Shown here in pieces: positions 1-64,000 of a DNA stretch of 64,000 nt (position 1 is its first letter; each line of letters begins with the position of its first letter). The notes under the pieces are model-generated. The model saw only the letters and a program-made list of their open reading frames with translations. It was not told the DNA's origin and did not search any database. The stretch lies in NCBI GenBank assembly GCA_945870425.1, contig CAMBSD010000014.1:28619-92618 (forward strand), given 5' to 3'. The stretch is from Chitinophaga pinensis. GTDB taxonomy: Bacteria; Bacteroidota; Bacteroidia; UKL13-3. Made by a program: the position numbers and the translations under genes.

Positions 1-1
1 G

Positions 2-256
2 GCTTTGGCTAAATTGTTAAGTGGTGATGCAACAGGTGCTAAAAATATGATTGATGCTATGAATCCTGATCAATTGGATGCAAGCCACTATTATTTAAGA
101 GCTGTTTGTGGTGCACGCATGAACAATCAAGATGTATTAACTACTAATTTGGCTCGTGCTGTTGGTATGAATGGCGAAATTCGTAAAATGGCTAAAGATG
201 ATGTTGAGTTTATTAAATTCTTCAGCAATCCATTATTCGAAGGTGCTATTAGATAA
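2..256 (+). CDS. C-terminal end of a protein truncated by the window edge (TPR-like helical repeat C-terminus, e.g. OmpA/TPR-type outer membrane protein)
   Basis: Frame is open to the left edge (ALAKLLSGDATGAKNMIDAMNPDQLDASHYYLRAVCGARMNN...), stop at 254-256, followed by a strong terminator. Confidence 0.55.
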   Translation, partial: ALAKLLSGDATGAKNMIDAMNPDQLDASHYYLRAVCGARMNNQDVLTTNLARAVGMNGEIRKMAKDDVEFIKFFSNPLFEGAIR

Positions 257-280
257 TTAATAGGAATTAGAAATTAACTT

Positions 281-308
281 AAAGGCTGCCCGGAAGGCAG
301 CCTTTTTT
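281..308 (+). terminator. Rho-independent terminator
   Basis: aaaGGCTGCCcggaaGGCAGCCtttttt stem-loop plus T tract. Confidence 0.9.
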
Positions 309-336
309 GTTAATATTATTTCTAAACTTGTAATTG

Positions 337-1512
337 CTATTTAGCTATTACAAGTCTCTTGATTTCGAAGATTTCTTGAGAATTAGTATCGGAAATTTTT
401 ATTAAGAATAGCCCATTTTTCAATTCAGCTGTATTTATTGATTTTACATCATTTTCAATTATAAAGTCAGTAATTATTTTCTGCCCAGCTAAATTGTAAA
501 TAACTATTTGAACAGGTATATTTAAATGATTAACTAAATTCATTTTATCTGAGCTAGGATTAGGATAAATATCAAATGAAATTGGCTTTAATTCAATTAG
601 TGAACTCTTTGCTGTATCTCTTTGTATTGCTTTTTGGTTGAAGAATTTGTAAGAAGCAAATACAGGATAATGATCGCTAGTTGAATTACTGAAACCAGAT
701 AAATACGAATTGGCATTATCAAATACATTGATACTCCCGTCAATATAGTACTTATTTAAACTGTCACTGACCATAATATGGTCGATTACGCTCCCTGTAT
801 AATATGTTTTTCTTCCTTTATCAGCCAAAGTTTTAGTAGGAAAAAAGTAATTGGCATCTATCAGGCCTCTGAATGGCGAGGCTGAAACCCCATCAAATAT
901 AGTAAAATCAAGCCTGTCATTCCAATCTCCTAATACAATATATTTTTTATCTTTAAGTACTGTTTCAATATATAATTGAAGGAAATTCGCAGCATTCTTT
1001 CTTCTTTGATAAGCATCTTGCTTTTGACTAGTTGTACCTGTATTTGCTTTAATATGCACCGAAATAACATACAATGTATCAAGGTCACCTTTTTTATATT
1101 TTAATGTTGTCATAAGTGGTGGTCTTCCTGCAAAATCATAATTGTATGATGTAAGTATATGTTCTTCTTTTAGTTTATCAAACAAGGTGTTTTTCCATAA
1201 AATAGCCATTTTTTGAGTTTGGCTAAAAGTAGAAATAGAGGAACTGTAAGAACTTAATTGACCCATCATGCTTACAAATGTTTGTTGATTAGAAACCTCC
1301 TCCAAACTCCAAATATCAATATCTGCAACTGTGATTAGTTTAACGATATTGTTGAATTGAGTTATTTCATCGCTTGGACCGTTGGTAGTATCGCCAAACC
1401 ATTCAGTATTCCAAGCACCTATTTCTAAAAGAGAATCAACTCCGAATTTTGGAAAATTTTGTGCTGGTGCATAAAATGATAATATAAGAAATAGGATTAG
1501 TAGTTTTTTCAT
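337..1512 (-). CDS. Secreted endonuclease/exonuclease/phosphatase family protein with T9SS C-terminal sorting domain
   Basis: Signal peptide, IGAWNTEWFGD, LGDWNDRLD, SDHYPVFASYKF EEP motifs; C-terminal ISFDIYPNPSSDKMNL...LFLIKI...KRLVIAK. Confidence 0.85.
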   Translation of the reverse strand: MKKLLILFLILSFYAPAQNFPKFGVDSLLEIGAWNTEWFGDTTNGPSDEITQFNNIVKLITVADIDIWSLEEVSNQQTFVSMMGQLSSYSSSISTFSQTQKMAILWKNTLFDKLKEEHILTSYNYDFAGRPPLMTTLKYKKGDLDTLYVISVHIKANTGTTSQKQDAYQRRKNAANFLQLYIETVLKDKKYIVLGDWNDRLDFTIFDGVSASPFRGLIDANYFFPTKTLADKGRKTYYTGSVIDHIMVSDSLNKYYIDGSINVFDNANSYLSGFSNSTSDHYPVFASYKFFNQKAIQRDTAKSSLIELKPISFDIYPNPSSDKMNLVNHLNIPVQIVIYNLAGQKIITDFIIENDVKSINTAELKNGLFLIKISDTNSQEIFEIKRLVIAK

Positions 1513-1533
1513 AACGATGTTTGAAAAACGAAT

Positions 1534-2493
1534 TTAAGTTTTGCTTTTGTAAACAAAAGCCATGTAGGCTAAACTGCCAATAATAAATGTAAAAATAGTT
1601 TGAAAACCATGAATGATTATGGCCAATGCATTTGCTGTTATGCTTGAAATACCTAGTAAAATAAATGCCTGTGAAACACCATAGTGATAGGCTCCAGCCG
1701 ACCCTGCTTGTAAGGGTATAGACCTAACAAAGGAGCCTACAATCATTATCTGAAAAGCCATATAATAGCTCAAATTTGATGATTCTGTGAATGTAAAAAA
1801 CCATAAATAAGTCATTAGGAAATAGCAAATCCAGATACAAATGGTATAGATAGAGAACAGAAAAATACTTTTGATTTTTGCAAGCATTTTTATGGAAATC
1901 CAAAAACCTTGCAGCCAAGTTTTAACCTTATTTTCTGTCTTATATATCAAATATGCAACGAAAATAATTAATGTAGCAAAAGCAATTAATAAACCTATAA
2001 CTTGATTTGTAGGAATCAAATCAAAGTTGATAAAAGATTTGAGAAGGGAAGTGTGATTGGCATACTCTAAAATAATTGCCAAAATAGATATTATCAAAAG
2101 GGTAATAACATCTATTGTACGCTCAAATATTACAGTAGTCAAACTTTGGTTGATGGGGGTTTTATTCAACTTTTTTAATATCGCACAACGAGTAACTTCA
2201 CCTAACCTTGGTATGGCAAAATTTACTAAATATCCAATACATAAGGCTATGCTTAGGTTTGATTTTGGGATGTCTTGATTGATTTGACGAAAAAGTAATT
2301 CCCACCTTAATACCCTGAAAAAATAAACGATGATGGAAATAAAAAGCACAGGTATTATTAAAAGGAAGTTACCCTTGTATATGGTCTCTGTAATTTGTTT
2401 TAACTCGAGTTTATGCAAACTCATATAAAGAAGCATCGCCCCAATTGATAAAAATAACAAATATTGAGAAAATATAAAAATCTTATTCTTCAA
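1534..2493 (-). CDS. Flippase-like / lysylphosphatidylglycerol synthase TM-region (UPF0104, YbhN-like) membrane protein
   Basis: Polytopic; NFAIPRLGEVTRCAILKK and PLQAGSAGAYHYG motifs. Confidence 0.8.
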   Translation of the reverse strand: MKNKIFIFSQYLLFLSIGAMLLYMSLHKLELKQITETIYKGNFLLIIPVLFISIIVYFFRVLRWELLFRQINQDIPKSNLSIALCIGYLVNFAIPRLGEVTRCAILKKLNKTPINQSLTTVIFERTIDVITLLIISILAIILEYANHTSLLKSFINFDLIPTNQVIGLLIAFATLIIFVAYLIYKTENKVKTWLQGFWISIKMLAKIKSIFLFSIYTICIWICYFLMTYLWFFTFTESSNLSYYMAFQIMIVGSFVRSIPLQAGSAGAYHYGVSQAFILLGISSITANALAIIIHGFQTIFTFIIGSLAYMAFVYKSKT

Positions 2494-2501
2494 TTAGGTG
2501 T

Positions 2502-5243
2502 TTATTTAACTCTATAAACAAAAAGCTTATTATCTATACTACCCAAAGCCAAATACATATCAGCATCACTGTATAATTTGCCGAAACCAAAATGTCTGCA
2601 TCCTCTGAATTTAAACATTGAATAAGGCTTACCTTGAGTATCACTTATATTCAACTCACAATTATTTTGTGACAAATAAGCAATAGATGTTCTTCCTTCT
2701 AAATCTACCATTTCAGGTTGATTATCTATTGTGCTGTCTGACCAGGCGTAACTAAAACCTAATTCCATTTTGTGGTTGTAAAATTCATAGGAGTTATTTG
2801 TTTTAATATAATAATTCTCCTCATTAGAATTTTGATCGATTATGATTTCGAATCCAATATTTGTTTTAATGAGGTATTCGGAAATTGGTTTATTCTCACC
2901 CTTTGAAAATACATCTTGTACAATAAGTTTATTCGTAGAATCAAGGCAATAAAATCTCACGGTGCCTGTATCTATTTGTTTATGGTTGATGTATTTATAA
3001 GATATGGTACTATCTAATCTGATATTATTGAATTTCTTACCGTTAGATAGATAAAAATCAATTTTTCCTTTTTCGTTTAGGCTATAAATAATGTTTTCTT
3101 TGGCTAGTGAAAATCCCCTTATGGGTTGAATGGCGTTTGGCCAAATTTCTTTGGGATTGAAGCCTGCTTGTAGAATCCCTTTGCAATTGTATTGCCAAAT
3201 TTTGAAATATTTACCAGCAACAAAAATTTGATATGTATGATCTGATAAAAAGTCAAAAACACTAATAGGGAATTTGGTAGCTGCTGGAATCCAAATAGGA
3301 AAGTTTTGAATATTTTTTCCATTTGCATCTATCAAAAACATTTGATTATTTGTGTTGAATAAATAAACTGTAGTGCCATTATGGAAGATATCTAATTGAT
3401 GGACTTCACTGATTATGGCGGAGCTTAATTTCTCTTTCCATAATTGTTTTCCTTCTTTGTCAAAACAGTACAAATTGAATTTTGCATCTTGAATCAAAAT
3501 AACTTGCTCACTGGTGTTTGAGTTGTTTACAAAATAAGGTTTACTAATAATGCAAGTATCAATATTCGCTTCCCATAAAAGTTCAGTTGAATTTGTTTCT
3601 GCCTTATTAAACTGCAACAATATCTGTGTTGAAAATGTTTTTTCACCTTGTGTTGCAAATTGTGCAGCAAAGATTTCGGCTTTTTGGTAATAACCTTTAT
3701 TAATACTTAGCGAACTTATTATAGAGGAATTACCAAAGGTATTAACCAAATTAGCAGCATTTTTGTTTAGTATCATCACTTCAAATGAGTTCTGAGAAGA
3801 TAAGGTAGATTTTGCTTCCTTGTATGATTCAAGTGATTGCAAAGTGCTGTTTTCATTCATCTTATCAAGAGTGTGTTGCAGCAATTGCATGTTAGAACCA
3901 ACCAATACCAATCCATTGTTAATACAATAGTAATTTATGGTAAGTTTCTCAAATCCGGAACAATAATATTCCAAAGCCTTTCCAATTGGTAGGAAATTGA
4001 ATTTACTTGAGTTTTGTCTAGTAGAATCAAGTGTATCATTTGAGCTTTCTTTTATTTTCAATTCAATAAATTTAGCTGAATTGATAAATTCATTCAAATT
4101 TTGAGGCGCAAAAATACCTATCCACGAGCTATCAGTGCTCAATCCGTTTGCATTAATATTAGCAATTAAGTAATTATTGCCAAGGCTTGGTACAAAAGAT
4201 TCATTTAATTTTACATTCAGATTTTCCTCAATGCTGTCATTATAAATCTTATATTCTTTTAAAGTTTTATTTGACCCAAGGTATTCAATTAAATTTTTTT
4301 GATATGTGACAATGTTGGAAACATTCTGCATAAAATAAAAATTTGTGCTCAAAGGAAGTTTATCTGTAATGGATTGGGAGAAAGGAATTTGATTTGAAAA
4401 TATATCCAAAAATTGAAAAAGTGAATCGTCAGTTATGCTCGCTCCAGATACTAATAAGTTGTTTTCTTTCAATTGCAAATCCCCACCTGACCAATTTGCA
4501 ACTGAGGGCAGAAAAGAAAAAGAGTGCATATTTAACTCATTTGTGAAACTATTAAATAATGATGCAATATTTTTGTAATTAATGTAAATATTTAAATCGC
4601 TAGTGATTGATTTTGCAAAATTTAAACTCTTTAATCCATTATTGGTATAACTGTTATAATACTTACATTTAATCAGCGCGTCTTCAACAAGAGAGCCTTC
4701 AAATGCAAACATAAGTAGACCTTTTTTTAGGGCAATACTAAAATTATTTGAGCCTTTGAAGTCAGTAAAATCAAATATAATTTCTTTATTATATAGCCTT
4801 TTATTGATTTTAAATCGATTTCTATATCTGTCAGTTAACCATTTAAATGTTTCAATAACATCTGGGTTTTCCTCTATTTCTATAGCTATAAAATAATGGG
4901 TACTATTACTTTTATCTGTATGTATGGATAAAGTAGTTCTTTTACTTTGTTTCCATTCATTGAAATTTTTGTCCGTATTTAATAAACTATCAAGAATAAG
5001 TATGCTTTCTGTTAGTTCATTTAATTTAGCCGCTTTATTTATTTGATTGAAGAATTTTTTTGACTTAATTGACTGAATGGTAGATTCAAAATTTTTAGTT
5101 TCTAAAATAATACTAGCATTGTTTGGCACAACATCTATGGCATGAGGGTTATTGTTGCTTACATTGAAAAAAAAGAAATACAAGAATAGGAGCACAACTA
5201 CTATGAAACTTGAAATCAGGCCAATAAATAACTTTTGATTCAT
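2502..5243 (-). CDS. Large single-TM protein, DUF3352-like N-terminus with PQQ/beta-propeller-like C-terminal half; function unknown
   Basis: 913 aa, N-terminal TM, NNPHAIDVVPNNASIILETKNFE; C-terminal FNLYCFDKEGKQLWKEKL..LIDANGKNIQNFP repeats. Confidence 0.6.
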   Translation of the reverse strand: MNQKLFIGLISSFIVVVLLFLYFFFFNVSNNNPHAIDVVPNNASIILETKNFESTIQSIKSKKFFNQINKAAKLNELTESILILDSLLNTDKNFNEWKQSKRTTLSIHTDKSNSTHYFIAIEIEENPDVIETFKWLTDRYRNRFKINKRLYNKEIIFDFTDFKGSNNFSIALKKGLLMFAFEGSLVEDALIKCKYYNSYTNNGLKSLNFAKSITSDLNIYINYKNIASLFNSFTNELNMHSFSFLPSVANWSGGDLQLKENNLLVSGASITDDSLFQFLDIFSNQIPFSQSITDKLPLSTNFYFMQNVSNIVTYQKNLIEYLGSNKTLKEYKIYNDSIEENLNVKLNESFVPSLGNNYLIANINANGLSTDSSWIGIFAPQNLNEFINSAKFIELKIKESSNDTLDSTRQNSSKFNFLPIGKALEYYCSGFEKLTINYYCINNGLVLVGSNMQLLQHTLDKMNENSTLQSLESYKEAKSTLSSQNSFEVMILNKNAANLVNTFGNSSIISSLSINKGYYQKAEIFAAQFATQGEKTFSTQILLQFNKAETNSTELLWEANIDTCIISKPYFVNNSNTSEQVILIQDAKFNLYCFDKEGKQLWKEKLSSAIISEVHQLDIFHNGTTVYLFNTNNQMFLIDANGKNIQNFPIWIPAATKFPISVFDFLSDHTYQIFVAGKYFKIWQYNCKGILQAGFNPKEIWPNAIQPIRGFSLAKENIIYSLNEKGKIDFYLSNGKKFNNIRLDSTISYKYINHKQIDTGTVRFYCLDSTNKLIVQDVFSKGENKPISEYLIKTNIGFEIIIDQNSNEENYYIKTNNSYEFYNHKMELGFSYAWSDSTIDNQPEMVDLEGRTSIAYLSQNNCELNISDTQGKPYSMFKFRGCRHFGFGKLYSDADMYLALGSIDNKLFVYRVK

Positions 5244-5367
5244 CTACATTTAATTATATTGTAAAAATAATAGTTGCGATTCAAATAATTTATTTGCAAT
5301 TGTTCACAAGTAAACCTTAATTCGACATCAAATTAACCTTCTTTATACACTTATTTTTATTAATTAT

Positions 5368-5862
5368 ATGGAATTAAAATCTAGAAACTACGCAAAAATG
5401 GGATTTTATATATGTGCTTTAAGCGTTGCTTTAGGTGCAATGGGTAAGCATTTGCTTGAAGATTTTGTATCACCATATTATCTAGAAATTTTCGAAACTG
5501 CAGTTATGTATCAATTTATACATGGTATTGCAATAGCCTTTCTTGCTTTAAATCATCGCAGGTTAAATGAAAAATACCTTCTATACATTCTACCTCTGTT
5601 TATATTTAGTATATTGATTTTTAGTGGTACTCTATATCTTCTAGTCTTTTTCTCTATTGCCATTGGCGATGAATATAAATGGTTAGGCGCGATAACCCCA
5701 CTTGGCGGAACTGGATTTATTTTAGGTTGGATTTTGCTTGGAGTTAAAGGATTTGATTCATACGATACGAATTCTGCAGAAGTTGCTGGAAATTCTAAAA
5801 GTAAGCATAAAAGGCATAAGAGAGTCCGTTCAAAATCAGTAAGCTCTGAAAGTACCAATTAA
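5368..5862 (+). CDS. DUF423 family membrane protein with a basic Lys/Arg/Ser-rich C-terminal tail
   Basis: ALSVALGAMGKHLLEDF...YLEIFETAVMYQFIHGIAIAFLAL...AITPLGGTGFILGWILLG. Confidence 0.85.
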   Translation: MELKSRNYAKMGFYICALSVALGAMGKHLLEDFVSPYYLEIFETAVMYQFIHGIAIAFLALNHRRLNEKYLLYILPLFIFSILIFSGTLYLLVFFSIAIGDEYKWLGAITPLGGTGFILGWILLGVKGFDSYDTNSAEVAGNSKSKHKRHKRVRSKSVSSESTN

Positions 5863-6359
5863 TGAAAAATTTGGTTATTATTAGACATGCTAAAGCTGAA
5901 AAAAATGATTTGGTTCAGGACTATGATAGGGGTTTAACAGATAGAGGTAAGGCTGATGCTATTGAAATGTCCAATAGGCTCTCTAAGAAAGGGTTCAAGC
6001 CTGATTTAATTATTTCAAGTCCAGCAAAACGAACACATAAAACTGCTAAAATTATTGCTGAACATTTCAGTTATGATGAGAAAAACATTGAATTGATTGC
6101 TCATATTTATACTGCTAATGTTGGCGACCTATTATATATTATTAGAGATTTGGATGACTCTATTAATAAAGTAATTATTGTTGGCCATAATCCAACTGTT
6201 ACGGGTCTTATTGGATACCTCACGCCAAATTTTATAGAACATCTGCCCACTTCGGGCTGTGCTCAAATTCAATTTGATGTCAAAACTTGGAAGATGGTTA
6301 AGCAATTGTCGGGAAATCTATTGTATGTTGACTTTCCTTCTAATGCTAAATTAATTTAA
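5862..6359 (+). CDS. SixA-type histidine phosphatase
   Basis: LVIIRHAKAEKNDL...DRGLTDRGKADA...SSPAKRTHKTA...VGHNPTVTGL. Confidence 0.9.
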   Translation: MKNLVIIRHAKAEKNDLVQDYDRGLTDRGKADAIEMSNRLSKKGFKPDLIISSPAKRTHKTAKIIAEHFSYDEKNIELIAHIYTANVGDLLYIIRDLDDSINKVIIVGHNPTVTGLIGYLTPNFIEHLPTSGCAQIQFDVKTWKMVKQLSGNLLYVDFPSNAKLI

Positions 6360-6378
6360 ATTTCGTTACATACTTACT

Positions 6379-8277
6379 ATGTTGTTTAAACAAACTTTTT
6401 TCATAACTTTTTTGTTATTTTTTTCCATAATGACTTCAGCCCAACTTCCATTTTCAGGAACGAAAATTAAAAAAGCTGATAAGTTTTTTGGTGATGCTTT
6501 AATAAAATATTCGGCTATGGATTATTATACAGCAGCTGAGTTATTAAATAAATCTGTGAAAGAAGATCCTAATTTTATTGATGCTTGGATGCTTCTTGCT
6601 GATATTAAAGGCAAGAATGAAAAGTTTGAAGAGTCAATAAGATTATATGAAAAAATAATAGGACTTAATCCCAATTTTCCACTTTCATACTATGGAATAG
6701 CGAAGGATGCCATTGAATTATCAAATTATCAATTGTCATTTGAAAATATTACTCACTTTAATACCTATCAAGATTATTTTGGGAAGAAAAATAGTGCAGA
6801 AAAAATTAGAAAAATTGCTGAATTTGGTAAAGAGGCCATCAAATATCCTGTTGACTTTAAACCATATAACTTAGGGCCAGGTGTCAATTCTTTTGAAAAT
6901 GAGTATTGGCCTGGTGTTACAGCCGATGGTCAAACCCTTATATTTACTCGTTTAGTTGGAAATAGTAATGAAGATTTCTTTATTAGTCAAAAAAACGAAA
7001 CTGGATGGGGAGCAGCTAAGAATCTTGGGGAGCCTATTAATACTGAACAAAATGAAGGCACTGTTTCAATGTCACCCGATGGACAATATATTTTCTATAC
7101 GGCCTGTAATAGGAGGGTTGATAATGGCAGTTGTGATATTTTATTATCAAAACTTGACGGTACTCAATGGTCAAATCCAATAAATCTTGGTGCACCGATA
7201 AATGGCAGAACTTGGGAGGCCCAACCTAGCTTATCCTATGATGGTAAAACAATTTATTTCAGTAGTGGGCGTCCAGGAGGATTTGGTAAAACCGATATTT
7301 GGAAAACTACCTATAGCAATGGAAAATGGTCAGCTCCCTTGAATCTGGGGCCTGAAATTAATACTGAAGGTGATGAGCAATCCCCATTTATTTCAAAAGA
7401 TGACCAAACCTTATATTTTAATAGTGATGGACATGCTGGTATGGGTGGTATTGATTTGTTTATTGCACGTAAAACACTTGATGGTAAATGGCAAAAGGCT
7501 GTCAATTTAGGCTATCCTATTAATACGAATAAAGATGAAACATGTATAACTCTTTCCGCTAGTGGTGAGTATGCATATTATGTTGCTGAAAAAGAAGGTG
7601 GATTTGGAGGCTTGGATATTTATGGTTTTGAAGTACCAGAAAATTTACGTCCTAAGAAAACGGGTTATATTAAAGGGATAGTTTTTGATGCTAAAACATT
7701 AAAGAAGTTGGTGGCCAAAATTGAGTTGATTGATCTGTCAACTGGAAAACAAGTTGTCGAAGCTTATTCTAATAAATTAAATGGCGGATTTTTGGTTTGT
7801 TTACAAGGCAATAGAGATTATGCCATGAATGTAAGTTCAAATGGTTATCTATTTCAATCAGAAAATTTTAGCTTGAAAAATCAAGATGCTTCCGACCCGT
7901 TGACATTAAATATTGGCTTACGTCAAATTGCGACAGGCGAAAAGGTTGTCCTAAAAAACATATTTTTTGATACAGATAAATTTATTTTGAAAGATGAGTC
8001 TAAAATAGAAATCGAAAAACTAATTGAGTTTATTAATGCAAACCCGAGAATTAGGATTGAGGTGGGTGGACATACAGATAATGTAGGTGATAAGAAAAAG
8101 AATGAGGTCTTATCAAATAATAGAGCCAAAGCTGTTTATGATTATTTAGTGTTTAAAGGTATCTTGCCTGCAAGGTTATCTTTCAAGGGTTATGCTGATG
8201 CGCAGCCTATTGCAGATAATAAAACAGAGGCAGGAAAAAAATTGAATCGTAGGACTGAATTTAAGATTGTTCTGTAA
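6379..8277 (+). CDS. OmpA family protein with N-terminal TPR and PD40/WD40-like repeats
   Basis: TPR segment, FSSGRPGGFGKTDIW/FNSDGHAGMGGIDLF PD40 repeats, C-terminal VGGHTDNVGDKKKNEVLSNNRAKAVYDYL. Confidence 0.92.
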   Translation: MLFKQTFFITFLLFFSIMTSAQLPFSGTKIKKADKFFGDALIKYSAMDYYTAAELLNKSVKEDPNFIDAWMLLADIKGKNEKFEESIRLYEKIIGLNPNFPLSYYGIAKDAIELSNYQLSFENITHFNTYQDYFGKKNSAEKIRKIAEFGKEAIKYPVDFKPYNLGPGVNSFENEYWPGVTADGQTLIFTRLVGNSNEDFFISQKNETGWGAAKNLGEPINTEQNEGTVSMSPDGQYIFYTACNRRVDNGSCDILLSKLDGTQWSNPINLGAPINGRTWEAQPSLSYDGKTIYFSSGRPGGFGKTDIWKTTYSNGKWSAPLNLGPEINTEGDEQSPFISKDDQTLYFNSDGHAGMGGIDLFIARKTLDGKWQKAVNLGYPINTNKDETCITLSASGEYAYYVAEKEGGFGGLDIYGFEVPENLRPKKTGYIKGIVFDAKTLKKLVAKIELIDLSTGKQVVEAYSNKLNGGFLVCLQGNRDYAMNVSSNGYLFQSENFSLKNQDASDPLTLNIGLRQIATGEKVVLKNIFFDTDKFILKDESKIEIEKLIEFINANPRIRIEVGGHTDNVGDKKKNEVLSNNRAKAVYDYLVFKGILPARLSFKGYADAQPIADNKTEAGKKLNRRTEFKIVL

Positions 8278-9063
8278 ATGAAGATAGGTTTTTTAGGTTT
8301 CTTTATTGTTTTACTTCTGGCTTCCTGCGGTGATGAAGGAGTTGTAACATACCTAAGTACGGACATTGATAAGATGATAGGGGAGCAAGTAAAAGAGCAG
8401 ATTAATGATAATCCCGATCAATTTAAAATTTTAGATTCAGATGATTACCCTAAGGTATATGAAAGGCTAAATCATATTAAAATTGAAATACTAAATTCAG
8501 GCATGATTAAACATAAAAATGATTTTGTATGGGAATTAAGAATTGTTGATGATACTGCGGTTTTAAATGCTTTTTGTGTACCTGGTGGATATATTTATGT
8601 TTATACAGGACTTATTAAATTTTTAGACAGTGAGGATCAATTAGCAGGTGTGATGGGTCATGAAATAGCCCATGCAGACCTTAGACATAGCACAAGGCAG
8701 CTCATTCAGAGTTATGGTATTTCACTTCTAGTTAAGTTTATTTTTGGATACGATGGAGGAGGTTTGGTCAACATTGCAGCAAACCTTGCAGGCTTAAAAT
8801 TTAGTAGAAGTCATGAAAGTGAAGCTGATTTGCAATCTGTGAAGTATTTGTATCATACAGAATATGATGCAAGAGGAGTGAAAGGTTTTTTTGAAAAATT
8901 AAATAAGGAGAATAAGAATCCGGAGATAGTAGAATTTTTAAGCACACATCCCGAGCCTGAAAACCGTATTCAAAAAATAGACGATGAGTTTAAATTACTT
9001 GGTGGAAAAGAGGGTAAAATATTTAGTAGGGAATACGAACAACTAAAGAAGTCATTAAATTGA
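8278..9063 (+). CDS. M48 family lipoprotein metalloprotease
   Basis: Lipobox LLLASCGDE, VMGHEIAHADLRHSTRQ (HExxH), HESEADLQSVKYL. Confidence 0.93.
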   Translation: MKIGFLGFFIVLLLASCGDEGVVTYLSTDIDKMIGEQVKEQINDNPDQFKILDSDDYPKVYERLNHIKIEILNSGMIKHKNDFVWELRIVDDTAVLNAFCVPGGYIYVYTGLIKFLDSEDQLAGVMGHEIAHADLRHSTRQLIQSYGISLLVKFIFGYDGGGLVNIAANLAGLKFSRSHESEADLQSVKYLYHTEYDARGVKGFFEKLNKENKNPEIVEFLSTHPEPENRIQKIDDEFKLLGGKEGKIFSREYEQLKKSLN

Positions 9064-9065
9064 AA

Positions 9066-9599
9066 TTATTCAAATCCCATTTGTTTAATAATCTGTTCTA
9101 TTTGCCAGTCCTCAACAGGGTCATATTCGTCTTTTAAATTACCCCCAATAAACTTAGCAAATGTTTGCCAATACATGGCTGTCAAGTTACCTCGATAAGT
9201 TTTAAGTAAATCGTAAGCATTACTACCCGTTTCTCTATAAATTAATCGAATTAATATTTTTCCTTGAGAAACAGTTAGATTCATAAGGTCATCCATAAAT
9301 TGTTCTTTTATAGAGTTTTCACTTCGTTTAAGATATTCCTTCCTTGCTTTTTCGTTTGGCAATAACTGCAGATTTTGCTCTAGCATTTGAAATCTAAATG
9401 AGGCAAGCTTAGCATATGGTAAAACCTTCTTAACATTATAAACCAAACGCTGATATTTCTTTTCATATTCAGGATCAGCCTTTGCTCTTACAATAAATTC
9501 AGGTAATGTGTAGTTTTTTATTGTATCAGGTGGTGTGTTTTGAGCCACTGAGCAAAGTGTGATTTTGAATAATAAACTAAGTAATAATATTTTTTTCAT
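9066..9599 (-). CDS. DUF4294 domain-containing secreted protein
   Basis: YQRLVYNVKKVLPYAKLASFRFQMLEQNL...QGKILIRLIYRETGSNAYDLLKTYRGNLTAMYWQTFAKFIGGNLKDEYDP. Confidence 0.85.
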   Translation of the reverse strand: MKKILLLSLLFKITLCSVAQNTPPDTIKNYTLPEFIVRAKADPEYEKKYQRLVYNVKKVLPYAKLASFRFQMLEQNLQLLPNEKARKEYLKRSENSIKEQFMDDLMNLTVSQGKILIRLIYRETGSNAYDLLKTYRGNLTAMYWQTFAKFIGGNLKDEYDPVEDWQIEQIIKQMGFE

Positions 9600-9629
9600 T
9601 CTTTAATTAACGAAAATACAATGCCATAA

Positions 9630-10784
9630 TTATATTTTTTGTGATTTGCCTAATTTGCTAACATATATTAAAATAAATCCCAACAAAATTAAGGCTGACG
9701 AAATCAATTCAGCTTGGGTTATTGCATGATTAAAAATATTATAAGTAGTATTGATCCTGATTTTTTCAATCATAAATCTTTCAGTTCCATTAAGAATGAG
9801 GTATACTCCAAATAATAAACCAGGTGAGCTAAATTGCTTTCTCATTTGCCATAAAACCACGAATAATAAAATACAGATTATAGCTTCATATAATGGGGTA
9901 GGGTATACAAAATTTGGTAATTCACTGCAATGATTACCGATACAATTTTGAATAGGAATGCCTTCATTCAATACATTATGAGGGTATTTATAAGACCAAA
10001 GCCAATCTGGTAAACTACTCATCCAATTTGGTTTTGCTGAAAGATTATCAATTCCCCAATCACCATCACCGCTTAAATGACAACCGAGTCTGCCAACTCC
10101 ATAAGCCAACATTAATCCTGGTGCCGCAGCATCTATCATGTGCAATGGAGGGATGTTATTTTTGCTTGTGTAAACTAAAACGGCTATTGCAGCCATAATT
10201 AGTCCGCCATAAAAAGTTAATCCACTAAATGAAATTAGGCTGCCCCAGGGGTCAAGAGCAAATTCATCAATGTTTTCTAGGTTATGGAATATTTTAGCAC
10301 CTATTATTCCAACAATTCCAGCAATAGCTAAAATATTTCCCATGTGTTGGTATGGGTGAAATGTTATATTTCTCTCTTCGATTTCTTTTCCTCTGATTTT
10401 CTCAGCTTCTTTGTATTTAGTATAATATCCATAGGCACCACCAACTAAAGCCCCAAACCAACTGCCTTTGGCTGATAATAGAAATAATTGAGGGTTTTGT
10501 ACCAAAGCATCATAATCTAAAATCATTTCAAGAAATTTGAAACCTACAAATGCTGAAATAATAGTTGTGGTTATGAAATCAATCGCACTTATAGGCTCAT
10601 TTAGTCTGATTTTTTTAATAGAAGAGCTGATAACTCCAATGTTTTCTTTACGTTTTAATTCTGACTGGGTAGCCCAAAAAGCACCAAGGAATGATAAACC
10701 AAGAAAAAAGCCGAAGGTCTGAACGGGTAATGGAATATAGATACCAAATAAATCTAATAGTAAGTCGGAAATTGTTGCGTACAT
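9630..10784 (-). CDS. lgt: Prolipoprotein diacylglyceryl transferase
   Basis: Polytopic; IDAAAPGLMLAYGVGRLGCHLSGDGDWG, PTPLYEAIICILLF. Confidence 0.88.
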   Translation of the reverse strand: MYATISDLLLDLFGIYIPLPVQTFGFFLGLSFLGAFWATQSELKRKENIGVISSSIKKIRLNEPISAIDFITTTIISAFVGFKFLEMILDYDALVQNPQLFLLSAKGSWFGALVGGAYGYYTKYKEAEKIRGKEIEERNITFHPYQHMGNILAIAGIVGIIGAKIFHNLENIDEFALDPWGSLISFSGLTFYGGLIMAAIAVLVYTSKNNIPPLHMIDAAAPGLMLAYGVGRLGCHLSGDGDWGIDNLSAKPNWMSSLPDWLWSYKYPHNVLNEGIPIQNCIGNHCSELPNFVYPTPLYEAIICILLFVVLWQMRKQFSSPGLLFGVYLILNGTERFMIEKIRINTTYNIFNHAITQAELISSALILLGFILIYVSKLGKSQKI

Positions 10785-10893
10785 TTTTAATTAATTACTC
10801 TTCACGAAATAAGTCTAACTTTTAGTAATAAAAAAGAAATAATTGTGAATCGAAAAATGGAAACTAGAATTAACAATAAGTTGAAAACTAGAT

Positions 10894-11505
10894 CTACTTA
10901 ATAGCAAAATTATAAGTGAAACCTATCATTATACCACCGGGTTTTAAAGTATTCATTACTTTTTCGCTTAAATCTGATAATTTTTCACCTTGGTTTAGTA
11001 TTACAGAGTATTCGCTGCCAGCAAATAAGATGGAATAACCTAATTCTAAAACAATTCGATTGCCTTTAGGTCTCACCCATTGCCTTTGCATACTAATATT
11101 AAACAAAGTTGCAGGATTTAAGGTAACATCGACATCTCTATTATTGGTAATTCCTAAAGAGTTTTTTACTTCTAAATTATTTGAAAATTTATCTAATCCT
11201 GTAGCCCTTGAAATGCTAATTACTGGGCACCACGAAGTTGAATTTTTGGCATTTAAAACAATACCTAAACCGATTTTATTACCCCACGACCCTATTCCAG
11301 CTGAGGCCTCAATCAAACTAAATTCATTCAATCTTGTGCCTAATTTAATTCCCATTAATCCAGTATTTACATTCAAACCTGTTCCAATTCCGAAATAAAA
11401 CGAAGGATTATTAGGAGCAACATCATATTTGTTATTTTGTGAAAGAGATATATTCTTATTGGTTATAATAATCAGAAGTAGAATACTCAATTTTAATTTA
11501 TTCAT
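10894..11505 (-). CDS. Predicted outer-membrane beta-barrel hypothetical protein
   Basis: Signal peptide, alternating glycine/aromatic strands (FYFGIGTGLNVNTGLMGIKLG), terminal MIGFTYNFAIK. Confidence 0.55.
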   Translation of the reverse strand: MNKLKLSILLLIIITNKNISLSQNNKYDVAPNNPSFYFGIGTGLNVNTGLMGIKLGTRLNEFSLIEASAGIGSWGNKIGLGIVLNAKNSTSWCPVISISRATGLDKFSNNLEVKNSLGITNNRDVDVTLNPATLFNISMQRQWVRPKGNRIVLELGYSILFAGSEYSVILNQGEKLSDLSEKVMNTLKPGGIMIGFTYNFAIK

Positions 11506-11568
11506 ATTTTAATAAATATTAGTCAAAAATAATTACAAATATTTATTAATCAAATAAAATGCTAATTC

Positions 11569-12603
11569 TTATTTTGAGGTTATTTGTATAGTTTGTATCT
11601 GGTTATACACCAAATTGGATGCCTCTTTTATAACCTCAGGCAGTTTTTTTAAATCATTACCTTTGGTCATGATCGTGATAAGGATTGGATTATTATTTAG
11701 GTATATGATAGCAGATTCATGTAATTGTTTTTCGTTGGCATCTCCTGATTCACCGAATTTATGTGCAAGTTGAACATTCGAAGATAAGCCATTTACAATG
11801 CCATTTTTAAAGTCAGATTTGGTAAGTAATCTTAATGCGAACTCTGAATCTTTCATATTTAAATATCCTCCGTTGAACAACACCCTCAGAAAAACAGAAT
11901 ATTCTTTGGCTGATATAGGATAACTTTTAGCATACCAATCAGGTTCACTTAAACCCAAATCAGTGAATACTTTTTTAAATGTTTTTATATCGATAATTCC
12001 ATTTAAAAGCATGGTTGCATTGTTATCAGAATATTGAATCATGTATTCTAATAATTCTTTTATGCTATAGCTCTGACCTGGTTTTATTGATTTGGAAGTG
12101 TATATTGGTTTCTTATCTGTAATCAATGCATTTAGAAATGGAATTTTTTTATTTAAAAAACCAGGATTATCCTCATTCATTTTTAAGAATGTGATAAGTT
12201 GAGGAACTTTTAACAATGAGCCAGGCGAGTATTTTTCATCTTCATTTATAGTCATCCAATCATTATTTGAGTAATCTTTAATGTAAAATGATGCTGATTT
12301 AAGCACGCCACTTTTCTTAAAATTATCGAACAGAATATTTAAACTACCTTTTAGGGGCATTAGTTTATCTCCCTGACAAAGATTATCGATAAGTAAAAGC
12401 GGTTTTATGTAATGCAATCCGCCTAGACGCCTAACTTTATAACTGCAACCGTTACTTTGTATTTGCCCAAGGTTTAGTCTATTTGCCTTGGCATTAGTTG
12501 ACTTGTCATAATTTTTAGTAACTATATATGTGGATGCATTTGAAATGCCCAATAAAATGAGAATAATAAATAGTGAATAGTTTTTATTAAAAATTGATTT
12601 CAT
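11569..12603 (-). CDS. Serine hydrolase, class A beta-lactamase-like
   Basis: SPGSLLKVPQLITFLK (SxxK), YSDNNATMLL (SDN), LAHKFGESGD (KxG). Confidence 0.8.
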   Translation of the reverse strand: MKSIFNKNYSLFIILILLGISNASTYIVTKNYDKSTNAKANRLNLGQIQSNGCSYKVRRLGGLHYIKPLLLIDNLCQGDKLMPLKGSLNILFDNFKKSGVLKSASFYIKDYSNNDWMTINEDEKYSPGSLLKVPQLITFLKMNEDNPGFLNKKIPFLNALITDKKPIYTSKSIKPGQSYSIKELLEYMIQYSDNNATMLLNGIIDIKTFKKVFTDLGLSEPDWYAKSYPISAKEYSVFLRVLFNGGYLNMKDSEFALRLLTKSDFKNGIVNGLSSNVQLAHKFGESGDANEKQLHESAIIYLNNNPILITIMTKGNDLKKLPEVIKEASNLVYNQIQTIQITSK

Positions 12604-12700
12604 GGGTAATAGTAAACAGCGTTCGAATTTACCAAGACAAGTATGTAAACAATGTCACAAATCGTCTTTTAAGAAATGATTAAGATTGATTTAAATCAAG

Positions 12701-13171
12701 TTAAATCAGGCCTTGAAGCGATTGGTTTTCGTACTCTGTGTCTATCAATAGATTCCCACCATCAGCGGCTTGGGTGGCTAATTGATCACATCTTTCATTT
12801 TCAATATGACCAGCATGTCCTTTAATCCATTTGAAATTTATATTATGAAGTTTATATAATACTAAAAATTTTCTCCAAAGGTCTGGATTTTTTTTATTCT
12901 TAAATCCTTTTGCTTGCCAACCAAATACCCATTTCTTTTCAACCGCCTCACAAACATATTTACTATCTGTGTGAATGGTAACATCCATATTGGATAGTTT
13001 TAATTGCTCTAGTGCGATAATAACAGCTAGCAATTCCATTCTATTGTTTGTGGTGTGCTTATAGCCTTGTGCAAGTTCTTTTCGATGTTTGCCACTAATC
13101 ATAACTATGCCATAGCCTCCTGGTCCTGGATTTCCTCTTGCTGAGCCATCCGTGAAAATATCTACTTTCAA
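12701..13171 (-). CDS. rnhA: Ribonuclease HI
   Basis: MKVDIFTDGSARGNPGPGGYGIV...NNRMELLAVIIAL...HTDSKYVCEAV...WIKGHAGHIENERCDQLA. Confidence 0.97.
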   Translation of the reverse strand: MKVDIFTDGSARGNPGPGGYGIVMISGKHRKELAQGYKHTTNNRMELLAVIIALEQLKLSNMDVTIHTDSKYVCEAVEKKWVFGWQAKGFKNKKNPDLWRKFLVLYKLHNINFKWIKGHAGHIENERCDQLATQAADGGNLLIDTEYENQSLQGLI

Positions 13172-13177
13172 ATTGTA

Positions 13178-13699
13178 TTATTTAGTATTCGATAGTTTAA
13201 AAGTACCCGATACTTTAACAGTAAGGGGCTCAACACCGCGCTCTGCAGAAGGTGTGATGATTAAATCCAAATCCACTTTCCACGTGTTGGCATTAATTAA
13301 TTTTCCTTTGATGCTGCCTCCATTTATTTTGTAGTTACCTCTATCAAGGCAAAAACAACTTCTTGTATAATAGGCTTTCGCTGCTATAAGCGAGTCACCA
13401 GTAAGGACAAATGATTTAGTCTTACTATCTATTTGAAAAACTATTCGCTCTCTATATTCGTCATCGGCAACACTCTCTCTATCCTTAGCTTTAAAATTAT
13501 AATCGAAAACCATTTTATTTCCTTTAATTACATCATAATCAAAATAAATATTATCGGCTTGGTTCAATTTGATGGAACTGCCTTTGTTTATTTTAAATGT
13601 TTTAATTTCAGGTGTAACTTTTTCTTTTTTTGGCGATTTAACTTGGGCAGAAAGCCAAGTTATATTTAAAAGTGCAAGAACTATCAATAGATTTTTCAT
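13178..13699 (-). CDS. Secreted hypothetical protein
   Basis: Signal peptide and full-length ORF; no family recognised. Confidence 0.6.
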   Translation of the reverse strand: MKNLLIVLALLNITWLSAQVKSPKKEKVTPEIKTFKINKGSSIKLNQADNIYFDYDVIKGNKMVFDYNFKAKDRESVADDEYRERIVFQIDSKTKSFVLTGDSLIAAKAYYTRSCFCLDRGNYKINGGSIKGKLINANTWKVDLDLIITPSAERGVEPLTVKVSGTFKLSNTK

Positions 13700-13819
13700 A
13701 GTTCAAAAATAAACACTTACCTTCAATTTTCTAAAAACACTTGAATATTTTCTATCAATGGTTGAAGAATACCTTAAAGATGTTTATTTCGTGAGTCAAA
13801 TAAATACTCAGATTAGCAA

Positions 13820-14755
13820 TTGATAATGGATTTTAAGTCATTTTTCTTTTTGTGTTTAGGCTGTTTAAATTACATCCTGTTGAGCACGGTCGTGTTTATT
13901 TTTTTTATTTTCCTCATTTTTTTTAGCAACAATTTCAGGAAAAAGCCTAATCTCAAGAAATACAGCCAATACATGTACTTCCTATTCTTTTTCCTATTTG
14001 GCTCACTAGGATATTTATGGCAAGATGCTATTGCAGCAGTTCTTAATAAATCAGATGGATTAATATTTCCAATTATTTTGAACCTTTTGTTATATGCGCT
14101 AGTATGCGGTGCAATAGGTGCTTTGATAGGATATACTATTTATTGGTTATCTCTTAGGGTGAAACCATTGCACCAAATTAGATTTATTAATATTTCTCTG
14201 CTTTTCTTCCTTTTTTTGTTGCTCTCCATTATATTGGTTAAACCATTTTATGAAAGTTTTCAAGTGTTTGTTAAACATGATAAAAAATCCAAATTAGGTG
14301 GAATTGTTCGTAATGAAATTGGTCTAAATAAAGAAGAGCTTAATGATAATATGAAAATCAAATTATCTTCTTTTAAAGAATGCATGGCCTTTGATATTCG
14401 AGATACTTTAGATGTCTTTTCGGATGGTGGAAATACAATTACTATAAGACAAACAGGTACTAGTCAGTTTTATACACATACACTTTCAACAGATAATATT
14501 TTGGATGTTAAAGCTACGATTGTAAAGTCTAATAAAGGACCAAAATATCTTGTTGTACTAGCATTGATGAGACCTATTAGCGGTTTGTCAAGTCTATTGA
14601 TATTTAATAAATATGGGCAGTGTTTATATGAAGAATTGCTGAACGATTTTGATTATGGAATGGCTAAAGACAATAAAAATGTAATCATCATAAAGAAACA
14701 AACTTTCATTTCTGATAGTATTGTATTTGTACCAAAATGGAAAATTAGATTCTAG
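13820..14755 (+). CDS. Hypothetical membrane protein with 4 predicted TM segments
   Basis: Hydrophobic N-terminal half, soluble C-terminal half. Confidence 0.55.
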   Translation: MIMDFKSFFFLCLGCLNYILLSTVVFIFFIFLIFFSNNFRKKPNLKKYSQYMYFLFFFLFGSLGYLWQDAIAAVLNKSDGLIFPIILNLLLYALVCGAIGALIGYTIYWLSLRVKPLHQIRFINISLLFFLFLLLSIILVKPFYESFQVFVKHDKKSKLGGIVRNEIGLNKEELNDNMKIKLSSFKECMAFDIRDTLDVFSDGGNTITIRQTGTSQFYTHTLSTDNILDVKATIVKSNKGPKYLVVLALMRPISGLSSLLIFNKYGQCLYEELLNDFDYGMAKDNKNVIIIKKQTFISDSIVFVPKWKIRF

Positions 14756-14771
14756 AGAAATTTATTAAAAA

Positions 14772-16109
14772 CTATCTATTAAACCTCAATCTTAAACCTT
14801 TTTCGCTCTCATCAAACAAACCATTGTTGTATACATGATTACCATTTACAAAAGTGTGACGAACAACAGAATGGAAGATTTGTCCTTCGAATGGACTCCA
14901 AGCGCATTTGTATAAAATATTATCCTTGCTAACGGTATAGTTATTATTTAAGTCAACCAAAACTAAATCTGCGAAGTAACCTTCCCTAATAAAGCCTCTT
15001 CGGTCTATCTCAAACATCTCAGCTACATTATGACTCATTTTTTGCACGATGGTTTCTAGGCTAATTTTACCTTGTTTATGAAACTCTAGCATCGCATTTA
15101 ATGAGTGCTGCACCAGGGGGCCACCAGATGGGGCTTTTAAATAGGTTTGCTCCTTTTCTTCAATGGTGTGTGGTGCATGGTCGGTAGCTATCACATCAAT
15201 TCTTCCATCCAAAACTGCTTTGAAAATAGCATCTCTATCTTCTGCTGTTTTTACAGCTGGATTCCATTTAATAGAATTACCTTTTTCTGCATAATCTGCA
15301 TCACTAAACCAAAGATGATGAACACATGCCTCAGCCGTTATGCGTTTTTGGCTTAGTGGTATGTCGTTTCTGAATAGTTCTAATTCCTTTGCTGTGCTAA
15401 TATGTAAAATATGTAATCGGGTATTGTATTTTTTTGCTAGTTCAATGGCAAAAGATGAAGATGCATAACATGCTTCAGCAGTTCTTATTTTAGGATGAAA
15501 CTCAGTTGTAATATCCAATCCATACTCTTGTTTAATTTTTTCTGCATTTGCTTTAATCATTGGGTCATCCTCACAATGGGTAGCAATCAAAGTTTTTACA
15601 TTTTTAAAAATAGCATTTAACGATTCAGGATTATCAACCAACATATCTCCTGTTGAAGACCCCATGAATATTTTAACACCACAAACCTTTGTTTCATCCA
15701 CCTTTAGTAATTCATCCAAATTGGTATTGGTTGTACCCATAAAAAATGAATAGTTAGCCAATGAGCATTCAGAAGCGCGGGAGTATTTTTGTTCAAGTAA
15801 ATCGATTGTTGTAGCACTAGGACTCGTATTTGGCATTTCCATATAACTTGTAATTCCACCCGCCACGGCTGCCTTGGCCTCTGTATATATTTCTCCTTTA
15901 TGAGTGAGGCCTGGCTCACGAAAATGCACCTGGTCGTCAATAATACCAGGCAACATATACATACCATATGCATCAATAATTTTGTCGGCATAGATGGCAA
16001 TGCCATTTGTGTCAATTTTTTCGATAAAATTATCTTTAACTAGCACATCAGCATGATAGGTTTTTCCTTCATTGACAAGCAAAGCATTTTTAATTAAAAT
16101 GGTAGGCAT
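14772..16109 (-). CDS. pyrC: Dihydroorotase
   Basis: MLPGIIDDQVHFREPGLTHKGEIYTEAKAAVAGGITSYMEMPNTSP; IATDHAPHTIEEK. Confidence 0.95.
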   Translation of the reverse strand: MPTILIKNALLVNEGKTYHADVLVKDNFIEKIDTNGIAIYADKIIDAYGMYMLPGIIDDQVHFREPGLTHKGEIYTEAKAAVAGGITSYMEMPNTSPSATTIDLLEQKYSRASECSLANYSFFMGTTNTNLDELLKVDETKVCGVKIFMGSSTGDMLVDNPESLNAIFKNVKTLIATHCEDDPMIKANAEKIKQEYGLDITTEFHPKIRTAEACYASSSFAIELAKKYNTRLHILHISTAKELELFRNDIPLSQKRITAEACVHHLWFSDADYAEKGNSIKWNPAVKTAEDRDAIFKAVLDGRIDVIATDHAPHTIEEKEQTYLKAPSGGPLVQHSLNAMLEFHKQGKISLETIVQKMSHNVAEMFEIDRRGFIREGYFADLVLVDLNNNYTVSKDNILYKCAWSPFEGQIFHSVVRHTFVNGNHVYNNGLFDESEKGLRLRFNR

Positions 16110-16204
16110 ACGTTTTTACAAAATTCTTTTGCGAACATAAATAATTAGTAAGAAAAAGTTTGAATAATCTAAACAAAATTCTATACTTAACTAGATTTAG
16201 TTGT

Positions 16205-17311
16205 TTAGGATGAATAAAGCAATTTCAGAATTTCAGATGCTGCCTTATCACTTGCGCCCACTCCAAATAAATTTCTAAGTGTTACATAATCACTTAAAAG
16301 AATATCTCGTTTATTTCCATTTGGCATAATGGCTTCAAATTCCAATTTCAATCGAGTTTCGTTAAAATCCGATTGAATCAATTCGCAAATAGCCTCCCTA
16401 TTCAGGTTTAAATTCACGAGCGAAATGTATTTTATCTTAACCAACATTTTAGCAATCCTATAAGAAATTGGATGCGCCACATAGGCACAAACTTGAGGTA
16501 TATTAAACAAGGCAGTTTCTAAAGTCGCAGTTCCGCTACAAACAATAGCAGCAATTGAATGACTTAAAATATCATAAGTTTGATTGTAAATTATTTTTAC
16601 ATTTTGGTTTTCATAAGCAGCATAAAAATCTTTTGAAATTGATGGTGCGCCAGCCACTAAAAATTGATAATTTGGATAGGATTGGGCTAATTTTATCATT
16701 AAAGGCAATGTGGTTTTTATCTCTTGTTTTCTGCTCCCAGGCAAAAGTGCTATAATGGGTTTTTCACTTAATTGGTTTCGTTTTCTAAAAGAAGGATTAG
16801 GGTTGAATTGGTGAATTTCATCCATCAAAGGATTCCCCACATAAGCAGTTTTTACATCCCACTTTTTGAAATAATCCACTTCGAAAGGAAAAATAAGTAA
16901 AAGTAAGTCTACAAATTTTTCAAGTTTTTTGGCTCTATTTTCTTTCCAAGCCCATACTTTTGGAGATATGTAATAAACAACCTTGATACCTTTAGATTTA
17001 CAAAATTCAGCAATGCGTAAATTAAATCCGGGGTAGTCAATCAAAATAACCACATCAGGTGCAAATGAGCTTATTTGTTTTTGGCACAAATTTATATTGG
17101 CAAAGATGCTTCGTATATTTATTAAAACCTCAACAAAACCCATGATGCTTACATTTTTGTAATGCATTAAAAGTCCTTGAGCTTGATGGGCCATTTTATC
17201 TCCACCCCAAAAATTAAATTGGGCTGAATTATCTTTTTGTTTTATCGATTTTATAAGGTTGGCACCATGCAAATCGCCACTTGCCTCTCCTGCAACTATA
17301 AAATATTTCAT
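16205..17311 (-). CDS. lpxB: Lipid-A-disaccharide synthase
   Basis: MKYFIVAGEASGDLHGANLI...FWGGDKM...SIMGFVEVL...LIDYPGFNLRIA...LLPGSRKQEI...CSGTATLE. Confidence 0.97.
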   Translation of the reverse strand: MKYFIVAGEASGDLHGANLIKSIKQKDNSAQFNFWGGDKMAHQAQGLLMHYKNVSIMGFVEVLINIRSIFANINLCQKQISSFAPDVVILIDYPGFNLRIAEFCKSKGIKVVYYISPKVWAWKENRAKKLEKFVDLLLLIFPFEVDYFKKWDVKTAYVGNPLMDEIHQFNPNPSFRKRNQLSEKPIIALLPGSRKQEIKTTLPLMIKLAQSYPNYQFLVAGAPSISKDFYAAYENQNVKIIYNQTYDILSHSIAAIVCSGTATLETALFNIPQVCAYVAHPISYRIAKMLVKIKYISLVNLNLNREAICELIQSDFNETRLKLEFEAIMPNGNKRDILLSDYVTLRNLFGVGASDKAASEILKLLYSS

Positions 17312-17411
17312 TTCGGCTGCAATGTAAAAGTAATAATTTACGTTTTGTTCATAACTAGATAGTTTTTAATTGCTTGAAGCTATTTACTTTGCATTATTAA
17401 TTTTAAACATC

Positions 17412-18305
17412 ATGTCAGAAAATAAAAACATCCGCAGCAGTATGCTCCTTTTGCTATTGCTTTTAATTGGTTCGGTAGGCTTTAATGTTTACCAATTTAA
17501 TAATCATAACACCACTGTCGTTCATTACAACAATGAGGTGGATAGCCTAATTACTGTGAGGATAGATGTTGAGAGAGAGCTTGCTTCAACCGAAATGGAG
17601 TTAGAAAAATATAGAGGTATTGCCGGAAACTTAGATACTTTGTTGAATGAGGCTAATGGCAAAATTGCAGAAAAAGAAAGTCAAATACGTAGTTTGATTG
17701 CCAAAGAAAAAAATTCTACTAAATTGAGTAAAAAGTTGAAAACTGAATTGGCCGAACTTAAAGAATTACGAGATGAATTCTTGGATAAGATAGATGTTTT
17801 AATGGCTGAAAATAAAAAATTGAAGGAAGACAATGCTCAGTTGAACACTGCTTTGGGGGATGTTACACAACAAAAAAATATGTTGGAACAGAAGGTAACA
17901 ACGGCATCCCAACTGAAAGCTGAATATGTGAAAGTGGCGTCATTTAAAAAGAAAAACAGCGGCAAATTCGTTGAATCCGTTCTAGCTAAAAAAACCAATA
18001 AAATTGAAGCTTGCTTGACAGTAATGGATAATAAAGTAAGCGGCACTGGGGATAAAATGGTTTATTTAAGAATAATGTCACCTAATGGAAAACCTTTGAT
18101 GGGCAATACCAGAGCAGAATTGAAAACAGTGGAAGGAGAAGCAGTAGATGCCACTGCTTCGCAAAAAATTAATTATAATGGCGAAAAACAAAATATTTGT
18201 TTGAATTATGAAAATGATGAGCGAATACTAGAAAGTGGTACTTATACTATAGAAGTATTCATCGAGAATACATTGGTTCATTCAAGCAGTTACGTCTTAA
18301 GATAG
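17412..18305 (+). CDS. Coiled-coil single-TM hypothetical protein (start chosen at MSENKN; ORF track begins at 17370)
   Basis: TM segment then long heptad-rich region, C-terminal small beta domain. Confidence 0.65.
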   Translation: MSENKNIRSSMLLLLLLLIGSVGFNVYQFNNHNTTVVHYNNEVDSLITVRIDVERELASTEMELEKYRGIAGNLDTLLNEANGKIAEKESQIRSLIAKEKNSTKLSKKLKTELAELKELRDEFLDKIDVLMAENKKLKEDNAQLNTALGDVTQQKNMLEQKVTTASQLKAEYVKVASFKKKNSGKFVESVLAKKTNKIEACLTVMDNKVSGTGDKMVYLRIMSPNGKPLMGNTRAELKTVEGEAVDATASQKINYNGEKQNICLNYENDERILESGTYTIEVFIENTLVHSSSYVLR

Positions 18306-18766
18306 TGTTGGAAACACATTTCAAAATAAAAGAAGCAGAGGTTTCTGATGTTTTACTCATTCAGCAATTAATTACTGAGTTGGCCGAATATGAGAAACTT
18401 TTGCCTCAAATGATAGCAACGACCGAGTTGCTGACAATGCACCTATTTGGTTCAAAGCCCATTGCGCATGTATTTTTAGCATATGAAAATAATGAGCCAA
18501 TAGGCTTTGCACTCTACTTTTATAATTTCTCCACTTTTGTAGGTAAGCTAGGCATTTATTTGGAAGACCTATACATAAAATAATCATACAGAGGAAAGGG
18601 CTATGGCAAAGCCTTGCTCGAAAAAATTATTTTGAAAGCAAAAGAACAGGATTGCGGTAGGGTGGAGTGGTCGGTGCTTGATTGGAATAAACCTGCCATT
18701 GAATTCTATAATAAAATGGGCGCTCAACCTATGGATGAATGGACTACCTTTAGAATTAGTTTGTAG
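18305..18766 (+). pseudogene. GNAT family N-acetyltransferase interrupted by an in-frame TAA at 18581-18583
   Basis: IKEAEVSDVLLIQQLITELAEYEKL...LEDLYIK * SYRGKGYGKALLEKIILKAKEQDCGRVEWSVLDWNKPAIEFYNKMGAQPMDEWTTFRISL*; same frame on both sides. Confidence 0.85.
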
Positions 18767-18869
18767 TAAAATCTACTCTGATTTTATTAATCAATCTCAA
18801 TTAATTATTTTTAATGAGCTATTTACTTTTTCATTTCATTTGGTTTATTTGCAGAACTAAACTATACAA

Positions 18870-19862
18870 ATGGATATGAAAAAACTTGTTTTCTGCATAG
18901 CAGTGCTAATTTCTTCTCAATTATTTGCCCAATCTAATTTAACCTTGTTTACAGAAGAGGGTGAAAAGTTTACTTTGTTTTTAAATGGTGTAACACAAAA
19001 TAAAGCTTTTCAGACAAATGTACATGTTGAAAATATAAATGCTAATACTCAAAAACTCCGCATTGTATTTGAAGATAAAAGCATTCCAAGCATTTCTGAA
19101 AATATTTATTATGAGACATATAACGATTATACTTATGTTATTCGTAAAAAGAAAAATGTTGCTTCTAAAGTAAAAAAATTAGATGGTAAAGCTGCAATTA
19201 ATGCATATGTTTTAAGACTACAAGATGTTAAACCATTAGATAGAATTTCTATATCAGAGAAGGTGGATGTAGTGCAAAGCATAGATGTTGAAACCAATGA
19301 AGTGAAGCCAATTGAAAATATTACCACCAATGTAACCACTACAACAACAAAGACAAGTAACAAGCCAAATAATGAGAATGTAAATATCAATGTGGGTATT
19401 AATGGGGTTGGCATTAATATGAATGTATCAGGCATAGAAAATCAAAATAATATTGTTACTAGCACAACAACAACTACTACTACCCAAACTAAAGGTAATA
19501 CAAATGCTTATTCGAATGGTAATAATGTTGTAAAACCCAAAACGAGTTGCGCAGCCATGTCTCCAAGCATTATGGCCAGCCTAGTTGATCAATTGAAAAA
19601 ACAGTCTTTTGAAGACAATAAAATGAATGTTATCAAACAAGTATTGGGAAGCAATTGTATTAGCACTGCTCAAGTTAAACAATTGATGTCAGAGTTTTCA
19701 TTTGAAGAAAATAAATTGAAAGTAGCAAAAATGTGTTATGCTAAAACCACAGATAAAGGTAATTACTTTATGTTGAATGATGCTTTTTCTTTTAGTTCTT
19801 CGGCTGACGAATTACAGCAGTTTTTAGAAACCAAAGGAGCAACCTTATCAGGTGAAGAATAA
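18870..19862 (+). CDS. DUF4476 domain-containing secreted protein
   Basis: SIMASLVDQLKKQSFEDNKMNVIKQVLGSNCISTAQVKQLMSEFSFEENKLKVAKMCYAKTTDKGNYFMLNDAFSFSSSADELQQFL. Confidence 0.82.
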   Translation: MDMKKLVFCIAVLISSQLFAQSNLTLFTEEGEKFTLFLNGVTQNKAFQTNVHVENINANTQKLRIVFEDKSIPSISENIYYETYNDYTYVIRKKKNVASKVKKLDGKAAINAYVLRLQDVKPLDRISISEKVDVVQSIDVETNEVKPIENITTNVTTTTTKTSNKPNNENVNINVGINGVGINMNVSGIENQNNIVTSTTTTTTTQTKGNTNAYSNGNNVVKPKTSCAAMSPSIMASLVDQLKKQSFEDNKMNVIKQVLGSNCISTAQVKQLMSEFSFEENKLKVAKMCYAKTTDKGNYFMLNDAFSFSSSADELQQFLETKGATLSGEE

Positions 19863-21219
19863 ATATTTTCTTAGCATTTTTACTACGGGGCTATTGGTTT
19901 TTAGCTCCTGCGACAGTTCCTTACGATATATTAAAATAGCGGATAAATATGCAGCATCAGCAAACTATGCTGATGCTGCTGATAATTACTATACTGCCTA
20001 TTCTTTAAACCCCAGAAATGTAAAGGCAAGGCAAGGTCTTGAAAAAAATGCCCAATTAAACTTGGATGTTAAGTTTAATATGTTTGCTAAATTCATTTTA
20101 GAGGAAAGTATTGAAGATGCTTTGAGGCAATACAATGATTGTAATTTGTTTTTTCAAAATGTAAAAAATACGGGTGTTGAAATTCATTGGCCAAGTGTTT
20201 ACGATAAGTTATATGAAACAAATAAAGATCAGTTTGTTTCAAAGCAGTATCAAGCTGGCATTGATCTGATGAGAGACGAAAAGTTTGAAAAGGCTGAATT
20301 ATCGTTTAAGAAGATTTTAGAATTTGATAGTAGTTATAAAAATGTTTCTGCTCTTCATAGTCAATCTGTGGTAGAACCCATTTATGACAAAGGTTTGAAG
20401 AATTTTGAACAGCAAAACTATAAGTTAGCTTACAACAATTTCCTGCAAGTTTCATCCATCAATGCATCCTATAAAAACACTTCAGAGTTATTAGATGAAT
20501 CGTTGAAAAAAGCTAGTTTACCCATTGCGATAATTGTAACAGATAAAAATGATGAAAAATTAGATTTAAAGAATTGTCTTTATTTTCATGTGCTAGCTAA
20601 TATAAATAAAAGTCAAAATCCATTTATCAAAGTAATTGACAGGAATAATTCTGAAAAATTACTAAAGGAACAAGAATTGGGTATGTCTGGTATGTTTGAC
20701 CACACCAATGCTGCAAAAGCCGGGAAAATGCTTGGGGTTAAGTTTTTCCTGATATTGAATATGGGTAATGTAATTGCCGAGGAAAATGCCATAACTGCAA
20801 CAAATAAAATTGCCTATGATTCCTATACGCAGGAGTTTACCGATAAGAACACTGGGCAGATTCAGTCTGAAATACGATTTAGAAGCGTAAATTTTAAGGA
20901 ATATTCGGGTTATAGAAAGTTGATTTCAAATATAGCTTATCAGTTGCTGTCAGTAGAAACGGGAGAAGTGGTGCTATCAGATATTTATAATGTAGAAAAG
21001 TCTGATTATGTTAATTATTCTAGATACGCTGGTAATACTAGAAATTTACATCCTTCTATTTCTAGCGGAAATGAGTCATCTGATGTGATGAATAAATGGA
21101 TAAAAAAATTTACCACACCAGAAAGGTCATTGCAATCTTCTACTGTATTGTTAAATAAGACTTTGGAAGAGACAAGTATTAAAATTGTTGATTCTATTAA
21201 CTCCTATATAGCCAAATAG
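19852..21219 (+). CDS. TPR-containing lipoprotein
   Basis: Lipobox FSSCDSS; YAASANYADAADNYYTAYSLNPRNVKARQGLEKN TPR unit. Confidence 0.65.
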   Translation: MKNKYFLSIFTTGLLVFSSCDSSLRYIKIADKYAASANYADAADNYYTAYSLNPRNVKARQGLEKNAQLNLDVKFNMFAKFILEESIEDALRQYNDCNLFFQNVKNTGVEIHWPSVYDKLYETNKDQFVSKQYQAGIDLMRDEKFEKAELSFKKILEFDSSYKNVSALHSQSVVEPIYDKGLKNFEQQNYKLAYNNFLQVSSINASYKNTSELLDESLKKASLPIAIIVTDKNDEKLDLKNCLYFHVLANINKSQNPFIKVIDRNNSEKLLKEQELGMSGMFDHTNAAKAGKMLGVKFFLILNMGNVIAEENAITATNKIAYDSYTQEFTDKNTGQIQSEIRFRSVNFKEYSGYRKLISNIAYQLLSVETGEVVLSDIYNVEKSDYVNYSRYAGNTRNLHPSISSGNESSDVMNKWIKKFTTPERSLQSSTVLLNKTLEETSIKIVDSINSYIAK

Positions 21220-21360
21220 CATAAGTCGAATTAATCAGTAGTATTAAGTAAAATCAACTTTTACAATACATTCAATTGTAAATTAAACAATATTTAAATG
21301 ACACCCAATTTAACCAAGAGTGTCAGAGTTTTCTATTTTTGCACACCATTTCTGTTTTAT

Positions 21361-22417
21361 GAATATTATAAAGATACTAAAAATTGTTGCCATTTTAGCT
21401 GTTGTTGCCCTTTTGGCTTGGCCTAAGCTTATGCCTAGTAAAAATGATAAATCGCAAGCCGCGCAGGCCAAGGCTAAGAAAATGCCAATTAAAGTAAGTG
21501 TTTATGTAACACACAAGCAAGAATTAGAAAATAGTGTTCATGTAGCTGGAAGTATTTTGGCTCAAGATGAAGTGGAATTGCATACTGAAGCCCAAGGTCG
21601 TATTGTGAAAATAAACTTTGAAGAAGGTACAGAGGTAAAGAAAGGCCAACTTCTAATTAAAATTAATGATGCCGATTTGCAAGCCCAATTAAGGAAAGCC
21701 CTTTCGAGCAAAAAGCTGAAAGAAGATTCTGAGAAGAGGAATAATCAACTTTTGGCCAAAGGGGCTATCAGTCAAGAACAATACGATTTAAGCTTGAATG
21801 ATTTAAATGCCGCAATTGCCGATGTTGATTTATTAAAAGAGAATATTAGAAAAACTGAATTGTTGGCGCCCTTTTCAGGTATCATTGGATTGAAATATGT
21901 TAGCCTAGGGAGCTTTGTTACAAATGCTACTAAATTGGCCTCTCTTCAAAGTATCAGTAAAGTTAAAGTTGAATTTTCTGTTCCTGAAAGATATGCATCT
22001 CAATTGAAAAGAGGCAGTGATATTTTATTTACCACCTATGGTTCTGATAAAGTTTTCAAAGCAAATATTTATGCCATTGAACCTAAAGTGGATGAGCTAA
22101 CAAGAAATGTAGTTATGCGTGCCATTTCTGATAATGGCGAAAGGAAATTAATTCCTGGAGCTTTCGCGAAGGTGACGGTTCAACTTCAAAATAAGCCGAA
22201 TTCATTGATGGTTCCAACGCAAAGTGTGGTTCCTATATTGAAAGGACAAAAGGTATACGTTACCAGAGCAGATTCTGTGATTGAGCAGGTTGTAAAAACA
22301 GGTATTAGAACTGATTCGCAAATAGAAATTACTGAAGGTTTGCAGGTAGGAGATTCTGTTGTTGTGAACGGGATTATGTATTTAAAACAAGGTTCAAAAA
22401 TTAAAATAGGAAAATGA
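21361..22417 (+). CDS. RND efflux periplasmic adaptor (MFP) subunit
   Basis: GRIVKINFEEGTEVKKGQLLIKINDADLQAQL...ELLAPFSGIIGLKYVSLGSFV; start chosen at MNIIKI. Confidence 0.93.
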
Positions 22418-25400
22418 GTTTATCGAGTACCAGCATAAACAGGCCTGTTTTAGCCACTGTTTTTTCTATCATCATAGTATTGTTTGGGGCCATTGGTTTT
22501 AACTTTCTTGGTGTAAGGGAATATCCATCTATTGATCCTCCTGTAATTACAGTAAGAACCAATTATACGGGTGCAAACCCCGATATCATTGAATCTCAAA
22601 TTACCGAACCATTAGAAAAAGCAATCAATGGAATAGCAGGTATTCGTTCTATTTCATCGGCAAGTAACCAAGGATCTAGTAGTATTACAGTTGAGTTTAA
22701 TCTGAATGAGAATTTGGAGGCAGCCGCCAATGATGTGAGAGATAAGGTTTCTCAAGCGGTGAGACAATTACCTCAAGACATTGATGCCCCCCCTGTAGTG
22801 AGTAAAGCTGATGCCAATTCTGATGCCATCATTTCAATGACCGTTCAGAGTGATACCAAATCTCAATTGGATGTAAGTGATTATGCTGAAAATGTTTTAT
22901 TAGAAAGGCTACAAACTATACCTGGTGTAAGTACGGTTCAAATTTGGGGTCAGAAGAAATATGCCATGCGATTGTGGTTTGACCCTGCTAAACTAGCTTC
23001 GTTTAAACTAACTCCGTTGGATGTGAAGCAGGCTTTGGATAGAGAAAATGTGGAGTTGCCTGGAGGAAAGATAGAAGGAAACAATACGGAACTTTCTGTT
23101 AAAACGGTTGGTAGATTTAGCACTGCTGAAGAGTTTAACAATATCATTATCCAAACTAATAATACCAAGGCGATTCGTTTAGGTGATATTGGTTATGCTG
23201 CCTTGGGTGCTGAAAATGAAGAAACAATCTTAAAATCAAATGGAGTGCCCATGATTGGTCTTGGTGTAGTGCCTCAGCCGGGTGCCAATTATGTGGAGAT
23301 TGCAGATGAATTTTATAAACGTTATGAGCAAATTAAAAAGGATGTTCCTAAGGATTTTAAACTCGATATAGCCCTTGATAATACTAGGTTTATCAAGACC
23401 TCGATTAAAGAAGTAGAAGAAACCCTTTTGATAGCATTTGTTTTGGTAGTTTTGATTATTTTCTTGTTTTTTAGGGATTGGTTGATTGCCTTCAGACCTT
23501 TGATTGATATACCTGTTTCGTTAATTGGTGCCTTTTTTATCATGTATATTTTTGGCTATTCGATCAATATTTTAACTTTATTGGCAATTGTATTGGCTAC
23601 AGGTTTGGTGGTAGATGATGGTATTGTTGTAACCGAAAATATTTTCAAAAAAATAGAAGAAGGGCTTTCGCCAAGAGAAGCTGCCATAAAGGGATCTAAT
23701 GAAATATTCTTTGCTGTTATATCAACGTCAATTACACTTGCAGTTGTGTTTTTACCCATTATATTTTTAGAAGGATTTGTGGGCAGGCTATTCAGTGAGT
23801 TTGGGATAGTCGTTTCAGGGGCAGTGCTTATTTCCGCTTTCGTTTCGCTGTCACTCACACCCATGTTGAATGTGAAGTTGCAGCGTAAGTCAAACAAAAG
23901 GACAAAATTCTATACTTCAACAGAGCCTTATTTTGAGGCTATGAACCTTGCCTATAGAAATTCACTTGAAAAGTTTATAGCTAAAAGATGGTATGCTGTA
24001 TTAATCGTTGTTGTATCAGTTGGTCTTATTTGGCTTATTGGTTCATCTATGCAATCTGAACTAGCCCCTCTTGATGATAGGGGTATGATGCGCATTATTG
24101 CAACCGCCCCAGAAGGATCATCCTATGAATTTACTGACAGATACATGGATAAATTGTCTGAGTATGTAGAGGATTCGGTGCCAGAAAAGCGAATGACATT
24201 AGTTATCACAGCCCCAGGTTTTACAGGTAGTGGAGCGGTTAATACAGGTTTTTTTAGGATTGTTTTAGCAGATGTAGATAACAGGAAACGATCGCAACAA
24301 GAAATTGCTCAGATGGTTCAAAAGAATGTATCTGGTATTACAGATGCTAAAGCATATGTGGTACAGGAACAAACAATCAATGGCTCAGGTGGTGCTCGAG
24401 CCGGTTTGCCTGTTCAATACATTATACAAAATCAAGATTTTAGTAAAATACAACTAGTGTTGCCGAAATTTTTGGATGAGGTTAATAAGGATACAAAAAC
24501 CTTCCAAGGTACTGATGTAAACTTGAAATTCAATAAGCCTGAATTAGTAATTACCATCAATAGGGAAAAGGCCAAAAACCTCGGTGTGAGTGTGCAAGCC
24601 ATTGCCCAAACACTTCAATTTACATATGGTGGCATTCGATATGGGTATTTTACCCAAAGAGGAAAGCAATATCAAATTATTGGGCAAGCTGATCGTTCTA
24701 ATAGAGATGAACCATCGGATTTAAAATCGTTGTATGTTCGAAATGATAAAGGTCAATTGATACAATTGGACAATGTGATTGAGGTAATAGAGCAAAGTAG
24801 TCCTCCTCAATTGTATCATTATAATAGGTATAAAGCTGCTACCGTTTCAGCGGGATTGGCTCCAGGAAAAACCATTGGTGATGGTATAAAAGCGATGGAT
24901 GTTATCAAAAAGAAATTATTGGATGAAAGCTTTACCACCGATTTAGGGGGACCTTCAAGGGATTTTGCAGAAAGTTCATCAAATACAACTTTTGCTTTTA
25001 TATTAGCATTGGTTCTTGTTTATTTGGTTTTAGCTGCTCAGTTTGAAAGTTTTATTGACCCTGTAATAATTATGTTGACAGTGCCTATGGCATTGGCAGG
25101 TGCACTTATTTCATTGTGGTATTTTGATCAAACACTTAACATCTTTAGTCAGATAGGTATCATTGTTTTGCTAGGTTTGGTGACTAAAAATGGAATTTTG
25201 ATAGTTGAGTTTGCCAATCAGAAAAAGGAAAAAGGTATAGATAAATTGCAAGCTGTTAAAGAGGCAGCCGTTGATAGGCTTAGGCCCATTATGATGACAA
25301 GTATTGCCACTATTTTGGGCGCTTTACCAATTGCTTTAGCATTAGGTGCAGGTGCTAAAAGTCGCATGTCTCTTGGTATCGTCATTATTGGAGGTTTGTT

Positions 25401-25521
25401 ATTTTCGGGATTCCTTACATTGTATGTTATTCCGGCAGTGTATAGCTTTTTGTCCATGAAAAGTAAGCATAACAAAACCGATGAAAATAATGAAGTTAAA
25501 GATTCTAATAACATTAAATAG
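22414..25521 (+). CDS. RND efflux transporter permease (AcrB/HAE1 type)
   Basis: 1035 aa; INRPVLATVFSIIIVLFGAIGFNFLGVREYPSIDPPVI...GLVVDDGIVVTENIFKKIEEG...AAQFESFIDPVIIMLTVPMALAGAL; ATGA overlap with upstream gene. Confidence 0.98.
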   Translation: MSLSSTSINRPVLATVFSIIIVLFGAIGFNFLGVREYPSIDPPVITVRTNYTGANPDIIESQITEPLEKAINGIAGIRSISSASNQGSSSITVEFNLNENLEAAANDVRDKVSQAVRQLPQDIDAPPVVSKADANSDAIISMTVQSDTKSQLDVSDYAENVLLERLQTIPGVSTVQIWGQKKYAMRLWFDPAKLASFKLTPLDVKQALDRENVELPGGKIEGNNTELSVKTVGRFSTAEEFNNIIIQTNNTKAIRLGDIGYAALGAENEETILKSNGVPMIGLGVVPQPGANYVEIADEFYKRYEQIKKDVPKDFKLDIALDNTRFIKTSIKEVEETLLIAFVLVVLIIFLFFRDWLIAFRPLIDIPVSLIGAFFIMYIFGYSINILTLLAIVLATGLVVDDGIVVTENIFKKIEEGLSPREAAIKGSNEIFFAVISTSITLAVVFLPIIFLEGFVGRLFSEFGIVVSGAVLISAFVSLSLTPMLNVKLQRKSNKRTKFYTSTEPYFEAMNLAYRNSLEKFIAKRWYAVLIVVVSVGLIWLIGSSMQSELAPLDDRGMMRIIATAPEGSSYEFTDRYMDKLSEYVEDSVPEKRMTLVITAPGFTGSGAVNTGFFRIVLADVDNRKRSQQEIAQMVQKNVSGITDAKAYVVQEQTINGSGGARAGLPVQYIIQNQDFSKIQLVLPKFLDEVNKDTKTFQGTDVNLKFNKPELVITINREKAKNLGVSVQAIAQTLQFTYGGIRYGYFTQRGKQYQIIGQADRSNRDEPSDLKSLYVRNDKGQLIQLDNVIEVIEQSSPPQLYHYNRYKAATVSAGLAPGKTIGDGIKAMDVIKKKLLDESFTTDLGGPSRDFAESSSNTTFAFILALVLVYLVLAAQFESFIDPVIIMLTVPMALAGALISLWYFDQTLNIFSQIGIIVLLGLVTKNGILIVEFANQKKEKGIDKLQAVKEAAVDRLRPIMMTSIATILGALPIALALGAGAKSRMSLGIVIIGGLLFSGFLTLYVIPAVYSFLSMKSKHNKTDENNEVKDSNNIK

Positions 25522-26842
25522 CATTAAATTGAATTCAATAAAATATAAATTATATACAGTTTTTGTTTTTCTGAGCATTCTAATGCATGTTCATGCACAG
25601 CAGACAATCAGTCTTGATGATGCCTTAAAAATGGCATTGGAAAACAACTATGCCATACAAATAGCAAAAAATGAGGCTGCCACTAGTAAAAATAATAATA
25701 GGTTGGGTGCCGCAGGCATGTTGCCCAGTGTGTTTGGTTCTGCTGGTCAGGATAACCAAGTGCAAGATACCAAACAAAAGTTCTTAAGTGGTAGTGAGAA
25801 TAATAAAGATGGTGCAAAGTCAAGCAATTTAAATGCAGGTTTGGAGATAGGTTGGACCATTTTTGATGGGATGAAAATGTTTGCTACAAAGAACCGTTTA
25901 AAGGAATTGCAGGACATAGGCGAGTTGAAAATGCGAAGCCAAATTGAATTGACCTTTTCAAAAGTTATAAAAGCCTATATGGATGTGGTATTGGCAAAAC
26001 AACAGCTAGCCTTATATACAGAGACCTTGCTTCGATCTCAAAAAAGATACGAATTTGCCGAAGAGAAATTTAAGGCTGGCAAATCTCCCAAAACTGAATT
26101 GCTGCAAGCGCAAGTAGATTTGAATACTGATAAGTCTGGTAAAATTAGGCAACAAATAACTTATAAAAACAGCAAGGCCCTTTTAAATCAGTTGTTGGCT
26201 AGAGAGGTAAATACTGAATTTGATGTTAACGAAATCATTCAATTAAAAACTGAAATTAAACTTGAAGATATTCAAGATAAGGCTATTTCGCAGAATGCAG
26301 GTTTACAAATAGCAAAGAAAAATCAAAACATAAGCATACTTAATATTAAGGAAGTGCAAGCTGAGAAAATGCCAAGCATACAACTAAAAAGTGGTTATAA
26401 CTTCAGTCGTTCTCAATCAGAAGCTGGATTTCTTCAATCATCTCAGAGTTTAGGTTTTCATTATGGTGCAGGTTTAAGCATAAATTTATTTAATGGATAC
26501 GATGTCAATCGTAGGTTAATTAATAATCGGTTGGCTTTTCGTTCCAGTGAATGGATGTATAAAGATTCGCTAGGTAAAGTGCAATCAGCTGTGGCTCAAG
26601 CTTGGAATAATTATCAAGGTAGTTTGCAACTCTTGTCTTTTGAACAACAAAACATTCAAGTTGCAGAAGAAAACTATTCAATAGCAGAAGAACAGTACAA
26701 GGTAGGTGTTATAACTTCCATTGAATTACGTAATGCCCAAATTAATTTAATTAATAGTAAAACTAGACTACTTAGTGTTCAGAACGAAGCTAAAATGAGT
26801 GAGACCGAACTTTTAAGACTAAGTGGTGAATTATTAAAATAA
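25481..26842 (+). CDS. TolC family outer membrane efflux protein
   Basis: ISLDDALKMALENNYAIQIAKNEAATSKNN...AEEKFKAGKSPKTELLQAQVDL...AEEQYKVGVITSIELRNAQINLINSKTRLL. Confidence 0.93.
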   Translation: MKIMKLKILITLNSIKLNSIKYKLYTVFVFLSILMHVHAQQTISLDDALKMALENNYAIQIAKNEAATSKNNNRLGAAGMLPSVFGSAGQDNQVQDTKQKFLSGSENNKDGAKSSNLNAGLEIGWTIFDGMKMFATKNRLKELQDIGELKMRSQIELTFSKVIKAYMDVVLAKQQLALYTETLLRSQKRYEFAEEKFKAGKSPKTELLQAQVDLNTDKSGKIRQQITYKNSKALLNQLLAREVNTEFDVNEIIQLKTEIKLEDIQDKAISQNAGLQIAKKNQNISILNIKEVQAEKMPSIQLKSGYNFSRSQSEAGFLQSSQSLGFHYGAGLSINLFNGYDVNRRLINNRLAFRSSEWMYKDSLGKVQSAVAQAWNNYQGSLQLLSFEQQNIQVAEENYSIAEEQYKVGVITSIELRNAQINLINSKTRLLSVQNEAKMSETELLRLSGELLK

Positions 26843-26893
26843 AGTCTTCTAAAAAATGAGTTTTTTAGATTGGTCTATTATGCTAAATTAGTG

Positions 26894-26901
26894 TATATTT
26901 G
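26894..26901 (+). promoter_or_regulatory. Candidate Bacteroidota -7 box TATATTTG upstream of the OmpA/TSP3 gene
   Basis: Matches TAnnTTTG; 19 bp before ATG at 26920. Confidence 0.4.
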
Positions 26902-26919
26902 TTTATTAATACTAAATCT

Positions 26920-28467
26920 ATGAAAAAATTAATTACTACAATGGCAATTATTATTGCTTCATTATCGAGTTATGCTCAAACTAAAGATTTGCCTTGGCAA
27001 GTTAGCTTAAGTCTCGGCCTCGCAGAATACAGCGGAGACATTGGCAATGGCTTTTTCCTATTTGACTTAACTGGACATAATATTGGTCAAAATGGTGTAT
27101 CAAAAAAAAATACACCAGGCTTAGGATTAATTTCAGTTAACAAATACCTAAATTCAAAATTCGACCTTTCTTTTAGAGGTTATTATGGAGAATGGGGTTA
27201 TTATAGAAACGCTGCACCAGGAAATTACTTATTCAGAAACATGGTAGGCCTAGAATGCGCCCCGCGTTGGAAGTTTCTTGCCATGGATAACGCCATTTTC
27301 GTCCCTTATTTAACTGCTGGTATTGGCTTCGGGCGTGTTAAAATGAATAATACTAATGATGATTATGGCATTTTTGGCTTTGATAAAACTTATATTTATC
27401 AATTAACTGTTCCAATGGGATTAGGCTTAAATATTAATCTTACACCAAAGCTTGGTTTAAATTTGCAATCAAATTTTATGTGGACCAATAGGGATAATGT
27501 TGATGGAAGAAGCGCATCAAATAGCTCCTTTACCACAGATGCAGCGTGGCTTCATACATTAGGTATTACTTTCAATTTAGGTAAAATGAAAGATATCGAC
27601 AAAGATGGAGTAGCAGATAGAAAAGACAAATGTATTAATACCCCTGCGGGTGCCATAGTAGATAATGTTGGTTGTATTATTGATAAAGATAAAGATGGTA
27701 TTGCTGATAACCTTGATGCCTGCCCTGATAAAGCGGGTATTGCTCAATTTAATGGCTGCCCTGATAGTGATAAAGATGGAATTGAAGATAGCAAAGATAA
27801 ATGTATTGACATAGCAGGAATAGCTAAGTTTGATGGTTGTCCTGATACCGATAATGATGGAATAAAAGATAGTGAAGATAAGTGTCCTTCTGTTTATGGT
27901 CTTATTCAATTCAATGGTTGTCCTGATAATGATAACGATGGTATTCAAGATAGCCAAGATGCTTGTCCGAATGAAAAAGGTACTGCACAATTCAATGGAT
28001 GTCCTGACTCTGATGGAGATGGTTTACCTGATAACAAAGATAAATGCCCAACGGTTGCAGGTCCAGCTAGTAATAATGGCTGTCCAGAAATTAAAGCAGA
28101 AGTTCGTAAATTGTTTGAACGTGCTTTGCAAGGTGTACAATTTGAATCAGGTAAATCTACAATTAAGAAAGAATCATTTGCTATACTGAACAATGTAATA
28201 ACAGTCATGATTGAAAACCCATCTTATAAATTATATATCTCTGGGCATACAGATAATGCTGGTAATGCAGATAAGAACTTACAATTATCTAAAGCAAGAG
28301 CAGCGGCAGTTGAAAAATACCTAGAGAATAAAGGTGTTTCAACAGAAAGAGTTAGAAGTGAAGGATTTGGTTCAACCATTTCAGTAGCTGACAATGCTAC
28401 TAAAGAAGGCAGATCGAAGAATCGCAGGGTTGAGTTTAAAGTGGAGTTTGAAGATATAGTTAAATAG
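26920..28467 (+). CDS. OmpA family porin with thrombospondin type 3 Ca-binding repeats
   Basis: Beta-barrel N-terminus, at least 5 DxDxDGxxDxxDxCP repeats (27592-28085), C-terminal ISGHTDNAGNADKNLQLSKARAAAVEKYL...RRVEFKV. Confidence 0.93.
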   Translation: MKKLITTMAIIIASLSSYAQTKDLPWQVSLSLGLAEYSGDIGNGFFLFDLTGHNIGQNGVSKKNTPGLGLISVNKYLNSKFDLSFRGYYGEWGYYRNAAPGNYLFRNMVGLECAPRWKFLAMDNAIFVPYLTAGIGFGRVKMNNTNDDYGIFGFDKTYIYQLTVPMGLGLNINLTPKLGLNLQSNFMWTNRDNVDGRSASNSSFTTDAAWLHTLGITFNLGKMKDIDKDGVADRKDKCINTPAGAIVDNVGCIIDKDKDGIADNLDACPDKAGIAQFNGCPDSDKDGIEDSKDKCIDIAGIAKFDGCPDTDNDGIKDSEDKCPSVYGLIQFNGCPDNDNDGIQDSQDACPNEKGTAQFNGCPDSDGDGLPDNKDKCPTVAGPASNNGCPEIKAEVRKLFERALQGVQFESGKSTIKKESFAILNNVITVMIENPSYKLYISGHTDNAGNADKNLQLSKARAAAVEKYLENKGVSTERVRSEGFGSTISVADNATKEGRSKNRRVEFKVEFEDIVK

Positions 28468-28484
28468 ACAATCTTCTCATACTT

Positions 28485-28519
28485 AAAAGCCGACCTTCAT
28501 TAAAAAGGTCGGCTTTTTT
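28485..28519. terminator. Rho-independent terminator, potentially bidirectional
   Basis: aaaaGCCGACCTTcattaaaAAGGTCGGCtttttt. Confidence 0.9.
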
Positions 28520-29030
28520 ATTTCTTATACTTTGGGTGAAGTTTTTTACTTTTTCTTTGGTGCATCGTTTGCCCTTTTAATTCCTTTGAAAGAACACTGA
28601 TGTTTCCATCTTTTTCTAGAATGGCTAGTTCAACGTCTTGAATGGAAGCCACACCATGCTCCCGAACGACAGCCTCTATTTCAGACAGAGTAATTCTTTG
28701 ACTTCTCATGTTCCTTTCAATTATATCACCTTTGTAAATTAACATGTAAGAATCGCCTTCTACTATTCTTGAAAATAGATTTGACTTGTATAAAAGAAGT
28801 TTGAATAAGTAATTTTAAATAAATAAGGTTATTGCTGCGAATAAGCCTCCCGATAGCGAAGTATCTGGTCCAACCATGGCATTTTGAACAGCATTGCTTA
28901 TTAATAAAATGAGTACTAGGTCGGTTATTGATAATTGAGACAATTCCTTTTTACCAAAAATTCGAATGGCAAAAACCATAAATAAATAAACAGTTGCAGC
29001 GCGAAATGAAATATCAAAGAAACTATCCAT
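28518..29030 (-). pseudogene. DUF421/YetF-like membrane protein interrupted by an in-frame TAA at 28815-28817
   Basis: N-part RIFGKKELSQLSITDLVLILLISNAVQNAMVGPDTSLSGGLFAAITLFI * NYLFKLLLYKSNLFSRIVEGDSYMLIYKGDIIERNMRSQRITLSEIEAVVREHGVASIQDVELAILEKDGNISVL; both halves in the same frame. Confidence 0.88.
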
Positions 29031-29109
29031 AGGATTAAGTTTAATTACTTCTCAAAGATGTTAAAGAATTTCATTGAACACCAATTTGAAATGGGAATGA
29101 GTTTTTATT

Positions 29110-29577
29110 TTATTCCCTTCGTTTATTCTTTGCAGGAAGGTGCATCAAAATTTTACCCATCTCATCCACTAAACTATCAAACAAAATTTGTTGTTGTGGC
29201 TCGCACATCAGCCTGATTTTTTGGAAATGTTTATAGGTTGCAAGGTCTTTATTGTATTTTGCATTTGAAATTGATCTAATAGTAGAATCAATTGCCAAAC
29301 TATCGGTAGATGCAGATTTCAGTAGGTCAAAATAAGCTTTATGGTATGATTTTTCGCCTTTTTCAATATCATTTATCTGGGATCGATGTTCTTTCTTTAA
29401 ATTCTCAAATTGCAATTTCTGTCCATCATTAAGTTTCAATCCTTCAATAATGAGTTTGTCTGGTTTACCAGGCCCACGTCCTCCGAAATTTCTTTTACTA
29501 AATAAAAAGCCGAGGGTACCCAAGTTTAATAACACAAGGAAAACAATGGCTAGTATTAACAAGGTTTAGCGTTTCAT
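29110..29577 (-). CDS. Spy/CpxP-like periplasmic (heavy-metal sensor type) protein; ATG at 29577 is followed by in-frame TAA at codon 4, the open ORF starts at TTG 29562
   Basis: N-terminal TM, LKLNDGQKLQFENLKKEHRSQINDIEKGEKSYHKAYFDLLKS...MCEPQQQILFDSLVDEMGKIL. Confidence 0.7.
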
Positions 29578-29579
29578 AA

Positions 29580-29876
29580 TTAGGGTATTTGTATTTCAGT
29601 ATTTGTATTTAGTTGATAGGCCTCTATCAAAATCTCACTTTTATTTATCTTATTAGAATTGTTTTGGGCAAGAACAAAAATATTAATACCCAATAAAAAA
29701 ATTATTGAGGCTGCAGCGACCCATAACTTTGGCTTTGAAACCATTTTTATTCGAATGGGATCTTCCTTTAATCGATTTTCAAGCTTTATCCAAAGGCTAT
29801 AATCAGGCCCAGCTTGCTGAATGCCTTCAACGCTTTGCATCACTTCATCTTTCCAATAGTCTTTTTTACTTTTCAT
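29580..29876 (-). CDS. Small single-TM protein, candidate anti-sigma factor of the adjacent ECF sigma gene
   Basis: Position directly 3' of the sigma gene on the same strand, soluble N-terminus plus TM (LWVAAASIIFLLGINIFVLA). Confidence 0.5.
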   Translation of the reverse strand: MKSKKDYWKDEVMQSVEGIQQAGPDYSLWIKLENRLKEDPIRIKMVSKPKLWVAAASIIFLLGINIFVLAQNNSNKINKSEILIEAYQLNTNTEIQIP

Positions 29877-29919
29877 TATTTGTTATATTTAAGACGATTC
29901 TCCTATTTATTTCTTGCGC

Positions 29920-30456
29920 TTATTCTTCTTTATACCATTTACCCAATTGTTTTCTAAGGTTTTGTTTGGCCCTAAACAAAAGAGATTCCACTGAAGGGAT
30001 ACTGTTTTGCATAACCTCGCTAATCTCAGCATAACTGAGGCTTTCTAGCTGTGAGAGGATAAAAGCATTCTTTTGATTTTTTGGTAATTTATGTATGGCT
30101 TTAAATAGAATGGCGGATTTTTCTTTGTTTTCAATTTTCACACCAGGGTGAAAAAAATCAGCTTTATCATGGACTAACTCTCCCGAATTGGCATCGAATA
30201 ATTGGCTAATGACAGCAAAACGTTTTTTGCGATTTTTGTATTTAATAAAATCCAAACATTTGTTAATGGCAATGCGATATATCCAAGTGCTTAGGCTAGA
30301 GTCGCCTTTAAAGTTTTCAGACGAACGATACACTTCAAGAAAAACATCTTGCGTGATTTCTTCAGCATCTTCTATGTTTTGAACATAGCTCAATACTGTG
30401 TTATAAATGCGTTTATTGTATTGGTAATAGATATGTTCTAAAGCTTCAGGTGACAT
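29920..30456 (-). CDS. ECF-type RNA polymerase sigma factor
   Basis: EEITQDVFLEVYRSSENFKGDSSLSTWIYRIAINKCLDFIKYKNRKKR; LSYAEISEVMQNSIPSVESLLFRAKQNLRKQL. Confidence 0.95.
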   Translation of the reverse strand: MSPEALEHIYYQYNKRIYNTVLSYVQNIEDAEEITQDVFLEVYRSSENFKGDSSLSTWIYRIAINKCLDFIKYKNRKKRFAVISQLFDANSGELVHDKADFFHPGVKIENKEKSAILFKAIHKLPKNQKNAFILSQLESLSYAEISEVMQNSIPSVESLLFRAKQNLRKQLGKWYKEE

Positions 30457-30530
30457 CTAGTAGGCAACAATACAAAAATGACTTATGTTGTTGTGTCATA
30501 TTGTTGTCAATAAGGATTATAGTAATGAAT

Positions 30531-33500
30531 TCAGACAATTTCCAATACTGCGTCATCTTGTTCGATTAGTGAGCCGTCCTTTAAGTAAATTGATTTCACA
30601 ACACCTGCTTTTGGAGCCAAAACAGTACTCTCCATTTTCATGGCTTCGATGGCAAATAATTGTGTATTCTTTTCGATTTTTTCTCCAATTTTTACCAATA
30701 ATTTTGATAGCCTACCTTGCAATGGAGAACCCACTTCATCGGCATTGCTAACTTTTTTATTGGCTGCTTTGGTTCCAGAAAATTTCTTATCATTCACCTC
30801 TATGGCGCGTGTTTGACCATTTAATCTGAAAAGTGCAGTTACTTTGCCTTCTCCATCATTAATTGTATTTATCATCCGCACTAGAATATTCTTCCCTCTA
30901 CCAAGTTCAATCAATACCTCTTCATTGTTTTTTAGTCCATAAAAGAATGTAGCTGTTGGTATATGCCAAAGGTCGCCATACTTGCTTTTCATGTCAGCAT
31001 AACCTTCAAAAACCTTTGGATAAAATTTGTAAGATAAGAAATCTAAGAAGGTATAATCATGACCGAATTGAGTTTGAAAGGCATCAAATTCTTTTTCAAA
31101 ATCAACGGGTGTAAGATGGGCATTCGGTCTATCTGTATAAGCTTTATGAGATTTTAAAATAACTTTAGAAAGAGCAGGAGGGAAGCCTCCTGGATTTTGT
31201 CCAAGATCCCCTCTAAAAAGCTCCATAACAGAATCAGGAAAACTAATGCTATCACCTTTTTCATAAATATCTTTTTCGTTATAGCCATTTGAAGTCATGA
31301 ACAAAGCCATGTCACCCACTACTTTGCTAGATGGTGTTACTTTTACAATGTCTCCAAACATTTTGTTTACCACTTCATAATTCTCTTTGATGATCTCAAA
31401 CTTATCTTCTAAACCCAAACTGCGGGCCTGAGGACGAAGGTTTGAATATTGTCCTCCTGGAATTTCATGATCGTAAACTTCGGCAGTTCCTGCTTTCAAA
31501 TCGCTTTCAAATGGATAGTAATATTCGCGAATACTTTCCCAGTAGTTACTAAATTTATTTAATGATTTTAGGTTGATTTTTTGTTCACGCTCATTGCCTT
31601 CCATCATAGCAACGATTGAATTAAAGTTTGGTTGAGATGTCAAACCACTCATACTTGCCAATGCCACATCAATCACATCCACACCTGCTTCAATCGCTTT
31701 TAGATAAGTGGCAGGTTGTATACTAGATGTATCGTGAGTATGCAGATGAATAGGGATGCTAATCGACTTTTTTAGTTCAGTTATGAGTATCTCTGCTTGA
31801 TATGGTTTTAGCAGACCTGCCATATCTTTAATACCTAAAATATGAGCCCCTGCATCTTCAAGTTGTTTGGCTAAATCGAGGTAATAGTTCAGATTGAATT
31901 TTTGGTTTTTCTCAGGGTTAAGGAAGTCACCTGTATAAGCAATACAAGCCTCTGCCAAACCTTCGGTTCTTTCATTCACTGCATTGATGCTAACACGCAT
32001 GCCTTCTATCCAATTGAGTGAATCGAATATTCTGAAAACATCAATTCCATTTTTACCACTCTCTTCAATAAAACGTTCAACTAAATTATCAGGGTATGCT
32101 TTATAACCTACCGCATTAGAACCCCTAATCAACATTTGAAATAATGTATTTGGAATAGCTGCTCGTAATAGTTGTAGTCTTTGCCAAGGGTCTTCATGTA
32201 AAAAGCGCAGTGCGACATCGAACGTAGCACCACCCCACATTTCTATACTAAACATCTCAGGATGATTTTTAGCAAAACTTTCGGCAATTCGCAGCATATC
32301 TGCAGTTCGAACTCTTGTGGCTAGTAAACTCTGATGTGCATCACGCATGGTGCAATCCGTATATTGAATGGACTTTTCGTTTTTAAGCCATTGTGTAAAA
32401 CCTACCCTGCCTAACTCTTTTAATCTGTCTTTAGAGCCTTTAGGATATTCAGCATAGGGGTTGAAATCAGGAACAACAGCATTTCTGAATTGCACATTGG
32501 GATTGATCGACTTTACATCTTCGTTTCCGTTTACTGTAACTTCGGCTATGAATTGCAAAGCCTTGGTGCCTCTATCAAGTGCTTTTGAAAACTTGAACAA
32601 TTCAGGATGTGAATCGATGAATTTTACGGTGGTTTTTCCTGCTAAAAATTCTTTATGACGAAGCACATTTTCTAAGAAAATGATATTGGTTTTTACACCT
32701 CTAATTCTGAATTCTCTTAATACGCGAACCAATCTGTTACTCGCTTCTGAAAGGGTTTTTCCACTAGCAGTAATCTTTACCAAAAGTGAATCGAAGAATG
32801 GAGAAATTTTTACATTTGGATAAGCACTTCCTTCATCCAATCTAATGCCAGGCCCACCCGCATTGCGGTATGCAATGATCGTTCCATGATCGGGTTTAAA
32901 ATTATTGGCAGGATCTTCAGTGGTGATGCGAACTTGAACAGCATAACCATCACAACTAATTTGACTTTGAGAAAGTATATTTATTTCAGGGGAATCTAAA
33001 CGATGACCTTGTGCAATGAGTATTTGTGTTTTTACAATATCAATACCAGTAACCTCTTCGGTAACGGTATGTTCAACTTGGATACGAGGATTTACTTCGA
33101 TGAAATATACGTTTTCTTGAGGGTCAACTAAAAACTCTACGGTACCTACATTGTTATAATTTACTTTCTTGCAAATTTTAAGGGCAAAATCATAAAGAGC
33201 TTTTTTTGTTTCAGCTTTTAAATTTGGTGCAGGCGCCATTTCAATTACCTTTTGAAACCTACGTTGAACTGAACAATCACGTTCGAACAAATGCACCAAA
33301 TTACCATGTCTATCTCCTACAATTTGTACTTCAATATGTCGTGGTGTTTCAATGAATTTTTCTAAGAAAACGGTATCATCGCCAAAGGCAACACGTGCTT
33401 CATTTCTAGCTTCATTAAATAAGGCTTCTAATGATTCCTCGTTTCGCACCACACGCATGCCGCGTCCGCCACCACCTGCAGCGGCTTTAATCATCACGGG

Positions 33501-33965
33501 GTATTTGATGCGCGCAGCTTCGCTGCGCGCATCATCAAATGTTTTCAAGTCAATATGACTATCTTCTATAATAGGCACCTTTGATTCGATAGCTACTCTT
33601 TTAGCCAATACCTTATCGCCAAGGCTTTTCATTACCTCTGGATCAGGACCAATAAAAATGATTCCTTCCTCACGGCAACGAGAAGCAAAATGAGCGTTTT
33701 CACTCAGAAATCCGTAACCAGGATGAATGGCATCCACTTTTTCACTTTTAGCCACATGGATAATTTCTTCTATATCCAAGTATGGTTTTAATGGATCTGT
33801 TTCTTTTCCTATTTGGTAGCTTTCATCGGCTTTATAACGATGAAGACTATATCGGTCTTCGTAGGTATAAACCGCTACTGTTCTAATGTTAAGTTCGGTG
33901 GCAGCCCGAAAAACGCGGATGGCAATTTCGCCACGGTTGGCAACGAGTAGTTTTTTGATAGGCAT
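30531..33965 (-). CDS. pyc: Pyruvate carboxylase
   Basis: 1144 aa; biotin carboxylase KAAAGGGGRGMR, carboxyltransferase MRDAHQSLLATRVRT, biotinyl AIEAMKMES. Confidence 0.98.
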   Translation of the reverse strand: MPIKKLLVANRGEIAIRVFRAATELNIRTVAVYTYEDRYSLHRYKADESYQIGKETDPLKPYLDIEEIIHVAKSEKVDAIHPGYGFLSENAHFASRCREEGIIFIGPDPEVMKSLGDKVLAKRVAIESKVPIIEDSHIDLKTFDDARSEAARIKYPVMIKAAAGGGGRGMRVVRNEESLEALFNEARNEARVAFGDDTVFLEKFIETPRHIEVQIVGDRHGNLVHLFERDCSVQRRFQKVIEMAPAPNLKAETKKALYDFALKICKKVNYNNVGTVEFLVDPQENVYFIEVNPRIQVEHTVTEEVTGIDIVKTQILIAQGHRLDSPEINILSQSQISCDGYAVQVRITTEDPANNFKPDHGTIIAYRNAGGPGIRLDEGSAYPNVKISPFFDSLLVKITASGKTLSEASNRLVRVLREFRIRGVKTNIIFLENVLRHKEFLAGKTTVKFIDSHPELFKFSKALDRGTKALQFIAEVTVNGNEDVKSINPNVQFRNAVVPDFNPYAEYPKGSKDRLKELGRVGFTQWLKNEKSIQYTDCTMRDAHQSLLATRVRTADMLRIAESFAKNHPEMFSIEMWGGATFDVALRFLHEDPWQRLQLLRAAIPNTLFQMLIRGSNAVGYKAYPDNLVERFIEESGKNGIDVFRIFDSLNWIEGMRVSINAVNERTEGLAEACIAYTGDFLNPEKNQKFNLNYYLDLAKQLEDAGAHILGIKDMAGLLKPYQAEILITELKKSISIPIHLHTHDTSSIQPATYLKAIEAGVDVIDVALASMSGLTSQPNFNSIVAMMEGNEREQKINLKSLNKFSNYWESIREYYYPFESDLKAGTAEVYDHEIPGGQYSNLRPQARSLGLEDKFEIIKENYEVVNKMFGDIVKVTPSSKVVGDMALFMTSNGYNEKDIYEKGDSISFPDSVMELFRGDLGQNPGGFPPALSKVILKSHKAYTDRPNAHLTPVDFEKEFDAFQTQFGHDYTFLDFLSYKFYPKVFEGYADMKSKYGDLWHIPTATFFYGLKNNEEVLIELGRGKNILVRMINTINDGEGKVTALFRLNGQTRAIEVNDKKFSGTKAANKKVSNADEVGSPLQGRLSKLLVKIGEKIEKNTQLFAIEAMKMESTVLAPKAGVVKSIYLKDGSLIEQDDAVLEIV
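33507..33533. repeat. Perfect 12-bp inverted repeat (GC-rich hairpin) inside the pyc coding sequence
   Basis: gatgcgcgcagc-ttc-gctgcgcgcatc. Confidence 0.95.
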
Positions 33966-34251
33966 CGGATGTAGCTATAAATAGTGATTTACAAATATGC
34001 GATCCAAATGTAAATTATAAAAGAATCATTTAATTATGATTATTCACAATATGTGATTAGTGGTCACAATAAAACAACTTATTAAACAAAAAAATCGATT
34101 GTGCTTTGGAAATCATAAAATATTGTTATACTTGCCAACAGAAAATCAGCTCTGATTTTATTCAAGGTTACAATCCCATAGTTTTCTCAACTCAATTTTT
34201 TAAGAAAGCATAAAGGGTTTTACAATCGAAATTTATTTTGAACAAAAACTA

Positions 34252-35883
34252 ATGTACGACATTATTACGTTAAACGACATGCTCATTTCTGAGCTGCAAG
34301 ACATTGCTTCTACCATTAAATTAGACAATGTAAAAGGCTTAGAAAAGCAAGAATTGATTTACAAAATTTTAGAACAACAAGCTTCTGCCTCAGCTGATGG
34401 AGACGATGATCCTTCTAAGAAAAAAAGAGGCAGACCAAGAGTTGTCAAAGCCAAAGCGCCTGAAAAAGTTGAAATAAAAAAGAAAGAACCTCGGGAACCT
34501 AGAGAGTCAAAGCCTATTTTTGAATTAAAAGCAAAACAGGAAGAAGTTAATGATGAGCCAGCAGCTGTAAATCAGCATTCACAGGCAGATTTTATAAACG
34601 AAAATGTGTCTTCTAATGAGCCTGCTCCTGAAGTGGTTGAAAAACCAGCTATTGAAAATATTGCGCCTGTTGAAAGAAGACCAAACGAGCCTGCTGCAGA
34701 AAATGAAAATTTTCAAGAAAGAAGAAGACCCAATCGTTTTGAAAGACCACAAGCACAATACCAAGAATTAGAAGGTATCGTGAGTAGCGAAGGTGTTTTG
34801 GAAATGATGCCTGATGGTTATGGTTTCCTGCGATCTAGTGATTATAACTACATGTCATCACCAGATGATATTTATGCATCACCATCTCAAATAAAATTAT
34901 TTGGACTAAAAACAGGTGATACGGTGAGAGGGGCTATTCGTCCTCCAAAAGAAGGTGAGAAATATTTTGCCTTAACAAAAATAGACAAAATTAATGGCAG
35001 AGAGCCTGCTGATATTAGAGACAGGGTAGCCTTCGAACATTTAACTCCTTTGTTTCCGGATGAGAAATTGAACTTGGCTGATAATTCAGCTACCTATTCA
35101 ACACGCATTATTGATATGTTGGCTCCGATAGGTAAAGGCCAACGTGGTTTAATAGTGGCGCAACCTAAAACGGGTAAAACCATTTTATTAAAAGAAATTG
35201 CCAATGCCATTGCTAAAAATCACCCTGAAGTTTATCTAATCATTCTTTTGATTGATGAACGCCCTGAGGAGGTAACAGATATGCAACGCAGTGTAAGAGC
35301 AGAGGTGGTAGCAAGTACTTTTGATGAGCCTGCTGAAAAGCATGTGCGATTGTCAAACATTGTGCTTGAAAAAGCCAAACGCCTTGTAGAATGTGGACAT
35401 GATGTGGTTATTTTGATGGATTCAATCACACGTATGGCTCGTGCGTTTAATACAGCACAACCAGCTAGCGGAAAGATTTTGTCGGGTGGTGTGGATGCGA
35501 ATGCCTTACACAAACCTAAACGTTTCTTTGGAGCCGCTCGTAAGATTGAAGATGGAGGTTCATTGACCATCATAGCTACTGCTTTGATTGATACAGGAAG
35601 CAAAATGGATGAGGTGATTTTTGAAGAGTTTAAAGGTACCGGTAATATGGAGTTACAGTTAGACCGTAAATTGGCTAACAAACGCGTTTTCCCTGCTATT
35701 GATATTATTTCTTCAAGCACAAGAAGAGACGATTTATTGTTAGACAAACAAACCCTGCAACGTATTTGGGTATTGCGCAATCATATTGCGGATATGAATG
35801 CCGATGAGGCTATGAATTTGTTGCTTAAAAACATGAAAAACACAAGAACCAACGAAGAGTTCTTGGCAAGTATGAATAGCTAA
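34252..35883 (+). CDS. rho: Transcription termination factor Rho with long disordered N-terminal insertion
   Basis: [34 protein letters not shown]...[39 protein letters not shown]...[27 protein letters not shown]...[16 protein letters not shown]. Confidence 0.98.
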
Positions 35884-35903
35884 TTATTTTAGAAATTAAT
35901 AAG

Positions 35904-35936
35904 AAAAGGGGCTCGATTTATCAAGCCCCTTTTTTG
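35904..35936. terminator. Rho-independent terminator downstream of rho
   Basis: aaaaGGGGCTcgatttatcaAGCCCCtttttt. Confidence 0.85.
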
Positions 35937-36089
35937 TTAAATTTATTTCATCAACTCCATAATTTTCCCGCAACTATCCATAGTCTGAAGCCAAGCCAAA
36001 GAATCTCCTATCTTTTTTTTCTTTTTTATTTCCATCATAAATATTTCATAACAAAAATCGTCTTTTTATAAAAATTCAATTTTGTATGT

Positions 36090-36473
36090 TTGCAAGGCTT
36101 GAAAAAGATTTTGGTATATATTCTCCTTGTGGCTTTTATCACGCCAATGGCTCTTCGTGCAGGGGCTATAGGATATTACTATGCCAATAAAACCTATATT
36201 GCATCTCAACTTTGTGTAAATAAAGATAAGCCAAAATCATGCTGTGAGGGAACTTGTTATTTAAACAAACAGCTAAAAAAGGCAGGGGAATCCCAAGACA
36301 ATAAATTGCCTGCTTATTTAAAGAGCATTGAAAAAGAGATGTTTAATCATGAATTGATTTCGGAACATACATCGGTTTGTTTCTCTAAAATTAGCACTAA
36401 ACACAAGCCTTATAACAATTCCTATAACTTCATTCATCAGGCTAGTATCTTTCAGCCACCCAGTTTTTCTTAG
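36090..36473 (+). CDS. Small Cys-containing membrane-anchored hypothetical protein; start uncertain (TTG 36090 or TTG 36099)
   Basis: TM N-terminus, conserved-looking LCVNKDKPKSCCEGTCYLNKQL motif; TATGTTTG box at 36085. Confidence 0.6.
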   Translation: MQGLKKILVYILLVAFITPMALRAGAIGYYYANKTYIASQLCVNKDKPKSCCEGTCYLNKQLKKAGESQDNKLPAYLKSIEKEMFNHELISEHTSVCFSKISTKHKPYNNSYNFIHQASIFQPPSFS

Positions 36474-36571
36474 CTTATTTATTGCTTCTAGCTATTCTCT
36501 TACATCAATGTTTGAGATGATGGCTTACGCTGTCCTATATGGAGCAAATTCTTTCAAACAAATTATTTATT

Positions 36572-36692
36572 AGACTGCTTTCGTAATTCGGTTATATGCA
36601 GTGAGGACGTCATGGTGAGGAAAGAAGCCATCTGATTTATCTGGAGATTGCTTTACTTCATTCGCAAAGACGCTCAATTATGAAAGAAGTCT
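36572..36692. repeat. Decayed REP/MITE-like nested imperfect palindrome
   Basis: Outer arms agactgctttcgtaatt (36572-36588) / aattatgaaagaagtct (36676-36692), inner arms gacgtcatggtgaggaaagaagccatct / agattgctttacttcattcgcaaagacgc. Confidence 0.7.
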
Positions 36693-36758
36693 ATTTGTCA
36701 ATAACACTCATAACTATTCCTTTTAAGGCATTGTTATGGAATTAAAGAAAAACAAAAC

Positions 36759-37157
36759 ATGAAAAAAATTATAGCAGTATGCTGCATACTACTTGCATTC
36801 GTGCATACAAAAGCTCAGTCGAGCACCGATAATTGGCAAGCTTTAAAGGCCTTCCACAGCATCATGTCGGCCACCTTTCACCCAAGTGAAGAAGGCAACT
36901 TGAAGCCCATCAAAGAGCGTAGCAAAGAATTGGTTCAAAAAGCAAAAGAATTGGCTCAATCAAAAGCACCATTAGAGTTTAATAAACCAGCCATCAAAAA
37001 AGCAGTAGATGATTTGGTTTTAGGAGCTGAAAAGCTAGACAAAATGATTGCTGATAAAGCTAAAGATGCTGATATTATCAAAGCTTTAAGTGGCCTGCAT
37101 GATGTGTTCCATCAGATAGTAGGATTGTGTAAAAATCCAGAGAATGAGAAACACTAA
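36759..37157 (+). CDS. Secreted helical hypothetical protein
   Basis: Signal peptide MKKIIAVCCILLAFVHTKAQ, helical body (QALKAFHSIMSATFHPSEEGNLKPIKERSKELVQKAKELA). Confidence 0.6.
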   Translation: MKKIIAVCCILLAFVHTKAQSSTDNWQALKAFHSIMSATFHPSEEGNLKPIKERSKELVQKAKELAQSKAPLEFNKPAIKKAVDDLVLGAEKLDKMIADKAKDADIIKALSGLHDVFHQIVGLCKNPENEKH

Positions 37158-38061
37158 TTTTAACAAACGAGATGTATGCCTAGCATGCATCTCATTTATA
37201 CTTATATTTTTTGCCAAATCAAGCCTCGCTTGCGATGTATGCGGATGTTCTTCCAATGCCAATTATTTCGGCATTCTACCTCAATTTAAACAGCATTTTG
37301 TGGGTATTAGATATAGTAATCTCAGTTTTGACTCAAAGCATATTCCAAGTCTTAGTGGGCAAGTAACTACCTCAAAAGATATATTGCAAAGAGGCGAATT
37401 ATGGGGGCGTTTTTATCCTACAAAGCGATGGCAACTTTTTGCTTTTGTGCCTTATCAAGTAAACCTAAAAACAGAGGAGGGCAACAGCACCCAAACGAAT
37501 GGCCTATCTGATATAAGTGTATTGGCAAATTACATCCTTATAAACACAGGTGATTCGGGCAGTTTTTCATGGAGGCATAGTTTATCAATAGGAGGGGGAA
37601 TAAAAGCCCCAACAGGCAATTTTGATAACAATGGAATTCCTAGTTTGCAAATTGGCACTGGTACTTGGGACTATTTATTTAATGCTATTTACACCGCTCG
37701 CTATAAGCAAGTGGGCGTGAATGTGGATGCCAATTTTAGACTTAATTCAAGCAATAGCCATTACCAATTTGGCAACCGATTGACATCAAGTATGCGTTTT
37801 TTCTATTGGAAAAAAATGCGAATGAGTTCCATTTTACCGCATGTTGGGTTGATGATGGAATATGCTGAAAAGGATATCCAAGAAAGGGTAATTCAAAAAT
37901 ACACAGGTGGAACGGGTATGTATGCTGCCACTGGTTTAGATGTGTATTTCAGAAAACTAGCAATTGGTGGGCTGTTTGCCTTACCTACTAACGAAAAATT
38001 AAATGAAGGTTTGGTGAAAACCAATCAAAGAATCACCCTTCAAGTTTTATATTTATTTTAA
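37144..38061 (+). CDS. Outer-membrane beta-barrel transporter-like protein with N-terminal CDVCGC motif
   Basis: Signal peptide then ACDVCGCSSNANYFGILPQFKQHFVGIRYSNLSF; amphipathic strands, terminal ITLQVLYLF. Confidence 0.7.
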   Translation: MRNTNFNKRDVCLACISFILIFFAKSSLACDVCGCSSNANYFGILPQFKQHFVGIRYSNLSFDSKHIPSLSGQVTTSKDILQRGELWGRFYPTKRWQLFAFVPYQVNLKTEEGNSTQTNGLSDISVLANYILINTGDSGSFSWRHSLSIGGGIKAPTGNFDNNGIPSLQIGTGTWDYLFNAIYTARYKQVGVNVDANFRLNSSNSHYQFGNRLTSSMRFFYWKKMRMSSILPHVGLMMEYAEKDIQERVIQKYTGGTGMYAATGLDVYFRKLAIGGLFALPTNEKLNEGLVKTNQRITLQVLYLF

Positions 38062-38062
38062 G

Positions 38063-38770
38063 ATGACAAGAACCATATTTTATTCAATCCTATATTCCGC
38101 AATTTTAATCATTATAGGATGCCAAAAAGATAATACGATTGAGAATACAAGCCCACCTCAAGTTGATTTTATAAGTCCATCTAAAGGGCAAAGTTTTACT
38201 GAAGATGATACCATTTATCTTAAAGTCAACATCAGTTCTTCCGTTGAATTGCACGATTATATGTTGGAATTGAAAAATTTAACAGATAACAAAACAGTTT
38301 ATACTTTTAATGGACACTCTGATGGAAAATCAGCTAGCATAAATGAATACTATATTCCTTATGTAAGTAAGGATGCAGATATGTTAATGGTTTTAACCAC
38401 ACTTGATCATAATGGAAATAAAAGTGTGCAGACATCATTATTCAAAATAAAAAACACCAAAGAGGAGCTAAAGCCTGAGATTGTTATTATTTCGCCAAGT
38501 TCGGCTGAATGTGATAACAATAGTTCTTTGCATATTCAGTTAGCTTTTAATCATAGTTTGTTTTTAAAAGAGTGACATGTAAAATTGAGTAAAAATGGCA
38601 CAGCAGTTATGGATTTTTTCCCTAATGTTGCACACTTGAAAAGCTTTTTGCTTGATACAACTTATCAGATAAAAGTAGATGCTTATTCGGATTTTGAATT
38701 ACTGATAACAGCTATTGATACGAGTAATATCAGGGCTGAAAAGGCATTTGATTTTCATGTACATTACTAG
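38063..38770 (+). pseudogene. DUF4625-like lipoprotein interrupted by an in-frame TGA at 38573-38575
   Basis: Lipobox IIIGCQKD; ...LHIQLAFNHSLFLKE * HVKLSKNGTAVMDFFPNVAHLKSFLLDTTYQIKVDAYSDFELLITAIDTSNI...; the two ORFs are in the same frame. Confidence 0.75.
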
Positions 38771-38779
38771 CATAGAATT

Positions 38780-39181
38780 ATGAAAAAAATAGTTGGTCTA
38801 TTTGTGTTATTGCTATTCATTTTTGCATGCAATGAACAGAAGAAAAAGAATAATGCAGAAAAGTTGAATGATGATATTCTGAGGATGCATGATGAAGCCA
38901 TGTCAAAATCATCATACGTTTTGAAACTAAAAGGCAAAGTGAATGTTTTATTAGATAGTATCAATATACCTTTTAATAGAGATACCTTGCAGCAGTTATC
39001 ATCAGATTTATTTAAAGCTGATAGGCTTATGCTTGATTGGATGCACCAATACAAAGAGCCTAATTTGAAAAGTGATACGGCTGAAAGATATTTGCAAAAA
39101 CAATTAGAAATGATAGAAGAGGTTCATGATATTACATTTAAAAGTATTAATTCAGCAGAAAGGATTTTGAATGAAAAATAA
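38780..39181 (+). CDS. Lipoprotein, hypothetical
   Basis: MKKIVGLFVLLLFIFACNEQKKK lipobox, helical body. Confidence 0.65.
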   Translation: MKKIVGLFVLLLFIFACNEQKKKNNAEKLNDDILRMHDEAMSKSSYVLKLKGKVNVLLDSINIPFNRDTLQQLSSDLFKADRLMLDWMHQYKEPNLKSDTAERYLQKQLEMIEEVHDITFKSINSAERILNEK

Positions 39182-39800
39182 AATAGGATTGTTGAGTTTG
39201 ATGTTCGTATTTATTGCTTGTGGCGAGAACAAGCTACCCATTTATGGTGATAGAAAGGTGGAGATGAAAACGATTGATGGAAAACCTGTGGCAGATACAA
39301 TTTATCAAACCGTTCCTGATTTTGAGTTTACCAATCAAGAGGGGAAGCTGATAAACCAAGATATCGTAAAGGATAAAATTTACATTGCTGATTTTTTCTT
39401 TGTTACATGTTCTACCATCTGTCCTCGTATGAAGAAAAACCTTTTGAAGGTGTATGAAACATTTAAAGACAATCCTGAAATCATGCTTTTGTCTCATACC
39501 ATCGATCCAGAGCACGATTCGGTTTCAGTGCTCCATGATTTTGCAAGCCGCTTAGGTGCGGATAGCAAGCAATGGCTATTTTTAACGGGTAATAGAGAGA
39601 AGATATACGAATTAGCCGAGCATGGTTACTATGCCACAGCGCTTGCTGATTCAACTGAACCGGGTGGTTATGTGCATAGTGGTGGGCTTATTTTGGTGGA
39701 TAAAAAACGAAGGGTTAGAGGCATCTATGATGGAACTGTTGAATCTGCTACCTCTCAATTGATATTAGACATAACAACACTAATGCATGAAAAAGAATAA
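39171..39800 (+). CDS. SCO1/SenC family copper chaperone lipoprotein
   Basis: IYIADFFFVTCSTICPRMKKNLLKVYETFKDNPEIMLLSHTIDPEHDSVSVL...YVHSGGLILVDKKRRVRGIYDGT. Confidence 0.93.
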   Translation: MKNKIGLLSLMFVFIACGENKLPIYGDRKVEMKTIDGKPVADTIYQTVPDFEFTNQEGKLINQDIVKDKIYIADFFFVTCSTICPRMKKNLLKVYETFKDNPEIMLLSHTIDPEHDSVSVLHDFASRLGADSKQWLFLTGNREKIYELAEHGYYATALADSTEPGGYVHSGGLILVDKKRRVRGIYDGTVESATSQLILDITTLMHEKE

Positions 39801-40164
39801 GTTTCTAGTTTTACTTTGCTTTGTTTTTTATTCGCTACTAATTTCATGTGCTGATGAGAAACAAGCCCAAAGCAGGGCCAATGCCAATCATGGTTTGGAA
39901 TTGTATGAGCGAATGTGCGCCAATTGTCATCAATCGGATGGAAGTGGTTTTGTTAAATTGTATCCACCTTTGAAAAATGCAGATTATATCAAACAAAACC
40001 CTAAAGCCATTTTTGGCATTATCAAAAACGGAATGAAAGGAAGGGTTATAGTGAATGGAATAGAGTTTAACTTAGTTATGCCTGCAAATCCTAAATTAAG
40101 TGACAAGGAAATTGAGCACATTGTAGAATATGTGCAAACAAGATTTTTGTCAAGTTCAGAGTAA
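39787..40164 (+). CDS. Class I cytochrome c (lipoprotein)
   Basis: LYERMCANCHQSDGSGFVKLYPPLKNADYI...MPANPKLSDKEIEHIVEYV. Confidence 0.93.
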   Translation: MKKNKFLVLLCFVFYSLLISCADEKQAQSRANANHGLELYERMCANCHQSDGSGFVKLYPPLKNADYIKQNPKAIFGIIKNGMKGRVIVNGIEFNLVMPANPKLSDKEIEHIVEYVQTRFLSSSE

Positions 40165-40298
40165 TAATGTCCCCGAAACTGCTAGATATATATCACTATT
40201 TAGGAAATTTCTCTAATACATTGATTGATATGACTGGAATGTAAGCTTGGGTTTAAATGATTTATTTATATATTGCTCCTCAAATATTTAGCTAAATA

Positions 40299-43200
40299 AT
40301 GAAACATAATTTTTCTACCCTTTTCAAAGTTTTCATGTTGGGTGTAATTCTAATAGGTAGTTTGAACTCAAATGCCCAGCGTATTTGTGGTTCAATGGAT
40401 TATTTGAACAGCCAAATACAATCTGATCCAAATATTGTTCAAAGAAGACAAATCATCGAGACTCAAACACAATCTTACCAGAGTGCTCTTAACAAAGCTG
40501 CAGGAGTTTTAGTTACCATTCCCGTAGTTGTTCATGTGGTTTACAACACAAGTACACAAAACATTTCTCAAGCTCAAATTCAATCTCAGATTGATATTTT
40601 AAATGCAGACTACAGAAAATTAAATGCTGATACAGCCAATGTTCCAACGCTATTTAAATCAATAGCAGCTGATTGTAAAATCGAGTTTGTTTTAGCCAAA
40701 AGAGATCCCGCTGGTAATGCAACTAACGGAATTGTAAGAAAGCAAACAGCGACTACTAGTTTTTCTTCCAATGATAATGTGAAATACTCTTCAAAAGGTG
40801 GAGATGATGCTTGGGCAAGTGGATCTTATCTTAATTTATGGGTATGTCCATTAGGTGGAGGCTTATTGGGCTATGCTCAATTCCCGGGAAGCGGCTCGGC
40901 TTTAACGGATGGAGTTGTAGTCAATGTTACTGCATTCGGAAATACTGGCACAGCTGCTGCTCCGTTTAACAAAGGAAGGACGGCTACTCATGAAGTGGGA
41001 CACTGGTTAAATCTTTACCATATTTGGGGTGATGATAGTGGAGCATGCACAGGTTCTGATAATGTGGGCGATACTCCAAATCAAGGTGCTGAAAATATTG
41101 GATGTCCAATATATCCTCGTGCTTCATGCAGCAATACGAGTGATATGTTCATGAATTACATGGATTATGTAGACGATGCATGTATGAATATGTTCTCAGT
41201 TGGTCAGGGCTCAAGAATGAGTGCTTTGTTCGCTTCTGGTGGTGCAAGGGCTTCGCTATTAACATCATTGGGCGGAATTGCCCCTGGTACAGGAACAGCT
41301 TGTGCACTACCTGCTGGTCTAAGCGCTAGCTCAATTACATCAAATAGTGCAACAATTAACTGGACTCCAGTTTCAGGAGCAACAAGCTACAATGTGCAAT
41401 ATAAAACAGCTACAAATGCTGCTTTCATAACTGTTTCAAGTGCAACTAATACTTTAAATTTATCTGGGTTAAATGCCAATAGTTTCTACACCTATCAAAT
41501 TCAAACAGTTTGTAGCGGAGGTGTAAGCGCATATACCCCACTATCAAATTTTACAACTTTAGCGGTTACGAATTGCGCTATACCAGCAGGACTTACTGCA
41601 TCAACAATCACTTCCTCGGCTGCAACAATCTCATGGGCTGCTGTATCGGGAGCAACAAGCTACTTATTGCAATATAAAACAAATGCAGCTGCGGCTTTTA
41701 CAAGTATATCTAGCTCTACAAATTCAATTAGCTTGACAGGTTTGTCTGCAACAACTGTATACTCTTATCAAATAAAAACAGTATGTTCAAATACATTGTC
41801 CAGCGCATTTTCAACTGTTGGAGCATTTACTACCACTGCTTCAACAGCATGTGCTGTGCCAACAGGAATCGCTGCATCTGGGATAACATCTAACAGGGCT
41901 GTAATATCATGGGCTGCAGTTTCAGGCTCTAATGGTTACAGGGTTCAATATAAAACAACTAATGCAACAACTTTTACTAGTTTCACAACCACAACAAATA
42001 CAATTACCTTGACAGGTTTATCTGCCGCTACAGGTTATACCTACCAGGTTCAAACGGTTTGCTCAAATACTTTATCAAGCTCTTGGTCGAGTGCAGCTGC
42101 TTTTGCTACTCTTGCTGCTTCAACTTGCGCAGTTCCAAGCGGAATTTCAGTTTCAGGAGTAACTGCCTCTGCCGCAACAATTTCTTGGACAGCCGTAACA
42201 GGTGCATTAAGTTATAAATTGCAATATAAAAGCAGTGCTGCTGCGACTTTTACCGCAGTTACAAGCAATACAAATTCTATTAGTTTGACTGGCCTAACGG
42301 CTTCAACTGTTTATACATACCAAGTTCAAACAGTTTGTTCTGGTGCCTTATCTAGTGCCTTGTCAGCAGCATCCACCTTCGCAACATCGGCAGCAGCTTC
42401 ATGTGCTACCCCTGGTGGCATTTCAATTTCAGGCATATCGGCATCAGCAGCAACTGTAAAATGGACTGCGGTATCGGGTGCAGCAAGTTATAAAGTTCAA
42501 TACAAAACGAGTGCGGCCCCAGCATTTACAACAATTACAAGTACAAGCGCATCTGCTAACATAACTGGCTTAGCAGCATCTACTGCTTATACCTACCAAG
42601 TACAAACTGTTTGTTCAAATGGATTGTCTAGTGCTTTAACAACAGCCTCAACATTTACAACTTCTGCTGCCACATCATGCGCTTCACCAACTGGAGCTTC
42701 TGTTTCAAGTGTGACAGCAAATAGCGCGAGCATCACATGGACATCAGTTTCAGGAGCTCAATCATATAAATTACAATACAAAGCCACAACAGCCAACGCT
42801 TTTACAGTGGTTACTAGTGCAACAAATACATATCTTTTGAATGGATTAACGCCAGGAGTTACATACAGTTATCAAATTCAAACTGTTTGTTCAAGTAGTT
42901 TATTGAGTCCTGTGACAACAGCAGCTAATTTTACAACCCTTTCAAGCTCTGCTTGTACCGATAATTATGAAGCTAACGAGACAAGAACAACAGCAAAAGC
43001 CATACTTGCAGGAGTTTCTATAACTGCAAAAATTGGAACAAGTACTGATATTGATTGGTTTAGTACAAACAATACAAGTGCTGCTAAAAACATACAAGTG
43101 GTATTGAATAATCTCCCTGCTGATTATGATTTGTATTTGTACAGTTCAACTGGCGCATTACTCGCTTCTTCTTTGAATGCTGGCAACTCTTCCGAAACAC

Positions 43201-43604
43201 TTAAGTATAACAACGGTGCTGTAGGTACATACTATATTAGAATAATTGGTTACAATGGTGTATTTAGCGCTGTTAATTGTTATACGTTAATTGCTAATAC
43301 TAGTAGTGTAGCATATAGAATGAGTGCACCACAGACCTCAAAAACTGAAAGCAACTATAATATTTTTCCCAATCCTGCTCAAAATGAAGTAAATGTTGAC
43401 TTTACCCTATCAAGTAATAAAACAGTTGAAGTAAGGGTATATGACATCACTGGTAAGTTAGTAATATCAAATATTTTTGAAGGTGTTGAAGGCTTAAATA
43501 AAAATGTGCTCGACATTTCGGGTTTAATAAACAAAGGAATCTACATGCTTGAATGCAACGATGGCGACAAAGTTCAAATAAGTAAATTAATAATTGAAAA
43601 ATAA
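40299..43604 (+). CDS. Secreted M43 (pappalysin/cytophagalysin-like) metalloprotease with six FN3 repeats, a pre-peptidase-type domain and T9SS sorting domain
   Basis: TATHEVGHWLNLYHIWGDD (HExxHxxxxxH), FMNYMDYVDDACMNMFS (Met-turn), six FN3 units, NIFPNPAQNEVNVDF...ISKLIIEK. Confidence 0.93.
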   Translation: MKHNFSTLFKVFMLGVILIGSLNSNAQRICGSMDYLNSQIQSDPNIVQRRQIIETQTQSYQSALNKAAGVLVTIPVVVHVVYNTSTQNISQAQIQSQIDILNADYRKLNADTANVPTLFKSIAADCKIEFVLAKRDPAGNATNGIVRKQTATTSFSSNDNVKYSSKGGDDAWASGSYLNLWVCPLGGGLLGYAQFPGSGSALTDGVVVNVTAFGNTGTAAAPFNKGRTATHEVGHWLNLYHIWGDDSGACTGSDNVGDTPNQGAENIGCPIYPRASCSNTSDMFMNYMDYVDDACMNMFSVGQGSRMSALFASGGARASLLTSLGGIAPGTGTACALPAGLSASSITSNSATINWTPVSGATSYNVQYKTATNAAFITVSSATNTLNLSGLNANSFYTYQIQTVCSGGVSAYTPLSNFTTLAVTNCAIPAGLTASTITSSAATISWAAVSGATSYLLQYKTNAAAAFTSISSSTNSISLTGLSATTVYSYQIKTVCSNTLSSAFSTVGAFTTTASTACAVPTGIAASGITSNRAVISWAAVSGSNGYRVQYKTTNATTFTSFTTTTNTITLTGLSAATGYTYQVQTVCSNTLSSSWSSAAAFATLAASTCAVPSGISVSGVTASAATISWTAVTGALSYKLQYKSSAAATFTAVTSNTNSISLTGLTASTVYTYQVQTVCSGALSSALSAASTFATSAAASCATPGGISISGISASAATVKWTAVSGAASYKVQYKTSAAPAFTTITSTSASANITGLAASTAYTYQVQTVCSNGLSSALTTASTFTTSAATSCASPTGASVSSVTANSASITWTSVSGAQSYKLQYKATTANAFTVVTSATNTYLLNGLTPGVTYSYQIQTVCSSSLLSPVTTAANFTTLSSSACTDNYEANETRTTAKAILAGVSITAKIGTSTDIDWFSTNNTSAAKNIQVVLNNLPADYDLYLYSSTGALLASSLNAGNSSETLKYNNGAVGTYYIRIIGYNGVFSAVNCYTLIANTSSVAYRMSAPQTSKTESNYNIFPNPAQNEVNVDFTLSSNKTVEVRVYDITGKLVISNIFEGVEGLNKNVLDISGLINKGIYMLECNDGDKVQISKLIIEK
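41301..42942 (+). repeat. Six tandem FN3-encoding repeat units (about 270 bp each)
   Basis: CALPAGLSA/CAIPAGLTA/CAVPTGIAA/CAVPSGISV/CATPGGISI/CASPTGASV each followed by ...W..VSGA.SY..QYK....FT...S.TN...LTGL.A.T.YTYQ.QTVCS. Confidence 0.9.
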
Positions 43605-43623
43605 AATTATTGTAATTTTAAAG

Positions 43624-43654
43624 AGCCTTGATATGAAATTATCAAGGCTTTTTT
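43624..43654 (+). terminator. Rho-independent terminator
   Basis: AGCCTTGATatgaaattATCAAGGCTTTTTTG. Confidence 0.9.
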
Positions 43655-43747
43655 GTTTTATAAAATGGGTATAAAAAGAGGCAAATCAATCTTAATTATT
43701 CATAATTTTGCTGCATATAAACATACAAAATACTAATTCATTTTAAA

Positions 43748-44749
43748 GTGAGTCAATTGAAGAAAATAGTTGTTTGCCTATTTTGCGTCCTGAACTTAGT
43801 AGGGAAAGCTCAGTTTGCACCGCAAGTTGGTACAGATGGTACTTCTGCTATTTATAAGGATAGTTCAATTTTTGTTAATTGGGCGAAAGCTTGCGCAATT
43901 AAGCGCGGGTGGCAAAACATAGCGGATACCAAATTAGGCAAAGTGGATGCAGGAACTGAAGAATCTGCCCATGGAGCACCAGGAAATGGTGTCGTAAGTT
44001 TGGGTGATGGGGGAGAAGCCATCTTAACATTTAATCCCCCAATAAATAATGGCCCAGGCTATGATTTTGCTGTTTTTGAAAATGGTTTTCCATTTGGTTC
44101 TGGCTCATATTATTTAGAATTAGCCTTTGTTGAAGTAAGTTCAGATGGGAATCATTTTGTAAGATTTAATGCCATTTCAAATACCGATACAAGCCAACAA
44201 ATAGATCAATTTAGCGGAGTAGATGCATCAAAAATAAATAACCTTGCGGGTAAATACATTGGCAACTATGGAACACCTTTTGATTTAGATGAATTCTTGC
44301 CTTTATCAAGCATCAATATCAATCAAATTACTCATATACGCATTGTGGATGTGGTGGGCAGTATGGATAATAATTTTGCAAGAAGAGATTCAAGAGGTGT
44401 TAAAATAAATGACCCTTGGCCTACTCCGTTTGGCTCTTCTGGCTTCGATTTGGACGCAGTTGGTGTTATCCATCAATTTGGAAATTCGGGAATAAGCGAT
44501 ATGAAAGAAGAGAATTTGTTTCAGTTTCAGAATCCTATAAGTGCTCAACAAAATCTGAATATACGATTTGATAAAAATATTCAAAATGGAATTTTAAGAA
44601 TAAGTCAAGTAAACGGTTCTATCGTTTCAGAAACATTAGTGAAGGATGTTAGCTATGAGCATTTCATCCGAATTGACAAGCAAGGGATGTACTTTATTAG
44701 CTTAGAAACAAGTGAGGGTATAATTACAAAAAGATTAATTGTGAACTAG
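43748..44749 (+). CDS. Secreted cell-surface protein with T9SS type A sorting domain
   Basis: VVSLGDGGEAILTFNPPINNGPGYDFAVFENGF...LELAFVEVSSDGNHFVRF...GFDLDAVGVIH; C-terminal ISLETSEGIITKRLIVN. Confidence 0.75.
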   Translation: MSQLKKIVVCLFCVLNLVGKAQFAPQVGTDGTSAIYKDSSIFVNWAKACAIKRGWQNIADTKLGKVDAGTEESAHGAPGNGVVSLGDGGEAILTFNPPINNGPGYDFAVFENGFPFGSGSYYLELAFVEVSSDGNHFVRFNAISNTDTSQQIDQFSGVDASKINNLAGKYIGNYGTPFDLDEFLPLSSININQITHIRIVDVVGSMDNNFARRDSRGVKINDPWPTPFGSSGFDLDAVGVIHQFGNSGISDMKEENLFQFQNPISAQQNLNIRFDKNIQNGILRISQVNGSIVSETLVKDVSYEHFIRIDKQGMYFISLETSEGIITKRLIVN

Positions 44750-44876
44750 CAAAGAAATGGAGTTGCAAAATCAAATCAAGCCATGTGAGCTATGCAGAAA
44801 TGCCTTTAATTGTAATCTCCATCATATATCATAATGCCTTAAAGAATTCTTGTTTTTAGATTGCTTCAATCCTTGA

Positions 44877-47006
44877 TTATCCTTCCAATTTCATCGTGAG
44901 GCTGATTCTTTTTCTTTGCAAGTCAAGTTCAAGAACTTTTAGTTGTACTTGTTGTTGCAGTTTAACTACTTCATTAGGGTCTCTTATAAAACGATTGGCC
45001 AATTGAGAAATATGCACCATGCCATCTTGCTTCACACCAATGTCTACAAAGCAACCAAAGTTTGTTATATTGGTAATAATACCTGGAAGTACCATTCCTA
45101 CATATAAATCCTCTGGCTTTTTTACATCAGCAAAGCTAAATGCTTGCAATGTCGCTCTTGGATCTCTGCCAGGTTTTGCAAGTTCTTTAATGATATCGTT
45201 GATGGTAGGAAGTCCGAAATTTTCGATAACATATTTAGATGGATTAATGTTTTTTCGGAGGCTTTCATGATGTATTAAATCCTCTACTTTGCATTGTTGG
45301 TCTTTGGCCATTTGTTCAACAATATGGTAGCTTTCTGGATGAACCCCACTGTTGTCTAGCGCGTTTTTTGCTTTGTTAATTCTTAAAAATCCTGCACATT
45401 GCTCAAATGCTTTTTCTCCTAATCGAGGTACTTTTTTTAATTGAGAACGACTGCTAAATGCACCATTTTCATTTCTGTAGGCAACTATGTTTTGTGCTAT
45501 TTGTGGGCCTAATCCAGAGACATAGGTTAGTAAACTTTTGCTGGCTGTATTCAAATTTACACCAACATTATTTACGCAGCTTTGCACCACCGAATCAAGG
45601 CTGTGTTTAAGTTTATGTTGATCAACATCATGTTGGTATTGCCCAACACCAATGGACTTTGGGTCTATCTTTACCAATTCTGCTAATGGGTCGGCAAGCC
45701 TACGTCCAATAGAAACAGCACCCCTCACCGTAACATCTTTATCTGGAAATTCATCACGTGCCACTTCAGATGCAGAATAAACCGAAGCCCCATTTTCATT
45801 TACCATATAAATTTCGGGTTTGTTATCGAAAGAAATATTCCTTACTAATTCCTCTGTTTCTCTTCCCGCTGTTCCATTGCCTATGGCAATGGCTTCGATG
45901 TTAAATTTTTGAGCCAATTGTTTTATTTTATCGCTGGCTTTAGCCAGCTCTCGTTGTGGTTCGTGTGGGTATATAATATCATCAGCTAATAGTTTACCTT
46001 CTTCATTCAAACAAACCACCTTGCATCCCGAGCGGAATCCAGGGTCGATGGCCAAAATTCGTTTATTGCCCAAAGGTGCTGAAAGTAGCAATTGGCGTAG
46101 GTTTTCAGCAAATACCTTTATGGCCTCTTCATCAGCTCGGGCTTTAGCCAATGACCTGAATTCATTTTCCATTGAAGGAGCCAAAAGTCTTTTATAGGAA
46201 TCTTTAATGGATAATGCCAATTGCTTACTGCTTTCAGTATGGCGTTTGATGTATTGGTACTCAATTTTTTTAATAATGATATCTTCATCAGGCTCAATGC
46301 TTAGTTTAAGGAATCCCTCCTCTTCACCTCTAAACACAGCTAATAAGCGATGTGAGGGGCATCGACTTAAAGGCTCATCAAAACTAAAATAATCCTGGTA
46401 TTTATTGCCTTCAACTACTTTTCCTTTGCCTACTTTTGTATAAAGAACAGCATGTTTTTCAAACTGCAAACGTATCATGCTTCTAATATTGCTATCCTCA
46501 TTTATCATCTCTGCAATGATATCTCTAGCGCCTTGTAAGGCTATTTCTTCAGAGCTCACTTTGTCATTTATGAATTTACTCGCTTCAAATAAAACATCTT
46601 GAGGTAATTCTTTTAATAACCATAAAGCAAAAGGCTCAAGACCATTTTCTCTTGCTGTACTAGCTTTGGTTTTGCGCTTGGGTTTGTAGGGCAGATATAT
46701 GTCCTCAAGAGCATTTGAATCCCAGCAATCAATTATTTGTCGTTCTAATGAGGGTGTTAACTTTCCTTGTTCTTTTATGGTTTCAAGTATGCTTAGCTTT
46801 CTTTTTTCGAGTTCTCGAAATTTGCTTGTTGTATTCTTGATGTTTTCAATCTCCACTTCATCAAGGCCCATGGTTGCCTCTTTTCGATATCGTGAAATAA
46901 AAGGTACGGTGGCGCCTTCATCAATAAGTTTTATGGTAGCTGAAACTTGCTTTAGGCTAATGCCTATATGATTTGAAATAATGGAGTAAAGGCTTTTGTC
47001 TTGCAT
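44877..47006 (-). CDS. tex: Tex family RNA-binding transcription accessory protein (S1 domain)
   Basis: TVPFISRYRKEATMGLDEVEIENI; ILAIDPGFRSGCKVV; ENGASVYSASEVARDEFPD; C-terminal S1 GIITNITNFGCFVDIGVKQDGMVHISQL. Confidence 0.96.
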   Translation of the reverse strand: MQDKSLYSIISNHIGISLKQVSATIKLIDEGATVPFISRYRKEATMGLDEVEIENIKNTTSKFRELEKRKLSILETIKEQGKLTPSLERQIIDCWDSNALEDIYLPYKPKRKTKASTARENGLEPFALWLLKELPQDVLFEASKFINDKVSSEEIALQGARDIIAEMINEDSNIRSMIRLQFEKHAVLYTKVGKGKVVEGNKYQDYFSFDEPLSRCPSHRLLAVFRGEEEGFLKLSIEPDEDIIIKKIEYQYIKRHTESSKQLALSIKDSYKRLLAPSMENEFRSLAKARADEEAIKVFAENLRQLLLSAPLGNKRILAIDPGFRSGCKVVCLNEEGKLLADDIIYPHEPQRELAKASDKIKQLAQKFNIEAIAIGNGTAGRETEELVRNISFDNKPEIYMVNENGASVYSASEVARDEFPDKDVTVRGAVSIGRRLADPLAELVKIDPKSIGVGQYQHDVDQHKLKHSLDSVVQSCVNNVGVNLNTASKSLLTYVSGLGPQIAQNIVAYRNENGAFSSRSQLKKVPRLGEKAFEQCAGFLRINKAKNALDNSGVHPESYHIVEQMAKDQQCKVEDLIHHESLRKNINPSKYVIENFGLPTINDIIKELAKPGRDPRATLQAFSFADVKKPEDLYVGMVLPGIITNITNFGCFVDIGVKQDGMVHISQLANRFIRDPNEVVKLQQQVQLKVLELDLQRKRISLTMKLEG

Positions 47007-47052
47007 ATAACAAGGCAATAATAAAGAAACTTTGGCTAGTGCTAAAGGCTAT

Positions 47053-48051
47053 TTATTCATATTTGGTATAAGTGTATTTATAGTCACGAGTTTTCTTTCC
47101 TCGCTTGTTTATAGTATAACCAGCACTTAGTAAATTATCATTGCCATACATAAAATTGGCTGATGAATATCTTTTATTGACGCCAAAAAGATCTTCTCTA
47201 ACTAATTTTTTATTTTCATAATGGTATTCATACTTGAATTTTAACCCACCTTCCAAATCATAGATTTCGTAAGAGATCAACATACTATCTGGATTGAATT
47301 TTTGGATATTCCTGCGTATACCTTTTTTTCCTTCAGTCGTTTCATAAATATAGTAAAATGAGCCATCATCGTTTTTGTTTTTAATTGTACACACTTTGCT
47401 TTCTTCTTTATCTAATTGCACTTTTTCTCCAACAGGGCTGCAAGCGTATATATATTTATGTTTAAGTTTTCCCTTTTTAAAAATACGCTCCTCTTTTGTT
47501 GTTTTGTCATCGAAATAGTCGATTTCAGTTATTGAATTCCATTTTCTATGCTTTGTATAGGTGTTTTCTATTCTTTTAACTAATCCATTTTCGCTCCATT
47601 CATATTTACATAAGTGATATGTTTGCCCGTTTCTTACTTCTAACTCTTCAGTACATTTGTTATTGCTATTATAACTAAACAATTCAGCAGTGCTAGTATC
47701 TTTTCCTTTTCTAGTTTGATAAATGGATAGCAATAAAGTGTCATTTTGATAATTGAAAAATGTTGAAGAGCCTTTGTTTTTCATGTCTTTTGAATCAATT
47801 TCATAAATACGAGATGACAGGTTGTATTTATAATTTATTATGAAGCTAGGCTTCTCTTTCCTAAAGTAGGTTTGGGTCACCTCTTTTACCCTTGCATCAT
47901 TAAATTTCCTATATTTATTAACACTTTCAGGTTTTGAAAAATAGCGCCTACTTTCACTATTTTGATAAGTAGTATATGAATAATTGATCTGTGCACGCAA
48001 TCCAAAAGCCATCATGCAAATCAAAAGTGTGAGGCAAATATTTCTTTTCAT
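47053..48051 (-). CDS. Secreted hypothetical protein, YD-repeat-like
   Basis: Signal peptide; repeated Tyr-rich beta strand units (YIYETTEGKKGIRRNIQKFNPDSMLISYEIYD). Confidence 0.55.
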   Translation of the reverse strand: MKRNICLTLLICMMAFGLRAQINYSYTTYQNSESRRYFSKPESVNKYRKFNDARVKEVTQTYFRKEKPSFIINYKYNLSSRIYEIDSKDMKNKGSSTFFNYQNDTLLLSIYQTRKGKDTSTAELFSYNSNNKCTEELEVRNGQTYHLCKYEWSENGLVKRIENTYTKHRKWNSITEIDYFDDKTTKEERIFKKGKLKHKYIYACSPVGEKVQLDKEESKVCTIKNKNDDGSFYYIYETTEGKKGIRRNIQKFNPDSMLISYEIYDLEGGLKFKYEYHYENKKLVREDLFGVNKRYSSANFMYGNDNLLSAGYTINKRGKKTRDYKYTYTKYE

Positions 48052-48287
48052 TGTTTTCTTATAAACGAATTAACGAATATACTTTTCTAAATATGGTTTC
48101 AAAGTTTCTGCCTCATTTGCTACTAAAATGGAACTAGAATAATGTGAATCGGAAATAATGACACTAATTATAATTAATTTTGAGTTGAAAATTATCAATA
48201 GTAGACATATTGTCTTTAAAATATCCAACGGAACGCAACTTGATAGATTAGGGTATAAACAAAAACAAACAATTAAAATTAATAATT

Positions 48288-48734
48288 ATGACCTTAGTAA
48301 GATTAAAACCAGGACGCGAATTTTTGAGAGACTCAATGATTCCACAAAACATGATGAGAGCCATAGACGATATGTTTAACGAATCGCTTGGCAAATTTGA
48401 ACGCTCTGTACATTTTTCACCTCGCACTGATGTGGTTGAAAAAGACGACCGTTTCGAACTTCACATTAACCTTCCAGGAACCAAGAAAGAAGATGTGAAA
48501 ATTGAAGTAGATGCTGATGTATTGATCATCAGTGGTGAACGTAAGTTTGTGAAAGAAGCTGACAACAAATACCATACAGTAGAAAGTTTTTATGGTAGTT
48601 TTAGTCGCAATTTTAATTTGCCTGAAAATGCAGACAAAGAAAAAATTGAAGCATCGATGAACGATGGTATCTTAAAAGTAGATATTTTTAAGAGTGAGGT
48701 AAAACAAACTAAAACTTCTGTAGTTATCAAATAA
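48288..48734 (+). CDS. Hsp20/alpha-crystallin small heat-shock protein
   Basis: FSPRTDVVEKDDRFELHINLPGTKKEDVKIEVDADVLIISGERK...GSFSRNFNLPENADKEKIEASMNDGILKVDI. Confidence 0.96.
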   Translation: MTLVRLKPGREFLRDSMIPQNMMRAIDDMFNESLGKFERSVHFSPRTDVVEKDDRFELHINLPGTKKEDVKIEVDADVLIISGERKFVKEADNKYHTVESFYGSFSRNFNLPENADKEKIEASMNDGILKVDIFKSEVKQTKTSVVIK

Positions 48735-48758
48735 AAGTGTAGTTTTCATAGTGTCAGT

Positions 48759-48790
48759 CAAAGCCGGATATCCCAGTGATTCCGGCTTTG
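48759..48790. terminator. Stem-loop, likely terminator
   Basis: aAAGCCGGAtatcccagtgatTCCGGCTTtg. Confidence 0.7.
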
Positions 48791-48992
48791 CTGTTTAATG
48801 GGTGTATTACTCACAAGTATTAGCGATTTTTAAAACTATAATTTTCGGGAATTAAAAAAATACTTGAAATGTTCAAAATTTTCATTTTTCTCGATAAAAT
48901 CGAAACTCTTTTGGTTGTACCTCTTGGAGTTTCAAAAGGCAATAAGGTTAAAATTATTCAATAATTTACTATATAAAATCAATAAAACACTT

Positions 48993-49940
48993 TTATTGTA
49001 ATGCCTCAAGTGCCTTGCTTACGGCAGTTTCTATCTCATTTTCAATATTCACGTAATCAGATTTCACAAAGCTTAATCCTGTAATTTTTTCATAAAGCTC
49101 AACGTATCTGTTGGTGATGGAGTCAATAAATTCTTCAGGGAATATTGGTGCTGATTGGCCTTCTAATCCTTGAAAATTGTTTTCAATCAACCATTGTCTT
49201 ACAAATTCTTTTGACAATTGTCTTTGTTGCTGGTCTTTTGCTTGTATTTCTGCATAAGTATCTGCATAGAAATACCTAGATGAGTCAGGGGTGTGTATTT
49301 CATCCATCAACATAATGACATTGTCTTTCTTTCCAAATTCATACTTGGTGTCCACCAAAATTAAACCTTGGTTTTGAGCATATTCAGTTCCAAATGCAAA
49401 CAGTTTTCGGGTATAGTCTTCCATGGCTATATAGTCGGCTTCAGGAACAAGTTTTTGACTAAGAATGTCTTCTCTAGAAACATCTTCATCATGACCTTCA
49501 CTTGCTTTAATCGTAGGTGTAATGATGGGTTCAGGAAATTTATCATTTTCCTTCATGCCATCTGGCATAATCACACCACAAATAAGTCTTCTACCGCTTT
49601 TGTATTCACGCCAAGCATGGCCACTCAAATAACCACGGATAACCATTTCAATAGCAACAGGTTCGCACATATATCCAATGGATACATTAGGGTGAGGACT
49701 GCTAATAAGCCAATTAGGAACAATATGTTTACTTAGGTCTAAAAAGTGCAAAGCAGTCTGATTAAGCACTTGTCCTTTATATGGAATTGGTTTTGGCATC
49801 ACCACATCAAAGGCCGAAATTCTATCAGAGGCCACCATCACCAGAAGCTTATTATCAATATTATACACATCGCGAACTTTGCCACGATAGAATTTTTTTT
49901 GCTTTTGAAAGAAGTAATTGGTTGATATTAAAGCGTTCAT
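48993..49940 (-). CDS. purC: Phosphoribosylaminoimidazole-succinocarboxamide synthase
   Basis: FYRGKVRDVYNIDNKLLVMVASDRISAFDVVMPKPIPYKGQVLNQ; VIRGYLSGHAWREYKSG; LVDTKYEFG. Confidence 0.97.
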   Translation of the reverse strand: MNALISTNYFFQKQKKFYRGKVRDVYNIDNKLLVMVASDRISAFDVVMPKPIPYKGQVLNQTALHFLDLSKHIVPNWLISSPHPNVSIGYMCEPVAIEMVIRGYLSGHAWREYKSGRRLICGVIMPDGMKENDKFPEPIITPTIKASEGHDEDVSREDILSQKLVPEADYIAMEDYTRKLFAFGTEYAQNQGLILVDTKYEFGKKDNVIMLMDEIHTPDSSRYFYADTYAEIQAKDQQQRQLSKEFVRQWLIENNFQGLEGQSAPIFPEEFIDSITNRYVELYEKITGLSFVKSDYVNIENEIETAVSKALEALQ

Positions 49941-50000
49941 AATTTCCTAAATTGATGGGCAATACTAACTAAATTGATAGAAAGACATTGAACAAAGTAT

Positions 50001-51017
50001 CTACAAAGCCAATAAAAAAGCTATGGTATCGATCCTGTCTGCATAATCATTCCATTCGGGTCTTTGGGCTTTGCCAAAAGGTACTGAATGATTAAAATTT
50101 AACTTACTTACTACACACTGAATCTCTTTCTCCTGCTCGTCTAATCTAGATTTCAGCACGTCAATTTCATCATAATATTCAAAATACAAGGAAGCCAACG
50201 GAGAGTGAAGACCCTCATCTTCCTTCAACAAAATAAAGTTATTGTCATAAAACTTATCTTGATTCATTAACCAAATGGCTTTGTGGTAATTATAATTGTT
50301 TACATATTTATTATGGTTGATGAAATCAGCATATCCCATAAAGTTTTCAAACAAGATATCTAAAGCCATGCCATTAGGTAAATAAAGCTTCGACACGTTT
50401 CTGCAGCCTAAACCAAAGTGCATGAAAATATCATCAGCCAATAATTTTATGTCATCAGGCTTTTCATCACCCGTTAAAACAGCCACACTCGTTCTGTTTT
50501 GCCTAAGTATTTGAGGGTAGTTTCTAAAGTAATACTCAAAATAACGGTTGCTATTATTGCTTCCAGTAGCTATCACAGCATCAAAGTGCATTTTATTGAT
50601 TTGGTCATCCGCAACTTTAATTCTTTCTTTAAATTCAGGGTTAAATTTTATTAGCTCTTGGATAATCCACATGGGCAAAACTTTATCGTCACTACTTAGC
50701 TTCACCAAAGCGTTATGGCCACTTATTAGCACACAAAATAAATCATGCATACCTACCAATGGAATATTGCCAGCCATGATTATTGCAATCGTTTTTGGCT
50801 TTGATTGGTTAGGAATACCATATGGTATAAGCCATTCATCTAACTTTTCTTTAGTAAGTAAAATGCTCCATGCTTCAAAAATTTTACGTTGGCTTTCTTC
50901 TGTAAACCAATTGTTGTATAAATAGGCATCTACAATTTTGCTACTGCTTTTTTCATAAGCCTGTTTAAAAATGAGACCTGTGTGCAGTAATCCCTCTATT
51001 GTTTGTTGATAAGTCAT
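50001..51017 (-). CDS. Acyl-CoA reductase (LuxC-like)
   Basis: TIAIIMAGNIPLVGMHDLFCVLISGHNALVKLSSDDKVLP...GCRNVSKLYLP. Confidence 0.88.
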   Translation of the reverse strand: MTYQQTIEGLLHTGLIFKQAYEKSSSKIVDAYLYNNWFTEESQRKIFEAWSILLTKEKLDEWLIPYGIPNQSKPKTIAIIMAGNIPLVGMHDLFCVLISGHNALVKLSSDDKVLPMWIIQELIKFNPEFKERIKVADDQINKMHFDAVIATGSNNSNRYFEYYFRNYPQILRQNRTSVAVLTGDEKPDDIKLLADDIFMHFGLGCRNVSKLYLPNGMALDILFENFMGYADFINHNKYVNNYNYHKAIWLMNQDKFYDNNFILLKEDEGLHSPLASLYFEYYDEIDVLKSRLDEQEKEIQCVVSKLNFNHSVPFGKAQRPEWNDYADRIDTIAFLLAL

Positions 51018-51102
51018 GTAATTTAGAATAATTCTATTTTTTGCTTTGAGCGAACAAAGCTAAACTTGCAACTGTTAATAAACCAAAAGAAATTTAATAA
51101 TT

Positions 51103-51447
51103 ATGGCAATAATGATAACTGACGAGTGCATCAATTGTGGTGCATGCGAACCTGAATGTCCTAACAATGCAATTTATGAAGCAGGTGCAGAGTGGGCATG
51201 GGCAGATGGAAACAACTTAAGCGGTACTATCTCTCTTAATGGCGAAACCATTGAGGTAAGCAAGCGTTTTGCTCCTGTGTCTGATGATACTTATTTCATC
51301 GTTACAAACAAATGTACTGAATGTGTGGGCTTTCATGAGGAGCCTCAATGTGCGGCAGTTTGCCCAGTTGATTGCTGTGTTCCTGACCCTGATCACGAAG
51401 AAAGTAAAGATCTTTTGTTAGAGAAAAAACAAAGAATGCACATATAA
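51103..51447 (+). CDS. 4Fe-4S dicluster ferredoxin
   Basis: [20 protein letters not shown]...[30 protein letters not shown]. Confidence 0.95.
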
Positions 51448-51468
51448 TTGCATCAAAGAAAAATAATT

Positions 51469-51501
51469 AAACCCCTGCTGGTCATCCAATAGGGGTTTTT
51501 T
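51469..51501 (+). terminator. Rho-independent terminator
   Basis: aAACCCCTgctggtcatccaatAGGGGTTtttt. Confidence 0.88.
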
Positions 51502-51525
51502 ATTGCTCATTTAAAAAAATATTAA

Positions 51526-52067
51526 CTAATCTTTGCTTCCTTTTTCTCCTACAAATTGCTCGTGTGGATATTTAAACAAAACATTGAAAGTAGTTAAGCT
51601 ACCATATATTTTGGTAATGTATTGCTGCATATTGATTTTATCTTCATCGGTCAATACATCATGCGCATTGATTCGTTGTTCTAATACACGCAGCCTATCT
51701 CTTAACATCACAATTTTTCTAAAAAAGCTGTCTATAGGAATTTCTTTTGCTTGCATATTTTTATCACCTGGGTGTAAAACCATTTTACCTCCCATCCATT
51801 TTTGACCCAAATTCACATTTTCTTGAATATCGGCATATCTGCGGAGAATACCCACTAATGTTTTTTCTAGTTCAGCATTGCTTATAAGGTCTTCAGGAGC
51901 TTCAACGGCTTCAATAATTTCAAGCGAATGTTGTGTTCTTGAAATTTCTTTAGCACCTTCAGTTATGAAAGTAATATAATATAATATGTACTTGGTTTAA
52001 TGTTGATAATCACCCCGTCACCATAATCGTGGTGTCGAACACGGCTTCCTATGCCTAAATTTTCCAT
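51526..52067 (-). pseudogene. Bacteroidota hypothetical protein (N-terminal small beta domain MENLGIGSRVRHHDYGDGVIINIKPSTYYI) frameshifted by a 5-bp tandem repeat at 51973-51987
   Basis: Frame 1 MENLGIGSRVRHHDYGDGVIINIKPSTYYIILLS*; shifted frame TYYITFITEGAKEISRTQHSLEIIEAVEAPEDLISNAELEKTLVGILRRYADIQENVNLGQKWMGGKM...; removing one 5-bp unit fuses the frames. Confidence 0.85.
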
Positions 52068-52137
52068 GCCTTTGTAATTGATATTTGTTTAGCAAAATAC
52101 TATAAATTACATTTTATTTGCCCAAAAGCTATTAAAA

Positions 52138-52674
52138 ATGATCATTTCAGATAAAAGAATCTTAGAAGAAATTGAATTGGGAAATATTTTAATTGAACCT
52201 TTCAGACGCGAGTGCTTAGGAACTAATTCTTATGATGTGCATTTGGGAAGACATTTAGCAACCTATGAAGAAAGGGTTTTGGATGCTAAAGAGCATAATA
52301 AAATTGATACTTTTGAAATACCACCTGAGGGTTTTGTGCTGCAACCCAATACACTTTACTTAGGTGTAACAGCAGAATATACAGAGACACATAAACATGT
52401 TCCATTTCTTGAGGGTAAATCAAGTACGGGTCGTTTAGGTATAAATATTCATGCCACAGCCGGTAAAGGGGATGTTGGTTTTTGTAATACTTGGACATTA
52501 GAGATTAGCTGTACTCAGCCAGTGAGAATATATGCAGGGATGCCAATTGGACAGCTAATTTATTTCGTTGTTGAAGGCGATGTAGATGTGTTATATAATG
52601 CTAAAAAAGGAGCTAAATACAACAAGCGAAGTGTGAAGCCTGTCGAGAGCATGATGTGGAAGAATAAGTTCTAA
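52138..52674 (+). CDS. dcd: dCTP deaminase
   Basis: MIISDKRILEEIELGNILIEPFRRECLGTNSYDVHLG...EGKSSTGRLGINIHATAGKGDVGF...LEISCTQPVRIYAGMPIGQLIYF. Confidence 0.96.
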   Translation: MIISDKRILEEIELGNILIEPFRRECLGTNSYDVHLGRHLATYEERVLDAKEHNKIDTFEIPPEGFVLQPNTLYLGVTAEYTETHKHVPFLEGKSSTGRLGINIHATAGKGDVGFCNTWTLEISCTQPVRIYAGMPIGQLIYFVVEGDVDVLYNAKKGAKYNKRSVKPVESMMWKNKF

Positions 52675-52722
52675 GTTCTTGGGGGATAAGGATAAAAGTT
52701 ATTTTATTAACCATACTAGCCC

Positions 52723-53223
52723 CTATATATTCTGGTTTGATTGAAGCTTTAATGATTTGGTTTCTATAATTTCTTTCAGAAAATTTCTGCAACAGCTTTC
52801 TAAAATGTAATAGCAAGTTTGAAAATCTTCCATTGTGCCGTAATAAGGATCCGGAACTTCTTTTACCCCTAAAACATATTCGTCATAATTACGCATAAAA
52901 ATAACTTTAGCCTTACCTTTTAAAGGTTTAATTTTCATTACATTGTTAAAATTACTTTCATCCATCACAACTATATAATCAAATGTATTGAAGTCTGCCT
53001 TGTTGAATTGTCTGGCTTTATGGTTAAGTTTAACACCATGACCTGATGCGGTTGAAACCATACGTTTATCGGGCTGTTGACCCAAGTGATAGGAAGCTGT
53101 GCCAGCAGAATCGCAAGAAATTTGATCATTCAAACCAGCTTCAGCTACTTGTTTTTTGAATAGGCCTTCTGCCATTGGAGAGCGGCAAATGTTTCCTAGG
53201 CATACAAACAATATATTAATCAT
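52723..53223 (-). CDS. Low molecular weight protein-tyrosine phosphatase
   Basis: INILFVCLGNICRSPMAEGLFKK; EVPDPYYG. Confidence 0.95.
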   Translation of the reverse strand: MINILFVCLGNICRSPMAEGLFKKQVAEAGLNDQISCDSAGTASYHLGQQPDKRMVSTASGHGVKLNHKARQFNKADFNTFDYIVVMDESNFNNVMKIKPLKGKAKVIFMRNYDEYVLGVKEVPDPYYGTMEDFQTCYYILESCCRNFLKEIIETKSLKLQSNQNI

Positions 53224-53274
53224 AGTGCCGCAAAATAATTATTTGAAATTATTAAAATTAAACTAAATGTAAAT

Positions 53275-54468
53275 TTAGTTAGTTTCTAGCTCTTTAATGG
53301 CCAACCAAGTCATTAAACCAGCTCCAATTTCGAGTGATTTTTCATCCACATCAAAGGTAGGTGTGTGAACAGAGGATACAATACCACGCTCTTCGTTTCT
53401 GGTGCCAAGTCGATAGAAGCAAGCGGGCATTTCTTGTGAATAGTATGAAAAATCTTCAGCCGCCATCCAAATGTCCAAATCCACAATATTTTCTTCACCC
53501 ATGTATTCTCTGGCACAAACTTTCATTTTTTCAGTAAGTGGAATATCGTTCATCAAAAAAGGATAGCCTCTTCGTATTTCAAACTCACATTTTGCACCCA
53601 TACTTTCGGCTAATTGCTCAGCCAATTTTTTCATTTTAACATGTGCTTCACTTCTCCATTTCTCATCCAAGGTTCTAAATGTACCTTCTAAATACACTTC
53701 GTTTGGTATCACATTGGTGGCACCATTGGCTATCACTTTTCCGAAAGATAAAACCGATGGAATGATGGGATTGGCTGCCCTGCTTACGATTTGCTGCAAC
53801 GCGACAATGATGTGTGATGCGATTAAAACCGTATCAACATTCAAATGAGGCATGGCACCATGACCACCTTTTCCAATCACTTTCACATAAAGTTCATCGG
53901 TACTTGCCATATAAAGTCCACTTCTAAATCCAATTTTTCCAACGGGTATCAATGGCATTACATGCTGACCCAAAATGCTAGTAGGAGTCGGGTTAGCAAG
54001 AGCTCCCTCTTTTATCATGATGGAAGCACCACCAGGCAATTTCTCTTCTCCGGGTTGAAATAATAGTTTTACGCTGCCTTCAAATTCATTTCTCAAACTG
54101 CATAATATTTTTGCTACACCTAAAAGACTGGTAGTATGCACATCATGCCCACAAGCATGCATCACACCCGTGTTTACTGATTTGTAGTTCACTTCATTTT
54201 TCTCTTCAATGGGTAATGCATCTATATCGGCACGCAGGGCTATCACCTTTTTATCGGGGTTGCGACCTCTGATCATGGCAACCCAACCGGTATTGGCTCT
54301 GGTTTCAATGCTATCAACGCCTATTAATTCCAATTGCTTTTTTACAAAAGCGCTGGTTTCAAATTCTTGAAACGATAACTCCGGATGGGCATGAAGATGC
54401 CTGCGCGTTTCTACCAGTTCAGGATATATTTGCTTGGCAAGGTCTTGTATTTTGGCTTTTAAATCCAT
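53275..54468 (-). CDS. M20 family amidohydrolase
   Basis: LVETRRHLHAHPELSFQEFETSAFV...GVMHACGHDVHTTSLLG...FQPGEEKLPGGASIMIKEG. Confidence 0.95.
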   Translation of the reverse strand: MDLKAKIQDLAKQIYPELVETRRHLHAHPELSFQEFETSAFVKKQLELIGVDSIETRANTGWVAMIRGRNPDKKVIALRADIDALPIEEKNEVNYKSVNTGVMHACGHDVHTTSLLGVAKILCSLRNEFEGSVKLLFQPGEEKLPGGASIMIKEGALANPTPTSILGQHVMPLIPVGKIGFRSGLYMASTDELYVKVIGKGGHGAMPHLNVDTVLIASHIIVALQQIVSRAANPIIPSVLSFGKVIANGATNVIPNEVYLEGTFRTLDEKWRSEAHVKMKKLAEQLAESMGAKCEFEIRRGYPFLMNDIPLTEKMKVCAREYMGEENIVDLDIWMAAEDFSYYSQEMPACFYRLGTRNEERGIVSSVHTPTFDVDEKSLEIGAGLMTWLAIKELETN

Positions 54469-54550
54469 TAAGACAAAAGTAAGTATGTTGTGCAATAAAT
54501 GTGCAATGTCGTTTAAAATTTAAGAAACATTTTCGCTTTGTTTGTCATAG

Positions 54551-55024
54551 ATGAAATCGGCCACAGTAAATGAAATAAAAAAAGAGCTACAAAGCCTAGT
54601 TCCGGAGCAGGTATTGCAGCTGTGTATGCGTTTGGCTAAATACAAAAAAGACAACAAGGAACTCTTTAGCTATTTGCTATTTGAAGCCCATAACGAGGCC
54701 CAATACATTGAACGAATTAAACTAGATGTGGATGAATGGTTTGATGAAATCAATGTGGGGCATCCCTATTATGTGAAGAAAACCTTGCGTAAAATTCTAC
54801 GACACATTACAAAGCATGTGAAGTATTCCGGAATCAAACAGACCGAGGTGGAATTGCTTTTGTATTTTTGTGGTAAATGCCGCGATAAAAACTTAGACCT
54901 AAGTCAAAGCATTGCTTTGTATAATATCTATGCTTCGCAGATAAAGAAGATAGAAAAGGCTATGGCAGGCATGCATGAAGACTTGCAATATGATTATTTG
55001 AAAGAGTTGGATGGGTTGAGGTAG
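54551..55024 (+). CDS. Hypothetical helical protein
   Basis: Full-length ORF, codon-like composition, own intergenic spacing; no family recognised. Confidence 0.6.
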   Translation: MKSATVNEIKKELQSLVPEQVLQLCMRLAKYKKDNKELFSYLLFEAHNEAQYIERIKLDVDEWFDEINVGHPYYVKKTLRKILRHITKHVKYSGIKQTEVELLLYFCGKCRDKNLDLSQSIALYNIYASQIKKIEKAMAGMHEDLQYDYLKELDGLR

Positions 55025-55115
55025 ATTTGTATTAACAACCACCCAATTAAATTTGCTTGCGGGTCTTATCACCAACCATATTCACTTGTTTCTAATATCC
55101 AAAAGTAAATAAAAA

Positions 55116-55856
55116 TTACCGCCCTTTCACTTTAAACACAAACGACCTACTTAATCGCTTTGAAGCTTCATTGTACAAGCGTTCTGGATGCCATTGCACC
55201 CCAGCAGCAAAGGGGTGATTATTGTCATTCCATTCAATGGCTTCTATCACCCCATCTGGACTAAGGGCTGTTACTTTAAATTTGTCAGATACTTTATTTA
55301 CCGCTTGATGATGCACACTGTTTACCACTAAACTATCCAAATGCATGGTTTTTTGAAGCCATGAACCCGATTTGATTTGCACCCAATGAACTGAGTCCAC
55401 ACCAGCTTGCGAGTGCTTGATATTTGTTTTTACTGCTTTTGGAATATCTACAATTAGACTGCCTCCATTTGCTACATTCAATATCTGTTGACCACGACAA
55501 ATGCCCATGATAGGTTTCTTATTGTTAATGGCATATTTGATTAAAACATACTCTATGCTATCACGGTAATTATCAATTTTACCGCAATCCACAATGGATT
55601 CAGCCTGTTGGTAAAGGTTTGGATTAATGTCTTCGCCACCACCAATAACAAATCCATTGGCCTTAGTAATATAGTATTGTTGCGAATCGGGACTGAGGAA
55701 ATAAAACTCTTTGGTGAAAAGATTGCTATCACTTTGCATGAGCCACTTTTTTATGTTCTCATTTTTATCTTTTGAAATAAGTACGATATGTTGCCCATGG
55801 CTAAGCTTTATTGAAACACATACTAGAAGAATAAAAATATTCAGTGATTTTTTCAT
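55116..55856 (-). CDS. Gamma-glutamyl-gamma-aminobutyrate hydrolase family (peptidase C26)
   Basis: GFVIGGGEDINPNLY; KPIMGICRGQQILNVANGGSLIVDI; AAGVQWHPERLY. Confidence 0.93.
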   Translation of the reverse strand: MKKSLNIFILLVCVSIKLSHGQHIVLISKDKNENIKKWLMQSDSNLFTKEFYFLSPDSQQYYITKANGFVIGGGEDINPNLYQQAESIVDCGKIDNYRDSIEYVLIKYAINNKKPIMGICRGQQILNVANGGSLIVDIPKAVKTNIKHSQAGVDSVHWVQIKSGSWLQKTMHLDSLVVNSVHHQAVNKVSDKFKVTALSPDGVIEAIEWNDNNHPFAAGVQWHPERLYNEASKRLSRSFVFKVKGR

Positions 55857-55990
55857 GATTCAATTGTATGAAATGTTTTTGAATAATGATAGAGGAATAA
55901 ATGTTTGGGAAAACTCTCAAGTCAATTAAACCAAACTTTAATCTCGAATTTGAAAACATAATGTATGTTTGATCATTAAATGATGAAGTA

Positions 55991-56722
55991 ATGATGAAAT
56001 TTAAAAATAAAAAAATACTGATTACAGGGGGTGCTACAGGTATAGGATTTGGACTTACTGAGCGTTTTTTGAAAGATGGTAATACCCTAATCATTTGTGG
56101 TAGGAGAGAGTCTGTTTTATCAGAAGTGACAGCTATACACCCCACCATAATTACTAAGGTATGTGATTTGTCTATAGCAGAGGAGCGCATTGCTTTGTAT
56201 GATTGGATTCAACAATGCCATTCTGATTTAAATGTCTTGGTTAACAATGCAGGCATACAACAATGGATGAACTTATCTGATGCAGACTTTTATGAAAGAG
56301 CTAAAATTGAAATAGCTACCAATGTGGAAGCGCCTGTGCATTTAAGTTCATTGTTTATGAATTTAGCATCCTTGTCATGCATTATGAACGTTACATCGGG
56401 TTTATCTTTTGTACCATTAAGCAAAGTGCCTGTCTATTCAGCTACCAAGGCATTCTTTCATTCGTTTACCTTATCGATGCGTCATTTATTGAAAGCTAAA
56501 AATATTGAAGTGATAGAGATTATTCCACCCGCTTTAAATACAGACTTAGGAGGTAAAGGCTTGCATGACTATGCACCTCCTGTTAGCGAATTTATTGAAT
56601 CTATTTTTGAGCAATTGAACGAAGGAAAAACAGAACTGACCTTTGGTTTTAGCGACATGGTCTCAAAATCAGGACCCGAGGATTTACAGAAAGCATTTGA
56701 TAGAATGAATACCGCTAATTAG
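55991..56722 (+). CDS. Short-chain dehydrogenase/reductase (DltE-like)
   Basis: KILITGGATGIGFGLTERFLKDGNTLIICGRR; LVNNAGIQQWMNL; YSATKAFFHSF. Confidence 0.93.
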   Translation: MMKFKNKKILITGGATGIGFGLTERFLKDGNTLIICGRRESVLSEVTAIHPTIITKVCDLSIAEERIALYDWIQQCHSDLNVLVNNAGIQQWMNLSDADFYERAKIEIATNVEAPVHLSSLFMNLASLSCIMNVTSGLSFVPLSKVPVYSATKAFFHSFTLSMRHLLKAKNIEVIEIIPPALNTDLGGKGLHDYAPPVSEFIESIFEQLNEGKTELTFGFSDMVSKSGPEDLQKAFDRMNTAN

Positions 56723-56811
56723 AATAGGATTGGCTTATTCGTTTTGGAGTTTAAACGATTTTTGTAGAAGATAAAGATTGTTAACTATTTATTTTATTGA
56801 CTTCTAACAAT

Positions 56812-56840
56812 AAAAAAGCCGCATTAAGCGGCCTTTTTAT
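56812..56840. terminator. Bidirectional Rho-independent terminator
   Basis: aaaaaaGCCGCattaaGCGGCcttttt between convergent genes. Confidence 0.9.
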
Positions 56841-56858
56841 TTCGTAAAATCATTTAAA

Positions 56859-58241
56859 CTATTTACTCATCTCAGCATAGTACTTATGGAAATAAGGAAT
56901 GGTTTCAATGCCTTTAAAGTAATTGAAAACGCCATAATGCTCGTTTGGAGAATGCAATGCATCGCTATCCAAACCGAAGCCCATTAATACTGATTTTAAA
57001 CCTAATTCTTTTTCAAATAATGCAACAATAGGAATACTTCCACCACCACGAGTAGGAATAGGTTTTTTACCAAAAGTAGTTTCCATTGCTCTTTCAGCTG
57101 CTTTGTATGCCACTGAGTCAATTGGGGTAACCACAGGTTCGCCTCCATGATGAGGATGCACTGCTACTTTTACACTTTTAGGAGCAATGCTTTCAAAGTG
57201 TTTGGTAAATAGTTCTGTAATTTTATCAGTGGTTTGGTTAGGAACCAATCTCATGCTAATTTTTGCATAGGCTTTTGAAGGCAATACGGTTTTAGAACCT
57301 TCACCTGTGTATCCACCCCAAATACCATTACAATCAAGGGTTGGTCTGATACCTGTTTGTTCAAGCACTGTATATCCTTTTTCACCCCAAACATCACCTA
57401 CTTGAAGGTCTTTTTTGTATGATTCTAAATCAAAAGGAGCTTTGTTTAGTTCAGTTCTTTCAGCATCAGTTAGCTTTTGCACTTCATCATAAAAACCGGG
57501 TATGGTAATATGGTTGTTTTCATCGTGCATGCTGGCTATCATTTTTGCAAGTATGTTGATTGGATTGGCAACGGCACCGCCATAAACCCCACTGTGCAAA
57601 TCACGGTTAGGACCTGTAACTTCAACTTCTAAATAGCTCAATCCACGCAAACCGCAATCAATTGAAGGAACATCATTCGCAATCATTGAAGTATCAGAAA
57701 TCAATACAACATCTGCTTTCAATCTTTCTTTGTTATTTATACAGAAAGTTCCCAAATTAGAGCTACCTACTTCTTCTTCACCTTCAATCATAAACTTGAT
57801 ATTGCAAGGCAAAGTATTGGTGCGCATCATAATTTCGAAGGCTTTCACGTGCATATACATTTGGCCTTTATCATCACAGCTACCACGAGCAAAAATGGCA
57901 CCTTCTGGGTGAATTTCTGTTTTGCGAATGGTAGGTTCAAATGGGGGTGTATCCCATAATTCTAATGGAACAGCAGGTTGCACATCATAATGTCCGTATA
58001 CCAAAACAGTTGGCAAACTAGGGTCAATTATTTTCTCGCCATACACTATAGGATGACCAGGAGTGGTGCATATTTCAACTTTATCAGCACCTGCTTCTTT
58101 AAGCTTGGCTACAACAAAATCAGCCGCTTTGGCCACATCATCGTTGTAGCTACTATCAGCACTAATACTTGGAATTCTAATTAAATCAAACAATTCGTTT
58201 AAAAAACGTTCACGGTTTTGAGATATGTACTCTGCTATCAT
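56859..58241 (-). CDS. M20 family dipeptidase
   Basis: VLVYGHYDVQPAVPLELWDTPPFEPTIR; ARGSCDDKGQMYMHVKAFE; IEGEEEVGSSNL; PTRGGGSIPIV. Confidence 0.95.
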   Translation of the reverse strand: MIAEYISQNRERFLNELFDLIRIPSISADSSYNDDVAKAADFVVAKLKEAGADKVEICTTPGHPIVYGEKIIDPSLPTVLVYGHYDVQPAVPLELWDTPPFEPTIRKTEIHPEGAIFARGSCDDKGQMYMHVKAFEIMMRTNTLPCNIKFMIEGEEEVGSSNLGTFCINNKERLKADVVLISDTSMIANDVPSIDCGLRGLSYLEVEVTGPNRDLHSGVYGGAVANPINILAKMIASMHDENNHITIPGFYDEVQKLTDAERTELNKAPFDLESYKKDLQVGDVWGEKGYTVLEQTGIRPTLDCNGIWGGYTGEGSKTVLPSKAYAKISMRLVPNQTTDKITELFTKHFESIAPKSVKVAVHPHHGGEPVVTPIDSVAYKAAERAMETTFGKKPIPTRGGGSIPIVALFEKELGLKSVLMGFGLDSDALHSPNEHYGVFNYFKGIETIPYFHKYYAEMSK

Positions 58242-58665
58242 AAATAAAATGGTTTTTAATCTTGGGCAAGTTTATGATTATGTGAGCGAACAAACAATGA
58301 TTTAATTATTTATTTGAAAAATTGTCTTTCGAATCATTTTCCAATTTTTAACCGCTCTAAATTGGGCGTATTGAAAGTTCTTTTTCTAATTAATCTCAAT
58401 GGTACTTTAAGAAATATAAAGCGTTTAAAGGTTTCAAGTTGATTTTATTGGGCTTAATCAAAGTTATTAGTATTAGCTTTTTTTGATAATTTAGTGTTGA
58501 GCAAATTTTAATTTTTTATGAAAATGAAAGCAAATGTTTCATGCACAAGAATTGTTTTTCAAAAGTATATTAGCATTATATCTCTATAGATTATATATAC
58601 TCCAAATTCAATTTAATTGTAGCTTTATGGTTTGAAATATTTATACTTGTATAAAGATTGAAGCT

Positions 58666-59451
58666 TTGTATCAGATAACGCATCTCTACATTTACCCTGT
58701 CAAATCATTGGGTGGAATTGCTTTAAAAGAGAGCAGGGTAGAGGCTCGCGGCTTACAATACGATAGACGATGGATGTTATGTGACGAGAACAACCAATTC
58801 ATTACCCAAAGAAAATTTGCTCAATTGGCATTATTCAAATTGAATCAAATAGATTCTGGCTTTCAAATTGAGTTTCAAGGCGAGTATTTTCAAATACCTT
58901 TTTCGATATCAGGAACTAGTATACAAGTAAAAGTGTGGGAAGATACTTGCGATGCCATCGAATATTTTGAAGCTTCTGCTTGGTTTTCAAAAATGCTATC
59001 CATTAGCTGTAAGCTTTGTTATATGCCCGATGAAAGCAAACGAATAGTGGATGAAAAATATGCAGGAAATAATCATATCAATAGCTTTAGCGATGGATTT
59101 CCAATTCTAATTGCTGGTCAGCAATCCCTTGATTTTTTAAACCAAAAGTTAAAACAACCCATTGATATCAATCGCTTCAGACCCAACATTGTGTTTGATG
59201 GTGGAAAGGCTTACGATGAAGATAGCTTCTCCATGTTTAGTATAAATGATGTGATATTCAAAGGCGTTAAGCCCTGTGCTAGGTGCCAAGTGATAGGCAT
59301 TGACCAAAATACTTCTACTGTAAACCTAGAACCCTTAAGTGTGTTATCGAGTTACCGCAATGTTGAGAATAAAGTGCTCTTTGGACAAAATGTAATTGTT
59401 CTAAAAGAAGATGGCTTGATTAAAGTGGGGCATCAATTGATGTTGCATTAG
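58666..59451 (+). CDS. MOSC domain (MOSC_N beta-barrel) protein
   Basis: ITHLYIYPVKSLGGIALKESRVEARGLQYDRRWMLCDENNQFITQRKFAQLA; RFRPNIVFDGGKAYDEDSF; CARCQVIGID. Confidence 0.92.
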   Translation: MYQITHLYIYPVKSLGGIALKESRVEARGLQYDRRWMLCDENNQFITQRKFAQLALFKLNQIDSGFQIEFQGEYFQIPFSISGTSIQVKVWEDTCDAIEYFEASAWFSKMLSISCKLCYMPDESKRIVDEKYAGNNHINSFSDGFPILIAGQQSLDFLNQKLKQPIDINRFRPNIVFDGGKAYDEDSFSMFSINDVIFKGVKPCARCQVIGIDQNTSTVNLEPLSVLSSYRNVENKVLFGQNVIVLKEDGLIKVGHQLMLH

Positions 59452-59526
59452 GATGGATACAAAAATATTTAGAGTGGATTGGTAAGGATACCAACAACGG
59501 ATAAAACAATAATCATTAACCACCAA

Positions 59527-59562
59527 ACGCTTTAGCGTATTCGTAATGCGCCATAGAGGCGC
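59527..59562. repeat. Two small adjacent hairpins (REP-like) at the left edge of the accessory array
   Basis: ACGCTttAGCGT (59527-59538) and GCGCCatagaGGCGC (59548-59562). Confidence 0.6.
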
Positions 59563-59593
59563 TATGTATAGCAAATGTGGATTTGGTTTTATT

Positions 59594-59672
59594 CTAACGG
59601 TTTCGGGCTTGGCGAAGGTGGTAATTTTCACCAAAGAATTCGAAAGCCCCCGTTTTGCTTGCAAGCTGTTAG
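59594..59672. repeat. Cassette-boundary repeat A (attC-like)
   Basis: CTAACGGTTTCGGGCTTGGCGAAGGTGG...AAGCTGTTAG; shares TAACGGTTTCGGGCTTGGCGAAGGTGG with repeat D; 3' of the PIN gene. Confidence 0.7.
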
Positions 59673-59683
59673 TTGCTGGTGGT

Positions 59684-60070
59684 TCATTTCCAGAACTGTT
59701 TTACTTTATAATTTTTAAACAATTTATCTCGAGTTATAACTACTAAATCTTCTGATATTGCTTGAGCTATAATAAGCCTGTCGAAAGGATCGTTATGATG
59801 CGTTGGTAAATTTGATAATTGTAAAAGATGTTCGTAGTTAATTGGTATTATCTCTATTTGATTTCGGTCTACAAATTCGAATAAATCTTTCAAAGAAATT
59901 CCAAGATCTAATTTACTATTTTGAAGTTTAATCGTTACTTCCCATAAACTTACGGCACTCAAAAAACAAGATTGATGAATATCTTTGATTATGCTTCTTG
60001 CCATTTCTGGCAGCTGTTTGTCGCCTGAAACAAACCATAATAAAGCGTGTGTGTCAAGTAAATATGCCAT
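59684..60070 (-). CDS. PIN domain toxin of type II TA (VapC-like)
   Basis: AYLLDTHALLWFVSGDKQLP...LSAVSLWEVTIKLQ...HHNDPFDRLIIAQAISEDLVVITRDKLFKNY. Confidence 0.92.
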   Translation of the reverse strand: MAYLLDTHALLWFVSGDKQLPEMARSIIKDIHQSCFLSAVSLWEVTIKLQNSKLDLGISLKDLFEFVDRNQIEIIPINYEHLLQLSNLPTHHNDPFDRLIIAQAISEDLVVITRDKLFKNYKVKQFWK

Positions 60071-60279
60071 TACATATAATCCTTAAACTCGTCCAAAGGT
60101 TCATCAAAATCTGGCGAAAGGATAATTTTACCTTTGGCAAATCCGAATTCACGTTCTTTAAGCTTTGGTTTAGACTTTGATTTACTTTTCTTCTTAAGAA
60201 ACTCAACAAAGTCAGCTACTTCAGCTCGTAATTCTTTTGGCAAAGAATTGATTTCAAACTTTAAGGTTGTATTTGTCAT
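60070..60279 (-). CDS. DUF2281 family antitoxin
   Basis: INSLPKELRAEVADFVEFLKKKSKSK...REFGFAKGKIILSPDFDEPLDEFKDYM; overlaps toxin by 1 nt. Confidence 0.88.
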   Translation of the reverse strand: MTNTTLKFEINSLPKELRAEVADFVEFLKKKSKSKSKPKLKEREFGFAKGKIILSPDFDEPLDEFKDYM

Positions 60280-60350
60280 AAAGCAAATTTAAAGAAATTG
60301 CTCGTCCTTTCAAACCAGGCTATGATTTTTGTGTCGATGTCCACTTGCAC

Positions 60351-60515
60351 CTAACGTTTTGAAGATTGGCGAAGGGCGGTCTTTTCAGCATCCCGATTGC
60401 TATCGGGATTTGTTCGGAGCACAAAAATTTCTGCTACCACAAAACTGTCTGCGGAGTATAGCCTATCCCGATTTTTCATCGGTAAAATCCCGCCTATTGC
60501 CAATATGCTGTCTGG
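60351..60515. repeat. Cassette-boundary repeat B (attC-like)
   Basis: CTAACGTTTTGAAGATTGGCGAAGGGCGG...CATCCCGATTGCTATCGGGATT...TCTGCGGAG...CCCGCCTATTGCCAATATGCTGT; strongly similar to repeat C. Confidence 0.85.
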
Positions 60516-60521
60516 CCGACT

Positions 60522-60935
60522 TTATAGTTTAATACATAATTCATCAGGTGTCATAACGAGTATTTCACAGTCTTTGAAGTCTTTGGTATTACGAGTAACT
60601 ATGCAGTCTATTTTTGCTATAGATGATGCACATAATACTTGAATAGCATCTTCAAAGTCCTTATGTTTAGAACGTAGTCCCTTTTTTAAAACATCGATGT
60701 CTACTGGTACAACAGTTAAATAGTCAAGCAGATTATATAAAACTTCACGTAAAGGTTTTTCTTCAAGATATTTTTTTAATAAGTAGTGTGTCGTAGCTAT
60801 TGAATGAGAAGAAGTAAATATTTCAATTTTCTTTTCTTCAGCTTTGTTAAATATTTCAATAGCATATTTACTAAAAGGTCTTCTATCTGCGATTAGGTCA
60901 ACAATTATATTAGTGTCAAGAAATACCTTTTTCAT
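60522..60935 (-). CDS. PIN domain protein (type II TA toxin)
   Basis: KVFLDTNIIVDLIADRRPFSKYAIEIFNKAEEKKIEIFTSSHSIATTHYLLKK...DFEDAIQVLCASSIAKIDCIVTRNTKDFKDCEI. Confidence 0.9.
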   Translation of the reverse strand: MKKVFLDTNIIVDLIADRRPFSKYAIEIFNKAEEKKIEIFTSSHSIATTHYLLKKYLEEKPLREVLYNLLDYLTVVPVDIDVLKKGLRSKHKDFEDAIQVLCASSIAKIDCIVTRNTKDFKDCEILVMTPDELCIKL

Positions 60936-61174
60936 AAGTGCTTTTTTTCTAAATAAGAACGTAATTCTTTCTTTTCGTCAAAGTTCTTTGGAAGTTTAAC
61001 CGCACCAACAATTTTCTTAAGTTTAGGTGATAGTTGGTCTTCTCCACTTTCTTGAGTTATTGTCTCCAAATAATTTTCAATAAGTTCAGATAAACTTCTT
61101 CCGGTGTTTTTGGCGTATGATTTTGCCCTTTCTATAATTGACTTTTCTACTGTCAAGGTTAGTTTAGTTGTCAT
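60932..61174 (-). CDS. Antitoxin, DUF6364-like ribbon-helix-helix
   Basis: MTTKLTLTVEKSIIERAKSYAKNTGRSLSELIENYLETIT; 4-nt overlap with the PIN gene; start chosen at MTTKL. Confidence 0.82.
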   Translation of the reverse strand: MTTKLTLTVEKSIIERAKSYAKNTGRSLSELIENYLETITQESGEDQLSPKLKKIVGAVKLPKNFDEKKELRSYLEKKHL

Positions 61175-61234
61175 GATACGTATATTTTTCACAAAGGTAC
61201 GTATTTGGTGTTAGAATTCCAAATCGGTTTGCCT

Positions 61235-61400
61235 ATAACGGTTTGCCGCTTGGCGAAGGGCGGGACTTTCAGCATCCCGATTGCTATCGGGATTGATGCG
61301 GAGACTTGCACTTTCGGCTACCACAAAACTATCTGCGGAGTAAAGCCTATCCCGATTTTTCATCGGGAAAACCCCGCCTATTGACAAGGTGCTGTTACCT
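61235..61400. repeat. Cassette-boundary repeat C (attC-like)
   Basis: ATAACGGTTTGCCGCTTGGCGAAGGGCGGGACTTTCAGCATCCCGATTGCTATCGGGATTGATGCGGAG...CTATCTGCGGAG...CCCCGCCTATTGACAAGGTGCTGTTACC. Confidence 0.88.
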
Positions 61401-61412
61401 GCTGCCGTTCCT

Positions 61413-62039
61413 TTACTGTCCTGCGAAAATATTGTCGGTATTAGCATAAATTATTTTTACTTTTGTCCCTATTGCAAGTTTACTGTTGTCTTGAACAAAA
61501 CGAATAAGTCGTTTACTTTGTCTACCCATAAATCTATTCCAATAAACAATTACAATATAGTCATAACTGTCATTTAAAAGTTTTGTAGTCTGAGATAGCG
61601 GTTTTAAATATTTTAGCTGAGTTTCAATAGATAAAATACTGTCAATTGGTGCTTGTTGCTTTGTTGGAAAAGTTGTCATTATTTCATTTCTGTCCCATTT
61701 TAAATTAGGAAAACCGCCAGCATAACAATTTACTTGGAATGAAGTCAACTGTCCTGATTTGTCATAGTAAAGAACTTGTAATGGTTGGTAGTGATTTTTT
61801 ATTTGTGAATTATATTTAGTCGTGTCAAGTGAGAATAGATATGAAAAATAAGTTGTGTCAAGTTCGTAACAGTCAGCATTAGTAATGTTATATTTTTTAG
61901 CATATTGAACAATGGTCTTTTCGTCAACAGTATTTGTTTTTTTCATTCCATAAAGTCCTGTGAAAATTGAAGAACAACTTGTCAGTCCAAATGAGAATGT
62001 CAAAGTTATAACTATCAATATTGATAAATGTCTGTTCAT
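61413..62039 (-). CDS. Cassette-borne lipoprotein, hypothetical
   Basis: MNRHLSILIVITLTFSFGLTSCSSIFTG lipobox; 208 aa ORF between repeats C and D. Confidence 0.75.
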   Translation of the reverse strand: MNRHLSILIVITLTFSFGLTSCSSIFTGLYGMKKTNTVDEKTIVQYAKKYNITNADCYELDTTYFSYLFSLDTTKYNSQIKNHYQPLQVLYYDKSGQLTSFQVNCYAGGFPNLKWDRNEIMTTFPTKQQAPIDSILSIETQLKYLKPLSQTTKLLNDSYDYIVIVYWNRFMGRQSKRLIRFVQDNSKLAIGTKVKIIYANTDNIFAGQ

Positions 62040-62062
62040 TGTATGGTCTTTTACGGTTGCTT

Positions 62063-62193
62063 GTAACGGTTTCGGGCTTGGCGAAGGTGGCGATTTTCAC
62101 CACAAATGTTGATGCGGAGAACCAAACTTTGATTAACCTCAAATGTGTCTGCGGAGCACTGAACCGCCACTTTTGCCAAACCCGTGTTATGCC
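62063..62193. repeat. Cassette-boundary repeat D (attC-like)
   Basis: GTAACGGTTTCGGGCTTGGCGAAGGTGGCG...GATGCGGAG...TCTGCGGAG...CCGCCACTTTTGCCAAACCCGTGTTATGCC. Confidence 0.85.
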
Positions 62194-62343
62194 TTCGTTG
62201 CTTTTTTTTCAAGGTGTCTGCTAGCAATTGGTAAATTATTAACTGTCATTGTAATTAAAAAGGATATGCACAATTTATTTATTGGCAATAGCTTATAGGT
62301 GTCATTAAACTTTGATTTGTAATTAAATAACTATTGGTTTCAA

Positions 62344-62391
62344 TAAAAAAAATTCAGAGGATGTTAGTGTTTGTGACAATATCCTCTGAAT
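62344..62391 (-). terminator. Rho-independent terminator of the 62429-63998 operon (minus strand)
   Basis: ATTCAGAGGAT-18 nt-ATCCTCTGAAT followed on the minus strand by a T tract (ATTTTTTTTATTG). Confidence 0.8.
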
Positions 62392-62428
62392 GTAACTAAG
62401 TGCAATAAAAGTATTGATTATTTTTAAA

Positions 62429-62887
62429 TTAATTGTTCATCTTCATTTTATTATTTAATGCCCTTGCTATGCTTTTCATATGGTCTCTCATTATTCTATC
62501 CACGTAAATAATGTCACCCAAACAAACAAGTCCAGCTGTAGTTAAAATGATAATTGGAATTGTTGAATTACCATTTGACAAATTACTGGAACCAAAACCC
62601 AAGGCTAAACCGGCTATTATAGAATTAATTGACCCTACAATTCCAAGGTTATCTATTTTTTTTAAGTGATATTTTGCTTCATCATTTCCTTCAGAAAGAC
62701 GCCTTATTTCACTCCATTTAACAGGTTTGTCATTTTTAAAAAACTTTAAATTGTTAATTCCAGTTCGTTTCAGATAAATGGAATCATATGAATAATTTTG
62801 AGAATAAAGATGAGATGATGAAAAGCAAACTATTATAAAAACTAACAAATTGCGGCTGTGAAAAGTTAAATTGAAATTAGTATTCAT
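62429..62887 (-). CDS. Membrane hypothetical protein (start chosen at MNTNFN)
   Basis: Signal peptide, TM segments GIVGSINSIIAGLALGFG and IPIIILTTAGLVCLGDIIYVDRIM; starts 7 nt after the upstream stop. Confidence 0.65.
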   Translation of the reverse strand: MNTNFNLTFHSRNLLVFIIVCFSSSHLYSQNYSYDSIYLKRTGINNLKFFKNDKPVKWSEIRRLSEGNDEAKYHLKKIDNLGIVGSINSIIAGLALGFGSSNLSNGNSTIPIIILTTAGLVCLGDIIYVDRIMRDHMKSIARALNNKMKMNN

Positions 62888-62894
62888 AATTTCC

Positions 62895-63971
62895 CTATTT
62901 AACACATTTAATATATAAGCCATTTTTATAAACAAATGCTTGTCCGCCAGAAGGAATTGGGTAGTAACAATGGGCACCGTCCCAAGTCCCTTGAGTAAAT
63001 AATCCATTCCAAATTGGTAGTTTGCATTGATGTGAAGGGTCATCCCAATAAAGATTTCCATTCATTATAAAAACACTTCCACTTGTTGGTCTTCCAAAAA
63101 AGCAACTTGCACCATCGAATTGACTTGGAAGTGGGCAATTATTACAAAAATATGGATTCCATGGATTAGGTCCGCCACAACCTGAACACATATTACAAAA
63201 TCTACAACTACTTGTAGTGGATACAGCTATCGCTGTCGCAACACTTACAATAGGAGCAGCGGGACCACTAAAAAATATGCCGAAAATAGCACTTACCGCA
63301 TCCATACCAGCAATTTTCCATAAGTTGTTCTTTAAGCAATCATCACAATCGTTATTTGTTTTATGTAAATTTTTAAGGGTCTTTTGATAACCATTCCAAT
63401 ATGTTGCACTTTCTTTAAAAGTTGTAACAGAATACATGCTAATGACTTTACTATTATAGTTGATATTTCCATCATTTGAAATGTTGATTTGTAGTTGAGC
63501 TAATTCAGCTATTTTTTGGTCAAAAGAAACTCCCTCGTTTGAAATATCTATTGCTTGATTTAAATAGTTTTTTGTTGCTTCATCAATAATGTTATTTGTT
63601 AGTAGTTGTTGAACTAGATTAGTAAGATTATCAGTATCATAATTTGTGTAGAAATTTTGAACGTCTTCAGGCGTGAAATTTAAGCTATTTGTGTCTATAT
63701 TGTTTATTAGACAAAAAGACTTTGATAATAGTACCTTTTGGTATAAATTTAGACTATCTTGGTCTGGATAGTTCATTACATAATCTACACCATCATTGTG
63801 TAATTGTGCAAATAATTCAGCCTGCTCAATTAAACTGTCATTTGTTGATTTAGATTGTACTTTGTTTGACTTTGTATTGCAACTATTCATTGTTACGAAC
63901 AGAGTCAAAATTGTAAAAATTGTAAGGATAAATTTTCCTAAAATTTTTGATGGATTGTTTAATTTTTTCAT
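62895..63971 (-). CDS. Cys-rich lipoprotein with hydrophobic Gly/Ala segment and duplicated C-terminal DGAxC motif
   Basis: Lipobox TMNSCNT; AVSAIFGIFFSGPAAPIVSVATAIAVSTTSSCRFCNMCSGCGGPNPWNPYFCNNCP; QFDGASCFFGRPTSGSVFIMNGNLYW / TWDGAHCYYPIPSGGQAFVYKNGLYI. Confidence 0.75.
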   Translation of the reverse strand: MKKLNNPSKILGKFILTIFTILTLFVTMNSCNTKSNKVQSKSTNDSLIEQAELFAQLHNDGVDYVMNYPDQDSLNLYQKVLLSKSFCLINNIDTNSLNFTPEDVQNFYTNYDTDNLTNLVQQLLTNNIIDEATKNYLNQAIDISNEGVSFDQKIAELAQLQINISNDGNINYNSKVISMYSVTTFKESATYWNGYQKTLKNLHKTNNDCDDCLKNNLWKIAGMDAVSAIFGIFFSGPAAPIVSVATAIAVSTTSSCRFCNMCSGCGGPNPWNPYFCNNCPLPSQFDGASCFFGRPTSGSVFIMNGNLYWDDPSHQCKLPIWNGLFTQGTWDGAHCYYPIPSGGQAFVYKNGLYIKCVK

Positions 63972-64000
63972 GTTGTTAGTGAGGTTTTTGAAAGTCAAAT

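Follow-up and report, generated by a model that had tools for sequence, protein, structure and literature searches.

Sedentary chromosomal integrons (IntI, attI and attC) possess an integrase beside an attI site and tandem, hairpin-ended cassettes that mostly hold one gene or operon each, read in one direction and include toxin-antitoxin and restriction-modification cargo; in all these respects they resemble the arrays described here. An insertion forming an additional domain is the defining feature of the integron integrase IntI (PMC9668308), and the contacts of IntI with the second extrahelical base include the I2 helix of this insertion (PMC3053210). In the 'reverse integron' of Treponema denticola (PMC7691350), integrase and cassettes lie in the same direction, as they do in our system. 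Clusters of attC sites lacking an integrase are termed CALINs, and integrons have been reported to be rare in Bacteroidota, for which IntegronFinder 2 gives In0 elements and, as the single complete integron, one from Salinibacter (PMC9024848). Members of an integron-like subgroup of tyrosine recombinases that are devoid of the insertion are not known, from the description of that subgroup, to be tied to cassette arrays or to attI (PMC8138268). A literature search for attC-like sites together with Bacteroid- names returned no paper, and one for integron-like elements together with Bacteroidota only a general review; both covered neither preprints nor most subscription papers, and a prior description of the system is possible.

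We analysed a window of 64,000 nucleotides, the whole stretch of Chitinophaga DNA under study, together with related genomes. From sequence patterns we infer with high confidence that the repeats in this window serve an integron-type cassette system of Bacteroidota as its recombination sites.

Repeats and cassettes of the window

Four repeats, A to D, had been noticed in a preliminary description of this DNA and are found where it placed them, all on one strand. With exact TAAC..GTTA bounds as limits, they occupy 59595-59671 (A), 60352-60511 (B), 61236-61397 (C) and 62064-62189 (D) of the minus strand. Sites A, B and C lie a few bp beyond the 3' ends of minus-strand genes, and the array leaves the window at its right edge, both as described before; contig C14 (92,618 bp) ends at the same position, hence the array has been cut by the assembly. 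Site A is a shortened copy and, as the array's last site, stands at the chromosomal edge. Site B is degraded on its TAAC side and shares 83% identity with C over 167 nt, and D is of the type that has copies of up to 99% identity throughout the class. The window genome carries further copies of the repeat on contigs C38, C20, C16 and C29. A typical site is a hairpin of roughly 126 nt that follows the ORF or operon of each cassette and reads, on the minus strand and thus in gene orientation, TAAC-A-[4 nt]-TTTGGC..AAAA..GTGGCG ... CGCCAC..CTTC..GCCAAG-[4 nt]-AAANC-G^TTA. An Rfam search of the repeat region gave no meaningful match.

With limits set from the G^TT of neighbouring sites, the window array comprises three complete cassettes on the minus strand, namely two PIN toxin-antitoxin pairs and one lipoprotein-like gene. 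Cassette 1 (828 bp, 61239-62066) holds the lipoprotein-like ORF 61413-62039, which has no Pfam match, and ends with site C. According to Pfam, cassette 2 (884 bp, 60355-61238, ending with site B) encodes a PIN_3 toxin (60522-60935) and a DUF6364 partner (60932-61192), and cassette 3 (757 bp, 59598-60354, ending with site A) a PIN toxin (59684-60070) and a DUF2281 partner (60070-60279). The remainder on this strand (62067-64000, with ORFs 62429-63061 and 62895-63968, ending with site D) represents one or more incomplete cassettes cut by the contig end. A MOSC-domain gene on the plus strand (58666-59451) belongs to the chromosomal flank past the last site and lies outside the array.

The congener G001 shares 98.4% identity over 1.8 kb of chromosome up to position 59591, just short of site A, and continues from there with a different last site and a different cassette. 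The block 60512-61397, containing the genes of the second toxin-antitoxin pair (TA2) and site C, is present in G001 at 95% identity and is followed there by a different site. This is array turnover at the expected edge: the strain comparison called for in the preliminary description showed that one chromosomal edge is followed by different cassettes in the two genomes, in a pattern from which no clean gain of a single cassette could be isolated.

A stretch of 75 bp beside the far edge of the array (59517-59591) has copies of 81-84% identity at other array edges in congeners (L491 2101-2169, L493 1551-1635, L494 2580-2664), and in L494 it occurs once without a cassette, as TTTTTTCACACTCTGAC joined to GTTAGCTTAAAAC. 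It is possibly a secondary target site.

The cassette as the covarying unit

For 98 cassettes located between adjacent sites, the bases after GTT were compared with the last bases before the cassette's own site. At positions 2-9, the two ends of a cassette were complementary at 5.36 of 8 positions, against 2.64 after random re-pairing (sd 0.13; maximum of 1000 re-pairings 3.06), whereas the two sides of one in-array site reached 2.72 against a null of 2.46, which is near chance. The ends that covary are typically 0.5-5 kb apart. Since the own ends of a cassette pair and the sides of one site barely do so, circular cassettes and not the repeats are presumably the units of the system; such covariation is expected if the two ends meet in a circular molecule and have to pair in it. 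Cassettes start with G^TTANNN, and their own ends are complementary over 15-16 nt, interrupted at position 8 by a fixed mismatch, in which the starting end has A and the terminal end C, and which reads T.G on the bottom strand. This conserved pairing of 15-16 nt is much longer than the boxes noted in the preliminary description, and it connects the two ends of one cassette and does not lie within one repeat. Inside the site, a 4-nt inner arm covaries as well, with 266 of 506 exact complements against 55 after shuffling and at least 15 types of pair, so that the palindromic folding with covarying arms that characterises canonical attC sites is also found here. In canonical attC sites, only the bottom strand takes part in recombination; here, the bottom strand was slightly more stable than the top strand in 93 of 150 cases, a set selected for complementary cassette ends. 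In an illustrative comparison of circular and linear folds, again with cassettes chosen for complementary ends, in-array sites folded less well because the neighbouring ends are mostly unpaired there. Own-end pairing is retained in decayed form in two of the three window cassettes and is absent from the TA2 cassette, owing to the degraded site B.

Cassette ORFs of at least 80 aa in cellular loci nearly always end toward their site (220/230), and the median cassette in these loci measures 835 bp. The cargo is mixed and includes PIN toxin-antitoxin modules, a restriction enzyme, methylases, GmrSD-type enzymes, HTH regulators, dehydrogenases, acetyltransferases, transporters, a lipocalin and others. 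Tandem cassettes in one orientation, each ending in a recombination site, as known from integron architecture, are thus present.

These data bear on the possibility that the repeats form a REP/MITE-type family, mobilised by an enzyme such as a Y1 transposase and located after genes by chance. Near-identical hairpin repeats with sharp TAAC..GTTA limits in many genomes would agree with such a family, but the flanks of one repeat neither pair nor duplicate, the ends of cassettes do pair, and the arrays keep to a single orientation and begin at an integrase. We therefore consider a REP/MITE origin highly improbable, and the test that the preliminary description had proposed for it turned out against it. 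The repeat itself as the mobile unit, inserted in both orientations, was rejected in view of cassette-end pairing and uniform orientation, the end pairing by itself largely refuting a REP/MITE family.

A tyrosine recombinase and an attI site at the array head in relatives

No integrase had been visible beside the array, and this holds for the entire window genome: searches with PF00589 and with a family profile revealed no array-type recombinase, the PF00589 profile detecting only XerC, XerD and one unrelated recombinase of 407 aa. Other array-bearing genomes have an additional tyrosine recombinase at the head of the array. A profile built from six array integrases found one, usually in single copy, in 92 of 149 relatives; G002 and G003, both congeners, have it, and the window genome does not. 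A second profile found a family member in 108 of the 397 genomes that were taken from the phylum Bacteroidota. Co-occurrence of integrase and repeat across genomes is moderate (67/27/25/30, p = 0.0016, kinship uncorrected). Within 1.5 kb, sites were present at 8 of 37 array-type loci as compared to none of 23 control recombinase loci. Contigs broke within 600 bp of the integrase in 13 of 44 cases on its 3' side versus 1 of 44 on its 5' side, an excess that is expected if a repetitive array follows there.

Among 66 distinct integrase copies, 84 of 94 downstream sites were on the integrase strand and all 22 upstream sites on the opposite strand, meaning that the arrays run away from the enzyme; the ten wrong-way downstream sites are confined to three loci. 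The start of the first cassette could be placed in 17 loci and lies 7-105 bp past the integrase stop codon, in eleven of them at 94-105 bp. A motif, TA[TC][AT]N4AGTT[AG], follows the integrase in 32 of 42 loci at a median distance of 101 bp and occurs in 1% of random stretches. The corresponding attI, situated some 100 bp beyond the stop codon, usually consists of a stem-loop and then TATANNNNA^GTTA and has an 11+6+11-like core with inverted arms; this position past the integrase stop distinguishes it from the attI of IntI integrons. The arrangement of integrons, with attI and a linked integrase heading the array, is hence found in relatives and not in the window's own genome. Loci without the motif belong mostly to one integrase subclade. 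Three loci of this subclade (L057, L449, L480) have sites upstream and divergent and no attI motif after the gene, which is either the usual integron orientation or a matter of unrelated neighbours. Family integrases beside sites also occur in virus-labelled IMG/VR contigs (L288 4168-5013 plus strand, L289 4735-5562 plus strand, L327 9459-10253 minus strand), and two of these three form a branch of their own.

The Xer-using CTX phage employs a folded single strand as its recombination site, a feature that we propose for the present cassettes too, although here the cassettes are arrayed and are accompanied by a dedicated enzyme and attI. Host XerC/XerD could move the cassettes on folded single strands, as in the integration of that phage. 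The window genome contains both proteins and no dedicated integrase, and the core of attI with its inverted arms would suit them; the likely chromosomal dif (TACCTATAATTTATATTATGTTAA), however, is unlike attI, no site is located near any Xer gene, and a separate integrase is linked to the arrays in relatives, so that we give host Xer recombination a very small probability. A Xer/dif-using element was also considered and rejected, as the core site does not resemble chromosomal dif.

Relation to integron integrases and attC sites

The array integrases contain the Pfam domains Phage_int_SAM_4 and Phage_integrase. The model of the integron integrase, TIGR02249, scored 172-223 bits, below its cut-off of 265, with the match divided into two stretches. 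Likewise, the PDB match to VchIntIA (2A3V) is broken, skipping chain residues of about 181-242, a segment to which only some 20 residues of the query correspond. The two catalytic motifs are 59-74 aa apart (median 65) as compared to 107 in IntI, and the IntI-specific insertion is not found in the array integrases. In a quick tree, IntI, XerC and XerD formed one clade each, 41 attI-type integrases grouped in one clade (SH-aLRT 98) apart from IntI, and IntI together with all array-type integrases split from XerD (99). The predicted structure of the integrase (11-row model, pLDDT 79; a single-sequence prediction with pLDDT 41 was set aside) is nearest to XerA and to an integron integrase.

The 7-nt canonical boxes that the preliminary description had read in site D do not hold for the site family: of 503 sites, only 2 agree with RYYYAAC and GTTRRRY at once (consensus as in PMC3053210), and each box occurs near chance. 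Where IntI integrons have a 7-nt box, the cassettes described here have the end pairing of 15-16 nt with its fixed mismatch. An ordinary integron or CALIN, in which attC and IntI are of the classical type and the integrase gene is located elsewhere or has been lost, would account for the shared layout of integrase, attI and cassettes and for the IntI-like character of the array integrase, and the presence of a canonical, though truncated, IntI in one relative also speaks for it. Against it stand the aberrant sites and the array-linked integrases, which lack the insertion and are separate from the IntI clade. A canonical IntI above the cut-off was detected in only one of the 149 relatives, in truncated form, and not in the window genome; we thus regard an ordinary integron as improbable. 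This single truncated gene is located at L104 1388-2209 on the plus strand (G045:C58).

Distribution of the site family

With site D as query, matches were obtained in 94 of 149 relatives, many of 94-99% identity over exactly TAAC..GTTA; they extend to other genera and families of the same class and have different flanks. Recurrence of D in full length at such identity in dozens of genomes excludes that the repeats are due to chance. An exact-pattern scan of GTDB genomes found at least 119 stretches, and nearly all of the matches listed were from Bacteroidota (Flavobacterium, Pedobacter, Chitinophaga, Chryseobacterium, Algoriphagus and others, including a complete UKL13-3 genome); Ignavibacteriales, Chlorobaculum and one Staskawiczbacteria MAG were the names of other type among the matches listed. 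In the first 0.94 Mb of neighbourhoods, a repeat profile located 191 sites in arrays of up to ten, their orientation being nearly always uniform per contig. Collections of plasmids and phage isolates gave no match to the repeat. A distant family integrase with a site is present on a CPR-labelled contig of a Candidatus Staskawiczbacteria MAG (L129 1612-2622, minus strand), indicating either a binning error or a transfer outside Bacteroidota.

Several virus-labelled IMG/VR contigs (L242, L252, L282, L297, L317, which also encodes a terminase, and L328) use the sites in the reverse sense. In virus-labelled contigs, 88 of 162 sites had an ATG-initiated ORF of at least 75 aa starting inside the site, and 15 of 315 sites in cellular loci did so. 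The virus-type ORFs start at a median of 47 nt into the site and read out through its TAAC side, so that methyltransferases and other proteins take their N-terminal residues (FCQTRVSGS, FAKPVLGAVP) from the site.

Discussion

The preliminary description had left a choice between a CALIN or integron and an integron-analogous cassette system. That the locus is a cassette array is strongly supported by the covarying ends, the uniform gene orientation, the linked integrase and attI in relatives and the changed cassettes in a congener. The analogous alternative fits best, with sites that depart from the canonical attC consensus and an integrase devoid of the IntI insertion; the system is kept apart from the IntI/attC integrons, as tests for two of their defining features found neither. 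We read it, on the strength of sequence comparison, as a patch-less, reverse-oriented integron class of Bacteroidota. The window array is probably CALIN-like, since its own genome is without such a recombinase, which is missing or unassembled there. Like a CALIN, it has no linked integrase in its genome; it differs in that its sites are not canonical attC sites and that the contig is cut.

The following mechanism is proposed. The recombinase would excise cassettes as circles, in line with the covariation of their own ends. One strand of the circle would fold, and the paired ends (R arm) together with the inner arm TTGGC/GCCAA and its four covarying nucleotides would restore a core site with two arms that flank an asymmetric spacer. 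The folded cassette site would then be joined to the double-stranded attI at G^TT. The spacer and the fixed mismatch may determine which strand is chosen and would then substitute for the IntI insertion. The array of the window would be a CALIN-like remnant that is mobile only if the enzyme is supplied, given that the recombinase is missing or unassembled in its genome.

There is, in our estimation, an even chance that Bacteroidota and their phages harbour a second integron class, in which the IntI insertion was either never part of the integrase or lost from it, strand polarity is read from long covarying arms with a fixed mismatch, and phages reuse the sites as donors of start codons for swappable genes. 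If so, the capture of cassettes from folded single strands would not need the IntI patch. The system also offers a way to test how folded single-stranded sites are processed by an integrase that does not possess the part regarded as essential, and how integrons arose from Xer-like enzymes. Both the enzyme and its sites are outside the standard models, and the integrase is present in 92/149 relatives and 108/397 genomes of the phylum. If these arrays recombine, they would constitute a large unseen route for the swapping of accessory genes, including restriction-modification and toxin-antitoxin genes.
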